A DNA stretch of 64,000 nt, from NCBI GenBank assembly GCA_001769385.1, contig MEPB01000052.1, forward strand, positions 1 through 64,000, in the 5' to 3' direction. The translations under genes were made by a program, and so were the position numbers. The stretch comes from Bacteroidetes bacterium RIFCSPLOWO2_12_FULL_35_15. Its GTDB lineage: Bacteria; Bacteroidota; Bacteroidia; 2-12-FULL-35-15. This document shows, piece after piece, positions 1 to 64,000 of this stretch (positions are counted from its first letter, which is position 1; each line of letters starts with the position of its first letter). The notes under the pieces were generated by a model, which saw only the letters and a list, made by a program, of their open reading frames with translations, was not told the origin of the DNA and ran no database searches.

Positions 1-725
1 TGTTGATTTCGCTTTTCTCAGCACGATGGTCAGTTCGAGTAATTTCGCTTTTCGCGAAATTGTATCGAGAACTTTTAAAAACAAACAAAACTCCAAAAAT
101 GTTCTCGATACATTTCTTTCGCTACCGCTGCAGAAACACTCGAACTGACTTCATCGAAATATTAAGGAATCCGTCATTGCTAGCCAGTTTGTTGATTTTG
201 CTTTTCTCAGCACGATGGTCAGTTCGGGTAATTTCGCTTTTCGCGGAATTGTATCGAGAACTTTTGATAGTAAAAATTATCTCAGGAAATGTTCCCCGAT
301 ACATTTCTTTCGATACCGCTGCAGAAATACTCGAACCGACTTCATCGAAATATTAAGGAATCCGTCATTGCTAGCCAGTTTGTTGATTTCGCTTTTCTCA
401 GCACGATGGTCAGTTCGGGTAATTTCGCTTTTCGCGAAATTGTATCGAGAACTTTTAAAAACAAAAAACCTCAAAAAATGTTCTCGATACATTTCTTTCG
501 CTACCGCTGCAGAAACACTCGAACTGACTTCATCGAAAGATTAAGGAATCCGCCATTGCTAGCCAGTTTGTTGATTTCGTTTTTCTCAGCACGATGGTCA
601 GTTCGAGTAATTTCGCTTTTCGCGGAATTGTATCGAGAACTTTTAAAAACAAAAAACCTCAAAAAATGTTCTCGATACATTTCTTTCGCTACCGCTGCAG
701 AAATACTCGAACTGACATTACAGTA
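1..725. repeat. Tandem ~189-bp repeat units (about 3.9 copies), each containing long imperfect inverted repeats
   Basis: 'tgttgattt(c/t)gcttttctcagcacgatggtcagttcg' recurs at about 1, 190, 381 and 569. Within each unit GTCAGTTCGAGT...ACTCGAACTGAC and TGTATCGAGAAC...GTTCTCGATACA are inverted pairs. Confidence 0.95.
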
Positions 726-842
726 AAAAAAATTCTTCTCTCGTAATTCCCCAAAAAGGGTTGCCTCTCTTTTTGAAACTTTTCAAAAATATTTTTTGTA
801 CCATTTGATTGTCTCGTTCGTTATAGATGCAAACACGATCAA

Positions 843-3236
843 ATGAGACACACACTAAAAAATAAATTATTTGTTTTAGCATTTAGCATTACAAGTATTT
901 TATGTTTCGGCCAGCAAAACAGGTCGGCTATATGCCGTTTAGGCGAAATAAGGAATGATTCGTTACTTCCTTATATTCAATCTTTAGAAGTTGATTGTAA
1001 CAAAGATGTAAAAAACTATCTTCAAAAAGCGGATCAGCTTACTGCCCTTAAGCAGATTGAATTGAAGAGTAATGCGAGTTCTGAAGAGTGGGAAGCTTTA
1101 TTCAGGAAAATAAAAACTCAGACAACATTAAAAACAATTGTGTTTAATGAAAATAGATTTTCATCATTACCTTATGGTTATGAGGGTTTGTATTCGATTG
1201 AGAATTTGACATTTAAAAATAATGAGGACTTTGATTATACCGCCTTATTGGATCAATTAATTACACTTCCGAATTTGAGTGATCTGACGCTGGAAGTAGT
1301 TACCATTTTTGAATTGCCGGATAAATTAGGACAACTTAAAAACCTTACAACACTCAGGATAATTAATACGGATGAAGCAATTTCTAAAAATGACACATCA
1401 CTTTTTTCAGTTGAAAAAGAGCCTATCACATTTGATTATTATCTCCATAAAGGCAACAACAAATTTGCTGCTGTAAAATATACGGCCATGGCCGGTGAAA
1501 TTGATAGCGATGAATATAAAGAATTATCAAAACGATTTAATACAACGACTAATTTTGCTGACGCAGGTGTTTCATTTACCCCCAAATATGTAAATGTAAA
1601 TCCTCCAATTAAAGGCATTGATGTAGAGAGGACACATTATACTATTAATCCTCAAATTGAAAATATTATTACCTATCCAAGCGGCACAAAAATTCTGATC
1701 CCGACAAATGCTTTTACTGATAAAGAAGGAAATCCAATAACCTCAAGCATAACAATCAGTTATCGTGAATTCAGGGATCCGGTAGATTTTTTAGTAAGTG
1801 GGATACCAATGAAATACGATACTGCAGGAGAAATTACAAATTTTGAATCAGCGGGAATGTTCGAGCTGACTGCCAGTTACAAGAACGATCCTATCCAGGT
1901 TGCAAAAGATAAAAATATTAACATGAATTTTGCTTCCACAAGCAAGGATTCTACTTATAACTTTTACACTTTCAATGATAGTAGCGGGAACTGGGAGTAT
2001 TTATATAAGCCCCAATCGGTGACCAGTAAAACAATTATCAAATTGAGCCCGCCAACTCCAGCATTTCAGTTTTATAAAAATTATGTTTACTACAATAAAA
2101 ATTATTATGATTCTACCAGATTCGACAAGCGTTTTGATGATAATAAGTATGTGTACACCAATTTCAAAAAAAATAAAGGTGGAAATAATTTCGAATATCG
2201 GATATCCAGAAAAAACCGCAAAAAATCAATGTATTCGTTGATTAAAATAAATAATGTTCGTAAAACAAAGGATGGAACAGTGTTATTTAAAGTGAGTTAT
2301 ATTAATACTTCCCATCCCGAAATGAATGCCTTTAACAATGTATATTTTGCTTTGAATGAAAATATGAGTGCAGCAGAGTTCAGGCAAAAATATGCGCGTA
2401 AAAAATTTTATAACGATATACGTGTAAGCACTTCAGGTGGAGATGTTGATTTAGAGTTAAAAGACAATCAATCCATAAAAAATATTTCAGCAAATCTTGT
2501 ATCCATTAATGGAAAAGGAAAAGTGCAGGATGTGAAAAATCTGAATTCCAAAATGAAACAATATAGCAGAAGATTAAAAACCCGTGAAAAAGTGTTCAAC
2601 AGATCGTTGGCAAAAGGAAAATTGACTCATAATATTATTGAAATAACAGATACCAATCAACTCAGGATGCTTGCTTTTAAGGAAACAAAAAAGTTAATGA
2701 ATGCAGCTGAATTGAAGATGTCGCATGCAGAATGGAAGGAATATTGCAAACAAGCAGAAAAAAACAGAATAGAATGGATGAAGCAAACCAATTCCGTAAA
2801 GCTTGCTCAAACAGAAAAGGCAGAAGCAAATGCTTCAAATCTTGTCCAAAATTTATCATTAAGCGGAACAGGAATTTATAATTGCGATCAAATTCAAAGG
2901 TTAAAACAACCCGTAGAAGTTTTTGCGAGATACAAAACACCTGAGAACGAAAAGCTAAGACCCAAATCCGCTTATATACTTGACAAGACAACAAACTCGG
3001 TTTTTCAATACGATGGTCATTATGGTTTTAGTGCCAGCAAAATAGCATTTAGTAAAAGTAATAATGCTCAAAATACATTATTGGCAGTGAATGAGGATGG
3101 TTCATTAGCAATATATAAAACGGAGCAATTCAAAAAAAATAATTTTAAAAATAAAAACAGTTTTGATTTCGTGGTTACAAAAATTAATTCCAATTTTACA
3201 TCAGTAAGTGATCTTAAAGCATTGATCGGTTTTTAA
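843..3236 (+). CDS. Secreted hypothetical protein with N-terminal LRR-like segment
   Basis: 797-aa ORF with N-terminal signal-like hydrophobic stretch and leucine-rich 'LPNLSDLTLEVVTIFELPDKLGQLKNLTTLRI'. Confidence 0.8.
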   Translation: MRHTLKNKLFVLAFSITSILCFGQQNRSAICRLGEIRNDSLLPYIQSLEVDCNKDVKNYLQKADQLTALKQIELKSNASSEEWEALFRKIKTQTTLKTIVFNENRFSSLPYGYEGLYSIENLTFKNNEDFDYTALLDQLITLPNLSDLTLEVVTIFELPDKLGQLKNLTTLRIINTDEAISKNDTSLFSVEKEPITFDYYLHKGNNKFAAVKYTAMAGEIDSDEYKELSKRFNTTTNFADAGVSFTPKYVNVNPPIKGIDVERTHYTINPQIENIITYPSGTKILIPTNAFTDKEGNPITSSITISYREFRDPVDFLVSGIPMKYDTAGEITNFESAGMFELTASYKNDPIQVAKDKNINMNFASTSKDSTYNFYTFNDSSGNWEYLYKPQSVTSKTIIKLSPPTPAFQFYKNYVYYNKNYYDSTRFDKRFDDNKYVYTNFKKNKGGNNFEYRISRKNRKKSMYSLIKINNVRKTKDGTVLFKVSYINTSHPEMNAFNNVYFALNENMSAAEFRQKYARKKFYNDIRVSTSGGDVDLELKDNQSIKNISANLVSINGKGKVQDVKNLNSKMKQYSRRLKTREKVFNRSLAKGKLTHNIIEITDTNQLRMLAFKETKKLMNAAELKMSHAEWKEYCKQAEKNRIEWMKQTNSVKLAQTEKAEANASNLVQNLSLSGTGIYNCDQIQRLKQPVEVFARYKTPENEKLRPKSAYILDKTTNSVFQYDGHYGFSASKIAFSKSNNAQNTLLAVNEDGSLAIYKTEQFKKNNFKNKNSFDFVVTKINSNFTSVSDLKALIGF

Positions 3237-3256
3237 AATAATATAAACTCAAACTC

Positions 3257-3291
3257 ATGCATTCGGTATTCATTTACTGAATGCATTTTTT
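3257..3291 (+). terminator. Rho-independent-like terminator after 843-3236
   Basis: ATGCATTC (3257-3264) / GAATGCAT (3279-3286) stem followed by T-run. Confidence 0.6.
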
Positions 3292-3454
3292 ATTTAATAA
3301 ATGAAATGTCGACCACTTCGACTTCGCTCAGTGTAAACTCCGCGGAGGAATCTTTATATTTATTAGAATAATTATAAAGGAGCATTGGGATTTTTTCAAA
3401 GACTCCAAATAAAGAAGAATTGCAGAAAAAAAATAAACGGTTTAATAAATACAG

Positions 3455-5611
3455 ATGAAAAAAATTAGCATAGTACTTTTTCTGTTTGCATCATTCTTGC
3501 AAACGGCTGTTTCTCAAACTAAATTGTTAACGATGGAGGAAGCCGTTGTTAAACAACGAACAACACTTGCCCCTTCAAAATTAAAGCAATTGATGTGGGT
3601 AAAAAATACAAGTACCTATTCATATATTGAAACCAGAGATAAGGAGGAGGTTTTGGTGATCGGTAATACTAGTAATACAAAATTGATCGCTGTTGTTTCT
3701 CTCAATCAATTCAATAATTCATTAGAAAAAGCAAACCTGGAAGCTGTAAAAAGTTTTCCTCCCATCGCCTGGGAAAACGAAAAACAATTTTCGTTTACAA
3801 ATAAAAAGCAACGTGTGGCATTTAATATTGATTCCAAAACAACTAAGATTTTACGAACAGATGATTTTGGTGAGGGAGCCGAAAATCAGGATGTAGCAGC
3901 CAAAACAAACCATGTTGCTTTTACAATAAAAAACAATTTATTTGTTTTTGACGGAAAAAATAATTTAATCGTTACGAATGATGCAGATGAGAATATTGTA
4001 AACGGTCAGTCTGTTCATCGTGATGAGTTCGGTATCAGCAAAGGAACATTTTGGTCGCCAAATGGCGATTTACTTGCCTTTTATCGTATGGACCAAACAA
4101 TGGTTACCGATTATCCAATCATCGATTGGACAAGTCGTCCCGCAAAAAACAATAACATTAAATATCCAATGGCCGGAGATAAAAGTCATGAAGTAATGGT
4201 TGGTATTTACAACAGTAGCACCGGGAAAACGGTATTCCTAAAAACCGGAGACCCTAAAGAGCAATATTTGACGAACATCGCCTGGAGCAAGGATGAACAG
4301 CATCTTTATATTGCCGTTCTGAATCGTGAACAAAACGAAATGAAATTAAATTCATACAGTACAGTTACCGGATATTTTGAAAAAACGTTGTTCGAAGAAA
4401 AACAGGATAAATACGTTCATCCAATGCATTCAATGGTTTTTTTACCAAATACTTCAAATCAATTTATTTGGCAAAGTGAACGTGATGGATACAATCATTT
4501 GTATTTGTATAATAATGACGGAACACTTATAAAACAACTTACCAAAGGGAACTGGATCGTAACTGACTTTGCAGGATTTGATAGTAAAGGAACAAAAGCA
4601 TTTTATACCTCCACTACCGAAAGTGGCATTACACGCAACTTCTACAGTGTGGAAATAAAATCGGGAAAAACAGCGCGACTTACAAAAGGAGAGGGCACAC
4701 ATACAATTGTGTTTAACAGCAATGGAAATTATTTTATTGATAATTTTCAAAGCACTGAAATTCCTCGTAACATAAATGTAAATAGTACCAATGGGAAATC
4801 ATCAAAGCAAATTTATACTGCGTCAAATCCGCTTAAAGATTTTCAATTGGGGCAATTGAATATTTTTAAATTAAAAAGCGAAAATGGTGATGATCTGTTT
4901 TGCAGATTATTTAAACCTGTAAATTTTGATTCAACAAAAAAATATCCCACAATTGTTTATTTATACAATGGGCCGGGTGTACAATTGGTTAACAACACCT
5001 GGAATGCAGGTGGAGACCTGTGGTTTCAATACATGGCCGAGCATGGTTTTGTAGTTTTTACCATGGATGGCCGTGGTAGTTCAAACCGTGGATTGGCTTT
5101 TGAACAAGCTACATTTCGTCATTTTGGTACTGTTGAGATGAAAGATCAATTACTTGGTATTGATTATCTGAAAAGTTTAAAATATGTCGATGCCGGCCGA
5201 ATGGGTTTATTTGGTTGGAGTTATGGAGGATTCATGACCACAAGTATCATGACACGTTATCCTGATATTTTCAAAGCAGCTGTTGCAGGGGGACCTGTAA
5301 TTGACTGGAGTTATTACGAAGTGATGTACACAGAACGTTACATGGATACTCCACAGGAAAATCCTGAAGGATACAAAGAATCCCGTACTATCAATTATGT
5401 TGACAGCCTGAAAGGAAAATTAATGATCATTCATGGAACTCAGGATCCGGTGGTGGTTTGGCAGCATAGTTTAATGTTTCTGAAAGAATGTGTGGATAAG
5501 AAAAAACAAGTGGATTATTTTGTTTATCCCGGTCACGAACACAATGTTATTGGTAAAGACCGGGAGAACTTGTATCAAAAAGTGACTGATTATTTTATGC
5601 AGAATTTATAA
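3455..5611 (+). CDS. S9 family peptidase, dipeptidyl-peptidase IV-like
   Basis: Beta-propeller-type N-terminus, nucleophile motif GWSYGG, C-terminal 'IIHGTQDPVV...VYPGHEHN'; signal peptide. Confidence 0.9.
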   Translation: MKKISIVLFLFASFLQTAVSQTKLLTMEEAVVKQRTTLAPSKLKQLMWVKNTSTYSYIETRDKEEVLVIGNTSNTKLIAVVSLNQFNNSLEKANLEAVKSFPPIAWENEKQFSFTNKKQRVAFNIDSKTTKILRTDDFGEGAENQDVAAKTNHVAFTIKNNLFVFDGKNNLIVTNDADENIVNGQSVHRDEFGISKGTFWSPNGDLLAFYRMDQTMVTDYPIIDWTSRPAKNNNIKYPMAGDKSHEVMVGIYNSSTGKTVFLKTGDPKEQYLTNIAWSKDEQHLYIAVLNREQNEMKLNSYSTVTGYFEKTLFEEKQDKYVHPMHSMVFLPNTSNQFIWQSERDGYNHLYLYNNDGTLIKQLTKGNWIVTDFAGFDSKGTKAFYTSTTESGITRNFYSVEIKSGKTARLTKGEGTHTIVFNSNGNYFIDNFQSTEIPRNINVNSTNGKSSKQIYTASNPLKDFQLGQLNIFKLKSENGDDLFCRLFKPVNFDSTKKYPTIVYLYNGPGVQLVNNTWNAGGDLWFQYMAEHGFVVFTMDGRGSSNRGLAFEQATFRHFGTVEMKDQLLGIDYLKSLKYVDAGRMGLFGWSYGGFMTTSIMTRYPDIFKAAVAGGPVIDWSYYEVMYTERYMDTPQENPEGYKESRTINYVDSLKGKLMIIHGTQDPVVVWQHSLMFLKECVDKKKQVDYFVYPGHEHNVIGKDRENLYQKVTDYFMQNL

Positions 5612-5761
5612 ATATAGATTACCTCGCAACATTAAATACCGCAATGAAGCCGGTTTTATGATTTTTTATTCTTAAAACCATACTATTTTCTTGCTTTTCA
5701 GAAACTATACGGATTCAAAGACGTATATACAGGCACGTTCTTAAATAGAAAGGAGGGTATT

Positions 5762-7249
5762 GTGATTTTCAAAGATACCAAAAGCAGATTGTTTTTATTC
5801 TTCATTATTACTACACTGATCACTTATGTTTATCCCTATGGTCTTTCATTAAGCATGTTTCAGCGACAAAATCACGATTCTGTTTCTGTAGAAACATTAG
5901 ATCTGGAGGGCATTCAAAAACGAGGAAAACTCATTGCACTTACCGATAATGGCTCCACCAGTTTTTATATATACAAAGGTGATTCGATGGGATATGAATA
6001 TGAATTGTTAGACGCGTTTACAAAAGAAATGGGGCTTAAACTCGAAATGAGGGTGGCTAAAAATATGAATGCTATTTTTGAACAACTCAATAATGGGAGT
6101 GTTGATATTATTGCGGCTAATTTAACTGTCACAAAAGAAAGATTAAATAGTGTAAATTTTACCGAGCATCTTTTGTTGGCCCGACAGGTACTTATTCAAA
6201 GAAAGCCCAAAGGATGGGAAAATATGACATCTAAAGAATTGGATACAAAATTAATTCGAAATACAATTGATTTGAATGGGAAACGAATTTATGTTAGAAA
6301 AGCATCCTCTTTTTATACTAGATTAACTCATCTTTCTGAAGAAATAGGTGGTAAAATAAACATCATTGAAGTCCCGGGAGAAAATGATACGGAGACATTA
6401 ATAAGCAAAGTTGCCAAGGGAGAAATAGATTATACCGTGGCTGATGAAAATGTGGCCCTGAGTAATCAAACATATTATTCAAATATAGATATCGCCATGG
6501 CTATCAGTTTTCCGCAAAAAATTGCCTGGGCAACAAGAAAACAATCATCTGCATTAACAAAAAAATTAAATGAATGGATTCTTAAAAGAAAAAATTCCAA
6601 TGAAAATCTGGTGATATATAATAAATATTTCAAAACCCCCAAAAAATCAGATCGAGGAAACACCCGACAATACATTTCTTCAGGAGGGAGCTTAACGTCA
6701 CAATATGATGATTTGATTAAAACCTACAGCAAAAAAATTGATTGGGACTGGGAACTTTTAGCTTCAATGATTTATCAGGAATCACATTTTTCTCCAACAG
6801 CCCGATCGTGGGCAGGAGCAAATGGGCTTATGCAGCTTATGCCGGGTACTGCCAAACGCTACGGTTTAGACACGATAGATGCTACTGCAGAGCAGAGTTT
6901 AAAAGCAGGAACAGATTACCTTGTTGATCTGGATAAATATTGGCGGGGATATATTTCTGATAAACAGGAACGAATTAAGTTTATCCTTGCATCTTATAAT
7001 GTTGGTTTGGGCCATGTTATTGACGCGAGGAACCTGGCTATCAAACATGGTAAGAATAAAAATATTTGGTACAATAATGTGGAAAGTATGATATTACAAA
7101 AATCAAATCCGATGGTATATACTGATCCGATTGTAAAATGCGGATATTGCAGGGGACAAGAAACATTTATCTATGTAAAAGAAATATTAAGCCGATATAC
7201 ATTTTATAAAAATAATCACCTCAGTACCGATGCCCTGGTAAAAAATTAA
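5762..7249 (+). CDS. MltF-like protein: solute-binding (SBP_bac_3-like) domain plus SLT lytic transglycosylase domain
   Basis: 'YEYELLDAFTKEMGLKLEMRVAKNMNAIFEQLNNGSVDIIAANLTVT' plus 'ASMIYQESHFSPTARSWAGANGLMQLMPGTAKRYG'. Confidence 0.88.
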   Translation: MIFKDTKSRLFLFFIITTLITYVYPYGLSLSMFQRQNHDSVSVETLDLEGIQKRGKLIALTDNGSTSFYIYKGDSMGYEYELLDAFTKEMGLKLEMRVAKNMNAIFEQLNNGSVDIIAANLTVTKERLNSVNFTEHLLLARQVLIQRKPKGWENMTSKELDTKLIRNTIDLNGKRIYVRKASSFYTRLTHLSEEIGGKINIIEVPGENDTETLISKVAKGEIDYTVADENVALSNQTYYSNIDIAMAISFPQKIAWATRKQSSALTKKLNEWILKRKNSNENLVIYNKYFKTPKKSDRGNTRQYISSGGSLTSQYDDLIKTYSKKIDWDWELLASMIYQESHFSPTARSWAGANGLMQLMPGTAKRYGLDTIDATAEQSLKAGTDYLVDLDKYWRGYISDKQERIKFILASYNVGLGHVIDARNLAIKHGKNKNIWYNNVESMILQKSNPMVYTDPIVKCGYCRGQETFIYVKEILSRYTFYKNNHLSTDALVKN

Positions 7250-7301
7250 ATCTGTTTCTGTTTTTTGAATAGTTTTGGGATATAATTTATAATTTTGAAT
7301 C

Positions 7302-7931
7302 ATGAGCAAAACTAACTGGTCAGAAGCACTTAAGCCTTTACTAAAAAAATACAAAGGCAAAACACATCCTTTACAATCAAAAAATTTATATCAATCTGTG
7401 GTGATGGTAATATTGTCGGCACAGGATTCCGACAAACATATTAACGAAATAGCACCCAAACTTTTCAAAGCTTTTCCGGATATGAGATCATTATCAAAAG
7501 CTGATGCAGAAGCATTGTTTCCTTTTGTAAGCAGTGTACGTAACTTTGGTAATAAAACAAAATGGTTAATAGAATTGGCACAAACAGTTAAGGAGGATAA
7601 AAAAATTCCTCTTACTATGGAAGAGTTAATAGAGTTGCCAGGCATTGGCAGAAAATCTGCAAATGTTATTATGCGTGAAGCAGGTGTAAAAGCAGTAGGC
7701 GTTATTGTTGATCTTCATGTGGTAAGAGTCGCGCCACGTTTAGGCATTGCAAGCGGCACAAGCCCTATAACAATAGAAAAAGAAATTATGGCTAAAATAC
7801 CGCAAAAAGACTGGGGTGAAATTGGAATGGCCATTTCTTTTTTAGGTCGTGAAACATGCAGGCCGACAAATCCTAAACATGATGAATGTGTTGTGAACAA
7901 AAGTTGTGAATATTATAAATCCCTGCAATAA
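7302..7931 (+). CDS. nth: Endonuclease III-like DNA glycosylase (HhH-GPD)
   Basis: HhH motif LPGIGRKSANVI, IVDLHVVRV; C-terminal FeS-like region with C-x6-H-x2-C-x5-C. Confidence 0.88.
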   Translation: MSKTNWSEALKPLLKKYKGKTHPLQSKNLYQSVVMVILSAQDSDKHINEIAPKLFKAFPDMRSLSKADAEALFPFVSSVRNFGNKTKWLIELAQTVKEDKKIPLTMEELIELPGIGRKSANVIMREAGVKAVGVIVDLHVVRVAPRLGIASGTSPITIEKEIMAKIPQKDWGEIGMAISFLGRETCRPTNPKHDECVVNKSCEYYKSLQ

Positions 7932-8027
7932 GATCAGAAAATTAATTTGAAAATTGTTATTCAGAATTAATTTAAAGCATCAATTGAGCAAAAATTCTAA
8001 AAACAAAAGCTAACTTTGTAAAAATCA

Positions 8028-8099
8028 GGTTTCGTAGTTCAACGGATAGAATAGAAGTTTCCTAAACTTTTGATCCCAGTTCGATTCTGGGCGAAATCA
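8028..8099 (+). tRNA. tRNA-Arg (anticodon CCT)
   Basis: Folded by hand: acceptor GGTTTCG/CGAAATC, D-stem GTTC/GAAT, anticodon stem GAAGT/ACTTT with loop TTCCTAA, T-stem CCCAG/CTGGG. Confidence 0.93.
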
Positions 8100-8100
8100 C
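8079..8100 (+). repeat. attL core (tRNA 3' end)
   Basis: Exact 22-bp match to 35187-35208. Confidence 0.92.
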
Positions 8101-8107
8101 GTTTAAA

Positions 8108-8138
8108 CCTCAATAGAATCAAGCTATTGAGGTTTTTT
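8108..8138 (+). terminator. Terminator downstream of tRNA-Arg (element-derived)
   Basis: CCTCAATAG-aatcaag-CTATTGAGG followed by TTTTTT. Confidence 0.75.
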
Positions 8139-8199
8139 AATGAAGTCAAGCCTTTTAAAAATTGTTTCCGCTTACTTCCGCTCATTCCTGCTTAAAAAT

Positions 8200-8220
8200 G
8201 TTGCAGTAATGTTGCAGTAG
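8200..8220 (+). repeat. Left subterminal direct repeat GTTGCAGTAATGTTGCAGTAG
   Basis: Exact 21-bp match to 35115-35135; itself two 11-bp-spaced half sites. Confidence 0.9.
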
Positions 8221-8222
8221 AG

Positions 8223-9494
8223 CTATGTTTCAGGAGTGCTTTCCTTTTTTTGTGGATTGTTTTTTTCATTCAAAAACTTGATCACATCAACCTTTTTTTT
8301 GCGGGTCGTCTTTGCGTATATCATCGTTGTTTTTATTGTCCTGTGCCCCATTAAGCTGCTGATTGAAGCTATATCTACACCATGTTCAAGCGAATTAGTT
8401 GCAAAAGAATGACGTGATGAATGAAAACTCAGCTTCTTATTAATTCCAACAAGTTTGGCGATTGTCTTAAGATGATCGTTTGTTTTTTGGTTTGTTAACA
8501 TAGGCAAAACTAATCCAGTCTCTTTTCGATGCGATTCGAACCGGTGGAAAATTTCAATTGCAACATCAGTCATTGGGATTTCTATATAGTCCTTTGTTTT
8601 CGTTTGAAATAGGCTAATCCAATAGATGCCATCATTATCAATATTGACCATGCTTTGATTTAATTGAAAAGCATCTGAATATCTTAATCCTGTCGCACAG
8701 GCGAAAATATATGCATCACGTACTCTCATTAATGATTCCCTGCCATCTAAGGGATGGGTTCTTAATAACTCAACTTCATCATTAGTTAAAGAAACCCTGT
8801 TTGCTGGTTTGATAGTCTTCAGCCTAAAACTTAAAAATGGATTGTTAGGAATGATTTCTTTTCTATAAGCGGCATTTACAACGGATTTTATTTTTCGAAT
8901 ATATGTTGTACACGTATGGTAACAAACGCACTTTTTTGTTTTAGGGTTAGGTATTGTTAGTAAGAAATTTTCAAAACGCTCTAAAAATTTACCAGATAAT
9001 TCATTCATTTTTATACTTTGTAAGCCATACAGTTTTAAGAATCTATCTAAATGATTCTTTACTTTGGTATAATGTTTTATAACTCCTATTCCATATTCAT
9101 CTGGACGCAGTTTAATTTCATCAACATAGTGTTTGTAGTAGGTCATAAACTCCATTTCGGGATGAGTAGCTTTTTTATTATCATAAGCGTTTTTTATACT
9201 TTTAGCTGATAAAGGCTGCCCGGTTCTTTTTAAAGTTTCATAAATATGTCTTACTTTTTCTTCTACTTTTTGTAACTCATTATTCCGGGATGTGTTTATT
9301 TTTTTTGTATCGTTAAAACGCTCTTTTTGAAAATCCCAATCAGATTCATTAACTGATTTTAGTTTTAAGGAAATTAATGCCTTATCTCTTTTCAATAAAA
9401 TGCGAGCATAAACGGAACACTCACCGATGATTTTTCCTTTTTTCTTTTCGAGAAGAAATCGAACCGATACTGGTATGTTGTATAAAACCTCCAT
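8223..9494 (-). CDS. Tyrosine-type site-specific integrase (Bacteroidetes type)
   Basis: 'FACATGLRYSD', 'HSSRHSFATNSL', 'LMGHRTIKTTMIYAKT' (R...HxxR...H...Y). Confidence 0.95.
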   Translation of the reverse strand: MEVLYNIPVSVRFLLEKKKGKIIGECSVYARILLKRDKALISLKLKSVNESDWDFQKERFNDTKKINTSRNNELQKVEEKVRHIYETLKRTGQPLSAKSIKNAYDNKKATHPEMEFMTYYKHYVDEIKLRPDEYGIGVIKHYTKVKNHLDRFLKLYGLQSIKMNELSGKFLERFENFLLTIPNPKTKKCVCYHTCTTYIRKIKSVVNAAYRKEIIPNNPFLSFRLKTIKPANRVSLTNDEVELLRTHPLDGRESLMRVRDAYIFACATGLRYSDAFQLNQSMVNIDNDGIYWISLFQTKTKDYIEIPMTDVAIEIFHRFESHRKETGLVLPMLTNQKTNDHLKTIAKLVGINKKLSFHSSRHSFATNSLEHGVDIASISSLMGHRTIKTTMIYAKTTRKKKVDVIKFLNEKNNPQKKESTPET

Positions 9495-9506
9495 TTAAGC
9501 AAATAT

Positions 9507-9791
9507 TTAAAATTCAAATTCATTTTTATCCAACAGTTTTTTGAAATCGCTTAACTTGTAGTAGAGTTGTTTCCCGGTGAACGTACTCTTACGAACTTTG
9601 CCAGTTTTGCGAAGTTTAAGTAGGGTACTTCGAGATAAACCTGTAATAGATATTGTCTCTTTCTCAGAAATCCAATCACCAAAGGTTGTTTGCTCTTTCT
9701 GAATCTTATCTAACGTTTCAACGATAGAATTCATTGATGCTTGCACGGCATCCAGCTTTTCAATAATACTGATGTTAATTTCGTTTTGCAA
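9507..9791 (-). CDS. Helix-turn-helix (excisionase/MerR-like) small protein
   Basis: 94 aa, 'WISEKETISITGLSRSTLLKLRKTGKVRKSTFTGKQLYYKLSDFKKLL'. Confidence 0.8.
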   Translation of the reverse strand: MQNEINISIIEKLDAVQASMNSIVETLDKIQKEQTTFGDWISEKETISITGLSRSTLLKLRKTGKVRKSTFTGKQLYYKLSDFKKLLDKNEFEF

Positions 9792-9864
9792 TTTAGGCTT
9801 CTCGATTTATTGGAATAAAATAGATGTAATTATTTTTGGATGTGAGATTGCTGGGATGTGGAAA

Positions 9865-9898
9865 TAAAAAAGCAGGGAAACAAAACACGCTTCCCTGC
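9865..9898 (-). terminator. Rho-independent-like terminator, minus strand
   Basis: GCAGGGAA (9872-9879) / TTCCCTGC (9891-9898), T-run on minus strand; lies downstream of 9909-10940. Confidence 0.65.
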
Positions 9899-9908
9899 AA
9901 TTATTATT

Positions 9909-10940
9909 TTATTGTTTTTTTACTCTTTTAGAAATGCCATTGAGTATGGTTAGTAAATAATCGTTCTCGTTGGTATTAGCATCCTTCCACATTTTAAAAC
10001 CTGTGGGACTTTTTGTTGCACCAATTGAAAGATCTGCTTTGGCACCTGCATAATCGTTGATACAAAACTTTGAATATCCTCTTTCAAGGTAATATGGATA
10101 ATCATTGTAACCATCTAAACTATCACCTTCCAGTTCTATTGCTTTTGTAAAGTCCTCAATTGCTCCAGCATTATCTCCTTTGAATGATTTGCCAAGACCA
10201 CGGCTGTAGTAATAGTATCCATTACCTTGTATACCCATTGCATTGGGATATTGTTTTAAAATAGCAGCGAACATTTCAGTTGCTTTATTTTCACCACAAA
10301 ACTTCAATGGGTCTTCAGCAGCTTCCTTCAATAACCCATTAATTGCTTTCTGTGATAAACCTGGCTCTACTTCAGGTACTTCGTCAGCTTCAACTTTATT
10401 GGTTTGCTCGGTATCATACAAGTACCAATTAGCGATGTCGATAAGCTGCTCCTGATCTTCTCTATCAAAATCCATCAGGTTCTCATTCTCGATGCACTGC
10501 TCTATTGTTGTGTATTTACCGCTTTGGATGTCGTGTTGTAAATTTTCAAGTGCACAGATGAAATCTGTACTTTTCCAATCACCGTCTGCTTTTTGGACGT
10601 AGGTTCTCTTTTTAGATTTCTTATTAAGATCAACAGTAGCTATGTCAACGAGTTGCTGTTTATCTATTACATTACAATCTATAAAGTAGCGGTTCTCTTT
10701 GCATTCTTCAATGGTAGTATATGCGCCATCTTGGATACCACTTCTAATTTCTTCCAGCGCGAATATGTAGCACGGTTGGTTGCTCGCCTTAAGCCTCTTA
10801 CTAAGTGAAAGAAAGCTCTTGCCTTTCCAAGCGTCATCTCCTTCCGATACAACATCTTCTAAACTTTTGACTTTTGCGGCAGTCACCCTTTGCTGAGTTC
10901 GTATCTGATACTTGTCAGCATGAATTTGTTTCTTTTTCAT
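9909..10940 (-). CDS. Hypothetical protein with TPR-like C-terminal half
   Basis: 'YYYYSRGLGKSFKGDNAGAIEDFTKAIELEGDSLDGYNDYPYYLERGYSKFCINDYAGAKADLSIG'. Confidence 0.75.
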   Translation of the reverse strand: MKKKQIHADKYQIRTQQRVTAAKVKSLEDVVSEGDDAWKGKSFLSLSKRLKASNQPCYIFALEEIRSGIQDGAYTTIEECKENRYFIDCNVIDKQQLVDIATVDLNKKSKKRTYVQKADGDWKSTDFICALENLQHDIQSGKYTTIEQCIENENLMDFDREDQEQLIDIANWYLYDTEQTNKVEADEVPEVEPGLSQKAINGLLKEAAEDPLKFCGENKATEMFAAILKQYPNAMGIQGNGYYYYSRGLGKSFKGDNAGAIEDFTKAIELEGDSLDGYNDYPYYLERGYSKFCINDYAGAKADLSIGATKSPTGFKMWKDANTNENDYLLTILNGISKRVKKQ

Positions 10941-10971
10941 GCTGCAATTTGGGAAAGGTTTTATGTGTGGG

Positions 10972-10992
10972 CAGTACAGTAAAACTACAGTA
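10972..10992. promoter_or_regulatory. CAGTA-N6-CAGTA motif upstream of 10940(-)
   Basis: TACAGTAAAACTACAGTA shared exactly with 12058-12075. Confidence 0.55.
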
Positions 10993-11045
10993 GGAAAATA
11001 CTGTTGCTATTGGGGAACATTAAGAGGATAAAGTAATAGTATGAG

Positions 11046-12011
11046 TTACCTTTTTACGCTATTCCTTCGGAATGAAGTTAAAAAAGAGCTTTCTTTTACA
11101 GGTATTTTTTGATCTTTAACTTTTTTGTTTATTACAAATACTTTGTACAACACCTCCCCGATTGGAGTAGCATCGCCTTTTTCGTCAAAACCTAAAAACA
11201 AAGTTGTTTCTCCTTTGTAATGAATTAATTGACCAAATTTCTCACAAAACTCTTCTAAAGATTTCGTCCATATTAAACATTGGGAGACCTGCTGTGAAGT
11301 ATCCTTTACCGCTGTGCTTTTTTTTGACTTAGTATTACCTCGTTCTACTTTGTTAACAATATCAAATATTTCTCGTAATATTTTAAATATTTCTTGTTTA
11401 TTAATCCTTCCGTTGGCAAGAGTAAGTGTCTCATCCCTGATTAGTTCCCCAAAGAAATTTTCAAAATTTATAGTTTCGCCTTTTCGTTTTACATTATTAT
11501 GCCATCCAATCCGATGCGGTATCGTTACTTTCTCCTCCACCTGCTTTTTTTGTTTAGGTTTATTTTGGGCGTCTGATATTGTGAGGGAGTTATTGTATTT
11601 CAAAAAAACATTTTTGTAATCGGAAACAAAAACATCAACTACTTTTTTATACTCATTACATTCAGCCGGGTATAGTATTGTTATTGAAGGGCCTAATTTC
11701 GTATTCTTTACTACTTCATTCATAATTGCAGGACTATTCTTTTCCAAGCATTTTGTTACCCCTTTTTCGAGTTGGAGAAAAATATTCCATTTTTCGGAAT
11801 TAGGAATATTACTAACGAGCAATTTTAATAATACATCATCCCATGCATCTCTAATTTCATTAATTGACTTAAATACATTTTCTATTGATGTTGCCTTTTC
11901 TTCATTTGTTCCTTCTGCTGAGTTAAGGATGTAATCTCTGACAAATGTTGGTTGTTGCAATGCGAACAGTTTGTTTTCCAACTTTTCAGCTATCTCAAAT
12001 ACTTCTTTCAT
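11046..12011 (-). CDS. Hypothetical protein
   Basis: 321-aa ORF. Confidence 0.7.
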   Translation of the reverse strand: MKEVFEIAEKLENKLFALQQPTFVRDYILNSAEGTNEEKATSIENVFKSINEIRDAWDDVLLKLLVSNIPNSEKWNIFLQLEKGVTKCLEKNSPAIMNEVVKNTKLGPSITILYPAECNEYKKVVDVFVSDYKNVFLKYNNSLTISDAQNKPKQKKQVEEKVTIPHRIGWHNNVKRKGETINFENFFGELIRDETLTLANGRINKQEIFKILREIFDIVNKVERGNTKSKKSTAVKDTSQQVSQCLIWTKSLEEFCEKFGQLIHYKGETTLFLGFDEKGDATPIGEVLYKVFVINKKVKDQKIPVKESSFLTSFRRNSVKR

Positions 12012-12056
12012 ATTCTAATTTTTCAGAAAATTAATACAAATATTTCTTACATACAA

Positions 12057-12076
12057 CTACAGTAAAACTACAGTAC
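12057..12076. promoter_or_regulatory. CAGTA-N6-CAGTA motif upstream of 12011(-)
   Basis: CTACAGTAAAACTACAGTAC, same 18-mer as at 10975-10992. Confidence 0.55.
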
Positions 12077-12130
12077 AGATCCCCTCTTGAACTTTCTGTT
12101 TTTTTGTAAAAAATTAAAACATACTTATTT

Positions 12131-12844
12131 ATGGAATCAACTACAAAACATCCAAACAATGATCAGTTGCCAGGTGCAACAGAGCGTCATGTGTACAAGG
12201 AATCCAATTTTTTGAAGTTCCTTGAGTGGACGACAATATTAAGAAATGCAAGCGGTGGTGAACGTGTTTGTCATTTCGGATGTGGTGATGGCAGTTTACT
12301 CGAACTGGAATATCGGAACAGGGCTGGAACAGCCAGCTATATCGGTTTGGATAGCGATTCTGCACTAATTGAAGCCAACAAAACGAAATGGCAACAGTTA
12401 GATTGGGCACAATTCATAACAGCTGATTTAGCTTCAGGAGGAAATGACTACAGTGCATTTTTAAATATTGAAGCAGATACCGTGGTGGCATTCAATGTTC
12501 CTAAGACATTGAGAAAAATTCCAATGTACCACTACATTCAAAATTTATACATGTGTGGAAATTTGGATGCAAGGTATTATCTGCGACTACCAAAAGCAAC
12601 GGATCATGTCGCAGAGGGAGATCTTATTCACTTTATTAATCAATATTTCATTGTTGTCAATAGGTTTGGACTGCACGGTTCTATTGAAGATTTCAAACCA
12701 TTAATGAACGACTGGCAACGTGAAATGTGCGAAGGCCTGTTACAATATTACAGTCCAGAGATAGTATCGGGTTTTATGTCACCATTTTTTCCTGACCAAT
12801 GCCAGCAAACCCTTTGGGTGCTTAAACGAAAACTAACAATTTAA
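12131..12844 (+). CDS. Class I SAM-dependent methyltransferase-like protein
   Basis: 'RVCHFGCGDGSLLELEYRN...YIGLDSDSALIEANKTKW'. Confidence 0.65.
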   Translation: MESTTKHPNNDQLPGATERHVYKESNFLKFLEWTTILRNASGGERVCHFGCGDGSLLELEYRNRAGTASYIGLDSDSALIEANKTKWQQLDWAQFITADLASGGNDYSAFLNIEADTVVAFNVPKTLRKIPMYHYIQNLYMCGNLDARYYLRLPKATDHVAEGDLIHFINQYFIVVNRFGLHGSIEDFKPLMNDWQREMCEGLLQYYSPEIVSGFMSPFFPDQCQQTLWVLKRKLTI

Positions 12845-12937
12845 AATATAAACGATGAAAAGTAAAAACAAATCCCCCCCAGCGACACTGTAGTGTAAGA
12901 TAATTAAAGAAAGTATTAACCACAAAACCCATTAAAA

Positions 12938-13750
12938 ATGGAAGAAAACAATAACGGGTCTGAGCCACAAACAAATGGTGATGACCAAACTAAAGTAAAT
13001 ACTGGATCAGAAAACAATGTTCCGATAGAAAATGAAGCGGATGCAACTCCTCTTTCAAACAGTGATGTTCCTGTAGTTGAAGTAGCGGAAGTAAAAGCAG
13101 AAGAAAAAATTTCTGAAACAGCTTCAGAAGGAGATGATGCAGTCGTAACTCCTGAATCGATTGTTGACGCTGATGCTACAAAATTATCAGAGGATGCGAA
13201 GGGTGAAACGCTTACCGCTGCCGAAAGTGTAACATCGAGTTTAGAAAAATTGCCTGTACGTGCAATTCCACTTACTTCTCAAGTAAGTGACGATTCGATT
13301 GAAGAGCTTTACAAGGATGCTGTACACCTTGACAACCCTAACCTCGATGCTGTTTTTGAGGAAATTGAATCATCCGGCAGAGGTGGTGGGGCGAGGTTTG
13401 TACCTAATGTTGATCCCAACAGGGTAATTAAAACTTACCAGCCAAGAAAGGGTGAATTTATTATCCTTCCAATAGGTCGAAACAGCGATAAGCCATCAGA
13501 AGGTGGTTTAATTGGTTCTTCTCCTGTTGAGTTTGGATTTGGTTTTAAGTTCTTCAGAGCACATCATAAGCAACAGGTAACCCTTGTTTTAATCAATGGC
13601 AAAAGCCTTATTGGTTATGTTTTAAAGGGTGAAGGCAAAGGCGCAAGAAGAGCTTTGTATTTTCCAAAACACATAGCGGAAACTGTGATAGATCTACCAA
13701 ACAGAGGTAAGCAGTTCAAATTACAGGTGGCAAAATTCCTTGTTGGATAA
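12938..13750 (+). CDS. Hypothetical protein with acidic low-complexity N-terminus
   Basis: 270-aa ORF in replication-module gene run. Confidence 0.7.
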   Translation: MEENNNGSEPQTNGDDQTKVNTGSENNVPIENEADATPLSNSDVPVVEVAEVKAEEKISETASEGDDAVVTPESIVDADATKLSEDAKGETLTAAESVTSSLEKLPVRAIPLTSQVSDDSIEELYKDAVHLDNPNLDAVFEEIESSGRGGGARFVPNVDPNRVIKTYQPRKGEFIILPIGRNSDKPSEGGLIGSSPVEFGFGFKFFRAHHKQQVTLVLINGKSLIGYVLKGEGKGARRALYFPKHIAETVIDLPNRGKQFKLQVAKFLVG

Positions 13751-13828
13751 TGTAACCATTGTGCGCCTGCATTGGAAGCAGGCGCACATAAATTAAATTA
13801 ATGTCAAACAATTTAAAACTTAAAAAAA

Positions 13829-14176
13829 ATGTTTAAAATAAAAGGAATTCTATTTCATGTTGGCTCGTTACAAGAGTTTAGCAGCAACATGATTAAAAAA
13901 GAATGTATAGTATCACGAATGGGTGCAGGAGCTTATCCCAATTTAGTGTTTGAGGTGCTTGGTAAGGATATTGCAAAATTAGATGCGATACCATTAAACA
14001 GCCTTGTTGAATTAACCTTCGACATTCATGGTAAATCCTACACAACTAAAGAAGGTCATGCTAAGTACTTCAATGTGTTACGCCTATTCAATGTTGAACC
14101 GGTCGTTTCAACCTCCACTACTGCTATTGAAACAACAAAATTAGTTGAAGGAGTAACGACAGACAAAGCAGAATAA
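13829..14176 (+). CDS. DUF3127-like (SSB/OB-fold-like) protein
   Basis: 'CIVSRMGAGAYPNLVFEVLGKDIAKLDAIPLNSLVELTFDIHGKSYTTKEGHAKYFNVLRLFNVE'; next to helicase and polymerase. Confidence 0.6.
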   Translation: MFKIKGILFHVGSLQEFSSNMIKKECIVSRMGAGAYPNLVFEVLGKDIAKLDAIPLNSLVELTFDIHGKSYTTKEGHAKYFNVLRLFNVEPVVSTSTTAIETTKLVEGVTTDKAE

Positions 14177-14256
14177 AGAAAAAAGATGCCATTGCGCAGG
14201 TTGATTTATACAACCTGCGCAAATAGGTATGATTACTAAACTTTAAGATTAAAATT

Positions 14257-15750
14257 ATGAGCAAAAAAGAAAAAAAAGCTGATGGTGAAGATCAACCCGT
14301 AGAAGTTCTTTATGGTTTATTTTGGCAATTAACTAAAAAAGAAATTTCGATACACCATGAGGGTTTATTAGAACACCTGCGACAAAGAGGGTTCTGCTGG
14401 ATACGAATTGATGACAAAAAACGTCTTGTTAAATTAAGCGGTAAAAAAGTTCAGGATGTTGATATTACAGATATAACAGATCATGTTTATCAATACATTC
14501 AAACTGAAGTACCTGAAAACCTTGGATACGACTTTAAAAAATCTGATCTATTAAACCTGTTTGTTCGTGGTATTGATAACTACATCAACTTTCCGAAGCT
14601 AAGATTGCTTGGTATAAAAGAAATACAATTTCATTTTGATACTAAAACAGAAAGTTTTTTTTATTTTCAAAATGGTGTAGTAAAAGTTACAGCAGATAAA
14701 ATAAACCTGATTGCTTATTCTGAATTGAATGGTTATGTTTGGAAAAATCAAATCCGACCATATAATATAAACTTATCAAGTGATGGAACTACTGCCGGGG
14801 ATTTTAAAGAATTTTGTTTTCGTGTTTGCAATAAAGATGTAAAACGCTTCGAAAGCTTACAATCCATTATTGGATATATTCTTCACAGGTATTGGTCTCC
14901 TTCATTAACTGTTGTTCCTTGCTTTTTGGATGAAACTATAAACGGCTCTGATGAAGCGCAAGGAGGTACTGGCAAAACAACCATCTGCTTAGCCTTAGGT
15001 AAAATCAGAAATATGGTCGATATTGATGGTAAAGATTTTAAACCGGGTGGAAACTTCCGCTTTCAAAGATTAGACTTGGATACAGAAATACTGTTTATCG
15101 ATGATCTCGATAGAAACACCTCTTTTGAATTTTGTTTTAGTATTGTATCTGCTGGTTTAGAGGTTAATCAAAAGAATAAACCAGCCTTTAAAATACCAAA
15201 GGAGCGGACGCCAAAGATTATTATTTCTTCCAACTTCCCACTAAAAAGTATTGCTGGGAATAGCACAGAGCGGAGGAAAGTTGAGTTTGAAGTGTCTTCA
15301 TATTACAATGCTGAAAACAAACCGTTGCAGGAATTCGGCAGGGAGTTTTTTCAGGATTGGAACGCTGAGGATTATAACTTAATGTTTAATTTTTTTATTT
15401 TTTGTACTCAGTATTATCTAAAGCATGGTATTATTCAACCGCCAACAATAAATTATGAATTGCGAAAAGTAATATCTGCTGTCGGAATTGATCTGAAAGA
15501 ATTTTTAGATTTAAAAATATTAGAAGGTAAAGACAAATTAAATAAAAAAGATCTGCACGAAGAATTTTTAAAAAGCTATACTGGATTAAAAGATTTTTAT
15601 CGCTCACCTCATAAATTCACACAAAAGGTTCACAAATATCTTAACTATCGTAATATACCTTATCGGGAAACTCCTGCTAATAAGAAGAGTTATATCGAAA
15701 TGGATTTGTCGGGTGTGCCAACAAATGAAGATGAAGGAGGTGATGGGTGA
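14257..15750 (+). CDS. SF3/D5-like replicative helicase
   Basis: P-loop 'GGTGKTTICLALGKI', Walker B-like 'EILFIDDLDRN', 'TPKIIISSNFPL...STERRKVEFEVSSYY'. Confidence 0.8.
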   Translation: MSKKEKKADGEDQPVEVLYGLFWQLTKKEISIHHEGLLEHLRQRGFCWIRIDDKKRLVKLSGKKVQDVDITDITDHVYQYIQTEVPENLGYDFKKSDLLNLFVRGIDNYINFPKLRLLGIKEIQFHFDTKTESFFYFQNGVVKVTADKINLIAYSELNGYVWKNQIRPYNINLSSDGTTAGDFKEFCFRVCNKDVKRFESLQSIIGYILHRYWSPSLTVVPCFLDETINGSDEAQGGTGKTTICLALGKIRNMVDIDGKDFKPGGNFRFQRLDLDTEILFIDDLDRNTSFEFCFSIVSAGLEVNQKNKPAFKIPKERTPKIIISSNFPLKSIAGNSTERRKVEFEVSSYYNAENKPLQEFGREFFQDWNAEDYNLMFNFFIFCTQYYLKHGIIQPPTINYELRKVISAVGIDLKEFLDLKILEGKDKLNKKDLHEEFLKSYTGLKDFYRSPHKFTQKVHKYLNYRNIPYRETPANKKSYIEMDLSGVPTNEDEGGDG

Positions 15751-17620
15751 TGACTTTGTTGCAACTGAAACAAAGTATAAGACATTGCATGATGTTGAAC
15801 ACGGATATGTTTTAGTTAACACACCGGAAAAAGAAACTGTACTTCTTAGTAAATTAAATTCCTGTACCTATTTTGTTTTTGATACTGAAACTGGAAGCAC
15901 TGAATTTGGATCAGCGTTAGAAATACATTCTTTGGAGTTGGTTGGGATTTCATTTGCATTTGCTGTTGGCGAAGCATTTTATTTACCAGTGCCGGAAGAC
16001 ATTGAATTAGCGGATAAACTGTTGCACCCCTACAAAATATTTTTTGAAAATCCTGACATTTTAAAAATTGGCCATAACCTGAAATTTGATATTAATGTAA
16101 TGCGTAGGTATGGTATTTCTGTTAACGGTAAAATGTTTGATACTATTATTGCACACTATTTATATGATTCTAATTCTTTACATGGGTTGAAAGAATTATC
16201 AAAGAGCATGCTCGGTTATCAGCAAATTGAAATTCAAGATTTAATAGGTGCAGGAAAACATCAAATGTCAATGAGGGATGTAGAACCTATTGAAGCTGCT
16301 GTTTATGCTAATGAAGATGCTGATCAAACTCTGCAACTCCATGAGAAGCTAACCCCATTATTAAAGAAACGAAATTTAGAACAATTGTTTGCAAACATTG
16401 AAATCCCTTTAATTAAAGTATTGGCAGATATGGAGTATGAAGGTATTAAAGTTGATGCCGAAATTTTGTATTATATGGAGGAAGAAGCGAGAACTGAATT
16501 GGACTTGCTTCAGGGAAAAATATTTGAAGCGGCTGGCACAGACTTTACAATCAACTCCAATATTGATTTAGCTGCTGTATTGTTTGAAGAATTAGGATTA
16601 GAGCCAATTTTAAAAACAAAAACAGGTGCTAATAGTGTAAGCAAAAAAGTACTAAAAAAATTAGAACGCGAGCATCCTATTATTCCTCTATTACTAAAAT
16701 ATAAGTCAGCATTAAGTGTTGTAGATAATTTTCTTAGCAAGCTACCGATGAACATCCATCCTGTTACTGAGAGGGTTCATACTAATTTCAAACAAGATAG
16801 AGTAGTAACAGGAAGACTGAGTTCAGCTAATCCAAATTTGCAGAATATTCCAAAGCAGGATGAAGGTTTTGGCAAACAAATACGTAAAGCATTTGTTGCA
16901 AGGGATGAAAACCATGTTATTGTATCAGCCGATTATAGTCAGATTGAGTTAAGGGTTATTGCTCATTACTCTAAAGATCCTGTGATGATAGAAGCATTTA
17001 AAAATGATGAAGATATTCATCAGGCAACGGCAGCTAAGATTTTTAAGGTGGCTGGAACTGAAGTTACAAGTCATCAACGTAAGATAGCGAAAACAATAAA
17101 TTTTGGTTTGAATTATTTAATGTCAGCCAAAACTCTGGCTGAAAGAATTTCAGATGCTACTGGCGAAACTATTGAAGTAAGTGATGCACAAGGTTATATG
17201 GATAGATACTTTGCTGAATTTAAAGGTGTAGAAGCTTATCAGGAAGAAGCTTATTATTTAGCTACTATACATGGTTACAGTACTACGTTATTTGGTAGGA
17301 GACGTTACTTGCCGGATATTGATTCTCCATTCAAATTTAAAAGGATGTCATCAAAACGCTTAGCTGTAAATACACCAATACAAGGCAGTTCTGCTGATAT
17401 TATTAAAATCGCAATGGTTGAACTGCATAAAGAGTTATCCTTAACTTTTAAAACAAAAATGGTTTTACAAATACATGATGAGTTGGTTTTTGATGTTCCA
17501 AAAGATGAGTTGGATAGAGTAATCCCTATAATTAAAAGGGTTATGGAGGGAGCTGTACAATTGGATGTACCATTAAAGGTAGAAATCAATCATGGTGAAA
17601 ATTGGTTGGAAGCACATTAA
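15713..17620 (+). CDS. polA: Family A DNA polymerase with 3'-5' exonuclease domain, no 5'-nuclease domain
   Basis: Exo 'YFVFDTETGS'; motif A 'VSADYSQIELRVIAH'; motif B 'RKIAKTINFGLNYLMS'; motif C 'LQIHDELVFDV'. True start may be a downstream ATG. Confidence 0.93.
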   Translation: MCQQMKMKEVMGDDFVATETKYKTLHDVEHGYVLVNTPEKETVLLSKLNSCTYFVFDTETGSTEFGSALEIHSLELVGISFAFAVGEAFYLPVPEDIELADKLLHPYKIFFENPDILKIGHNLKFDINVMRRYGISVNGKMFDTIIAHYLYDSNSLHGLKELSKSMLGYQQIEIQDLIGAGKHQMSMRDVEPIEAAVYANEDADQTLQLHEKLTPLLKKRNLEQLFANIEIPLIKVLADMEYEGIKVDAEILYYMEEEARTELDLLQGKIFEAAGTDFTINSNIDLAAVLFEELGLEPILKTKTGANSVSKKVLKKLEREHPIIPLLLKYKSALSVVDNFLSKLPMNIHPVTERVHTNFKQDRVVTGRLSSANPNLQNIPKQDEGFGKQIRKAFVARDENHVIVSADYSQIELRVIAHYSKDPVMIEAFKNDEDIHQATAAKIFKVAGTEVTSHQRKIAKTINFGLNYLMSAKTLAERISDATGETIEVSDAQGYMDRYFAEFKGVEAYQEEAYYLATIHGYSTTLFGRRRYLPDIDSPFKFKRMSSKRLAVNTPIQGSSADIIKIAMVELHKELSLTFKTKMVLQIHDELVFDVPKDELDRVIPIIKRVMEGAVQLDVPLKVEINHGENWLEAH

Positions 17621-17932
17621 TAAAAGGTTTCACACTCTTTTTATAAGATTCATGGGGATTACAATTAGGTTGTGAAAGAGTGAAAGTCATTTAGGTGTCA
17701 CTTTATAGGGTTTTGAAAAAAATATAAAATCTTAAAATTTACCCACATAGTGAATAGTAGAAAAGAGAGAATTTCCCAAATTTTAAAATTTTTAAAAGAA
17801 GAAATTATTTTAAAGGTGTTAAAGGTCAAGAGTGTGAGGCCCCCGATTTTTATTATATAACAAGAGCAATAGTGTTGAGCAAGGTACACCCCAAAAAATT
17901 ATAATAGTAAATATTGAACATGGCATATCTCA

Positions 17933-19246
17933 TTATGCGTGGGGTGCACCCCACACATCAACGTGAATTTTTGGTTCAATCCCCAAGTATTTTATAGATT
18001 CTCTTTTGATCACATCTTTACAAAAATCAATTTTCTTTGCATCCACAACAAGTGAATCGTGAATACTAAACAGCGGCATACCAGGTTCTGCTTTTGCAAT
18101 TGTTTTAGCTGCCCTATCCAATATGAGTGTGGATTCAATTTTTTGTAATAGGATCGGCAATTTTTCTTGTCCGGCAGATTTATACATTTTAAATACTTCA
18201 TATACTTCAGGGAATACCTGTTTGAATATACGTTTTGGTAAACCTTGATTACCACCGAGAAACTTATTACTCGAATACAAAACCATATACATCATATCTT
18301 TTATTATTTTCTTGTCATCTGATATGGTTACTGCATGTTGTTTTAGTATTTCTGCCATTCCGGTATAGAAATCATTAAATACTAAATTTCTGTAATTCTC
18401 GAATTTACTTTGGTTGGCAAGAACATAAGATGCAATAGTGTGTATTGGTAGAGTTTCGGTTAACTGCGGATCAATAGAATTTATACTTATTCGTTCTTGT
18501 TTTAATTCAGTGTTATAGAATGAAGAATCTAACAAGCAAAGAGATAAAAAGGGTTGTGATGATTGAATATCCAGATTTGCTAATTGGATGTTTTCGTAGG
18601 TTATGAAAGGTCGCACATCCTTTTTAATTTTTGTTAGTAGAGTATGCAATCTCTTTGATGTTGAATCGACAGTAAAATAATAATCCTTCATATCTAATTT
18701 GAAAAGGTTTACCATATTCATATTCAGTTTGTGTAGGGCGTTCTTGTTTTTTGCATCAACATCTTTCAGATATAGTTCTAACAGCTTCTGTTTAGCAGAT
18801 ATGAAATCTACTGTCAGCCCCTCATTGAACCACTTATAGAAGTAACTGTATTTGGCGTACATGTCGCGGTTAAACCTGTAAACTTCTTTTAGATTTTTTG
18901 TAAGCGTGTATTTTGTAATGTTTACCGGATGTATTATATCATGGTACTTTGGGGCAAATCGGTATGCTTTACTTTTTTCACCGGGAATGTAAGAATTGTC
19001 ACATTCAATAACACCGTGTTTTATCAGGTAGTTAAGATACTTTTTGTAATTATTGTTTACCTTTTTTAATAGATGGGCGTTAATTGGCACAAAGCCGTCT
19101 TTGCGTAAACTATCTTTCTTCTTTGCAGGCAGTTCATACAGCAAACTGCACAGGTGTACAAAGTGATCAATGTGGTATTTGAAATCCGGTGGATTGTTTG
19201 TAAGAAGCTCTTTTAGATTAAGGTTCTTTGGTAGAAATTGTATCAT
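17933..19246 (-). CDS. Divergent polymerase-like protein (family A / single-subunit RNAP palm-like motifs)
   Basis: Motif A-like 'ANLDIQSSQPFLSLCLLD'; motif B-like 'KDMMYMVLYSSN' (K-x7-Y); motif C-like 'MPLFSIHDSLVV'. Confidence 0.6.
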   Translation of the reverse strand: MIQFLPKNLNLKELLTNNPPDFKYHIDHFVHLCSLLYELPAKKKDSLRKDGFVPINAHLLKKVNNNYKKYLNYLIKHGVIECDNSYIPGEKSKAYRFAPKYHDIIHPVNITKYTLTKNLKEVYRFNRDMYAKYSYFYKWFNEGLTVDFISAKQKLLELYLKDVDAKNKNALHKLNMNMVNLFKLDMKDYYFTVDSTSKRLHTLLTKIKKDVRPFITYENIQLANLDIQSSQPFLSLCLLDSSFYNTELKQERISINSIDPQLTETLPIHTIASYVLANQSKFENYRNLVFNDFYTGMAEILKQHAVTISDDKKIIKDMMYMVLYSSNKFLGGNQGLPKRIFKQVFPEVYEVFKMYKSAGQEKLPILLQKIESTLILDRAAKTIAKAEPGMPLFSIHDSLVVDAKKIDFCKDVIKRESIKYLGIEPKIHVDVWGAPHA

Positions 19247-19402
19247 GGTATTAAGGGGTTCTTTTTACCTTATATACCTCTGATAAATTTTGTTTCTATT
19301 ATATGATGGTAATTTTAAATATTTTTAGAAAATAAATTAAATAACTATTGAGATTGCGATTAGTTTAAACTAAATTTAGTTATAATCTTAAACTTATATA
19401 TT

Positions 19403-19846
19403 ATGCTACCAAAACTTAAAATTGAACAAAAAATTGAAGAACAAAAACCTATTCTTTTAAATCGGCTAATAGTGGATACAAAATTTTCTGTAAGTGACAT
19501 TAAAAAAATTTCCTTCAATAGAGACACTTATAATGGAGTCTTTGAAATTACAATTGACGGAATTTATAAACAAGCACTCCAATTTCATTATGAAAACAAT
19601 AAATTTAATTGGGGAATAGAATCTATTGAGATGGGGTTGAGATCACTATGGTCTGACATATTAGACAGAAATAAATCAGTTATTGAACAAAAAATTCAAG
19701 ATGACCTTGGGATAAATATTGAGAACGCTATGAAAGTTTCGTGTGGTCTGAAGAACATTGTTTATGTATATGAAGAAAATAGCCTGGAGCCAATTACAAT
19801 TGTTTGTGAGTTTATTGACAACGATCGGATTGTTAGAAGACAATAA
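19403..19846 (+). CDS. Hypothetical protein
   Basis: 147-aa ORF. Confidence 0.6.
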   Translation: MLPKLKIEQKIEEQKPILLNRLIVDTKFSVSDIKKISFNRDTYNGVFEITIDGIYKQALQFHYENNKFNWGIESIEMGLRSLWSDILDRNKSVIEQKIQDDLGINIENAMKVSCGLKNIVYVYEENSLEPITIVCEFIDNDRIVRRQ

Positions 19847-19907
19847 ATATGTATAATAGTTATACAAAATTGGGTCATTATAATTGCGGTGTATATTCTG
19901 GCCTCGC

Positions 19908-20282
19908 TCACCACTTAAATTTAGTGACAAAATATTTTAGATTTTCTCCTTTAGTAAAAATATTAATTTTAGTTTTTTCATTGTTGGAACACTCTTTTAT
20001 TGAAAAACTTGCTCTGTGAGGTTCTTTCGTGTCTCTGCTCACAGTTTTCAGCTTAAAGTATCCATATATCCTACCTGATGCGACGGATATAACATATTCT
20101 ATATTGTGTTCAATATACTTTAGATCCTTTATTTTCCAAGCTCTTTCTGTTGCTTTCTGAATTTTAGATTTGTTCTTTGTATCGTTTTTATCTAAAAGTT
20201 TACTGATATTTACTGCTAATAATTTCATTTTTTTAATTTTAATTTGAAACATTTTATTTTTACTTTTCCATAATTGGATCAA
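19908..20282 (-). CDS. Hypothetical protein
   Basis: 124-aa ORF, likely start internal (MFQIKIKK or MKLLAVNI). Confidence 0.55.
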   Translation of the reverse strand: MIQLWKSKNKMFQIKIKKMKLLAVNISKLLDKNDTKNKSKIQKATERAWKIKDLKYIEHNIEYVISVASGRIYGYFKLKTVSRDTKEPHRASFSIKECSNNEKTKINIFTKGENLKYFVTKFKW

Positions 20283-20337
20283 ATATTAAAAATAATATTG
20301 TCCTCACAAACTTTTGAGTTGTTAATTTTATCAAACA

Positions 20338-21441
20338 ATGATAGCAAAGAAAGCATTTAATGATGAAATAAAGAGAATTGAGGGCGAAATAGCTCAAGTT
20401 CAGAGATTAGATGCTGTTAACTCTGGGTTACAAGCGTTTAATTGGGTATTTCTTCATCCATATAGCCAAGGGGGCGATATTGGAGTATTAAGTAGGTTTT
20501 TAAAATCCGAAAATGCTGAAGAAAAAATATTATCCTTTTTTGCTTATAAGTTTTTAGATTTGAGAAATACGATTCATCTAATAGATGGTTTTTATAGAAA
20601 AAGACCTTTCTTGAAAGATTATGCTGATTCAATTGAAGAATCTGTATTGCTTTGTTTACAAAAAGACTTTAGAGGTGCAATAACCATTTTATTACCTGTA
20701 ATAGAAGGCACACTTAGAAAATATTTAGTGGACAAAAGGGGCGAACACAAAAAAAAAGAAACGGATATTTCCAAACTTTTAAATTCTATAGAGGATTTAA
20801 AAGAGGATTATATTGAGCTGCAAAAAAAATATTTAAAAAACAGGTTTGATTATTTAGTTATTTCAAATAACTATTTTGATATAAACCAAGAAGAAGCAAT
20901 TTTAAATAAGAATAAACAATATTTCGACTTATGGATGAAACAGCTAAAGAGTTATTTAAAAAACAACCTATATAAAAACACAAGGGAGGTTGAGGCAACT
21001 GATAAACTTAATAGGCATCTAATTTTCCATGCTCTTGAAGATAATATTGAATTTACTTTTGGGAACTATTTAAGGTTGTTCAATTGTCTTAGTTATTTAA
21101 GTTGGGTCATTGGGATGACAAATGAGGGGTGCTCTGTATTATCTCAAGCAAACGAACAGGATGTAATGGATAAGTGGGCAGATTATCTTAAAATTTTGGT
21201 AATTTCCGAAGCGTTGAATGAAACTAAGGTGAGCATATACAAAAAGGAAATTGTAAGCTTTAAAAAATATTTACCAAAGCAATATTTACCATTTATTGAG
21301 CAGCCAGAAACAAGGATTAAAAAGATACTTGAGGACTATAACTTCTTAAAGGGATTTGAAAAATCAAAGATAAATAGTATTCCAAAACTTTTTAAAGGGA
21401 TTCTTTTTTTTAATAGTATAAGAAGGGCACCTAAAAGTTAG
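20338..21441 (+). CDS. Hypothetical protein
   Basis: 367-aa ORF. Confidence 0.7.
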   Translation: MIAKKAFNDEIKRIEGEIAQVQRLDAVNSGLQAFNWVFLHPYSQGGDIGVLSRFLKSENAEEKILSFFAYKFLDLRNTIHLIDGFYRKRPFLKDYADSIEESVLLCLQKDFRGAITILLPVIEGTLRKYLVDKRGEHKKKETDISKLLNSIEDLKEDYIELQKKYLKNRFDYLVISNNYFDINQEEAILNKNKQYFDLWMKQLKSYLKNNLYKNTREVEATDKLNRHLIFHALEDNIEFTFGNYLRLFNCLSYLSWVIGMTNEGCSVLSQANEQDVMDKWADYLKILVISEALNETKVSIYKKEIVSFKKYLPKQYLPFIEQPETRIKKILEDYNFLKGFEKSKINSIPKLFKGILFFNSIRRAPKS

Positions 21442-21486
21442 TTCTGAATAATTTTTAATATATCACCCTTAGCATTTCAACACCTT

Positions 21487-21621
21487 ACTTTCACTTAGGT
21501 TAATAATAATAAGAAAGTGAAGTATATTCTTATTACCAACATAATAATACTGCTTTAAACTGTTGATTGCCAATCAGTGGAGCTTTTTCTGCTTCTTTCA
21601 CTATGTACAATAAGTGAAAGT
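21487..21621. repeat. 11-bp perfect inverted repeat upstream of the short recombinase
   Basis: ACTTTCACTTA 21487-21497 / TAAGTGAAAGT 21611-21621, with further half sites AAAGTGAAGT (21514) and CTTTCACT (21595). Confidence 0.7.
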
Positions 21622-21675
21622 AAATACCGGAATTAGTAGATTAGCTAAAATGCTAATCATTAATAGGTAACTCCA

Positions 21676-22263
21676 ATGAGCTTAAAGAATACGAAGACTA
21701 CAACCAGTGGGTTAGACTGGAACTCCATGTTAGGTTTGCTTGTTCGTCTGAAACAAGAAAAAAATTACAGAGCATATTTATTAATTGCGACCGGATGTTA
21801 TTTCGGTTTGCGGATAGGCGATCTGCTAAATTTGAAATGGGTTGATCTGTTTGAAAAAGATGAATTCATTTTAGTGGAACAAAAAACAAATAAGAAAAGA
21901 AAAATAACAATCAATTCATTTGTGAAGGATGCGTTGTCATTTGTTGCAGAAATAAATACTACTTCCGGCAAGTTTGATATGAGTGGTCACTTATTTCAGA
22001 ATAGACAAGGTAATAAGATCACAGTACAATTCGCTAATCTAATGTTGCATGATGTCTTTACAAGATTCAATGTTCGAGTGCAGAATGGCTCTACTCATAC
22101 CTTGCGTAAGACCTTTGGTAAACGTGTTTGGGAGATGGATAATAAATCAGAGCGCTCATTGGTATATTTGTCAGAGATGTTTTCTCACAGCAGTATTGCT
22201 ACAACTAAAAAATATATTGGTGTTACAGAAAAGCAAATATCGGAGGTTTATTTGAAGTTGTAG
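21676..22263 (+). CDS. Short tyrosine recombinase (catalytic domain only)
   Basis: 195 aa: 'ATGCYFGLRIGDLLNLKW', 'THTLRKTFGKRVW', 'MFSHSSIATTKKYIGV'. Confidence 0.85.
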   Translation: MSLKNTKTTTSGLDWNSMLGLLVRLKQEKNYRAYLLIATGCYFGLRIGDLLNLKWVDLFEKDEFILVEQKTNKKRKITINSFVKDALSFVAEINTTSGKFDMSGHLFQNRQGNKITVQFANLMLHDVFTRFNVRVQNGSTHTLRKTFGKRVWEMDNKSERSLVYLSEMFSHSSIATTKKYIGVTEKQISEVYLKL

Positions 22264-22297
22264 ATTGCGCTAATAAGTGTAATTATAGTGACGACTA

Positions 22298-23014
22298 TTA
22301 TTTCCAACCATGTTTTTCCCTATATTCTTTTCCCAACCTTTTAAGTTTCGAATCGTTATTTTTTAATTCTTGAGCGTATATTTTCTGTAACAGTAAATTA
22401 TGTATGAATATCTCCTGAAAAGATAAAGTAGCATAAGTCAGATTAGACACGGAATACTTTTTACGTCCATCGAATGTATCTTCAGATAACAATTTGTTTT
22501 CAATGAGTGTAAGTTCTTGTAAATATTCATCGGGTAAATATTCATGAAAGAAATAGATGCTCCTAATTAGATTAATTAATTTCCCCTGTAAAGATTGTAA
22601 GTAGATATGCCAATTTTCATAATAATAACCATCTGATTCAATCTGCAAATCAGGATTTATTTCTTTCAGCGTATTGTTTAATTCATTGAAATCAGGCGTT
22701 TCATAATTAAAATTATTTGTCGGTTTGTATATGTTATTATACAATTGTAATATTAAAGAATTTATCAGATCTGTTTTTTTTATAACACTCCATAAAGCAA
22801 GAGTTTTTTTTCTTTCCCTTAATAAATATATTGCAATCCAATAAAATATTATGGATGCAATTAATGAATAGGATATAAATTTAATTATTTGTCCAAACTT
22901 GGTTATACATACACAAAAGTGGGAATCTATAAAATCAGCCGGAAAGAATTCTCCAACAATAATAATGAGTGCACTTATAATGAATAAGTACGTTATTAAT
23001 TTATCAATCTTCAT
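22298..23014 (-). CDS. Hypothetical membrane protein
   Basis: Two N-terminal hydrophobic segments. Confidence 0.65.
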   Translation of the reverse strand: MKIDKLITYLFIISALIIIVGEFFPADFIDSHFCVCITKFGQIIKFISYSLIASIIFYWIAIYLLRERKKTLALWSVIKKTDLINSLILQLYNNIYKPTNNFNYETPDFNELNNTLKEINPDLQIESDGYYYENWHIYLQSLQGKLINLIRSIYFFHEYLPDEYLQELTLIENKLLSEDTFDGRKKYSVSNLTYATLSFQEIFIHNLLLQKIYAQELKNNDSKLKRLGKEYREKHGWK

Positions 23015-23034
23015 TTTTTTGTTCTTAGTTAAAT

Positions 23035-23325
23035 TTATATCATTTTACTTAATTGAAATAGTATTGAAGAAATTTTATTTCTACAGTGAACAGTTAAAAC
23101 ATCAGCATCCTTTAAAATGTTTTTTGATAAATTTTCTATTTCGTTATCTAACTCCAAAATAAGTTCATTGTACTTTTTTTTGTTTTTAACATTTAATGAG
23201 ATGATTATAATTTTAGCGGCTTTAGCTGAAACATATATTTCATTGTTTGAATATTTTGTATTACAATTATTATTTTCAATTTTAGTATAGAACTCTAATA
23301 ATTCTTTCTTTGGGGATTTTTTCAT
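23035..23325 (-). CDS. Hypothetical protein
   Basis: 96-aa ORF in same direction as neighbours. Confidence 0.45.
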   Translation of the reverse strand: MKKSPKKELLEFYTKIENNNCNTKYSNNEIYVSAKAAKIIIISLNVKNKKKYNELILELDNEIENLSKNILKDADVLTVHCRNKISSILFQLSKMI

Positions 23326-23506
23326 TTGTTATCGTTATAATTTATTTAACCTTTCATGATCTTAACTGCACTATATTATTCATAAGCACATTACATCTTT
23401 AATATAGGTTTCCTTTAAAAAATAGCTGCAAATGGTGAAGAAGTCCCTATATACTTGCTCGTAACAAGAGATAATTCTATTGAATTCGTTGGCTTTCATA
23501 TCTCAA

Positions 23507-24409
23507 TCAGTTGATTAAGTTGTAAAGTAAATTTTCATCTGTCAATAAAATTTTCTGTTCTTCAATAATACTGTTAGTTTGAATTAATGTTGTTGCAATT
23601 TTTTTTTCTACTTCATTAAGGTGATGTAAAATGTTGTTGTTCCCCCATTTGCTGCAATGGTGTTTTACTTCATCCTGTTTCTCCATTAGCGATTCATAGC
23701 TTGTTGGAATTAAAGCGGTCAAAGTTGGAAAATAATTTTGTTGGACATGAATATAAATATTTAGTCCTTCGAAATCCCAGTCAAATAGATAGAAAATTGG
23801 TTGTTTCGGTTTAGGAATAAATTGGAGTTGATTTGTATTTCGCCCACCTGCATACCAAAATTCAATGAATTTATGCCTTGGAGCTCGTAGCCTGTTTTTG
23901 TTTTCGCAAAGTATGATAAATCGTGTTTCGTCTTTGGGGTAAAGTATTGAAATAAATTGTTGGTCTTTGCTGTTTTCTGCGAATTCATCGATCTTCAAGA
24001 TTATTTTTATAGCGTTTGAAAGGTTGCTGTTTGTCTGCGTATGTTTTGAACTTTTGAAATACTTTGCCAGGATTTCTTGTAATGTGAGGTTGTTAGGCTT
24101 TTCACAATCAATTAAAATTAGGTTGTCTAAATCGCCAATAGAGTAATGGGTTTCAATATTCGTAATTTGATATTGCTTAATGAATGAATCGTATTTCTGA
24201 AAAGCAGGAAGTATTTCTTCAAAATAATATTCATCAAACTTTTTTGTCTTGGTGAATTTGGTAATGCTCCTTTCTGCTACTGCAATGCAATTCCTTTCTA
24301 AAAGATAAATCACTAATTTTTCTTTCTCATAATTCTTTGGCAGAACCTTTTTGTTAAAAAGGTTCACTAAATATTTTAAGACTTTGTATGGCGTTTCTAT
24401 TGGAATCAT
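23507..24409 (-). CDS. jetD: Wadjet protein JetD (DUF2220/Toprim-like nuclease subunit)
   Basis: 'ILCENKNRLRAPRHKFIEFWYAGGRN' and 'PIFYLFDWDFEGLNIY' (Toprim DxD); overlaps jetC by 4 nt. Confidence 0.85.
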   Translation of the reverse strand: MIPIETPYKVLKYLVNLFNKKVLPKNYEKEKLVIYLLERNCIAVAERSITKFTKTKKFDEYYFEEILPAFQKYDSFIKQYQITNIETHYSIGDLDNLILIDCEKPNNLTLQEILAKYFKSSKHTQTNSNLSNAIKIILKIDEFAENSKDQQFISILYPKDETRFIILCENKNRLRAPRHKFIEFWYAGGRNTNQLQFIPKPKQPIFYLFDWDFEGLNIYIHVQQNYFPTLTALIPTSYESLMEKQDEVKHHCSKWGNNNILHHLNEVEKKIATTLIQTNSIIEEQKILLTDENLLYNLIN

Positions 24410-27400
24410 TTGGCTGTTTGCTCTAAACTAAAAACTGAATCGGCAAAGTGTGTTTCAATATCACTAATCAAATCATCTTTAGAAAAACACGCTTGTATGC
24501 CTTCGTTATATTCAAAAAGTTTTTCATCTGAATTTTTAATGAACTCATAGTAAATTTGTTTCCCATTCTCAAAAGTCAAATCATTTGCTGTAATTGTCAT
24601 AGTGAAAATCTGATAGTCTAATCTTTGTGCAATGTCGTAAAGCATATCAAAATTTTCTCCTAATCCCGCCACTTCATCAATCGGCAAAATTCTAATTCCG
24701 GGTTCAATCTTTTCGATACCACTTTTTGTTTTGCCCTCTACAATTGAAAGTTTTGCAATACATAATAAAGCAAGCATTCCATAATTTTGTCCCGAACTGC
24801 CTGGATTCTTTTCATCATTAGGGTCAACAATTTTTGCCGAGGCATCATAATAATTAAAAGGGTTTAGAATTTCATTTGCTTTTGGTTCAATTTTACTTGG
24901 GCAATATTTTTTGAAATTTAATACAAGTAAATCTTGTGCGCTAATTTTTGATTCTTCACCAAATAAATTTGCTGTAAAATTAGAATCTTCAATATCTCTA
25001 CTTAATGAATCTATCCACTTTAAATTATAATCGGATGAATATTTCCATTCCAATAATACTTTGTTATAAGTTGCTAATTTAAAGTCTTTGAGTAAGGCTT
25101 TTACTGTATCTAAAAAGCTAGTTTGTTGTTGAACAATTCTTTTTAAGTCTTTAACTGTGTTATATATTTTTGTGGCTTCTTCTTTGTTTAATTCTTTTAT
25201 TTGTTGATTAAGTCTTGCCAATTTGCTTTCAATATCTGTTTCTAAAGAATCTTCAGGGTTTTCCTTATTAGTTATTATTTCGTGTGGAATCAATTCAAGA
25301 ATCAAAGAATTCAACTCGTAATTATGTTTTTTTATTGTTGGATTATCTTTTAATTCTTCATCAAAAGAACTAAGAACGCTGTCATATTCTGTTTCATAAG
25401 ATAATTTAGTACTACTTTCTTTTGCCTTAATACCTTTGTCACCATTTAGCATATCTTCTGTTACTAGTTCTAAAATGCTATCAGGAATAAACTCTTTTTG
25501 AAAATGTTTTTGAAAATCTTTTGCTTTACTTGCATATTGTTGTTTGAGGATTGGAATTATAATTTTAATGCTTTCTATCTCTCCTATCTCTTTTCCTTTT
25601 TCTTCTCTTAAATCACTGTACTTATCTGAAAGAGTTTTTATTTCATTTTCCGATTTATATTTTGCTTTAAGTTTTTGAATTATGTCATTTTGATTGCTTC
25701 TAGATGGATTTGTTATAATTTCTTTTCCATTTTTGAAAGGCACATCAATACTTAATTTCCACGAAGCAGTATTTGCTTCTAAAGTAATTTTTTCTTGTAT
25801 TAGAATAATTCTCTTTTTAATGCTCTTTTGAAATTCATTCCTTATTGTTTTAGCTTGGGTTAAAGCATTCTCTTTTATCGTTACGTTTGAATCTTTTGTT
25901 GTATTGCTTGTAATTTTCAAATTAAACTGTTCGGAATATTTGCCTAAAGCGATTGGATAAAGCACTTTTACTTTTTCATTTGCGGACTGTTTTTCATCTA
26001 CTAGAAAAACATTAATTTTTTCTTCCAGTTGTTCTTTGGTAAGTTTCAAACTTACATCTTCTGAAACTCTTTGAATTTCATCTTTGTTTTTATAAGCATT
26101 CAAATGTTCTTCGGAAAAACTAAATTGATGAGAGAAAAGTTTATCAAGTTTTTCAATTGTTTCTAACTCTTTGTTTAGCTTGTCTATTTCTTTTTGATAA
26201 TCTGCACCGATTCGCTCTATCTCTGCTTTTAGTTTTTTAGGATTGCCAAAAATATAGGTTTCTCTTTTTGGGATATGGTAATGCAAACCCGAAAGGTTAA
26301 TAATAAAGCCTGTTTCAATTGATTGAATATTACTTAATGAATTAATAAACTCTTTTGGATTTGGAATGTAATGTTCTTTTTTATCAAACTTTGTTGGTTT
26401 AGTTGCGAAATGAAACAAAACAGATTCCTGTAATTGATTTAATTCTATTCCTTCTTTTACTGCCCAACCTGCAAATGAATCTGCGTTTTGTGTTTTAATA
26501 ATGTCTTGCAGTTTTTTTATTTCTTCAATCTCTGGTTCAATTTGGTTTCTTCTTTTAGCATAGAACTCAATTGCATTTTTAAATGATTTAGAATATTCGG
26601 AATTTTCAAAGTCAGTTGTAAGTTTTTCTTTTAATAGGAAATTATTAAATGATTGAAGTTTTTCTTTTTGAAGAGCAAACTTGTTTTGCATTTCAAAAGC
26701 TGTCTTGATGTTCTCAATCGTAGAATATTTTCCTAACCATTTTTCAACCTGTTCAATTTTTGTTTTCTTTTCGTCTAACTCTTTGTATGGCTTTTCAAGT
26801 TCTATAATTACCTTATCTAAAGTTTCTAATAATTTATTTATCTCATCAATTTTTAATTTCGCGCCTTTATATTTTTTCTTTTCTTCTTTTAATTTTAAAA
26901 GAAAATTATCTATTTCAACCTTTATTGTGCCTGATTCTATTTCGTTTTTACGTTCACTTAAAATAATAAGTTCAAGTTCTGTTTGGAAGTACTGCTCTGT
27001 AGCGTCTTTATGTTGTTTTTCTTTTTGCTGATGCTGTTGAAAAAAATGTGCAGTTTCTTTCGTTAATCGTTCTTCGTGTGCAATAACTTTTGCTTTCTTT
27101 AGTTGAAGCAATTTAGCCATTGCAGTTCTTTTTTTTGACAAAGCACTTTGTGTTTTAAAATCTGCTTCATACTTGCGGTGGTCATCTTCAATTGATTTAG
27201 ATTGCTCCTTGAATTTCTTTTCAATTTCATCATCATAATGGAATAAGAATTTTTTAAATGGATTTCCTTCTGTTGCAATTTCCTTTCCTCTTGAAAGTGT
27301 TTGAAGGGAATGAGCGTACTGCTTTTGTAAATTTTCATCATCACTTAAATCAAGATGTAAAATATTGTTTTCTTTTAAAAGTTTATGGTAAGCAGATGTT

Positions 27401-27933
27401 TTACGGTAAAAACTTGTCAAGTAGATTTGTTGCTTGTCAAATTTATGTTGAAAATTTTCAATTTTCAACATTTCCTCATTTTCTATAAAATCTTTGAAAC
27501 GAATTATTTTTTCAAGGGGTTTGAATTTAGGATTGTTTTCTGCATCGAGTCCCATTTGCCCTTGAATGATGAAAGGAGTTAATTGTTTTGGTGCTCTTTT
27601 AATCACTACTCCTATCACAATAAATTTTCCTTTCTCAATTTCAATATTCATAAAGGCATAAGCAAAAGCACATTTCTTTAATGGCAGTTCGTTATATTCT
27701 CTAGGGTCATTTGAAGGTGTTGCAGACTTGTAATATTTACCTCCTGTTAAAATTAGTTGTGGTAAATCTGCTGCAATAAGGGATTTCCCTGTACCACTTT
27801 GTCCTGTAAAATCTGTTCGTAAGGGGTGTACCAACAAATCGGTATTGTTATGATTTCTAATTCCAACTGTAGAAATGGAATAAATACGTGGATATTTTTT
27901 ACCTGTTAAATTCATTGTTGGAATATTATGCAT
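24406..27933 (-). CDS. jetC: Wadjet protein JetC (SMC-like ATPase)
   Basis: 1175 aa; Walker A 'GQSGTGKSLIAADL', long coiled coils, C-terminal 'GMLALLCIAKLSIVEGK...IRILPIDEVAGLGENFDML'. Confidence 0.9.
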   Translation of the reverse strand: MHNIPTMNLTGKKYPRIYSISTVGIRNHNNTDLLVHPLRTDFTGQSGTGKSLIAADLPQLILTGGKYYKSATPSNDPREYNELPLKKCAFAYAFMNIEIEKGKFIVIGVVIKRAPKQLTPFIIQGQMGLDAENNPKFKPLEKIIRFKDFIENEEMLKIENFQHKFDKQQIYLTSFYRKTSAYHKLLKENNILHLDLSDDENLQKQYAHSLQTLSRGKEIATEGNPFKKFLFHYDDEIEKKFKEQSKSIEDDHRKYEADFKTQSALSKKRTAMAKLLQLKKAKVIAHEERLTKETAHFFQQHQQKEKQHKDATEQYFQTELELIILSERKNEIESGTIKVEIDNFLLKLKEEKKKYKGAKLKIDEINKLLETLDKVIIELEKPYKELDEKKTKIEQVEKWLGKYSTIENIKTAFEMQNKFALQKEKLQSFNNFLLKEKLTTDFENSEYSKSFKNAIEFYAKRRNQIEPEIEEIKKLQDIIKTQNADSFAGWAVKEGIELNQLQESVLFHFATKPTKFDKKEHYIPNPKEFINSLSNIQSIETGFIINLSGLHYHIPKRETYIFGNPKKLKAEIERIGADYQKEIDKLNKELETIEKLDKLFSHQFSFSEEHLNAYKNKDEIQRVSEDVSLKLTKEQLEEKINVFLVDEKQSANEKVKVLYPIALGKYSEQFNLKITSNTTKDSNVTIKENALTQAKTIRNEFQKSIKKRIILIQEKITLEANTASWKLSIDVPFKNGKEIITNPSRSNQNDIIQKLKAKYKSENEIKTLSDKYSDLREEKGKEIGEIESIKIIIPILKQQYASKAKDFQKHFQKEFIPDSILELVTEDMLNGDKGIKAKESSTKLSYETEYDSVLSSFDEELKDNPTIKKHNYELNSLILELIPHEIITNKENPEDSLETDIESKLARLNQQIKELNKEEATKIYNTVKDLKRIVQQQTSFLDTVKALLKDFKLATYNKVLLEWKYSSDYNLKWIDSLSRDIEDSNFTANLFGEESKISAQDLLVLNFKKYCPSKIEPKANEILNPFNYYDASAKIVDPNDEKNPGSSGQNYGMLALLCIAKLSIVEGKTKSGIEKIEPGIRILPIDEVAGLGENFDMLYDIAQRLDYQIFTMTITANDLTFENGKQIYYEFIKNSDEKLFEYNEGIQACFSKDDLISDIETHFADSVFSLEQTAK

Positions 27934-28561
27934 TAGTAGTTCTTATTTCTTCTACATTATTTATTGCATCCTGATATATTAAAGCAACTCTTTCAAATGC
28001 TGGTAATAATTCAAACTGTTCACTGTCATCTTCAAGCAGGTGAATCCAACCTAATTTTTGTAATTCTTTTAAACTATCACTTACCCATTTCAAAAGTGTG
28101 GCTTGTGTTGGCATTGTATCCTCTTGCTCTTCTCCTAAAAATAATCTGTGAATGTGTGGTTTAATTTTACTATGATTATTTAATACCTCAACTAGTTCTT
28201 GTTTTGAAAGTGTTGTGGAAAATCTCTTTTCAATGCGATGAAGTGTGTAAAGAAAAATAGCAAAAAGGGTTTGTTTGGGTTTTAAACTTTCTTTTTGAAG
28301 TTTACTTTTTTGTTCTTCAAAATAATCAAGGTAATAAAACTTGCCATTGATGGATTGATAAACACAAAGTTTGGCTTGATACAACTTTTCATAAAAAGAA
28401 TACAATTCTTGAAAGTTATCTTCAAGGAAATGAAAATTCCGACTTTGTTGTTTATAGTCTTGTATGTGCATTCCTGAACGCAACTGAAAATCTGTGTCAG
28501 CAAAGCGGTCAACATTATGTTCCTTTAATTCAAGGAAGGTTTCTTTATCTTGATTTGCCAT
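27926..28561 (-). CDS. jetB: Wadjet protein JetB (MukE-like, DUF4194-like)
   Basis: 211 aa between JetA- and JetC-like ORFs with overlapping ends. Confidence 0.78.
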   Translation of the reverse strand: MANQDKETFLELKEHNVDRFADTDFQLRSGMHIQDYKQQSRNFHFLEDNFQELYSFYEKLYQAKLCVYQSINGKFYYLDYFEEQKSKLQKESLKPKQTLFAIFLYTLHRIEKRFSTTLSKQELVEVLNNHSKIKPHIHRLFLGEEQEDTMPTQATLLKWVSDSLKELQKLGWIHLLEDDSEQFELLPAFERVALIYQDAINNVEEIRTTNA

Positions 28562-29892
28562 ATTGCATTATTGGGATATTTGGGGTCAATTGAAAATTCT
28601 CTTGATGTTTCTACTCTGTATTTTTCTTGGCGCAATTTTTTTAGAATATGTTCTGTTCCTTTTATTGCAAGTTCTATATCATCCTCTGAATTAAGCATTT
28701 CATTATAAAAGGAGGAAAAGTCAATTTCATCTTTTAATTTTATTTGCTCTCTTAAATTTATTAGCCAACCTTCAATTTTTCTTGCCTGTTCTTGTCGCTT
28801 CCTGCTTTTCTGTGCTGCGGTTTCCATATTTTTTAAGTTCCGCCCTACTGATTCTATTTTCTGATTTTTAGAAATATTAAAGTTTTCGTAAAATTCTGGA
28901 AACAAAAAGCTATCGGGATTATGCTTAATAAAGGAAATGTTTTGAACGTTTTCAGGCAATGAAATTTCAGATGAATAAAATAAGTTGTCTTCTTTATCTG
29001 CTCTGTTTTGTATTTTCTCTGTTTCTGATTGTTCTAATAATTGATAAAAGAAAACTTCCAGTTTTCTGTCAAATGCTTTCTTTCCAATTATGTCATATAA
29101 ACTTCTTACTACCTGTTTTATTTTTGAAATGTTTTCCCCTGTTACTTCTAATTTGTATTTATAATGGTCTAGTGTTTCGTTCAAGCTATTTTTGATTTGA
29201 ATAAAATCAATATCGCTTAAATTATTCAAAGAAGTTTCGGCAAGAATTTCTGTAATTGCATCTAGTCCGTTAAAGGATTTAGTTAATTTTTTTCTTCCTT
29301 CGATTAATAATTCCATTTGTTGCAAGCAATGGTCAACTAATTCTTCATACTGTAACGTTTTGAATTTTTCATTCAAATCTTTTCTCAATTCTGCAATTTG
29401 AAATTCCATTGCGATTGTTTGCGTAGCAATTTCAGGTTTCAAAACCTTTAAAAATTGTGTGTCGTACCAAATTGTAAAATCCTCAACATTATCGCAACTA
29501 TTTCCAAGTGTTGTTTTAACGCTTTCTAAAATCTTCTCAATTTTTGAAGGATTTAACATAGGCTTCACTTTCTCAAAAAATAAATTGCAGAGTTGCAAAG
29601 AATAGTCCGTCAGGACTATTCTTTTGTCTTTATTTCTGTCAATAAATTGTTGCCTTAATAAATTTTGAAGGTGTTCTTCTACTTTTTTTCGTTGTTCTCT
29701 ATCGGTGTCGGTAGCTTCTTTGTAGTATTTTTTTATTAGTTCTTTAATTTCTATTTCGCTGTAAGATGTTTTGTCTTGGTTCTGCTTACCATCAATGAAT
29801 AAGGAAAATATTACTCTTGCATCTGTCCTGTTAGGAACAATATGTGTAAATTTTTCAGAGAAGATTTCTAATATTTTTTCTAAATTTTGCAT
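28525..29892 (-). CDS. jetA: Wadjet protein JetA (kleisin/MukF-like)
   Basis: 455-aa coiled-coil-rich ORF, first gene of the jet operon. Confidence 0.78.
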   Translation of the reverse strand: MQNLEKILEIFSEKFTHIVPNRTDARVIFSLFIDGKQNQDKTSYSEIEIKELIKKYYKEATDTDREQRKKVEEHLQNLLRQQFIDRNKDKRIVLTDYSLQLCNLFFEKVKPMLNPSKIEKILESVKTTLGNSCDNVEDFTIWYDTQFLKVLKPEIATQTIAMEFQIAELRKDLNEKFKTLQYEELVDHCLQQMELLIEGRKKLTKSFNGLDAITEILAETSLNNLSDIDFIQIKNSLNETLDHYKYKLEVTGENISKIKQVVRSLYDIIGKKAFDRKLEVFFYQLLEQSETEKIQNRADKEDNLFYSSEISLPENVQNISFIKHNPDSFLFPEFYENFNISKNQKIESVGRNLKNMETAAQKSRKRQEQARKIEGWLINLREQIKLKDEIDFSSFYNEMLNSEDDIELAIKGTEHILKKLRQEKYRVETSREFSIDPKYPNNAIWQIKIKKPSLN

Positions 29893-29952
29893 TAGTACAT
29901 AAATTTTAACTAAAGATTAGGCAAACTTAAGCTAACTCTTTGTCAATTACCG

Positions 29953-30849
29953 TCAAAACGTTTTGTTTTTTATTTTTTCATTAAGGAACGCCTTAAACTC
30001 TTTGGATTTAGTAACTTCAATTTGATCCATCATTCCCAACACAAACCGGCCAACACCGGAATAATCACAAACAACCCCGTCGAATATGTACCTATCACCT
30101 TTTTTAACAATATCTTTTTCTGACAGCGGGTATTCTTCAATTAAAAGGTTATACGCCATTAAGCTGAGTGAAAGAGTAATCGGAATATTTTTTGTACCAC
30201 TAATGCGAAAGACATCAATTTCATTTTGCTTATGTTTTTTTTGATGGTTCCATTTTTTGTTTGTTATAATTACTTCTTTAATCCTGGCTATCTTAAATGT
30301 TTTGGAAGATTTTGTTTCAGGGTCATAACCCCAAACATAGTTGTAATTTGAAGTGAAGTTAAACGGTTCGATAAAGCGATCTCTTATATTATCGCTGTTT
30401 GAAGAACGATAACCTTTTAAAATCACTTTTTCTTTATTTTTAATTGCCCCTTTCAATTTAATCACATTCTCAGAACTTTCCTTCTTGACAATTTTATTTA
30501 CTGCTTTATCAGAATCGAATAAAACATATAATTTCTCATACAGTTCGTTCTTGAATTTACTTTCATCATCAATTAAATGTATTGCTCTACTTAAGATATG
30601 TGCCTCCTCTTCTGAAAAGTGAATTAACTTACTTAGGTCTTTATAGTCAGGTGATTTTTTATCAATTCTAAAATACCCATTATTATTATCCAAAAGGAAA
30701 CCTGCATTCTTGAAAGTCGTGAGGTATCTGTAAATCGTTCTTCCTGAAGAATCAAAATCTTCTGCTAATTGCTTTACGCTATATGCGTAGCTACCTGAAA
30801 GTCGCATTAGAATTTCAAGCATTCGTTGGAATTTCGCTTGGTCATTCAT
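29953..30849 (-). CDS. HTH-WYL domain transcriptional regulator
   Basis: N-terminal HTH 'YSVKQLAEDFDSSGRTIYRYLTTFKNAGF', WYL-type 'RFIEPFNFTSNYNYVWGYDPETKSSKTFKIARIKEV'. Confidence 0.85.
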   Translation of the reverse strand: MNDQAKFQRMLEILMRLSGSYAYSVKQLAEDFDSSGRTIYRYLTTFKNAGFLLDNNNGYFRIDKKSPDYKDLSKLIHFSEEEAHILSRAIHLIDDESKFKNELYEKLYVLFDSDKAVNKIVKKESSENVIKLKGAIKNKEKVILKGYRSSNSDNIRDRFIEPFNFTSNYNYVWGYDPETKSSKTFKIARIKEVIITNKKWNHQKKHKQNEIDVFRISGTKNIPITLSLSLMAYNLLIEEYPLSEKDIVKKGDRYIFDGVVCDYSGVGRFVLGMMDQIEVTKSKEFKAFLNEKIKNKTF

Positions 30850-30934
30850 AAGATCACTATTTTATAATAAATGTAGTCTATTGACGGAAATTGTCAAAGA
30901 TAATTCAAGATTAATTTTACATTCATAAAAACAA

Positions 30935-30961
30935 GAAAGGAAGCAATATTTGCTTCCTTTC
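30935..30961 (-). terminator. Strong hairpin, terminator for 30984-31664(-)
   Basis: 12-bp stem GAAAGGAAGCAA-tat-TTGCTTCCTTTC, T-rich on minus strand side. Confidence 0.65.
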
Positions 30962-30983
30962 TCGATAAACCATGGCGTGGTTT

Positions 30984-31664
30984 TTATTTGATAACAAACC
31001 CAAGTGTTTTAAAATACTTTAATGGTAAGTTATGTGATCCAAACTGATTACATACAGCAACCTTCTTATCACCAACTTTAATCAAATCTTCCGGTTTAAG
31101 GAAATAACGATCTCTGTCTGCGCTGATTTTTTTTGCCTTGCTTACTTCTTGAATCATGCCATAACGTGGTTGCAGTTCGTCAGGGAATACTTCTTTTAGT
31201 TTTGTAAATGTTGTTTTAGGGTTATCTAACATATACTTCTGTACAACTGCTAATACCAATCGCCCCTTTCCATAAAGTTCACCATTGAATTTCAATTTGG
31301 ATGTGTCTCTTCCTTCGGTTTTAAGAGCTACTTCATCTTCTACAACTTTTTTTGTAATTGCGGTTTTAGCAGACTTTTTACCGGATACTTTATTCTCTTC
31401 TACATTAGTCACAGCTTTAGTAGGTGTTTTTACATGCGCGTAAGTGTTTCCTTCAACATTAGCAAAAGTATAAATAGGTGGATCGATCTCTGCATTAATG
31501 GTGATCAAGTTTTTTTCAGCTAAAGCTTTCACTGTTCTTAAAACGAGCAATTTATTTAGCTGCGTTCCCGTAGAAATAATATCTGCGCTACCACCAAATT
31601 TTTCAATGAAGTCGAGAACGGTTTGTTGTGTCTCAGTTAATTTTTTTGTTTCTGTTGTTTTCAT
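30984..31664 (-). CDS. Winged-helix-like hypothetical protein
   Basis: N-terminal 'ETQQTVLDFIEKFGGSADIISTGTQLNKLLVLRTVKALAEKNLI'; C-terminal 'KVGDKKVAVCNQFGSHNLPLKYFKTLGFVI'. Confidence 0.65.
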   Translation of the reverse strand: MKTTETKKLTETQQTVLDFIEKFGGSADIISTGTQLNKLLVLRTVKALAEKNLITINAEIDPPIYTFANVEGNTYAHVKTPTKAVTNVEENKVSGKKSAKTAITKKVVEDEVALKTEGRDTSKLKFNGELYGKGRLVLAVVQKYMLDNPKTTFTKLKEVFPDELQPRYGMIQEVSKAKKISADRDRYFLKPEDLIKVGDKKVAVCNQFGSHNLPLKYFKTLGFVIK

Positions 31665-31784
31665 TTTTTAATGTTTTTAATTTTTATTTACCCTCTGTAA
31701 AGCATGAGTAATGAGCTTTATAGGGCTAAAGTACCTACTTCCATTTACCCTTGACAATATTTTGGAGCGTTTATTTAACTGTAT

Positions 31785-31988
31785 TTACTGTCGTTTCCGA
31801 GATGATGACCTATTCATCATTTCAATTTTTAGTTCTGTAATCCTGAATTGTATTGTAATACAAATTTCATAATCTTCGGTAAACAATTTGTTGGCAAGAA
31901 GTTCCTGAAGAACAGCCAATTCAACTTTAGGGGAAAGTTTCACAGCAGGTTGTTGTAGGTCGAAAAGTTTATGCGGAAATGAATTCAT
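31785..31988 (-). CDS. Small hypothetical protein
   Basis: 67-aa ORF in a run of minus-strand accessory ORFs. Confidence 0.4.
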   Translation of the reverse strand: MNSFPHKLFDLQQPAVKLSPKVELAVLQELLANKLFTEDYEICITIQFRITELKIEMMNRSSSRKRQ

Positions 31989-32036
31989 TTGATTAATGTT
32001 TTGTGAATTTATTCAATTACAAAATGAGGGAAATGT

Positions 32037-32246
32037 TTATTTTTTCAGATAATCTGAGAATGAATACTCGATACTTATTATAAGATTAATAACCTCTCCT
32101 TCAATGGCACACTCTGTATCAATGTAGGAGGTTTCATATTTGAATACACCTTGCGCTTCACCAATATATTCAAGCTTTACTTGCTGATCTTGAGAAAACT
32201 TTATAATGAAATCTTTCGGGATTATTGTCTCTTTATGTTGTTCCAT
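32037..32246 (-). CDS. Small hypothetical protein
   Basis: 69-aa ORF. Confidence 0.5.
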   Translation of the reverse strand: MEQHKETIIPKDFIIKFSQDQQVKLEYIGEAQGVFKYETSYIDTECAIEGEVINLIISIEYSFSDYLKK

Positions 32247-32267
32247 TGTTGTGTTTTGTGATTTTAT

Positions 32268-32510
32268 TTAAGGCGAAGGATGTTGTTTGCCATAATATTT
32301 TTGATAAAGCGTTTCCTTTATTCTTTGTATGTCAGTTAATGGAGATACTTCTACTACTACGATAAGCTTTTGAACTTCATCTGTTTCAAGATCATAATAA
32401 TGGCGAATTGCTCGAAACTTTGCAACACCGTTTTCTTCATTTACTTTTTCCAGGACAATATTATCATTGTCGTCAAATTCCATTTTAAAATACTTTTCAT
32501 CAGATTTCAT
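32268..32510 (-). CDS. Small hypothetical protein
   Basis: 80-aa ORF, similar layout to 32037-32246. Confidence 0.5.
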   Translation of the reverse strand: MKSDEKYFKMEFDDNDNIVLEKVNEENGVAKFRAIRHYYDLETDEVQKLIVVVEVSPLTDIQRIKETLYQKYYGKQHPSP

Positions 32511-32524
32511 TTTACTTTTTCATT

Positions 32525-33016
32525 TTATTTTTTTTCCCCATGAACCATCAACCACAAGTAGTTATTAAAAAACTCCTCCTTTGTTCTTTCATACCATTCC
32601 TTATGTTTAGTGTAATTGCCTGTTAACGCTTCTAACGCTTCAATTGAATTCATTTGAGGAGCATTCAGATTGTGTCTAATTAATTCTAAATTGTTTGCTA
32701 CAAACAATTCATATTTTTCAGGACTTTCATATTCATGCAAAGGCATTGAATCAATAGGTTCAGGGAATTCTTTAGGATATTCACCAACAACGATGTTGTT
32801 CACTTTTATTCCTTTATAATCAGCTGGAATTAATCTGTTATCAAAAATGAATGGATGTTTGATATTAATATGTAGCAACGGTTTGTCAAAGACCTTTATT
32901 TCTTCACTATTAATTGATTCAGTGAATTCATCAATTGTTATTTCAGCCCCTAATTTTATTAGTTGTTGATGTTCCTTGATGAATTTTATTAGAATACTGT
33001 TTTTTCGATTTCCCAT
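32525..33016 (-). CDS. Hypothetical protein
   Basis: 163-aa ORF. Confidence 0.6.
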   Translation of the reverse strand: MGNRKNSILIKFIKEHQQLIKLGAEITIDEFTESINSEEIKVFDKPLLHINIKHPFIFDNRLIPADYKGIKVNNIVVGEYPKEFPEPIDSMPLHEYESPEKYELFVANNLELIRHNLNAPQMNSIEALEALTGNYTKHKEWYERTKEEFFNNYLWLMVHGEKK

Positions 33017-33110
33017 GATTCTATTTATATATCTATGGAAAGATCTCTTTCCAGAGTTTTTTCCATAATATTTTAAAAATTATTTTTAGCCATAATAACA
33101 TTTCAAAACA

Positions 33111-33323
33111 GTGAAGGAAGGATTGAAACGCAAAAATCCGCGTCAGCTAAAAGTGTACAAAAGGTATTTGAAAAGGAGCAATAACAAGGATGCTGTTGTT
33201 CCAGAAATCAGATTAATAGGACTGTGGTTACAACAAAAGGAATTAGGATTTTATCCCGGTCAATCAATTAGTATAGCTATTGAATCAAACAAATTAATAA
33301 TTACCTTGGTGAATAAGGAATAG
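33111..33323 (+). CDS. SymE-like toxin family protein
   Basis: 'RQLKVYKRY...AVVPEIRLIGLWLQQKELGFYPGQSISIAIESNKLIITL' matches SymE pattern. Confidence 0.75.
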   Translation: MKEGLKRKNPRQLKVYKRYLKRSNNKDAVVPEIRLIGLWLQQKELGFYPGQSISIAIESNKLIITLVNKE

Positions 33324-33324
33324 G

Positions 33325-33615
33325 TCAATAATAACCTTGCTTATCAAGTATTCTTTGTTTCATTTCCTTAACTTCGCTTTTGGTAAATCCATGAGCAAAA
33401 ATTAATCCATCCCCGGTTGATTCTATCGATATTGAAGAATAGCCAATCAAAGGGCATTGAATATCAACGCAAGCAATACGTTTAAAGGGAATAGTTTTTT
33501 CTTCTCCACGAAAGAATCCGGGTATATGAACTGTTACCCCCATGTTGTCTATGGTAATCCTACAGGGGAACAACTTATTCCCATCCGATAAACGTGCAGC
33601 AGTGTATGTACTCAT
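33325..33615 (-). CDS. Small hypothetical protein (PH-like?)
   Basis: 96-aa ORF. Confidence 0.5.
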   Translation of the reverse strand: MSTYTAARLSDGNKLFPCRITIDNMGVTVHIPGFFRGEEKTIPFKRIACVDIQCPLIGYSSISIESTGDGLIFAHGFTKSEVKEMKQRILDKQGYY

Positions 33616-33626
33616 TAAGAGTTATT

Positions 33627-33821
33627 TTATTTTAAGTATTCTAATTTGTCTCCACATTTGCTACAGCGTTTTGTTGAAACACCTAAATTTACTAATACGG
33701 TGTTTCCCGTATCACAATTGTTGCATATAACTCCACAGCTTGGACACCTATACCAAGGTTCAACAAAACCACCGAATAATCCTTTTTCTTTTCCGCATTT
33801 TGCACATTTAAATTTTGCCAT
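33627..33821 (-). CDS. Zinc-ribbon protein
   Basis: Four CxxC pairs: CAKC, CPSC, CNNC, CSKC. Confidence 0.65.
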   Translation of the reverse strand: MAKFKCAKCGKEKGLFGGFVEPWYRCPSCGVICNNCDTGNTVLVNLGVSTKRCSKCGDKLEYLK

Positions 33822-33987
33822 TTGTTTAAAGTTTTAAGTGTTGATAATTGTAAAAATAGAATGTTATAAATTTTGGAAAAAACTTCGACACCATAAATTT
33901 CTTTTGCAGTCATTCGTTTCATTTATTTTATTTCATTCATATTTTCCATACTGCATTTCGATGGATATTGCTGAATAATTTTATAGC

Positions 33988-34536
33988 ATGTTATCTGAGA
34001 TCGTTAAAAAGAAAATTGAGGTGAAAGCCGGTATTCGTGTTCGTTATTCACGGGACTGTGAAATACTTGCAGAGAAAATATATGAAGAATGTAAATGCAA
34101 ATTAAGTGCATCTACTTTAAGGCGATTGTTTGGATTTGTAAATGGGACGAAAGTAGTTAGAGGTCATACCTTGGATGTCATCAGCAACTACTTAGGTTAT
34201 CAAACATGGGATGATCTTATTCAACCATTGGATAAAAGTTCAAAATTAAAATCAAAACAAATCACGGAACTAAAAACAAGTAATCTTAAACAAGGCGATA
34301 AGTATCAATATTTTTACAAGCCGGAAGCAGAAGTAATTATTGAGTATATCGGGAAATCAACATTTAGAGTTATTTCAGCTAAGCAAAGTCAGCTTAGAGC
34401 CAAAGATGTTTTTAGGGCAAACATATTGACACTTCACCATCCAATTTTTATTTTAGAAGTAGAACGTGAAGGTGAATCATTGGAAAAGATCATTGAAGCT
34501 AAAGTGAGTGGGATTACATCAATTAAAAAACTATGA
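33988..34536 (+). CDS. Hypothetical, HTH-like N-terminus
   Basis: 'KLSASTLRRLFGFVNGTKVVRGHTLDVISNYLGYQTWDDLI'. Confidence 0.65.
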   Translation: MLSEIVKKKIEVKAGIRVRYSRDCEILAEKIYEECKCKLSASTLRRLFGFVNGTKVVRGHTLDVISNYLGYQTWDDLIQPLDKSSKLKSKQITELKTSNLKQGDKYQYFYKPEAEVIIEYIGKSTFRVISAKQSQLRAKDVFRANILTLHHPIFILEVEREGESLEKIIEAKVSGITSIKKL

Positions 34537-34570
34537 TTTTAAATTATTACCAACTAATACATAAATAAAC

Positions 34571-34978
34571 ATGAAAACAATAATCAAAACAATCTGCTTG
34601 TGTAGCTTTCTAATGTTGAATAGCCTTTATGCACAACAAAAACCATCGTATAAGGTTATTAAAGAAGAAAAATTGAGTGATAAGGATCACGATAAAACCA
34701 TGTATAAAATAACTTTTAAGGAAGGAAAGGATGGGAAGCTATGCCAAGATCCTAACGGTAAATGGTGGGTTCATTTTGTTATTGGAAAAGATAAAGGCCC
34801 TTTTTCAAAGGAAGAAGCATTATCTGAATTACATAGAATCGCTGTTGAAGGTGGAGCTGCTGCCGGGCAAGTTGGTGCGGGTGTTGCAGGTGGCTTAACG
34901 AAGAAAAAAATATTAGTTGATAAAAACGGTAATAAATATTACTTAGATAAGCAGGGTAAAAAGGTATATGTAAAGTAA
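34571..34978 (+). CDS. Secreted hypothetical protein
   Basis: N-terminal signal peptide 'TIIKTICLCSFLMLNSLYAQQ'. Confidence 0.65.
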   Translation: MKTIIKTICLCSFLMLNSLYAQQKPSYKVIKEEKLSDKDHDKTMYKITFKEGKDGKLCQDPNGKWWVHFVIGKDKGPFSKEEALSELHRIAVEGGAAAGQVGAGVAGGLTKKKILVDKNGNKYYLDKQGKKVYVK

Positions 34979-35114
34979 CTCTCCTGATGATTTCGGAGCA
35001 CTTTGTATAACAATACACACATATAACCACTCGAATTCTCAATCATAAGACAAATGGTGCTGTAAGCGAAAATCAGGCTTATCGTGGTTCTATTAAAAAA
35101 ATCTTAATACTTTT

Positions 35115-35135
35115 GTTGCAGTAATGTTGCAGTAG
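35115..35135 (+). repeat. Right subterminal direct repeat GTTGCAGTAATGTTGCAGTAG
   Basis: Exact match to 8200-8220. Confidence 0.9.
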
Positions 35136-35186
35136 AAACCTGCATCATCGTTTAAGATATTGAAAATTAGCTCGTTAAGAGACAGC

Positions 35187-35208
35187 GTTCGATTCTGGGC
35201 GAAATCAC
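35187..35208 (+). repeat. attR core
   Basis: Exact 22-bp copy of tRNA-Arg 3' end. Confidence 0.92.
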
Positions 35209-35235
35209 TAAAAAAAACAGCATCATTTTAATTTC

Positions 35236-37647
35236 ATGCAAACATCATTAAATACCTCTACTACATCAACATGTTATCACTGCGGAGAAAACTGCAAAAA
35301 TGAAGAAATAAGTATTGAGAATAAAAAATTCTGCTGCGATGGCTGCAAACTGGTATATGAAATATTAAATGAGAATGATCTTTGCAAATATTACGATATC
35401 ACAAAAACGCCCGGAATTACTGTTAAAGGAAAATTTATTTCAGAAAAATTTGCTTACCTCGATGATGAAAAAGTAAAACAAAAACTTATTTCATTTACAA
35501 ATGGAGATCAAACCAATGTGACTTTTTATCTGCCTCAGATGCATTGCAGTTCTTGTATCTGGTTACTTGAAAATTTAAATCGGATAAATGCTGATATCGT
35601 TCGCTCCCAAGTTGATTTTCCACGCAAAGAAGTAAGTATATTTTTTAATGAAGGGAAAACAACGCTTCGTAAAATTGTTGAACTGCTCACATTTATTGGT
35701 TATGAACCTCAGATCAGTTTGAGTGATCTGGAAACAAAAAAAGAAATAAAGCATAATCGCAAACAACTATTTAAAATTGGATTTGCCGGATTTTGTTTTG
35801 GAAACATCATGATGTTAAGCTTCCCTGATTATTTTTCATTCGGAATTATCGAAGAGCCGGGATTAAAACAATTCATGAGTTATCTTATTTTAGGTTTATC
35901 ACTTCCTGTCTTTTTTTACAGCGCATCCGAATTTTTTATTTCAGCCTGGAAAGGGATTCAACAGCGTTTTTTAAATATCGATGCACCCATTTCCTTTGCG
36001 ATTTTAGTGACTTTCGTTCGCAGTGTTTATGAAATAATAAGCAATACCGGTGCAGGTTATATGGATTCGATGAGTGGTATCGTGTTTTTTATGTTGATAG
36101 GAAGATTTTTTCAAAATCGTACCTATGATACCTTATCATTTGAACGCGATTACAAATCCTATTTCCCAATCGCTGTTACTGTCATTAAAAATAACGTGGA
36201 AAAAGCTACTCCGGTTTCAGATATTAAAGTGGGTGACCGGATCCTTATTCGTAATAATGAATTGATTCCTACGGATGCTATTCTTTTTCGTGGTGATGCA
36301 AGTATTGATTATAGTTTCGTTACGGGTGAATCAGCACCAAATCAAAAAGTAGTCGGGGAAATAGTTTATGCAGGAGGAAAACAAATTGGAAGCGCCATCG
36401 AATTAGAAGTTATAAAAGAAGTTTCTCAAAGTTATCTGACGCAATTATGGAATAATGATGCGTTCAAACAAAATGAAAAAGTGGATGTTTCATTTGTGAA
36501 TCAAACCGGAAAATATTTTACTGTTATACTTTTTGCATTAGCGATTGGAGGGTTTTTATTTTGGTTGCCAACAGATTTGCATCGTGCCTTAAATGCCTTA
36601 ACCGCAGTATTAATAGTTGCTTGCCCTTGTGCCTTATTACTTTCGTCCACTTTTACCAATGGAAACATGTTGCGCATTTTTGGCAGAAATAAATTTTATC
36701 TAAAAAACGCGGGTATCATTGAGAAGCTTGGAAACATTGATACCATTGTGTTTGATAAGACAGGAACCATTACTCAAAATAATGAATCTATTATTGAGTA
36801 TGATGGGAAAGCATTAAGTGCGGAAGAGCAACAATTGATCCGGTCATTGGTTGTTCAGTCGTCACACCCTTTAAGCAAACGTATTTTGGATCATTTGCCA
36901 CTTTCGAAAAAATTAGATGCCACTTATTTTAAAGAACACACCGGCAGAGGGATGGAAAGTATTATTGACGGTTTTAATTTAAAATTAGGTTCGTACGAAT
37001 TTATTTATGGAAAGCCAAATACGGAGCAAAAAGAAGCAACTTCCAGTGTGGTATATGTCATGATTGAAGGAAACATCTATGGCAACTACTTAATAAAAAA
37101 TCAATACCGGAATGGGTTTGTATCACTTGTAAGATCATTGGAGAGCGAATTTAAACTGGCTTTACTTTCGGGGGATAATGATTCGGAAAAAAAATACCTT
37201 TCAACAATATTCAGTAAAAATGCATCTCTTAATTTCAACCAATCACCGGGGAGTAAATTAAGTTTTATCAAAACATTGCAAGCCCAAAAACACAAAGTAC
37301 TGATGATCGGTGATGGTTTGAATGATGCGGGAGCATTGAAGCAAAGCGATGTAGGTATTGCTGTTTCGGATGATATAAATAATTTTTCACCATCCTGTGA
37401 TGCTATTCTGGATGGCTCACGTTTTAATGATCTTAAAAATTATATTGACTTTGCAAAAGCAGGAAAGAATATAATTATAGCCAGTTTTATTGTTTCCCTT
37501 TTATATAATGTTGTCGGACTTGGAATAGCTGTGAATGGAACGTTATCGCCTGTAATTGCAGCTATCTTAATGCCAATCAGCTCCATTACCATTGTCTTGT
37601 TTACAACAATGGCAAGCACTATTGTTGCAAAAAGAAAAGGGATGTAA
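35236..37647 (+). CDS. ccoI: Heavy-metal P-type ATPase, cbb3 oxidase-associated (CcoI/FixI)
   Basis: 'MHCSSCIWLLENL', 'ACPCALLLSS', 'DKTGTIT', 'MIGDGLNDAGAL'. Confidence 0.92.
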   Translation: MQTSLNTSTTSTCYHCGENCKNEEISIENKKFCCDGCKLVYEILNENDLCKYYDITKTPGITVKGKFISEKFAYLDDEKVKQKLISFTNGDQTNVTFYLPQMHCSSCIWLLENLNRINADIVRSQVDFPRKEVSIFFNEGKTTLRKIVELLTFIGYEPQISLSDLETKKEIKHNRKQLFKIGFAGFCFGNIMMLSFPDYFSFGIIEEPGLKQFMSYLILGLSLPVFFYSASEFFISAWKGIQQRFLNIDAPISFAILVTFVRSVYEIISNTGAGYMDSMSGIVFFMLIGRFFQNRTYDTLSFERDYKSYFPIAVTVIKNNVEKATPVSDIKVGDRILIRNNELIPTDAILFRGDASIDYSFVTGESAPNQKVVGEIVYAGGKQIGSAIELEVIKEVSQSYLTQLWNNDAFKQNEKVDVSFVNQTGKYFTVILFALAIGGFLFWLPTDLHRALNALTAVLIVACPCALLLSSTFTNGNMLRIFGRNKFYLKNAGIIEKLGNIDTIVFDKTGTITQNNESIIEYDGKALSAEEQQLIRSLVVQSSHPLSKRILDHLPLSKKLDATYFKEHTGRGMESIIDGFNLKLGSYEFIYGKPNTEQKEATSSVVYVMIEGNIYGNYLIKNQYRNGFVSLVRSLESEFKLALLSGDNDSEKKYLSTIFSKNASLNFNQSPGSKLSFIKTLQAQKHKVLMIGDGLNDAGALKQSDVGIAVSDDINNFSPSCDAILDGSRFNDLKNYIDFAKAGKNIIIASFIVSLLYNVVGLGIAVNGTLSPVIAAILMPISSITIVLFTTMASTIVAKRKGM

Positions 37648-37664
37648 ATGAATTACATCCCTTT
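37636..37664. terminator. Bidirectional hairpin between convergent genes
   Basis: AAAGGGATGTAA / TTACATCCCTTT 12-bp stem overlapping the ccoI stop. Confidence 0.65.
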
Positions 37665-37686
37665 CAAAATAATTTTATATCCGATT

Positions 37687-38745
37687 TTAATTCTTCATTT
37701 TAGCAAGTTTTTCGCTATTAATAATAGTGATGGTTCCTGCGTGAATTTCAATTAATTTTTCATCTTTAAAATCACTAAGCATCCTGATCGCAGTTTCGGA
37801 AGACGTTCCTGCCATGTTTGCAAGATCTTCGCGTGAAACAGCCATTGTGAAGTTTTGAGTCTCATCTTTTTGATAACGGTTTTTTAGCGTTATCAAAGCT
37901 TCTGCAATACGTTTACGAACAGAGTTGTATGCTAAATTTAATAAGGTTTCTTCTTTTTCAGCTAAATTATTAGAAAGCATTTTTATGAATTTTTTCGACA
38001 CTTCACTGTTTTTATAAATGAGTGCAAAAAAATCATCTTTTGGAACCAAACACGTTTCGGTTTCCTCTAATGCACTGGCAGATTCATTGTATCTGTCTTC
38101 TTCCAATAAGCAGTGGTAACCAACAAAGTCGCCATCTTTATATAATCCGGTAATAAATTCCTTGCCGTCACTATTTGTTTTAAAAGTTTTTACTTTTCCT
38201 TTATTGATGAAGTATAAACCATTCGGAAAATTCCCTTCAGAAAAAATAACATCTTTCTTCTTATAGGTTTTTATTTTTCTATCGTTGGATAATTTTGCAA
38301 GGTCTTCGATGTTTTTAACTTCCGAAAAGAAATCATCTAAGCCTTCTATGTTTTTAGAAAATTCTGTTCTTAAAATTTCACTCTTTTTTAATCTGCTTTT
38401 AATAGCATTCAATAATTCTACATCATCAAAAGGCTTAGTAATATAATCATCAGCTCCTAGTTCCATTCCTTTCCTAAGGTCGGAGCGTTCAGCTTTTGCT
38501 GTTAAAAAAATAAAAGGAATACTGGCAGTGGCAGTATCTTTACTTAATGCGGTTAATACTCCGTAGCCATCCATTACGGGCATCATTACATCGCAAATGA
38601 TCAGATCAATTTTATTGTTCTGTGCTATTTCTACACCTTCTTTTCCATTTTTTGCAGTAAGCACTTTGTATTTTTCGAACTCAAGAATTTCGGTTGTGTT
38701 TTCACGCATTTCAGCGTTGTCTTCAATTAAAAGAATTGTTTTCAT
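37687..38745 (-). CDS. Response regulator receiver fused to cNMP-binding/CRP-type HTH
   Basis: Receiver 'IEDNAEM...LIICDVMMPVMDGYGVL...LTAKAE..YITKPF' plus 'FSEGNFPNGLYFINKGKVKTFKTNSDGKEFITGLYKDGDFVGY' and HTH 'VSREDLANMAGTSSETAIRMLSDFKDEKLIEI'. Confidence 0.92.
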   Translation of the reverse strand: MKTILLIEDNAEMRENTTEILEFEKYKVLTAKNGKEGVEIAQNNKIDLIICDVMMPVMDGYGVLTALSKDTATASIPFIFLTAKAERSDLRKGMELGADDYITKPFDDVELLNAIKSRLKKSEILRTEFSKNIEGLDDFFSEVKNIEDLAKLSNDRKIKTYKKKDVIFSEGNFPNGLYFINKGKVKTFKTNSDGKEFITGLYKDGDFVGYHCLLEEDRYNESASALEETETCLVPKDDFFALIYKNSEVSKKFIKMLSNNLAEKEETLLNLAYNSVRKRIAEALITLKNRYQKDETQNFTMAVSREDLANMAGTSSETAIRMLSDFKDEKLIEIHAGTITIINSEKLAKMKN

Positions 38746-38826
38746 AGGTAAATTATTAATTTTTTTTGGCTTTTTTGAATTTCAAAAATTTCGTTTTTAC
38801 TTCGTTTTCAATTTGAGATATAGTTT

Positions 38827-40014
38827 TTATTGTACTGGAAATTTAATAATAAATGTTGTTCCTTTATTTAATTTACTTTCAAAATCAATTGTTCCACGCA
38901 TCAGTTCCACATACTTGGTGACAATATTCAACCCTAATCCTGTCCCTTGTATATTTACAACGTTTTGCCCTCTGAAAAACCGTTCAAATAAATGTTGCTG
39001 ATCTTCTTTGGCGATACCCATTCCATGATCTTTCACAGTAATGATTATTTCGTTTTTTTCTATCTTAGTATTTATTTCAATAGCATCTCCTTCTGACGAA
39101 AATTTTATAGCATTGGATAATAAGTTTATTAAAATATTTTTTAAAAGCTTATTGTCTAAAAATACCATTTTCTCATCACCCGAATGATTGAATTTTATTA
39201 GTTGACCAGGTTTGGCAACGGGCATCATTTCCTGTATGACTTCATTTCCGAAATTAGTGATATCAAAAAAAGCCGGATTTGCCTGAACCATTCCTTCTTC
39301 CAGTTTTCCGAGTGATAATAAGTCATTTAATATTTCTGTCAAATGAAGGACCATTGATTTTATTCGCATTATATGCTTTTGACGCTTGTCTCCTGATTCG
39401 GGAGCATTGTATTTTGCAATAAGTGCAACAGACGAAAGTATAGTGCTTAAAGGTGTTCTGAATTCATGCGATGCCATGGAAACAAACCGGCTTTTTAGAT
39501 CATTTAGTTCTTTTTCTTTAGCCAATGCTGCATTCATTTCATCTTGTGTACGCTCTAATTCTGCAATAGCTTCCCGTAACATCAAGGTTCTGTCTTCAAC
39601 ACGTTTTTCAAGTTCTGAAGAATATGATTTTAATTTTATTTCTGCTTGTTTTCGTTCTGTGATATCAATAATAAAGGCGATAACATTTATTTCTCCTTCT
39701 ACCTCGTAATTGCTTAAACTGATTTCAATTGGAAATTCGACACCATTTTTTTTTCGTGCATAGAGATCCATGTTTTTACCCATAGCTCTTGGATAGGGAG
39801 CATCCACGTAATTTTGACGATGATGATGATGTTTTTCTTTATGACGGTTCGGCACAAGGAGTTCAATTTGTTCGCCAACAAGTTCGCTGGGTTGATAACC
39901 AAAAAGTTTTTCAGCACTTGGGTTTATCCTTATTATTTTGCCTTTGCTATCAGCAATTAAAATACCTTCCGTTGCATATTTGAATAAAGCATAAAGGCCA
40001 TCTTTACTATCCAT
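38827..40014 (-). CDS. PAS domain sensor histidine kinase
   Basis: PAS 'GYQPSELVGEQIELLVPNRHKEKHHHHR', H-box 'SMASHEFRTPLSTILS', ATPase 'GTGLGLNIV'. Confidence 0.93.
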   Translation of the reverse strand: MDSKDGLYALFKYATEGILIADSKGKIIRINPSAEKLFGYQPSELVGEQIELLVPNRHKEKHHHHRQNYVDAPYPRAMGKNMDLYARKKNGVEFPIEISLSNYEVEGEINVIAFIIDITERKQAEIKLKSYSSELEKRVEDRTLMLREAIAELERTQDEMNAALAKEKELNDLKSRFVSMASHEFRTPLSTILSSVALIAKYNAPESGDKRQKHIMRIKSMVLHLTEILNDLLSLGKLEEGMVQANPAFFDITNFGNEVIQEMMPVAKPGQLIKFNHSGDEKMVFLDNKLLKNILINLLSNAIKFSSEGDAIEINTKIEKNEIIITVKDHGMGIAKEDQQHLFERFFRGQNVVNIQGTGLGLNIVTKYVELMRGTIDFESKLNKGTTFIIKFPVQ

Positions 40015-40121
40015 GATTATTCTGTGTCTCTTGTTTTATCCTGTTTTTCAAGAGTGTAAAATTAGTTAATGTTTTATGAAAAAAAAATTTCGTAGTGTAC
40101 TATATTTATTTTGTTTTTAAA

Positions 40122-40135
40122 ATGATTTTTATCAC
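40122..40135. promoter_or_regulatory. FNR-like half-degenerate palindrome ATGAT-TTTT-ATCAC
   Basis: One mismatch from ATGAT-N4-ATCAT; 108 bp upstream of the kinase start. Confidence 0.4.
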
Positions 40136-40345
40136 TCATTGTAGTGTTATAAGTTATATGTATATATAAGGATTGAATCTTCTTTTATATCTTATTTTAT
40201 TTTTATCACCATTTATCATCAAAAAGTAGTAACATAAAGAAAAACAGATAGTAACAGATGAAATATGATTAAAAGCATAAAAAGCATGTAAATATATGGA
40301 TAAGAATTAAATAAACAAAAATGAATAAAAATGTCACTTTAATAC

Positions 40346-40359
40346 ATGATATATATCAT
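40346..40359. promoter_or_regulatory. FNR-like palindrome ATGAT-ATAT-ATCAT upstream of cox operon
   Basis: Perfect 14-bp palindrome, ~55 bp upstream of 40415. Confidence 0.5.
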
Positions 40360-40414
40360 ATAATTATTAATTTTGTGACATCTAAAAAAAATCTGATTAA
40401 TCAAATACAATCCA

Positions 40415-41863
40415 ATGAAGATTTTAATACAGCTACGTCAATCAATATTCCTTTTTTCTGCACTTTTCCTTTTGAGTTTTAATATTCAAAGTCAATCAGC
40501 CGATGAAGGTGCTAAATTATTTAAAGCAAATTGCGGTTCTTGCCACGCAATAGATCAAAAAGTTGTAGGCCCTGCATTAAAAGGTGTTCACAACAAATAC
40601 GATGAAGCATGGCTTCTTAAATGGATTAAAAATTCCCAGGAACTGATAAAGTCAGGTGATTCAAAAGCGATAAAAGCTTTTGAGGAAAACAATAAAATTG
40701 TAATGACCTCCTTTACAAATTTAACGGATGAACAGGTAAAGTTGATAATTGCTTTTGTAAAATCTGAAAGTGAAAAAGCCCCGGTTGCTGAGGTTGCTGC
40801 TTCGGCAAATGTCGAAAATGTGGAAACGGAACCACTTCCTTCCATCATTATCTGGTTGTTGGTCATTGTTAGTATTTTATTAATTGCTGTTATCATTACC
40901 ATGAAAAAGGTGATGTCAATTATTGGTTCTGCAGAAGATCTGGCAATATTTAACTGGAATGAAATTAATGCCACACTTTTAATTATTTTTTTAGTTGTTG
41001 GGTTAGGGGCTTCTTTCTGGGAGTTTTTTGTTCATGGAGCTTTTACTGTTCTCGCAACGCCTGCTGCATCTGAGCATGGTACGATATACGACAGCATGTT
41101 CTCAATTACGCTGGCACTTACAGGCATTGTTTTCGTAATCACTCAGATACTTCTTTTTTGGTATAGCTACCGTTATAAACATGATCCCAAGCGTAAGGCT
41201 CTTTATTATCCGGATAACCATAAGTTAGAATTAATATGGACGGTTATTCCTGCATTAGTATTAACTGTTCTGGTTGTAAGAGGTTTACAAACCTGGTCCT
41301 CCATCACCGATAGAAAACAAGCGGAAAGTGCCCAGGTTATCGAAGTGTTTGGTCAGCAATTTTCATGGATCGTGCGTTATGCAGGGGCTGATAATAAACT
41401 AGGACCACATGATTTTCGCCAGATTGGAGTTGTGAATACGGTAGGTGTTGATCCTAAATCGCAAACTTCAAAAGATGATATTATTACGTCTGAATTACAT
41501 TTGAAATTAGGACAACCGGTTGTTTTAAAGTTTCGATCAAGAGATGTTATTCATTCAGCATATCTGCCTCACTTCAGGGTTCAAATGAATGTTGTTCCCG
41601 GACTACCTACTCAATTTACTTTTACTCCAACAGTTACAACAGCTTCGATGAGAAAAACATTGAACGATCCTAAATTCGACTATGTAATATTATGTAATAA
41701 GATTTGCGGAGCTGCACATTATAGAATGACTACAACTGTAATTGTTGAATCACCGGAAGAATATAACAAATGGTTAGGGGAGCAGCCTAAGCTTGTTCCA
41801 GCAGCTACAACCTCAGAAAAAGTTCAGCCGGGTGAAACAAAATTATTAACTCAGAAAAATTAA
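40415..41863 (+). CDS. coxB: Cytochrome c oxidase subunit II with N-terminal fused cytochrome c domain
   Basis: 'NCGSCHAIDQKVVGPAL' then CoxII with CuA 'ILCNKICGAAHYRM'. Confidence 0.92.
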   Translation: MKILIQLRQSIFLFSALFLLSFNIQSQSADEGAKLFKANCGSCHAIDQKVVGPALKGVHNKYDEAWLLKWIKNSQELIKSGDSKAIKAFEENNKIVMTSFTNLTDEQVKLIIAFVKSESEKAPVAEVAASANVENVETEPLPSIIIWLLVIVSILLIAVIITMKKVMSIIGSAEDLAIFNWNEINATLLIIFLVVGLGASFWEFFVHGAFTVLATPAASEHGTIYDSMFSITLALTGIVFVITQILLFWYSYRYKHDPKRKALYYPDNHKLELIWTVIPALVLTVLVVRGLQTWSSITDRKQAESAQVIEVFGQQFSWIVRYAGADNKLGPHDFRQIGVVNTVGVDPKSQTSKDDIITSELHLKLGQPVVLKFRSRDVIHSAYLPHFRVQMNVVPGLPTQFTFTPTVTTASMRKTLNDPKFDYVILCNKICGAAHYRMTTTVIVESPEEYNKWLGEQPKLVPAATTSEKVQPGETKLLTQKN

Positions 41864-41877
41864 TACGCATAATAAAT

Positions 41878-43701
41878 ATGAGCAATCAGCATTTAAATAA
41901 CGAGGATCACAACAATCACGAGGGGAATGATCAGCACAAACAAACGTTCATTTCCAAGTATGTATTTTCAATGGATCACAAAATGATCGCTAAACAATTC
42001 CTTATTACAGGAATTATTATGGGATGTCTTGGGGTCTTAATGTCAATGGTCTTTAGATTACAATTAGCTTTTCCGGATACGCCATTTCCTTTTATGGAAA
42101 ATTTTATGGGACATTGGGCAAAAGATGGCAGACTGGATCCAAGTTTTTATTTAGCGCTTATTACCATTCATGGTACCATCATGGTTTTTTATGTATTAAC
42201 GGCCGGGTTGAGCGGAACATTCAGTAACCTTCTTATTCCATTACAAATTGGAGCGAGAGATATGGCATCTCCTTTATTTAATATGTTATCATACTGGTTC
42301 TTCCTTTTGTCTTCATTGGTGCTGGTTTCTTCCTTATTTGTTGATGGTGGACCGGCTTCATCCGGATGGACAATTTACCCGCCCCTCTCGGCATTGCCAA
42401 CAGCTATTTCCGGATCAGGCATGGGGATGACGCTCTGGCTTATTGCGATTATTCTTTTTGTTGTATCTTCTCTTTTGGGTGGAGTCAACTACATTGCTAC
42501 GGTCATAAATATGCGGACATTAGGAATGAAAATGACCCGTTTACCACTAACCGTTTGGTCTTTTTTACTAACTGCAATTCTTGGCTTACTTTCATTTCCT
42601 GTATTGTTAGGTGCCGGTTTGCTTTTGATCTTCGATCGTAGCTTCGGAACTTCTTTTTATCTTTCGGATATTCCGGCAGATCTTGCAGGTGGTATTGAAC
42701 GTGTAGGCGGCAGTCCGATATTGTTTCAGCATTTATTCTGGTTCCTTGGACACCCGGAAGTATATATCATTATTTTGCCGGCTTTGGGGATCACCTCAGA
42801 AGTCCTTGCCACTAATGCACGTAAACCAATTTTCGGTTACCGGGCCATGATTGGTTCTATGATCGCAATCGCAGTTCTTTCGTTTGTTGTTTGGGGACAT
42901 CATATGTTCGTTACCGGAATGAATCCTTTCCTTGGTTCGGTATTCGTTCTTGGAACATTGATCATTGCAGTGCCTTCGGCAGTAAAAACATTTAATTACC
43001 TCGCTACTTTATGGAAAGGTAATTTGAGACTGACTCCCGCCATGCTATTCGCTATTGGTCTTGTTTCATTTTTTATTTCCGGTGGATTAACAGGACTGTT
43101 TCTTGGTAATGCCGCATTGGACATCAACCTGCATGATACCTATTTTGTGGTCGCTCACTTCCACATCGTGATGGGTTCTGCAGCTATTTTTGGGATGATG
43201 AGCGGAATCTATCATTGGTACCCGAAAATGTTTGGTAGGATGATGAATTCTACCTTAGGATATCTCCATTTTTGGATCACCTTCATAGCTGCTTATTGTG
43301 TGTTCTTCCCAATGCATTTTATGGGATTAGCCGGTGTACCGAGAAGGTATTATGCAATAACAGCATACGATCAATTCGATGTTTTTGTTAATATGAATGT
43401 CTTTATCACCATAGCTGCTTTAATAGGTGGTGCCGCACAATTGATTTTCTTATTTAATTTTTTCTACAGCATACGGAAAGGTAAAAAAGCAGAACAAAAT
43501 CCATGGGAGTCCAATACACTTGAGTGGACCACACCGGTGGAACGTATTCATGGAAACTGGCCGGGTGAAATTCCACACGTTTATCGCTGGCCTTATGATT
43601 ATAGTAAACCGGGAGCCTTAACTGATTTTATTCCACAAAATATTCCGGATGAAGGTCAAACAGATCCCCTGGAAGAAACAAAGCCGCCTGTTCATGCATA
43701 A
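41878..43701 (+). CDS. coxA: Cytochrome c oxidase subunit I
   Basis: 'FWFLGHPEVYIIILPALG', 'VWGHHMFVTGM', 'HDTYFVVAHFHIVMG'. Confidence 0.96.
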   Translation: MSNQHLNNEDHNNHEGNDQHKQTFISKYVFSMDHKMIAKQFLITGIIMGCLGVLMSMVFRLQLAFPDTPFPFMENFMGHWAKDGRLDPSFYLALITIHGTIMVFYVLTAGLSGTFSNLLIPLQIGARDMASPLFNMLSYWFFLLSSLVLVSSLFVDGGPASSGWTIYPPLSALPTAISGSGMGMTLWLIAIILFVVSSLLGGVNYIATVINMRTLGMKMTRLPLTVWSFLLTAILGLLSFPVLLGAGLLLIFDRSFGTSFYLSDIPADLAGGIERVGGSPILFQHLFWFLGHPEVYIIILPALGITSEVLATNARKPIFGYRAMIGSMIAIAVLSFVVWGHHMFVTGMNPFLGSVFVLGTLIIAVPSAVKTFNYLATLWKGNLRLTPAMLFAIGLVSFFISGGLTGLFLGNAALDINLHDTYFVVAHFHIVMGSAAIFGMMSGIYHWYPKMFGRMMNSTLGYLHFWITFIAAYCVFFPMHFMGLAGVPRRYYAITAYDQFDVFVNMNVFITIAALIGGAAQLIFLFNFFYSIRKGKKAEQNPWESNTLEWTTPVERIHGNWPGEIPHVYRWPYDYSKPGALTDFIPQNIPDEGQTDPLEETKPPVHA

Positions 43702-43719
43702 AATTTAAAAACAAATAAG

Positions 43720-44625
43720 TTGGAAAGTACCATACCACATAATGCCGAAGTAGTAATAGTAAGCGCATTCAGACAAAAAGTGAGTGACTATCAGCAGTTG
43801 GTGAAAACCAGATTAACACTGCTCGTTGTCTTCTCTGCTGTTATCACCTACTTTACTGCAAACTCCGGAAATCCAATAAACTGGTTTAGTGCCGCAATGC
43901 TTGCTTTAGGCGGATTCCTGGTTGTTGCTTCTTCAAATGGAATTAATCAGATCATCGAAAAAAATTATGATGCATTGATGATCCGGACAAAAAACAGACC
44001 TGTCGCAACTAACCGCATGAGCGTTGCTGAAGCAGGTATTGTCAGTACCTTGTTTGGAATAATTGGTGTTGCGATAATTGGAATATTTCTTAATCAATTG
44101 TGTGGCTTACTTGCATTCGCATCACTTGTTACCTATGCTTTTGTATATACACCTTTAAAAAGGGTTTCTCCGATTTCCGTATTTGTGGGTGCATTTCCCG
44201 GAGCATTTCCAACCTTACTTGGTTGGGTTGCCTATACCGGCCATATTTCAACGGAAGCTTTAATATTATTCGGGGTACAATTTTTATGGCAGTTTCCTCA
44301 CTTTTGGAGCATCGCCTGGATTCTTGATGACGATTATAAACTTGCAGGATTTAAAATGTTGCCGATGAATGGAAAGGATAAAAAATCGGCATTGCAAATT
44401 GTTGCCTTTACTATTCTTCTGATACCAATGGGTTTCCTTCCAACAGTTGAAGGCTCCACAGGAATTGTATCGGGATGCATCGCTCTTATTGGTGGAATAG
44501 TACTTTCATATTATGCATTCAGGTTATATAAAAGCTGTGAAAATAAAGATGCTAAAAAATTAATGTTTGCTTCATTTTTATATTTACCTGTCGTGCAGAT
44601 CTCTTATTTGATTGATAAAATTTAG
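43720..44625 (+). CDS. ctaB: Protoheme IX farnesyltransferase (heme O synthase)
   Basis: UbiA family, 'NGINQIIEKNYDALMIRTKNRPVATNRM'; non-ATG start (ttg) in track. Confidence 0.92.
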   Translation: MESTIPHNAEVVIVSAFRQKVSDYQQLVKTRLTLLVVFSAVITYFTANSGNPINWFSAAMLALGGFLVVASSNGINQIIEKNYDALMIRTKNRPVATNRMSVAEAGIVSTLFGIIGVAIIGIFLNQLCGLLAFASLVTYAFVYTPLKRVSPISVFVGAFPGAFPTLLGWVAYTGHISTEALILFGVQFLWQFPHFWSIAWILDDDYKLAGFKMLPMNGKDKKSALQIVAFTILLIPMGFLPTVEGSTGIVSGCIALIGGIVLSYYAFRLYKSCENKDAKKLMFASFLYLPVVQISYLIDKI

Positions 44626-44679
44626 TAACACTCATTTTTGAATGCTCTGATTTTAGGAGCTGATAAATAAAGAATAAAA

Positions 44680-45285
44680 ATGAAAAACGAAACAATAAAT
44701 AGGAACGGAACTGTAGCTGCTCTCTCGGAGAAAGAAGCAGAACGACTTCTGGTGAATCCACAGAAGCTTGTATTATGGTTGTTGATCGTAGCCAGTGTCA
44801 TGTTGTTTGCCGCATTTACTAGTGCTTATATTGTTAGAAGAGGTGAGGGCAATTGGCAAATTTTTGATCTGCCACCAATGTTCATGTACACTACCATATT
44901 TATTGCACTTAGCAGTATCACCATGCAATGGGCATTTATTTCTGCTAAGAAAGATCAATTAAGGATGCAAAAAATTGCTTTATTTCTAACATTAGGTTTA
45001 GGGGTCGCATTTATGATCGGGCAATGGGTTGGATGGGAGCAATTGGTTGCAAATAATGTTCACCTTGTTGGAAACCCTTCTGAATCCTTTGTATATGTGA
45101 TATCAGGATTGCATTTATTCCACATGATAGGAGGGGTTGCATTTGTGCTTATTGTTTTGATTAAAACACTAAATCATGGTATTCACAGCAAAAAAATGTC
45201 AACAATAGGTTTATGTAAAACATATTGGCATTTTTTAGGTGCAATGTGGATTTACTTATATATTTTTCTTTTACTAAACAGATAA
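44680..45285 (+). CDS. Cytochrome c oxidase subunit III-like
   Basis: Heme-copper oxidase III fold; 'SGLHLFHMIGGVAFVLIVL'. Confidence 0.88.
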   Translation: MKNETINRNGTVAALSEKEAERLLVNPQKLVLWLLIVASVMLFAAFTSAYIVRRGEGNWQIFDLPPMFMYTTIFIALSSITMQWAFISAKKDQLRMQKIALFLTLGLGVAFMIGQWVGWEQLVANNVHLVGNPSESFVYVISGLHLFHMIGGVAFVLIVLIKTLNHGIHSKKMSTIGLCKTYWHFLGAMWIYLYIFLLLNR

Positions 45286-45305
45286 AAAAAATACGATAAC
45301 AAAAT

Positions 45306-46046
45306 ATGTCAGATACAACTTCTATAACAAGCGATCCCGCTAAGGAACCGGTAGAACAAAAAGCACTCTGGGGAGGAGGGCGATCTCCATTTACGATCAG
45401 CTATGGGAAATTTATGATGTGGATTTTCCTTCTATCGGATACATTTACTTTTTCAGCATTGCTCATTGGATATGGTTTTACCCGACATAGCTTCGAAGGG
45501 AACACGGTAACGCCATGGCCTACACCCGATCAGGTATTTAACCACTTCCCTTTTTTACACGGGATGCATCTTCCCCTAATTTTCGTAAGTGTAATGACAT
45601 TTATTTTAATGTTTAGTTCTGTTACCATGGGATTTGCTGTTGAAGCAGGCCATCGTATGGCTAAAAAAGAAGTTTCATTTTATATGTTGCTTACTATTTT
45701 AGGCGGGATTGGGTTTTTGGGATGTATGGCTTGGGAATGGGCTCAATTCATAAACGGAACAGAAGCAGGAAAAATGCTTGCAGATGGTTCGGTTTTTCAT
45801 GGAGCTAACCTGCACCTGAACGAATATGGTCCAACTGCTTTTGCAGATCTGTTTTTTATTGTTACAGGCTTTCACGGGGTCCATGTACTTTCAGGCATCA
45901 TTATAAACAGTACTATTTATATAAATGTATTAAAAGGAACCTATGAAAAACGTGGACATTATGAGATGGTTGAAAAGGTTGGGCTTTACTGGCACTTTGT
46001 AGATCTTGTATGGGTATTTGTATTTACATTCTTTTATCTTATTTGA
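45306..46046 (+). CDS. Cytochrome c oxidase subunit III
   Basis: 'TGFHGVHVLSGIIINSTIY...GLYWHFVDLVWVFVFTFFYLI'. Confidence 0.92.
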   Translation: MSDTTSITSDPAKEPVEQKALWGGGRSPFTISYGKFMMWIFLLSDTFTFSALLIGYGFTRHSFEGNTVTPWPTPDQVFNHFPFLHGMHLPLIFVSVMTFILMFSSVTMGFAVEAGHRMAKKEVSFYMLLTILGGIGFLGCMAWEWAQFINGTEAGKMLADGSVFHGANLHLNEYGPTAFADLFFIVTGFHGVHVLSGIIINSTIYINVLKGTYEKRGHYEMVEKVGLYWHFVDLVWVFVFTFFYLI

Positions 46047-46088
46047 TCGGTAGATTAGTTCATAATTTTAAAATTTACATAAACAAAA

Positions 46089-46427
46089 ATGGAACATACT
46101 GAAGAAATCAGAGAGCACATGGAAGCTCCAAAAGATATGAAAAAACAAATCTGGAAAACGTTCTGGATATTATTTGTGTTGACAGTATTAAATATTGCAA
46201 TCTATTTAAAATTTTTGGGAACCGATTCCCCAATTAAAAACTACGTATTCATTACGTTAAGTTTTGCAAAAGCATACTTTATTATTGGTACCTTTATGCA
46301 TCTGAAATTGGAACGAAAATCACTTCGGTATCTTATTATTTTGCCTGTAATTTTTATCTTATACTTGCTTATCATTGCCTTAACAGAAGGTAGTAGCATT
46401 AGTTTTCTTAAGTACATTTACAAATGA
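46089..46427 (+). CDS. Cytochrome c oxidase subunit IV-like
   Basis: 112 aa, TM segments 'IWKTFWILFVLTVLNIAIYL', 'AKAYFIIGTFMHLKLE'. Confidence 0.85.
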   Translation: MEHTEEIREHMEAPKDMKKQIWKTFWILFVLTVLNIAIYLKFLGTDSPIKNYVFITLSFAKAYFIIGTFMHLKLERKSLRYLIILPVIFILYLLIIALTEGSSISFLKYIYK

Positions 46428-47077
46428 AAAAAAGTTTTTTAATTGCGATATCGGTAATAATAGTTCCTGTTATTATTTTTTTTGCAGGGTCAGCAGGCAA
46501 GCAGAATTTTCAGCATCTGCCCTTTATGGGAGAGCGTATTGAACCGAATGGTGCCGATGTAAAAGATACGATCTTTTATGCTGTTCCCGACTTTAAATTA
46601 ACTTCACAAACCGGGGAGATCATCACTCAAAAAACATTTGACAATAAGATATATATTGCCAATTTCTTTTTCGCTTCCTGTAAAGATGTCTGTCCGAAAA
46701 TGAATGCGAAGGTAGCTACTGTTTTTTCTAAAATTAAAGAACAAAAGTTTGCCGAAATAAAATTCCTGTCTATTACAGTTGACCCTGAAAATGATTCTGT
46801 TCCTGTATTATCAGCCTATGCAAAAAAATTTAAGGCGGATCCTTCCATTTGGTATTTTGCAACCGGTACTCCAGATGATATTTTTAAAGCCGGACAGGGA
46901 TTTTTAGTTCCTGTTTCAAAAGAAGATAAAACGATTGACCATAGTCAGCAGTTATTACTTATCGACAAAGAAAAACACATTAGAGGAATATATGATGGTT
47001 TGGATGAGGTGGAGCTGGCGCGCTTGAAAGATGAGATAAAAGTATTGTTATATGAATACCATACCAACAACAAATAA
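46424..47077 (+). CDS. SCO1/SenC family copper chaperone
   Basis: 'FFFASCKDVCPKMNAKV' (CxxxC), 'SITVDPENDS'. Confidence 0.92.
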   Translation: MKKSFLIAISVIIVPVIIFFAGSAGKQNFQHLPFMGERIEPNGADVKDTIFYAVPDFKLTSQTGEIITQKTFDNKIYIANFFFASCKDVCPKMNAKVATVFSKIKEQKFAEIKFLSITVDPENDSVPVLSAYAKKFKADPSIWYFATGTPDDIFKAGQGFLVPVSKEDKTIDHSQQLLLIDKEKHIRGIYDGLDEVELARLKDEIKVLLYEYHTNNK

Positions 47078-47606
47078 GAAGGATAAGTTTTATTTCCGCT
47101 TAGTTTTAGTAATTTCTGTACTGGTTTTTACTGCTGTTATTCTTTTGAACCGAAAAGTTTTACCAAGGCCCGAAGTAATTCCTTCATTTACTTATTTCTT
47201 GCCAATGCTCAATGCATTTATTAACGGTACTTGTAGCATTTTACTTCTGCTCTCATTATATTTTATAAAAAGAAAAAATATTGCCGCTCATAAAACGACT
47301 AACATCATAACATTTCTTTTATCAAGTATCTTTCTGGTGTTGTATGTAATGTTCCATTATTTTGCCGATGAAACAAAATTCCCGGCAGAAAATTCATTAC
47401 GGCCGTATTATTTATTTATTTTAATTACACATATTATTCTTGCTGCATCTGTTTTACCATTGATATTACTTTCATTTTATTATGGACTGGGAATGCAGGT
47501 TGCTAAACACCGGAAATTAGTACGTTGGGCATTCCCAATATGGCTTTATGTAACCGTTACAGGTGTAGTTGTTTACCTGATGATATCTCCTTATTATCCA
47601 TTTTGA
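47052..47606 (+). CDS. DUF420-like membrane protein
   Basis: 'LPMLNAFINGTCSILLLLSLYFIKRKNIAAHK', 'HRKLVRWAFPIWLYVTVTGVVVY'. Confidence 0.85.
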   Translation: MNTIPTTNKKDKFYFRLVLVISVLVFTAVILLNRKVLPRPEVIPSFTYFLPMLNAFINGTCSILLLLSLYFIKRKNIAAHKTTNIITFLLSSIFLVLYVMFHYFADETKFPAENSLRPYYLFILITHIILAASVLPLILLSFYYGLGMQVAKHRKLVRWAFPIWLYVTVTGVVVYLMISPYYPF

Positions 47607-47650
47607 GAAATGGTTATTTAAATTGATTTAAAAGAAAAATATTTTTAAAA

Positions 47651-47911
47651 ATGAAATTCAGAAAAACAATATCCATACTGGTATTTATTGCATTAGTAGT
47701 AATTGCAAATCAAACATGGGCACAGTGCCCAATGTGTAAAGCTGCATTGGAATCAGGAAGAAAAGCAGGAACAACAGAAGTTGGCAACACCATAAATTAT
47801 GGAATTATTTATTTGTTTGCATTTCCCTATTGTATTGCGATGGTTTTCGCAGTAATTTTTTATAAAAAAAATAAACTTCGAAAAAAACAACAAGCACTTA
47901 ATAATCAATAA
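47651..47911 (+). CDS. Small membrane protein in oxidase cluster
   Basis: 86 aa, 'CPMCKAALESG' and one TM. Confidence 0.75.
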   Translation: MKFRKTISILVFIALVVIANQTWAQCPMCKAALESGRKAGTTEVGNTINYGIIYLFAFPYCIAMVFAVIFYKKNKLRKKQQALNNQ

Positions 47912-48336
47912 TGGAGACTACCGGCCAAAATCTAAAAATGTCTAATTCATTCACACCAAATAAAGCTCTTTCTATACTTCAAGGCAAATGCCCTCGTTGT
48001 CAAAGTGGAAAAATATTTAAATATACTACTGCGAATGTGCGAAACTTCACCGATATGCATGAAAATTGCCCAGCATGTGGTTTGCATTTTGAAATTGAAC
48101 CAGGTTTTTTTTGGGGAGCAATGTATGTAAGTTATACCATTACAACCGGAATGATGTTGGTGCTTGGCGGACTAACTTATTTTGTTGGCAATAATCCTGA
48201 CTTCTGGTGGTATGTTGGTATCATATGCGCACCGGTTATTCTGAGCACAACATTGCTTTTTCGTTACTCTCGAATTTTAATGTTGTATTTATTTTCTTCT
48301 GTTCATTTTGATAAAAAATTTGTCGCCTCCAAATAA
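47911..48336 (+). CDS. DUF983 family protein
   Basis: 'CPRCQSGKIF...CPACGLHFEIEPGFFWGAMYVSYTIT'. Confidence 0.88.
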   Translation: METTGQNLKMSNSFTPNKALSILQGKCPRCQSGKIFKYTTANVRNFTDMHENCPACGLHFEIEPGFFWGAMYVSYTITTGMMLVLGGLTYFVGNNPDFWWYVGIICAPVILSTTLLFRYSRILMLYLFSSVHFDKKFVASK

Positions 48337-48375
48337 GTGAGCTTGATATCCTAACCTTTTTATTAAATTTGTTTA

Positions 48376-49407
48376 ATGAAAAATAATCCTCACCGATCAA
48401 TTATAATATGGCTGTTTGCGGGTTGTTTTTTAATTTACGCAATGGTTGTTCTTGGTGGCATCACACGTCTAACCCATTCGGGTTTATCAATGGTGGAATG
48501 GAATATGATCATTGGCTCCATGCCTCCGATGAGCGAAGCAGACTGGCAAGTACCTTTTGAAAAATACAAACAATCTCCCGAGTATCAGGTCATAAATAAT
48601 CAATTTACCTTAGAAGAATTTAAATCAATTTATTGGTGGGAATTCATTCACCGGATGCTTGGCCGAACAATTGGTGTCGTTTTTCTTATTCCGTTTTTTT
48701 ATTTTCTGATAAAGAAAAAATTTGACAGGACCCTTTTGAAAAAAATGTTTGTTCTGCTTTTGCTTGGAGCATTGCAAGGTGTATTAGGATGGTACATGGT
48801 AAAAAGTGGCCTTCAAAAAGAACCTCATGTGAGCCATTACAGACTTGCCGCACACCTTATAAGTGCATTTACAGTTTTTGGTTTTACATTTTGGTATGCC
48901 TTGGATCTGGTGCATCCGACTATAGTAAAAAATTATTCTGCGGAAAATAAAAAAATAAAACGATGGGCCTGGATCATGTTCGGTGTTATTGTTTTACAAA
49001 TTATTTATGGTGCATTTGTAGCAGGTTTAAAAGCTGGTTTATTCTACAATACATTTCCAAAAATGGGACTTCAGTTTTTTCCTGATACAATTTTACAGGC
49101 TGAACCGTTTTGGAAAAACTTTTTCGAAAATCCGGTTGGAGTACAATTTGTACATCGTTACCTGGCTTATTTTGTAGTTATAATTGTTTTGTTCGTATGG
49201 GAAAAAACTCGAAAATTGGAACTTACAATCTTGCAACGCAAAGCTTCCAATTTTATGTTGGCTGTGGTATGTGCACAGTTTTTACTCGGAATTATTACAT
49301 TGCTTTATTCTGTGCCTGTAACCATGGGCGTGTTGCATCAAACTGTTGCTTTCTTTTTATTTGCAGCCTCTTTAATTTTTATACATAGTTTGAAAAAAAC
49401 AGCGTAA
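48376..49407 (+). CDS. ctaA: Heme A synthase
   Basis: 'GGITRLTHSGLSMVEW', 'EFIHRMLGRTIGVVF', 'VHRYLAYFVV', 'LHQTVAFFLF'. Confidence 0.93.
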   Translation: MKNNPHRSIIIWLFAGCFLIYAMVVLGGITRLTHSGLSMVEWNMIIGSMPPMSEADWQVPFEKYKQSPEYQVINNQFTLEEFKSIYWWEFIHRMLGRTIGVVFLIPFFYFLIKKKFDRTLLKKMFVLLLLGALQGVLGWYMVKSGLQKEPHVSHYRLAAHLISAFTVFGFTFWYALDLVHPTIVKNYSAENKKIKRWAWIMFGVIVLQIIYGAFVAGLKAGLFYNTFPKMGLQFFPDTILQAEPFWKNFFENPVGVQFVHRYLAYFVVIIVLFVWEKTRKLELTILQRKASNFMLAVVCAQFLLGIITLLYSVPVTMGVLHQTVAFFLFAASLIFIHSLKKTA

Positions 49408-49640
49408 TTAATTATTCATTTCCCTCCTCCAAATAAAAGGAAATACTCAGGATAAAAGCAAATGAATTATAGCGAAAAAAATTAAAAAAAATTTCGATCA
49501 GATTTTTATGAATTTGAGAAATTAAATTTTCAAAACCCCTGCCTTTTGGAGCTGTAATGGCTTCATTTTCATTGATTTATATGACAATTGTCACACATTT
49601 GATATAATAGTCTGCAAACATACCTTAACAGATATGTTTT

Positions 49641-49654
49641 ATGATTTTTATCAT
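49641..49654. promoter_or_regulatory. FNR-like palindrome ATGAT-TTTT-ATCAT upstream of cco operon
   Basis: Perfect palindromic arms, 73 bp upstream of 49727. Confidence 0.5.
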
Positions 49655-49726
49655 GTTTCATAAAAAATCATGTTTTGAAATGAAAAAAACTATTAAAATT
49701 GCGACAAAAATTAAGAAAACGAAGAG

Positions 49727-49921
49727 ATGAGTGCATTGTTTATTTTAATTGGAGCCAGTTTGATAATTGCAATAGGTTTTTTAATTGCATTTATCTGGAG
49801 TGTAAAAAGCGGACAATATGATGATGATTATACACCTTCTGTTCGAATGCTATTTGATGATGAATTTGCAAGTAAACCGAAAGAATTAAAAACAGTTCAA
49901 CCTGTTAAAAAAGAAAAATAA
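49727..49921 (+). CDS. ccoS: cbb3 oxidase assembly protein CcoS
   Basis: 64 aa single TM, 'FLIAFIWSVKSGQYDD'. Confidence 0.9.
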   Translation: MSALFILIGASLIIAIGFLIAFIWSVKSGQYDDDYTPSVRMLFDDEFASKPKELKTVQPVKKEK

Positions 49922-49937
49922 CAAATAATAACAATTT

Positions 49938-52076
49938 ATGGAATTAGAAAAATTTTCGTACGACAACAAAATTGTAAAGCAATTTGCATTTGCCACTATT
50001 TTCTGGGGATTAGCCGGTATGACTGTTGGGTTGTGGGTAGCATTGGAATTAATATATCCTCAGTTAAATCTTTTTGAACAAATTACATTTAGCAGGATAC
50101 GTCCTTTGCATACCAATGCAGTAATTTTTGCATTCGTTGGAAACGGTATTTTTATGGGTGTTTATTATTCATTGCAACGATTATGCAAAGCCCGTATGTT
50201 TAGCGATAAATTGAGTAAAATTCATTTCTGGGGCTGGCAATTAATTATCCTTGCCGCATTACTGACACTCCCTTTCGGAATTACAACAGGTAAAGAATAT
50301 GCTGAATTAGAATGGCCTATCGACATAGCAATTACTTTGATCTGGGTTGTATTCGGTTGGAACATGTTTGGTACCATCATCAAACGCAGAGAACGTCATC
50401 TATATGTTGCTATCTGGTTTTACATTGCAACATTTGTAACCGTTGCATTGCTTCATGTTGTTAACTCATTTGAACTTCCGGTTTCAATCTTAAAAAGTTA
50501 TTCATGGTATGCAGGTGTGCAGGATGCATTGATACAATGGTGGTACGGACATAATGCGGTTGCATTTTTCCTTACAACTCCTTATTTAGGATTAATGTAT
50601 TATTTTGTTCCAAAGGTTGCAGAACGTCCTATTTATTCCTATCGGTTATCAATCATTCACTTTTGGGCATTAATTTTCTTATACATCTGGGCCGGTCCGC
50701 ATCACTTGTTATATACTGCATTGCCGGACTGGGCACAATCTTTAGGTACCGCATTTTCTATCATGTTAATTGCACCATCCTGGGGAGGTATGATCAATGG
50801 CTTACTTACATTACGTGGCGCATGGGATAAGGTACGTGAAAGTGTGGTGTTGAAGTTTTTAGTGGTTGCTGTTACCGCCTATGGTATGGCTACATTTGAA
50901 GGTCCAATGCTTGCATTAAAAAATGTAAATGTTATCGGACATTTTACTGATTGGATAATTGCACACGTTCATGTTGGTGCATTAGGCTGGAATGGATTCT
51001 TAACTTTTGGTGTATTGTATTGGATCATACCAAAAATTTTCCGCACCGAATTGTATTCTAAAAAATTAGCAAACTGGCATTTTTGGTTAGGCTCCTTGGG
51101 TATCTTATTTTATGTAGTACCAATGTATTGGGCAGGCTTCACACAATATTTTATGTGGCAGGAATTCACCAAGGAAGGTTTATTAAGATATCCAAATTTC
51201 CTTGAAACAGTGATTCAATTACGTCCGATGCACATGATGCGTGCATTAGGTGGTTTATTATATCTTTCAGGTTTTGTATTGCTGACATATAATATTATTA
51301 AAACCGTTAAAGCAGGTTCTTTACTTGCCAACGAAGATGCTGAAGCACCTGCATTAACTAAAGATGAAGGAAGTCATGCCGGAGAGCACTGGCACAGAGT
51401 ATTTGAGCGTAAGCCAATTCAATTCATGATTTTAAGTTTGGTAGTGGTAATAATAGGAGGAGCAATAGAAATAGTTCCAACATTTTTAGTAAAATCAAAT
51501 ATTCCAACCATTGCAAGTGTCAAGCCTTATACACCGCTTGAGTTACAAGGCAGGGATATTTATATCCGCGAAGGCTGTTATGTTTGTCACTCACAAATGG
51601 TGCGCCCATTACGTTTTGAAACAGAACGATATGGTGAATATTCTAAAGCCGGTGAGTTTGTTTATGACCATCCGTTCCAATGGGGTTCAAAACGTTCAGG
51701 ACCGGATCTTGCACGCGAAGGTGTTGGTAACCTGAAAAAATCTGATGCCTGGCACTATAGTCATATGTTGGATCCACGCAGCATGTCTCCGGGTTCTATT
51801 ATGCCTACGTTCCAGTGGTTGCACGATGATCCGATTGATACAGCGAGCACCCCTGCAAAAATAAGAGCGATGATAACACTTGGTGTTCCATATCCGGAGG
51901 GATACGATAAAAAAGCGAATGCAGATCTTATGATCCAGGCAAATGCAATTACCGAGAGTTTGAAAAAAGATAAGATAGAAACATTAAATGACAGAGAGAT
52001 TATTGCTTTAATTGCCTATATGCAACGTTTAGGGAAGGATATAACAGCAAATAAATCAACCACAACACAACCATAA
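49938..52076 (+). CDS. ccoN: Fused cbb3 oxidase subunits I/II (CcoN-CcoO)
   Basis: CcoN 'QWWYGHNAVAFFLTTPYLGLMYY' and CcoO 'EGCYVCHSQMVRPLRFETERYGEYSKAGEF' in one ORF. Confidence 0.95.
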   Translation: MELEKFSYDNKIVKQFAFATIFWGLAGMTVGLWVALELIYPQLNLFEQITFSRIRPLHTNAVIFAFVGNGIFMGVYYSLQRLCKARMFSDKLSKIHFWGWQLIILAALLTLPFGITTGKEYAELEWPIDIAITLIWVVFGWNMFGTIIKRRERHLYVAIWFYIATFVTVALLHVVNSFELPVSILKSYSWYAGVQDALIQWWYGHNAVAFFLTTPYLGLMYYFVPKVAERPIYSYRLSIIHFWALIFLYIWAGPHHLLYTALPDWAQSLGTAFSIMLIAPSWGGMINGLLTLRGAWDKVRESVVLKFLVVAVTAYGMATFEGPMLALKNVNVIGHFTDWIIAHVHVGALGWNGFLTFGVLYWIIPKIFRTELYSKKLANWHFWLGSLGILFYVVPMYWAGFTQYFMWQEFTKEGLLRYPNFLETVIQLRPMHMMRALGGLLYLSGFVLLTYNIIKTVKAGSLLANEDAEAPALTKDEGSHAGEHWHRVFERKPIQFMILSLVVVIIGGAIEIVPTFLVKSNIPTIASVKPYTPLELQGRDIYIREGCYVCHSQMVRPLRFETERYGEYSKAGEFVYDHPFQWGSKRSGPDLAREGVGNLKKSDAWHYSHMLDPRSMSPGSIMPTFQWLHDDPIDTASTPAKIRAMITLGVPYPEGYDKKANADLMIQANAITESLKKDKIETLNDREIIALIAYMQRLGKDITANKSTTTQP

Positions 52077-52080
52077 AAAA

Positions 52081-52320
52081 ATGAAATTTATTAACTATTT
52101 AGAATCAATCGCAGGAGTTGGAATATTTCCATTGGTTTCTCTTTGTATATTTTTTTTATTTTTTGTTATCCTGATTATTTGGGTATTACAAGTAAGTAAA
52201 GAACATCTTACGGAGATGAAAAATATTCCATTTAACTCATCTTCCCTTCGGGCAAATTCTACAAAAGAGAAGGGAAGCGAAAGTAATTTTGCACTATCTA
52301 CGGATTCAGAAAATAATTAA
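52081..52320 (+). CDS. ccoQ: CcoQ-like small membrane protein
   Basis: Position and single TM. Confidence 0.7.
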   Translation: MKFINYLESIAGVGIFPLVSLCIFFLFFVILIIWVLQVSKEHLTEMKNIPFNSSSLRANSTKEKGSESNFALSTDSENN

Positions 52321-52330
52321 ATCGAAAATT

Positions 52331-53299
52331 ATGAAAGAGCAATTCCAAAAAAAATCTCAAAAAAATAAAAATTTATTTTCTAAAACAATTCTTACATCGC
52401 TAATGATAACATTGGGATTTATTTTATTTTCAGTGTCTTCTTATGCACAACAAGTAACGGATGTTGCAGCTCCGGCGGATGATAGCTCCATGGGAATAAA
52501 CGAGGTGATCATATTCCTGCTTTTTTGTACGATAGTTTTGTTAGCGATTACTGTTTTATTAATGGTGCAAACCAAAAATGCAATACTTAATTCCCGAAAA
52601 GGAGATGCCGAGGCCGGGCATTCATTATTTGACATGATCAATGCTTCTGTTTCTGTTGAAAAAGAAAAAGATATTTTGATGGATCATGATTATGATGGAA
52701 TAAAAGAGTTGGATAATAATTTACCGCCATGGTGGAAATATGGTTTTTATTTAACAATAGTTATCGCAATTTGTTACATCACTTATTTTCATTTCCTTGG
52801 TGGAGAGCTGCAAATTGCCAGATATGAAAAATCTTTAGTAGCCGCAAAAGCAGAAAATGAGGCCTATCAGAAGGCGCACGGTGATGTGATCAACGAGGAC
52901 AATGTTAAACTGATCACTGATAAAGCTCAATTGGCGGATGCTGAAAAAATATTTAAAACAACTTGTTTTGTTTGTCATGGTGCAGAAGGTCAGGGAAATG
53001 CAGTCGGTCCAAATTTGACCGATGATTATTGGATCCATGGAGGAAGTATAAAAGATGTATTTCATTCCATAACAAGTGGCTGGCCTGAAAAGGGTATGCA
53101 GGCGTGGAAATCGAATTTTTCGGCCTTACAAATAAGTCAAATAAGTAGTTATGTTAAATCATTAAGAGGAACTAATCCTCCGAATCCAAAAGAAAAACAA
53201 GGTGATCTATATGTAGAAGAGGGGTCGGGAAGTGTCACAGTAACAAAAGACAGCATGAGTGTTCCTCCAAAAGATAGTGTGAAGCTTGGCACAAAATAG
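52331..53299 (+). CDS. ccoP: cbb3 oxidase subunit III (CcoP), mono-heme
   Basis: 'DNNLPPWWKYGFYLTIVIAICYITYFH', one 'CFVCHGAEGQG'; likely start at ATG 52331 rather than 52289. Confidence 0.92.
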   Translation: MKEQFQKKSQKNKNLFSKTILTSLMITLGFILFSVSSYAQQVTDVAAPADDSSMGINEVIIFLLFCTIVLLAITVLLMVQTKNAILNSRKGDAEAGHSLFDMINASVSVEKEKDILMDHDYDGIKELDNNLPPWWKYGFYLTIVIAICYITYFHFLGGELQIARYEKSLVAAKAENEAYQKAHGDVINEDNVKLITDKAQLADAEKIFKTTCFVCHGAEGQGNAVGPNLTDDYWIHGGSIKDVFHSITSGWPEKGMQAWKSNFSALQISQISSYVKSLRGTNPPNPKEKQGDLYVEEGSGSVTVTKDSMSVPPKDSVKLGTK

Positions 53300-53302
53300 A
53301 TC

Positions 53303-54709
53303 ATGGAAAATAACGAGTTCAAGCCTGATGAATCTTTTCGGGATTCTATTGCTACCATAAATAAGCAAGGAAACCGGGCTTGGATCTTTGCAAAAAAACC
53401 CAAAGGAAAGTTTACCAATAGAAGAACAATTTTTAGTATCATCTATTTGCTTGCTTTTTTTATTGTTCCGTTTATAAAAGTCAACGGAGAACCTCTCTTT
53501 CTTTTTAATGTTGTTGAACGGAAGTTTATAATTTTTGGCGGGGTTTTCTGGCCACAGGACTTATTTCTGTTTGCCTTAGCAATGTTAACATTCATTGTGT
53601 TTATCGTTTTATTTACTGTGGTCTTCGGAAGAATATTTTGTGGTTGGATCTGTCCGCAAACAATTTTTATGGATATGGTTTTCCGTAAGATCGAATATTG
53701 GATCGAAGGGGATGCAGGGAAACAAAAAATGCTTGATAAGCAACCTTGGAACGCCCAAAAAATAGGAAAAAAAAGCCTTAAGGTCAGTGTCTTCTATCTT
53801 GTTTCATTTATATTCTCAAATGTGTTTTTATCCTACATTATTGGAATGGATGAAGTAAAAAAAATAATCATGGAGCCAATTAGTCAAAACCTGGCTTCAC
53901 TTATTTCAATGTTACTTTTCACATTTGTTTTCTTTTTAGTGTATTTAAGATTTCGGGAACAAGTATGTATTGTTGTTTGTCCGTATGGAAGATTGCAAGG
54001 TGTTTTGCTTGATAAGAATTCAATTCTTGTTGCCTATGATTATATAAGAGGTGAACCTCGTTCGAAATATACAAAGGCGAAAGATCAAACCAAGGGTGAT
54101 TGTATCGATTGTCACCAATGTGTGGATGTTTGCCCAACAGGCATTGATATTCGAAATGGAACACAATTAGAATGTATTAATTGTACAGCTTGTATTGATG
54201 CCTGTAATACTATGATGGAAGCTGTAGGGTATGAAAAAAACTTAATACGTTATGATTCAGAATACGGAATTGCTAACAAAGAAAAATTGAAGATCACACC
54301 AAGAATTAAAGCATATTCTCTTGTACTTTTAATTTTGGTTGGGGTGTTGATCACATTATTAGTTACCAGAACAGATGTTGAAACAACAATTTTCCGAACA
54401 CCGGGAATGCTTTATCAGGAACAACCAAATAATAGAATAAGTAATTTATATAATATAAAAATAATTAATAAAACCCGTGATTTTAAGCCGGTAAAATTAC
54501 AATCAGAAACCGAGGGGGCAGAATTAATTATGGTTGGAAATAATCCAATAAAGGTAGAAAAAGAGAATATATCAAATGGAGCATTTTTTATTTATATGGA
54601 TAGGGATAAAATAAAAAATCGTAAAACAAAACTTACAATAGGAGTTTATTCAAATGGCGAAAAGATCACAACAGTGAGCACTAATTTTTTAGGTCCGATC
54701 TCCCGATAA
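53303..54709 (+). CDS. ccoG: Cytochrome c oxidase accessory protein CcoG
   Basis: 'GRIFCGWICPQTIFMD', 'CIDCHQCVDVCPTGIDIRNGTQLECINCTACIDACN'. Confidence 0.95.
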   Translation: MENNEFKPDESFRDSIATINKQGNRAWIFAKKPKGKFTNRRTIFSIIYLLAFFIVPFIKVNGEPLFLFNVVERKFIIFGGVFWPQDLFLFALAMLTFIVFIVLFTVVFGRIFCGWICPQTIFMDMVFRKIEYWIEGDAGKQKMLDKQPWNAQKIGKKSLKVSVFYLVSFIFSNVFLSYIIGMDEVKKIIMEPISQNLASLISMLLFTFVFFLVYLRFREQVCIVVCPYGRLQGVLLDKNSILVAYDYIRGEPRSKYTKAKDQTKGDCIDCHQCVDVCPTGIDIRNGTQLECINCTACIDACNTMMEAVGYEKNLIRYDSEYGIANKEKLKITPRIKAYSLVLLILVGVLITLLVTRTDVETTIFRTPGMLYQEQPNNRISNLYNIKIINKTRDFKPVKLQSETEGAELIMVGNNPIKVEKENISNGAFFIYMDRDKIKNRKTKLTIGVYSNGEKITTVSTNFLGPISR

Positions 54710-54713
54710 AGAT

Positions 54714-54860
54714 CAAGGAGACCACGGAGAAACAGAGAACACAGAAATGATTACTCAAAAGCATATAAATGAAATTTCGTAGAAATAATTTAACCTCAGG
54801 TAATATTTCATGTGAAATTAATCTCCGTGAAACTCAGTGTTCTCTGTGTCTTGTGGTTAA
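54714..54860. repeat. Dispersed intergenic inverted-repeat element
   Basis: 'aaggagaccacggagaaacagagaacacag' vs 'ctccgtgaaactcagtgttctctgtgtcttgtggtta' inverted arms. Confidence 0.7.
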
Positions 54861-54891
54861 TTTTATAAAAATAAATTTAAAATATAATTAA

Positions 54892-55341
54892 ATGTCAAAA
54901 ATAGGCTGGGGAACAAAAATTGCAATTTTATATATTGGCTTTGTAGTGCTTGTAATTGCAATGGTTGTAATAAGCATGAGTCAAAAGATCGAATTAGTTA
55001 GTGAAGATTATTATCCCAAAGAATTAGTATTTCAAAATCAGATAAATAGCTCGAATAATGCAAATGCATTGTCTGATACTATCATAAATACAGTTACTCT
55101 GAACGGAATTGATCTGCAATTCCCTTCGGAATTTAAAGGTAAAACAGTAAACGGTAAAATTGAATTTTTTCGTCCGTCTGGTTCTTCTGGAGATTTTAGT
55201 GCCACATTAAAATTAGATGAAAATGGACATCAATTTGTAAGTTCAAAGGAACTGATTTCAGGAAAATATAAAATGCAAATTTCCTGGAAAGTGGATAATA
55301 CCGATTATTATTCGGAGCATATAATTACGATCAAAAAATAA
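54892..55341 (+). CDS. ccoH: FixH/CcoH family protein
   Basis: 'ISMSQKIELVSEDYYPKELVFQNQI', one N-terminal TM. Confidence 0.88.
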   Translation: MSKIGWGTKIAILYIGFVVLVIAMVVISMSQKIELVSEDYYPKELVFQNQINSSNNANALSDTIINTVTLNGIDLQFPSEFKGKTVNGKIEFFRPSGSSGDFSATLKLDENGHQFVSSKELISGKYKMQISWKVDNTDYYSEHIITIKK

Positions 55342-55342
55342 A

Positions 55343-56053
55343 ATGAATCTTATTTTCAGTGCAATAACATTAGGGTTTTTAGGTAGTTTCCATTGTGTGG
55401 GGATGTGTGGTCCCATTGCACTTGCATTGCCATTGAAACGTGATTCTGTAACATCAAAAATTAGCGGAGCAATTCTTTACAATGTTGGAAGAATGTTTAC
55501 TTATGCTTTATTAGGATTGTTGTTTGGACTTGTCGGACAAAGTTTTGTAATTGCCGGTTATCAGCAAGCATTGTCGATTACCATTGGTGTTGCGATATTG
55601 ATACTGGTATTGTTTTCAAGTAAAATTTCCGGAAAATTTAAAACCACTGCATTTATTTATTCTGCAATCGGAAAATTAAAACAAAAATTAAGTTCTTTAT
55701 TTAAGAAGAGCAGTTATTCTTCACTTTTTTTAATAGGAACGTTAAATGGCCTGTTACCTTGCGGATTAGTCTATTTAGGAATTGCAGGAGCCATAGCAAC
55801 CGGTAACGGATTACAAGGAAGTTTATTTATGGCTATTTTTGGTTTCGGTACTTTGCCTGCAATGCTTACCCTTGCTTTATTAGGAAATGCGATCAGCATT
55901 AATTTCAGAAATAAAATTAATAAAGTAATTCCTTTTTTTGTGGTAAGCATGGCATTACTACTTATTTTGCGCGGAATGAACCTTGGAATCCCCTATATCA
56001 GCCCGGAAATGTCTTCAACAAAACCTCTTTGCCATAAGTGCTGCAAAGAATAA
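55343..56053 (+). CDS. Sulfite exporter TauE/SafE family protein
   Basis: 'GSFHCVGMCGPIALALP', 'GLLPCGLVYLGIAGA'. Confidence 0.9.
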   Translation: MNLIFSAITLGFLGSFHCVGMCGPIALALPLKRDSVTSKISGAILYNVGRMFTYALLGLLFGLVGQSFVIAGYQQALSITIGVAILILVLFSSKISGKFKTTAFIYSAIGKLKQKLSSLFKKSSYSSLFLIGTLNGLLPCGLVYLGIAGAIATGNGLQGSLFMAIFGFGTLPAMLTLALLGNAISINFRNKINKVIPFFVVSMALLLILRGMNLGIPYISPEMSSTKPLCHKCCKE

Positions 56054-56093
56054 TATTCTGTACCTTTGAGCTTCATAAAAACCGGCTCAAAAA

Positions 56094-56540
56094 ATGAATA
56101 AAATACGATTAACAAAAGAATTTAATTTTGAAATGGCACATGCATTATTTGGTTATGATGGTGCATGTAAAAATATTCACGGACATTCCTATAATTTAAG
56201 TGTAACATTTATTGGCGAACCTATCACGGATAAATCAAATCCTAAATGTGGAATGGTGGTTGATTTTTCAGTCATGAAAACCATTGTAAAACCAATCATT
56301 GAAGAGTTGGACCATGCAACACTTTTAAATGCTGAAACTCCCCATAAGGAATTAGCAAATGAAAATTCCTTGTTTGGAAAATTGGTCTTGGTAAATTATC
56401 AGCCAACCTGCGAAAATTTATTGATCGATTTTGCTTCACGCATAAAAAAAGAATTGCCGCACGATTTGAAATTGCATCACATCCTGTTACGGGAAACACC
56501 AACTTCTTATGCAGAGTGGTTTGCAGAAGATAATGAGTAA
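56094..56540 (+). CDS. queD: 6-carboxytetrahydropterin synthase / 6-PTP synthase family
   Basis: 'CKNIHGHSYNLSVTF', 'GMVVDFSVMK', 'LDHATLL', 'PTCENL'. Confidence 0.9.
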   Translation: MNKIRLTKEFNFEMAHALFGYDGACKNIHGHSYNLSVTFIGEPITDKSNPKCGMVVDFSVMKTIVKPIIEELDHATLLNAETPHKELANENSLFGKLVLVNYQPTCENLLIDFASRIKKELPHDLKLHHILLRETPTSYAEWFAEDNE

Positions 56541-56617
56541 TTGAAAAAAATATTCAGCAGACAGTAAACAATAAAAAATTAACAATTTAACAGTTTAGCA
56601 ATTCAACAATAACAAAG

Positions 56618-57973
56618 ATGAATCTGATCAGAAAATATAATGTTGCGGGTCCGCGATACACCAGTTATCCAACCGTTCCATATTGGGATGAAACACCTCC
56701 AACCATTGAACAATGGAAAGCAAGCGTAAAAAGATCATTTATTGAAACCAATGACAGCGATGGAATTTCTTTATACATCCATTTACCTTTTTGTGAAAGT
56801 TTATGCACGTATTGCGGATGCAACACACGAATCACTATCAATCATAATGTTGAAAAGCCATATTTAACAGCTGTTTTAAAAGAATGGGAATTGTATCTGA
56901 AGGTTTTTGAAGGAAAGCCACGCATCAAAGAAATTCATTTGGGTGGCGGTACTCCTACATTTTTCAAGCCGGAACATTTGAAAGAAATGATCGATGCTAT
57001 TTTAAAAGATGCAGAGGTTTGTGAGGATGCCGAATTTAGTTTTGAAGCACATCCGAAAAATACAACACCTGAACATTTAGAAACATTATATAGATTGGGC
57101 TTTAGACGATTAAGTCTGGGTGTTCAGGATTTCGATCCGAAAGTTCAGGAAATCGTAAATCGGATAGATCCATTTGAAACAGTCGAAAGAGTTGTAAAAA
57201 ATGCCCGTAAAATAGGATATACTTCTATCAATTTTGATTTGATCTATGGTTTGCCTTTGCAAACAAGAAATAGTGTTATTGATACCATCAATAAAGTAAA
57301 TCTTTTAAGGCCCGATCGTATTGCTTTCTACAGCTATGCACATGTGCCTTGGGTAAAGCCGGGTCAGCGGAAATTCACCGAAGCTGATCTGCCTGCTGAT
57401 GAAGAAAAACGTGCACTTTACGAAATTGGTAAGGCTATGTTTGCAGAAAATGGTTATGTTGAAATTGGCATGGATCATTTCTCCTTAACAAGTGATACAC
57501 TTTATAAATCAGCAGAAAAAGGGAAGTTGCATCGGAATTTCATGGGATACACGCACTCCTATACGCAGCTGATGGTTGGTTTAGGTGTTTCATCCATCAG
57601 CGACACATGGTATGCATACGGACAAAATGTTAAGAAAGTAGAAGAGTATTATGATCTGATAAATAAAGGGGAATTACCTGTTTTTAAAGGACATTTATTG
57701 AATGAAGAAGATCTGATCATACGCAGACATATCCTCAACATCATGTGCAAATTTGAAACATCCTGGGAAAAAAAAGAAATGCAATGTGAAGCGATCTATG
57801 AAGCTATTGAACGTCTGACAGAAATTGAAAATGATAAATTGATAGAGTTAACTCCATATCATTTGAAAGTGAACAAAGCCGGAATTCCTTTTATCAGAAA
57901 CATTTGTATGGCTTTTGATGCAAGGCTCTGGAGGAATTTACCACAATCGAAGATCTTTAGTTCAACGGTGTAA
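56618..57973 (+). CDS. hemN: Oxygen-independent coproporphyrinogen III oxidase
   Basis: 'NVAGPRYTSYPT', radical SAM 'CESLCTYCGCN', 'LGGGTPTF'. Confidence 0.96.
   Translation: MNLIRKYNVAGPRYTSYPTVPYWDETPPTIEQWKASVKRSFIETNDSDGISLYIHLPFCESLCTYCGCNTRITINHNVEKPYLTAVLKEWELYLKVFEGKPRIKEIHLGGGTPTFFKPEHLKEMIDAILKDAEVCEDAEFSFEAHPKNTTPEHLETLYRLGFRRLSLGVQDFDPKVQEIVNRIDPFETVERVVKNARKIGYTSINFDLIYGLPLQTRNSVIDTINKVNLLRPDRIAFYSYAHVPWVKPGQRKFTEADLPADEEKRALYEIGKAMFAENGYVEIGMDHFSLTSDTLYKSAEKGKLHRNFMGYTHSYTQLMVGLGVSSISDTWYAYGQNVKKVEEYYDLINKGELPVFKGHLLNEEDLIIRRHILNIMCKFETSWEKKEMQCEAIYEAIERLTEIENDKLIELTPYHLKVNKAGIPFIRNICMAFDARLWRNLPQSKIFSSTV
57896..57973 (+). repeat. hemN 3' end, copy 1
   Basis: Aligns to 58554-58632. 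Confidence 0.9.
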
Positions 57974-58051
57974 TATATTAAATTCGCAGCTATTCCGGTA
58001 CCAATAAAAAAATTAAATTTAAAATAATAATAATTTAAAAATCAATAAAAA

Positions 58052-58483
58052 ATGGCAGCAGTAAATCCTTATTTAACTTTCAATGGAAATTGTGAAGAAG
58101 CATTTAATTTCTACAAATCTGTCTTTGGGGGCGAATTTCCTTATATAGGAAGATTCAAAGATATGCCCTCCGAACAACCAATTCCCGAGAGCGAAAAAGA
58201 AAAAATAATGCATGTTTCGTTGCCAATTGGAAAAGAAACTATTCTAATGGGTAGTGACAGTTCAAATGCATTTGGACAGGCGACCATTATAGGAAACAAT
58301 TTTTCTATTTCAGTCAATGCCGATAATGAGGAAGAAGCTACTAAACTCTTTAATGGTCTTTCTTCCGGTGGAAAAGTTACGATGCCTTTAAATAAAACAT
58401 TTTGGGGTGCATTGTTTGGTATGTTTACAGATAAATTCGGTATTAACTGGATGGTAAATTACGACTTCGACCAAAAAAAATAA
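58052..58483 (+). CDS. VOC/PhnB-like family protein
   Basis: 'VNPYLTFNGNCEEAFNFYKSVFGGEFPYIGRFKDMP', 'MFTDKFGINWMVNYD'. Confidence 0.9.
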   Translation: MAAVNPYLTFNGNCEEAFNFYKSVFGGEFPYIGRFKDMPSEQPIPESEKEKIMHVSLPIGKETILMGSDSSNAFGQATIIGNNFSISVNADNEEEATKLFNGLSSGGKVTMPLNKTFWGALFGMFTDKFGINWMVNYDFDQKK

Positions 58484-58553
58484 ACTTATTTTATTGGTTT
58501 TCAAAAAATTGACAAATTGCAATTTGGAAGGACCATGCAGAATTTTTTTTATT

Positions 58554-58632
58554 AGAAATATCTGCATGGCTTTTGATGAAAGACTTTGGAGGAATTTACC
58601 ACAATCGAAGATCTTTAGGTTCAACAGTGTAA
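58554..58632 (+). pseudogene. Orphan diverged copy of hemN 3' end
   Basis: 79 bp matching 57896-57973 with 7 substitutions and one 1-nt insertion. Confidence 0.9.
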
Positions 58633-58820
58633 TTATTTGAGTTCATATTTTTGTAATAAAATAAAGAACTTGCATTTGATTGAATAAACGAAACGTGTAG
58701 CGTTTATAAAGATGTTAGTGGTAATTTTATAAAAAAATATACGCACACAGCAACATAGAAAGAATTGGAAATAAAATTCACGAATAGTGTTTTCAAAATT
58801 GACGACTTTATTAAAAAAAA

Positions 58821-59429
58821 ATGAAACCAAAAACCGAAGACAAGCAACAATTATTAAGAATTTTTCCGACCGAAGATTGGAAAGAATTTAAGCTGGAATA
58901 CAAATCAAGATTTCGTTATGCAATTTCTAACTTCGGCAGAGTAATTAGTTACACCGACAAATTTGAAAACGGAAGGTTATTGAAGTGCGCTACAGTGGAC
59001 GGTTACAAAGCTTTTTATTATAAATTATTAGTAGGCAAAAAAACAGTAAATCGACACCTTTATATCCGAAATATTGTTGCAGAAAATTTTTTACCAAAAC
59101 CGTCCAAAGACCAAATTCATGTTTTACTCTTAGACAGAAACCGCAGTAATAACTGTTCTAACAACCTTAAATGGGCTACCAAAGAAGAAATGTACGAACA
59201 TATCAAAAAAAGTCCTATGGTAATTGAGGCCAAGAAAAAGCTTGTTGAACATAACATGCAAAGGAAATACAAATTGAACAGTAGCACAGTCAAAATAATA
59301 AAAAGGAAAATAATGAGTGTTAATCGCAAGACGAGAATGAAATTAATTGCGAGACAATATGGAATTAGTGAAATGCAATTATACCGAATAAAATCAGGTG
59401 AAAATTGGGGACACGTAACTGTTGACTAA
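58821..59429 (+). CDS. NUMOD4/HNH-like protein with C-terminal HTH (degenerate HNH)
   Basis: 'YAISNFGRVISY', 'IVAENFLPKPSKDQIHVLLLDRNRSNNCSNNLKWATKEEMYEH', 'IARQYGISEMQLYRIKSGENW'. Confidence 0.75.
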   Translation: MKPKTEDKQQLLRIFPTEDWKEFKLEYKSRFRYAISNFGRVISYTDKFENGRLLKCATVDGYKAFYYKLLVGKKTVNRHLYIRNIVAENFLPKPSKDQIHVLLLDRNRSNNCSNNLKWATKEEMYEHIKKSPMVIEAKKKLVEHNMQRKYKLNSSTVKIIKRKIMSVNRKTRMKLIARQYGISEMQLYRIKSGENWGHVTVD

Positions 59430-59467
59430 AATGACTCTGGTGTAACGACAAAGATAAAAAGAAAGAC

Positions 59468-59646
59468 TACCGCTAACACCACCTCCTAAATGCGGAGATA
59501 CTGCTAGTTGCAAATGTTTGTCACAGCGGTATAAATTTATTTATAAACATTTGCAGGAAGCAGTTGTGCTTTTAATTTATATTTACAGTAACGAATAACA
59601 GAGTGCAAGTAAATCCGCAATCTTTTAGCTTCGTTCGTTAGCGGTC
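59468..59646 (+). repeat. attC-like repeat copy A
   Basis: Ends TACCGCTAAC / GTTAGCGGTC; inner TGCGGA/TCCGCA and GCAAATGTTT/AAACATTTGC inverted pairs. Confidence 0.75.
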
Positions 59647-59687
59647 ATTGTAGAGCGGCACTATAAAAAATAACAGAAATTTGCCCA

Positions 59688-60248
59688 ATGGAAATATTGA
59701 AATTAACAACTAAAAGACTTAACATACGACACCTCGAATTAAAAGACCTATCTGACTTTTATGTTTATCGTTCAAATCCGGAAGTTGCAAAATATCAAGG
59801 CTTTGATATTATGACAAAGGAACAAGCAGAAGATTTCATAAAGTACAATGCAATGAGGACTTTTGGAAAAGCAGGAGAATGGGTTCAATACGGAATTGAA
59901 AATGTTGAAACTCAAAAACTAATTGGCGATTGTGCAATTAAATTTGACCAAAACGACACAAGAATTGCGGAAATTGGAATTACTATTTCACACCTTGAAC
60001 AACAAAAAGGGTACGCAAAAGAAGTTATGGGGGGCATTTTGATTTTTTTGTTTGAAATAAAAGAAATTCATCGGGTTGCAGAAACTGTGGACGCAGAAAA
60101 TATTGCATCAATTAACTTACTAAGAAGTATGGGTTTCAGACAAGAAGGACATTTTATTGAAAATATTTTCTTCAAAGGAAAATGGGGAAGTGAATATCAA
60201 TACGCAATGTTGAAACGAGAATGGGACGAAAGAACAACGAACCGCTAA
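59688..60248 (+). CDS. GNAT family N-acetyltransferase
   Basis: 'LTTKRLNIRHLELKDLSDFYVYRSNPEVAKYQGF', 'AEIGITISHLEQQKGYAKEV', 'NIASINLLRSMGFRQEG'. Confidence 0.9.
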   Translation: MEILKLTTKRLNIRHLELKDLSDFYVYRSNPEVAKYQGFDIMTKEQAEDFIKYNAMRTFGKAGEWVQYGIENVETQKLIGDCAIKFDQNDTRIAEIGITISHLEQQKGYAKEVMGGILIFLFEIKEIHRVAETVDAENIASINLLRSMGFRQEGHFIENIFFKGKWGSEYQYAMLKREWDERTTNR

Positions 60249-60417
60249 TATCACCCAAAATAAATGCGGAGCAACTGCAAGCTGCAAATTTTTTTCACAA
60301 CGGTATTAATTAATTTCTAAACATTTGCAGGGATCGGTTGTGCTTTTTTATATTTGCGGTAACGAACAGCTGAGTGCAAGTAAATCCGCAATCTTTTAGC
60401 TTCGTTCCTTAGCTACA
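60241..60417 (+). repeat. attC-like repeat copy B
   Basis: ACCGCTAAT ... CTTAGCTACA; same interior as copy A; overlaps the GNAT stop codon. Confidence 0.75.
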
Positions 60418-60423
60418 ATTATT

Positions 60424-60882
60424 ATGAAAAAGACTATATCCATTTTATTTTTTATTTCATTTTTAAGTTACGGACTGACAAACCAAACTATCTTAAAAAA
60501 TTATGAGATTGTTTTTAAATGCAAAACAGATGATAATAAATATAAAGACCCTATTGTTAGTTTATTTGAAATTAGCACTGATAAAAAAACATTAGTTAAA
60601 ACCTTTAGCAATACTTACAAAAACAAATTGCAGTTTGAATATCAAAAAGATTATTTAGTGAGTTTTGAAAAAGCTGGCTATATAAAAAAAGAAATATCAG
60701 TATCTACCAAAAACATTTCAAAAGAACGCTGGAACAAAGAATTTGCAAAATTGTTCTGTAATATTAACCTTTCGAAACAACCTAAAGATAGTATTGTTCA
60801 ACATTCTCGGCCAGTTTCAATAATTTCGTATTCTGACACTTTGGGTGATTTTGATATCAAATTTGATAAAATAAATAAATAA
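60424..60882 (+). CDS. Secreted hypothetical protein
   Basis: 152-aa ORF with signal peptide. Confidence 0.65.
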   Translation: MKKTISILFFISFLSYGLTNQTILKNYEIVFKCKTDDNKYKDPIVSLFEISTDKKTLVKTFSNTYKNKLQFEYQKDYLVSFEKAGYIKKEISVSTKNISKERWNKEFAKLFCNINLSKQPKDSIVQHSRPVSIISYSDTLGDFDIKFDKINK

Positions 60883-60883
60883 C

Positions 60884-61064
60884 TGTAGCTAACACCACCT
60901 CCTATAAATGCGGAGCAAGTGCTAGCTGCAAATGTTTGTCACAGCGGTATAAATTTATTTCTAAACATTTGCAATGAACTTTTGTGCTTTTAATTTACAT
61001 TTGTTCTGACGGAAAGTGAAGTGCAATTAATTACACAATCTTTTAGCTTCATTCGTTGGCGTCA
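60884..61064 (+). repeat. attC-like repeat copy C
   Basis: TGTAGCTAAC ... GTTGGCGTCA; same interior as copies A and B. Confidence 0.75.
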
Positions 61065-61108
61065 CCTTGAGAAACGACAAACAATCTAAATTTAAACAGA
61101 TAAACAAT

Positions 61109-61606
61109 ATGGCATCGAACGTACCTGTAACAAGACAAATTGCATGGGTATCTTTAATTCCGCAATTGTTTGCAATGGGTCTAATAATATTTATATTCTA
61201 CATGCTAAAATTTGAAGATCCGCTTCTTTTTGGTACATGGTCTTATTTAATTATGTTTTTAATTCTTAGGAAATTAGTTGCAAAAGATCATAGACAAGGA
61301 ATGAAATTAGTAAAACAAGAAAAATTTATTGAAGCAATTCCTTTATTTGAAAAGAGTATTGCATATTTTACAAAAAATAGCTGGGTGGACAAATATCGTT
61401 ATTTAACAATTTTGAGTGCATCTAAAATGACTTATAAGGAAATGGGGTTATGCAACATTGCATTTTGTTATAGTCAGACAAATAATGGACAGAAAGCCAA
61501 AGAATACTACGAACTCACCTTGACTGAATTTCCCAAAAACGGACTAGCAAAAGCAGGACTGAATATGATAAACTCAATCGGACAAACAAGACAAACTGAA
61601 ACCTAG
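61109..61606 (+). CDS. Membrane protein with TPR-like C-terminus
   Basis: ATG start at 61109; TM segments then 'EAIPLFEKSIAYF...GLCNIAFCYSQTNNGQKAKEYYELTLTEFP'. Confidence 0.7.
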   Translation: MASNVPVTRQIAWVSLIPQLFAMGLIIFIFYMLKFEDPLLFGTWSYLIMFLILRKLVAKDHRQGMKLVKQEKFIEAIPLFEKSIAYFTKNSWVDKYRYLTILSASKMTYKEMGLCNIAFCYSQTNNGQKAKEYYELTLTEFPKNGLAKAGLNMINSIGQTRQTET

Positions 61607-61671
61607 ACAAAATTAGGGTGAAAAAAAGGCGAACGAATTACACCGCCTATTGAAAAGTTAAACTAAATATA

Positions 61672-62283
61672 ATGAGGAGCAAATTTTATTTAATATCTAC
61701 ACTTGTATTTATTCTATTCTATTTAAAAACAGTAGCTCAAAATATAATTTTTGATCTGCCTATTGTTGGAGACACAATTGATTACGAAGAAAAAGTCAAA
61801 TTTGTTTTGTTTGAAGAGATTCCCAATAGCGATTATTATTTTTCAATTATTACAGAAAAAAATACTGATACAATAATAACTCATTATAAAAAAAGTGATA
61901 CGCTTGAACAAAAAGTTACCCTAAAATATGTTTCATCAATCTTGAATAATATAACAAAGTTAAATACCTATTACAACACAATTGGAAAGGACCCAACAAA
62001 TTCACAAAACAATTATAGTTTCATCTCCAATCCAACTCCGCTTACAGAATATGAATTTGAGAAAAAAAGATCAGATTCTTTATTATCTACAGACCCATTG
62101 GCTTATAAGGAAATTATAAAAGCCAGGAAAAAGGCTGAGAAACATAATCCAAACAGAAAGAAATGGTATGATAAAGATCCTGGGCGTATAGAAACAGATA
62201 AAAATCTCCCAAGCTATAAAGACCAACAAATTAGACACATACCCATGCCAACTTATACTTCTCCAAAATGGACACCACGTTAA
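61672..62283 (+). CDS. Hypothetical protein
   Basis: 203-aa ORF with N-terminal signal-like segment. Confidence 0.6.
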   Translation: MRSKFYLISTLVFILFYLKTVAQNIIFDLPIVGDTIDYEEKVKFVLFEEIPNSDYYFSIITEKNTDTIITHYKKSDTLEQKVTLKYVSSILNNITKLNTYYNTIGKDPTNSQNNYSFISNPTPLTEYEFEKKRSDSLLSTDPLAYKEIIKARKKAEKHNPNRKKWYDKDPGRIETDKNLPSYKDQQIRHIPMPTYTSPKWTPR

Positions 62284-62355
62284 AAATATAAATAAGTCAA
62301 CCTGAAACATCGCCTCCTGATAATCCTTAGGCAGCATACATTACAAACAAAAAAT

Positions 62356-63018
62356 ATGAAACAAATAATTTTTACCCTTTTTTTATTTTTGACAATTAAT
62401 TTTTTCGGACAAAAAATAATAGAATATAAAATTGACGATAACTTAAGGATTCAAATACCTGAGAATTACGAAATCAAAGATACTTTGGAACAAAAAGTAG
62501 TCAAAGCTTTTGTCGACAATGGATTAATTTTAATTATAACAAGCTCGAACATAGGTAAAACAGCGGCTACCATAAAGAACGAAAAGGATCTTTTGAAATT
62601 TTATAAAGGATTTCGAGCTGGTCACATTAAATCATTAAATGGAAAATTGATAAACGAAGAGTTTGTAAATAAAGACGGACTTAAACTTTATTCCTTTTCT
62701 TACATCGCAACTATGGGTGAAGAAGTTCAATTAAGAAATTGTTTAGTGTTATTTCTTCAGGATAATACTTATATTCTTCAATTTTGGCAACCAGAATCAA
62801 TGAAAAATGAAATGAAGATAGTAAATGAAAATTTTTTCTCGTCTCTAAAAATAAGTAAGGGTTTCACTTTAGAAAATCAATTAAGTTTTTCAAATGAGGA
62901 ACAGACATTGGATTCCTATAGTTTGGGATATACGATTGGAAAAATTTTCGGCAAGCTTTTAGTTTTGGGAATTGTTATAGGTTTAATAATTTTGATTGCG
63001 AAAAAAATAAACAAATAG
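62356..63018 (+). CDS. Hypothetical protein with C-terminal TM
   Basis: 220-aa ORF, signal peptide and C-terminal hydrophobic helix. Confidence 0.65.
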   Translation: MKQIIFTLFLFLTINFFGQKIIEYKIDDNLRIQIPENYEIKDTLEQKVVKAFVDNGLILIITSSNIGKTAATIKNEKDLLKFYKGFRAGHIKSLNGKLINEEFVNKDGLKLYSFSYIATMGEEVQLRNCLVLFLQDNTYILQFWQPESMKNEMKIVNENFFSSLKISKGFTLENQLSFSNEEQTLDSYSLGYTIGKIFGKLLVLGIVIGLIILIAKKINK

Positions 63019-63319
63019 TACAAAAAAACTAACGCAAATTGCCACGATGCTTGATGCCCAGTAGATGCAATACAAGGAAAAAAATCCATTAGTAAAAAAA
63101 CCGAAACATACTCAAGCAGCTGAAGGGAAATATCGAGAAAGACTTTTGTCTTATGGGAGATTTGCATTTACTGCTTGGTAAGGTTTCCGGAAAATAATGA
63201 CAAATTCAAGTTTATTTATCAGCAGACAGACCGGAATACAGAAAGGCGCGTAAGCCAGAATAGGTAACGGGGGCTGAGACAGCAGGTGTGAAAGCCGATG
63301 ACCTATTCTTGAATTTTTG

Positions 63320-63347
63320 GTTCCTTTTGTTTCAAGACAAAAGGAAC
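63320..63347. repeat. 11-bp perfect hairpin GTTCCTTTTGT-ttcaag-ACAAAAGGAAC
   Basis: Read directly from sequence. Confidence 0.7.
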
Positions 63348-63789
63348 AAGAAAATAAATTCTAAGGTGAAAAAAAAGAAAAAGATTACACTCCTCCTTCT
63401 CCGGAACCCAATAATATTTTTGAAAATTTTTGATCTTATCTTCACAACTTCTGTTTCTGAAAATTCCTGCATTAAAAATGGTACAGTATAATGATGTTTT
63501 TCTTGTTTTGAATTTATTAAAAAAATTTGCAAATCGTTACATTTTACTACATTTGTTGAACTCTTTATTTTTTTTGACTCAATTAATTGAATAAATCATA
63601 CATAATTACTAATATTTTTGTTGCGAATCTGAAACACTAGCAGCCGAAAATATAATAAAATCAATTGTTCAAAATTTATTTGTATTTTTTTAATACTGTA
63701 TTTTTATCATAAATAACATCAATCAGAATGGGTATGTTATTTAGTGCATTGTATAAACCCAGCTTTAAGGAAAATTAATAATTATTCGC

Positions 63790-64000
63790 ATGTATCTATT
63801 TCTAACAATTTTATTTTCGTTCACTACCTTCAACCTAAGTGAATCCGAAAATTATAGTAAAACAGAATTATCAAATCAACTTTCAAATGATTGGAAAATT
63901 GAATATGTCGATAATGAAATAAAAATAGAATCATCAAAACTTATTATTCTTGACAAAACTAATGGTACAAATCAGGAACGTATTGTTTTTAAATATACCA
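63790..64000 (+). CDS. Start of a secreted hypothetical protein, truncated by window end
   Basis: Open frame from ATG 63790: MYLFLTILFSFTTFNLSESENYSKTELSNQLSNDWKIEYVDNEI... (absent from ORF track because no stop). Confidence 0.55.
   Translation, partial: MYLFLTILFSFTTFNLSESENYSKTELSNQLSNDWKIEYVDNEIKIESSKLIILDKTNGTNQERIVFKYT

Follow-up and report, generated by a model that had tools for sequence, protein, structure and literature searches.

A putative Bacteroidota integron-type cassette system with a tyrosine recombinase outside the canonical integron integrases

An array consisting of an attI-like site, three cassettes and three attC-like sites in a genome of the Bacteroidota was assigned, with a probability of about 0.86, to an integron-type system that is found throughout the phylum and is associated with a tyrosine recombinase encoded upstream. 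Judged by its sequence features the system is an integron variant, integron-like in its deduced recombination and operation, with an integrase lacking the insertion that is used to define integron integrases. The array was found in a window of 64,000 nucleotides, by which the whole stretch of DNA analyzed is meant (contig MEPB01000052.1 of Bacteroidetes bacterium RIFCSPLOWO2_12_FULL_35_15, positions 1 to 64,000).

The array in the window

Three structured repeats proposed as attC-like sites by a first-pass annotation of the window were found at their positions and are alike, with a mean column identity of 86% (Table 1). The two exact complementarities that it had read between cassette starts and the R'' ends of their own sites were both present, the single mismatch between GTTAGTGGTA (58714) and TACCGCTAAC was confirmed, and the R' of the second copy is irregular, as described. 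The GTTA boundary at 58714 exists as well, but the annotation had overlooked that it forms the end of an attI-like site. Folding of the first copy (site A), suggested as a check, was far better than that of shuffled sequences for both strands (z about -5). The Rfam search of the window returned one tRNA and nothing else.

The open reading frame of cassette 2 has its stop codon inside the R'' of its own attC, and the 152-aa protein of cassette 3 matched no Pfam family. The cassettes are single-gene units as proposed, but the TPR gene at 61067-61606, which had been counted as further cargo and was considered as a fourth cassette, was rejected. It is probably not a cassette, since it follows the last attC and is not itself followed by an attC that matches it; from site C to the contig end there is no complement of at least 8 nt to GTTGGCGT. 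No integrase or integrase remnant was found near the array when the window was searched with 51 integrases using tblastn. The earlier statement that an integrase is missing is therefore true of the surroundings of the array, but another contig of the same genome encodes one (see below).

Two further observations were made in the window. The 3' end of a hemN-like gene (57882-57960) is duplicated at 58540-58618 (89%), and the two copies flank a glyoxalase-like gene (58052-58483), which abuts the attI of the array and looks as if it had been inserted together with the copy of the hemN-like gene end. At a distance from the array, a tRNA gene (8028-8099) adjoins a tyrosine recombinase (8280-8789, in a frame of 423 aa); the pair probably marks a different kind of integrative element.

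Table 1. Features of the window array and tet(X) loci used for comparison
Feature	Position or locus	Strand	Description
attI-like site	58682..58717	+	GAATAAACG-AAACGTGTAG-CGTTTATAAAGAT^GTTA, imperfect inverted repeat; its end adjoins the putative crossover G^TT at 58714/58715
Cassette 1 (first after attI)	58715..59637	+	NUMOD4/HNH-like gene; start GTTAGTGGTA and own R'' TACCGCTAAC 9/10 complementary
Cassette 1 ORF (202 aa)	58821..59429	+	NUMOD4 motif (Pfam, E=7.6e-7) and weak HNH_3
attC-like site A	59468..59646	+	R'' TACCGCTAAC, R' GTTAGCGGT
Cassette 2	59638..60408	+	GNAT acetyltransferase; start TTAGCGGT exactly complements own R'' ACCGCTAA
Cassette 2 ORF (186 aa, GNAT)	59688..60248	+	Acetyltransf_3 (Pfam, E=7e-21)
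attC-like site B	60241..60417	+	R' CTTA, not GTTA
Cassette 3	60409..61055	+	152-aa protein; start TTAGCTACA complements own R'' TGTAGCTAA exactly over 9 nt
Cassette 3 ORF	60424..60882	+	
attC-like site C (last of the array)	60884..61064	+	R' GTTGGCGTC
tet(X) loci	L264, L265, L268 (Acinetobacter plasmids); L266 (Empedobacter); L267 (Myroides)		tet(X3), tet(X5), tet(X2)

attC copies and the boundary rule in the source genome

The source genome (5.39 Mb in 110 contigs, 99.4% complete) was searched for further copies of the repeat. From 86 candidates at least 40 scored copies were obtained, clustered in arrays on contigs C84, C23, C80, C70, C52 and others, and the total for the genome exceeds 45; the units of these arrays are nearly all single-ORF and on one strand. 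Because of this number of copies in one-strand arrays the repeats are not attributed to chance. Many contigs terminate within an attC copy, and the arrays were thus broken by the assembly. Rather than occurring in both orientations and unlinked to genes, the copies have one orientation per array and follow gene boundaries.

In an integron cassette the bases after G^TT and the R'' of its own attC derive from one circle, and for this reason the start of a cassette complements its own R''. An exact complementarity of 5 nt between start and own R'' was found for 35 of the 47 adjacent pairs, compared with a mean of 2.5 and a maximum of 8 in 1000 shuffled pairings. As a same-repeat control the ends of a repeat, each part of a different cassette, were compared with one another, and 7 of 42 matched. 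The exceptions to the rule seem to be mostly long units that have lost an inner site.

The longest ORF lies on the attC strand in 41 of 42 cassette units, and the median unit measures 665 nt; mostly single-ORF cassettes in one orientation are among the features by which classical integrons are recognized. The cassettes carry varied cargo (GNAT, macro domain, TPR, NUMOD4, HigBA), the majority of it having no Pfam family. Across the integrase loci described below, the attC length between AAC and GTT ranged from 60 to 188 nt with a mode of 117-119 nt (32 sites with both ends defined). The window sites (177-181 nt) are long, as had been remarked, relative to classical attC (about 57-141 nt), yet they fall inside this range. 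The sites are recurrently asymmetric, the spacer from the L stem to GTT being usually 3-4 nt longer than the spacer after AAC. For 30 attC sites of the genus 95.6% of the cells pair and 26 two-sided changes were counted; none of 500 shuffles reached as high a value, and structures slid along the alignment gave at most 8 two-sided changes. Both the folding and the covariation are consistent with a folded attC bottom strand as the substrate that would be recombined.

Some cassettes recur. Two arrays share cassettes that measure about 280 nt, are 89-98% alike and gave no ORF of at least 50 codons (L033 from 8384; L034, minus strand, at 11168 and 11615). Tandem cassettes that are 100% identical were found in L031 (3629-5443 and 5443-7126) and in L033 (3703-5283), with 745, 681 and 629 nt compared.

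Integrase loci and attI

The top match to the integron integrase model TIGR02249 in the source genome, below the cut-off, is a tyrosine recombinase of 547 aa on contig C93 (L062:1450-3093). Directly downstream of it, on its own strand, come a palindrome-rich stretch with attI, GTTACGCGC, HigB-HigA and an attC with R'' GCGCGTAAC; the cassette start GTTACGCGC matches the R'' GCGCGTAAC of its own attC, and the contig end cuts through this first attC. HigBA-type toxin-antitoxin cargo stabilizes arrays in other integrons; here the HigB-HigA pair (L062 670-1403) is the first cassette after the integrase.

The order integrase, attI, cassette was found with different first cassettes in G034, G023 and G031, as well as in G128 and G278, which belong to other families. 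Cassettes that obey the rule are also preceded by sister integrases of a shorter form (about 370-390 aa, with one N-terminal repeat; L102-L105, L108). The integrase is always directly upstream of attI and on the strand of the cassettes, and its catalytic residues R, K, H/R, H and Y are conserved. At one locus (L116 8900-10280, G018:C25) the integrase and a palindrome-bearing stretch are followed by a second tyrosine recombinase instead of a cassette.

Relatives of the integrase in named genomes numbered 469, and the records of the best 80 of these 469 nearly all give Bacteroidota as the phylum (Cytophagales, Bacteroidales, Sphingobacteriales, Flavobacteriales, Saprospiraceae). A scripted scan of the named loci was performed using those with at least 600 nt downstream (n=46) and a 9-nt rule for a cassette. 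Upstream and shuffled sequences were used as controls (n=358), the reverse complement having been dropped because the rule is symmetric under it. An attI with at least one rule-obeying cassette was obtained for 25/46 loci versus 20/358 controls, two cassettes for 16/46 (controls 2/358) and three or more for 8/46 (controls 1/358), the longest chain having up to six cassettes (Arundinibacter roseus). For the remaining 21/46 loci no rule match was obtained, in many cases owing to an early contig end; the available sequence is shorter than 1.5 kb on the downstream side of 35/65 loci and on the upstream side of 8/65. Within the genus an integrase (long or short) and this attC type occur together in 11/36 genomes with 9.4 expected, which is no clear co-occurrence, although many of these genomes are incomplete drafts and their attC types differ.

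Across loci attI is typically an inverted repeat, e.g., TATATACGCAA..TTGCGTATATAC, that ends about 7 nt before G^TT. It adjoins the integrase gene and the first cassette is inserted there, which is again a defining feature of classical integrons. In the window GAATAAACGAAACGTGTAGCGTTTATAAAGAT precedes GTTAGTGG at 58714. The 17-mer CGTTTATAAAGATGTTA of this site occurs once in the window (0.04 expected), and among the 268 fetched loci its right arm CGTTTATANAGATGTT was found only in the window and in the attI of the complete loci L163, L168, L170 and L183, where attI stands after an integrase in each case. As the right arm is common to sites that follow an integrase, the window array is taken to begin at an attI of its own. 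An attI-like stretch was also observed inside an array (L034, C80, minus strand); along 103 nt it has 82.5% identity with the L113 attI. The 1016-nt unit that contains it begins near 9983 in reverse-strand numbering, and consecutive related cassettes, each about 285 nt long, follow it immediately.

Natural breakpoints and tet(X)

The first-pass annotation had asked where gain and loss boundaries lie in related genomes; according to the sequence comparisons they fall at G^TT. The sequences of G031 and G034 are identical at 703 of 703 nt across the integrase and attI up to GTTA, beyond which identity is 28%.

The C-terminal 238 residues of the integrase (310-547) were found by tblastn at 66.8% identity on plasmids of Acinetobacter. 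The truncated gene concerned is annotated there as xerD or TnpF and stands ahead of tet(X3) and tet(X5), with an attI ending in G^TTATGTGCC between it and tet(X). On plasmids of Empedobacter and Myroides the homology to the tet(X) unit begins exactly at G^TTATGTGCC, yet behind attC ends: the 60 nt upstream of this point are 30% (Empedobacter) and 22% (Myroides) identical to the Acinetobacter unit, whereas the 200 nt downstream are 93% and 100% identical, respectively. The tet(X2) unit of Myroides ends in GGCACATAAC, an exact 10-nt complement of its own start, and has a full attC with another cassette behind it. The tet(X3) units of Empedobacter and Acinetobacter have a differing R'' (GGCTACTAAC) and may therefore be a fusion. 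Based on these boundaries the tigecycline-resistance gene tet(X) is identified as a cassette of the Bacteroidota integron-like system, and the Acinetobacter 'xerD' as a truncated integrase of the C93-type family together with its attI.

Relationship of the integrase and alternative explanations

The classification of the integrase was based on alignments, a structure model and trees. In the alignment to the IntI of Vibrio cholerae (2a3v) about 43 residues are absent at I2, query positions 445-470 standing opposite 178-246 of 2a3v. The alignment of the integrase family to TIGR02249 breaks at the same position (profile 178/239), and seven family members scored 171-226 bits, under the curated IntI cut-off of 265 bits. 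The AlphaFold2 model of the integrase (pLDDT 83, pTM 0.48) has no helix at the I2 position; its closest solved structure is IntI 2a3v, followed by XerA. In the trees canonical IntI form one clade (support 100), with the integrase family outside. These were two quick trees that differ in detail, and IntI and the integrase family may or may not share an integron ancestor. The alignments and trees indicate that the integrase lacks the I2 insertion specific to IntI and falls outside the IntI clade.

These results bear on the explanation that the window array is an ordinary CALIN. The array would then be what remains of a classical integron, its canonical IntI either having disappeared or being encoded in another place, and the 547-aa recombinase would be a bystander. 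The sites do have classical R''/R' logic, no integrase is local to the window array, IntI is the best structural match of the recombinase, and 105 of the 396 phylum genomes have a canonical IntI above the cut-off. Within the class, however, this phylum sample contained it only in G173, and the source genome has none above the TIGR02249 cut-off. Furthermore, dozens of genomes have the non-canonical integrase directly ahead of attI and of cassettes that obey the rule, and among the fetched loci the right arm of the window attI recurs only at attI sites after non-canonical integrases. We consider the explanation improbable. Between the CALIN-like array and the undescribed integron relative that had been offered as readings, the latter fits better because the rule holds genome-wide and complete loci exist on C93 and in many Bacteroidota.

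It is somewhat less probable still that the cassettes are real but the recombinase merely inserts itself at attI, e.g., as a satellite element, while XerCD or another enzyme moves the cassettes. This explanation is favored by the inverted repeat of attI, which resembles a dif/Xer site, and by the XerD models, which align to the integrase without a gap or break. Against it, the recombinase without exception has attI immediately downstream of it and shares its strand. In addition, housekeeping Xer are separate from both IntI and the integrase family (support 99), and the loci of housekeeping type have no comparable array (2 stray rule matches in 29). Dispersed palindromic repeats (REP- or MITE-like) that are intergenic by chance would account for many similar structured copies, but the end complementarity of each cassette, the single orientation, the attI and the exact G^TT breakpoints would be unexpected, which makes them the least probable explanation.

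Proposed mechanism

In the integron-type reading preferred here the integrase would be encoded upstream of attI on the strand of the cassettes. Since the integrase of the source genome is on C93, this 547-aa enzyme would act on the window array in trans. The complementarity of start and R'' is the mark of a circular cassette intermediate. The integrase may cut the folded single-stranded attC, probably on the bottom strand, at G^TT, and the cut attC would be joined to the double-stranded attI, so that new cassettes enter first in the array.

The N-terminal region of the long-form integrases contains three b-b-a-b-b-a repeats. HARP (PF07443) was matched by 25 of 33 N-terminal regions (best E 2.2e-8; E 0.37 only for the first member), while the Pfam search found no HARP in the short sister integrases. 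In the fold search the N-terminal region had no match with E <0.001, and single-repeat matches to XPB and MotA were not significant. As the annealing helicase SMARCAL1 also has HARP, the HARP-related repeats are, by way of a guess, plausible binders of folded DNA. Because the I2 helix, with which IntI grips extrahelical bases, is missing, these repeats, together with the conserved asymmetric attC spacer of 3-4 nt, may supply recognition and polarity.

If the integrase works in this way, the I2 helix is not the sole solution. The system would add a cassette platform in the Bacteroidota and would explain where the tet(X) units on Acinetobacter plasmids came from and by what mechanism. For a wider proposition we would give even odds: that this is a second type of integron, independent or ancestral, in which folded single-stranded sites are recombined without I2 by means of HARP-like structure-binding repeats, and that it was the source platform of tet(X).

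Comparison with known systems

CALIN are clusters of attC sites without an integrase. With three sites and no neighboring integrase the window array falls under this term (at least two attC); it differs in that it keeps an attI-like site and that its likely integrase, which is not an IntI, is elsewhere in the genome. Xer recombinases (XerA/XerD; NF040815) are similar in the length of the catalytic domain and in their continuous alignment, but housekeeping Xer form a separate clade without attI/attC arrays. Treponema chromosomal integrons carry canonical IntI. Their attC sites measure 63-132 nt (PMC3607928).

The ISCR2-xerD-tet(X3) units of Acinetobacter share with the system the truncated family integrase with its attI and the attached tet(X3) cassette; the difference is that they had been described only as ISCR2-borne. 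One such unit was named xerD-tet(X3)-res-orf1-ISVsa3 (PMC7494873). In the parts of the open-access tet(X) literature that were consulted the term attC is absent and no integron or cassette description was found.

Integron integrases are held to owe their capacity for single-strand recombination to the acquired I2 helix (PMC7790495). They are defined by this additional domain (PMC9668308), and surveys that rely on it therefore miss the Bacteroidota system. In a large survey Salinibacter ruber provided the complete integron of the Bacteroidetes (PMC9024848). No description of the system was found in the open-access integron and tet(X) literature that was searched.

With classical integrons the system shares the attI next to the integrase, the cassette arrays, the R'' and R' derived from one circular cassette, the folded attC and the crossover at G^TT. 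It differs from them in an integrase without I2, with HARP-related N-terminal repeats and a position outside the IntI clade, in an attI that is an inverted repeat, and in some attC of 180-206 nt overall.
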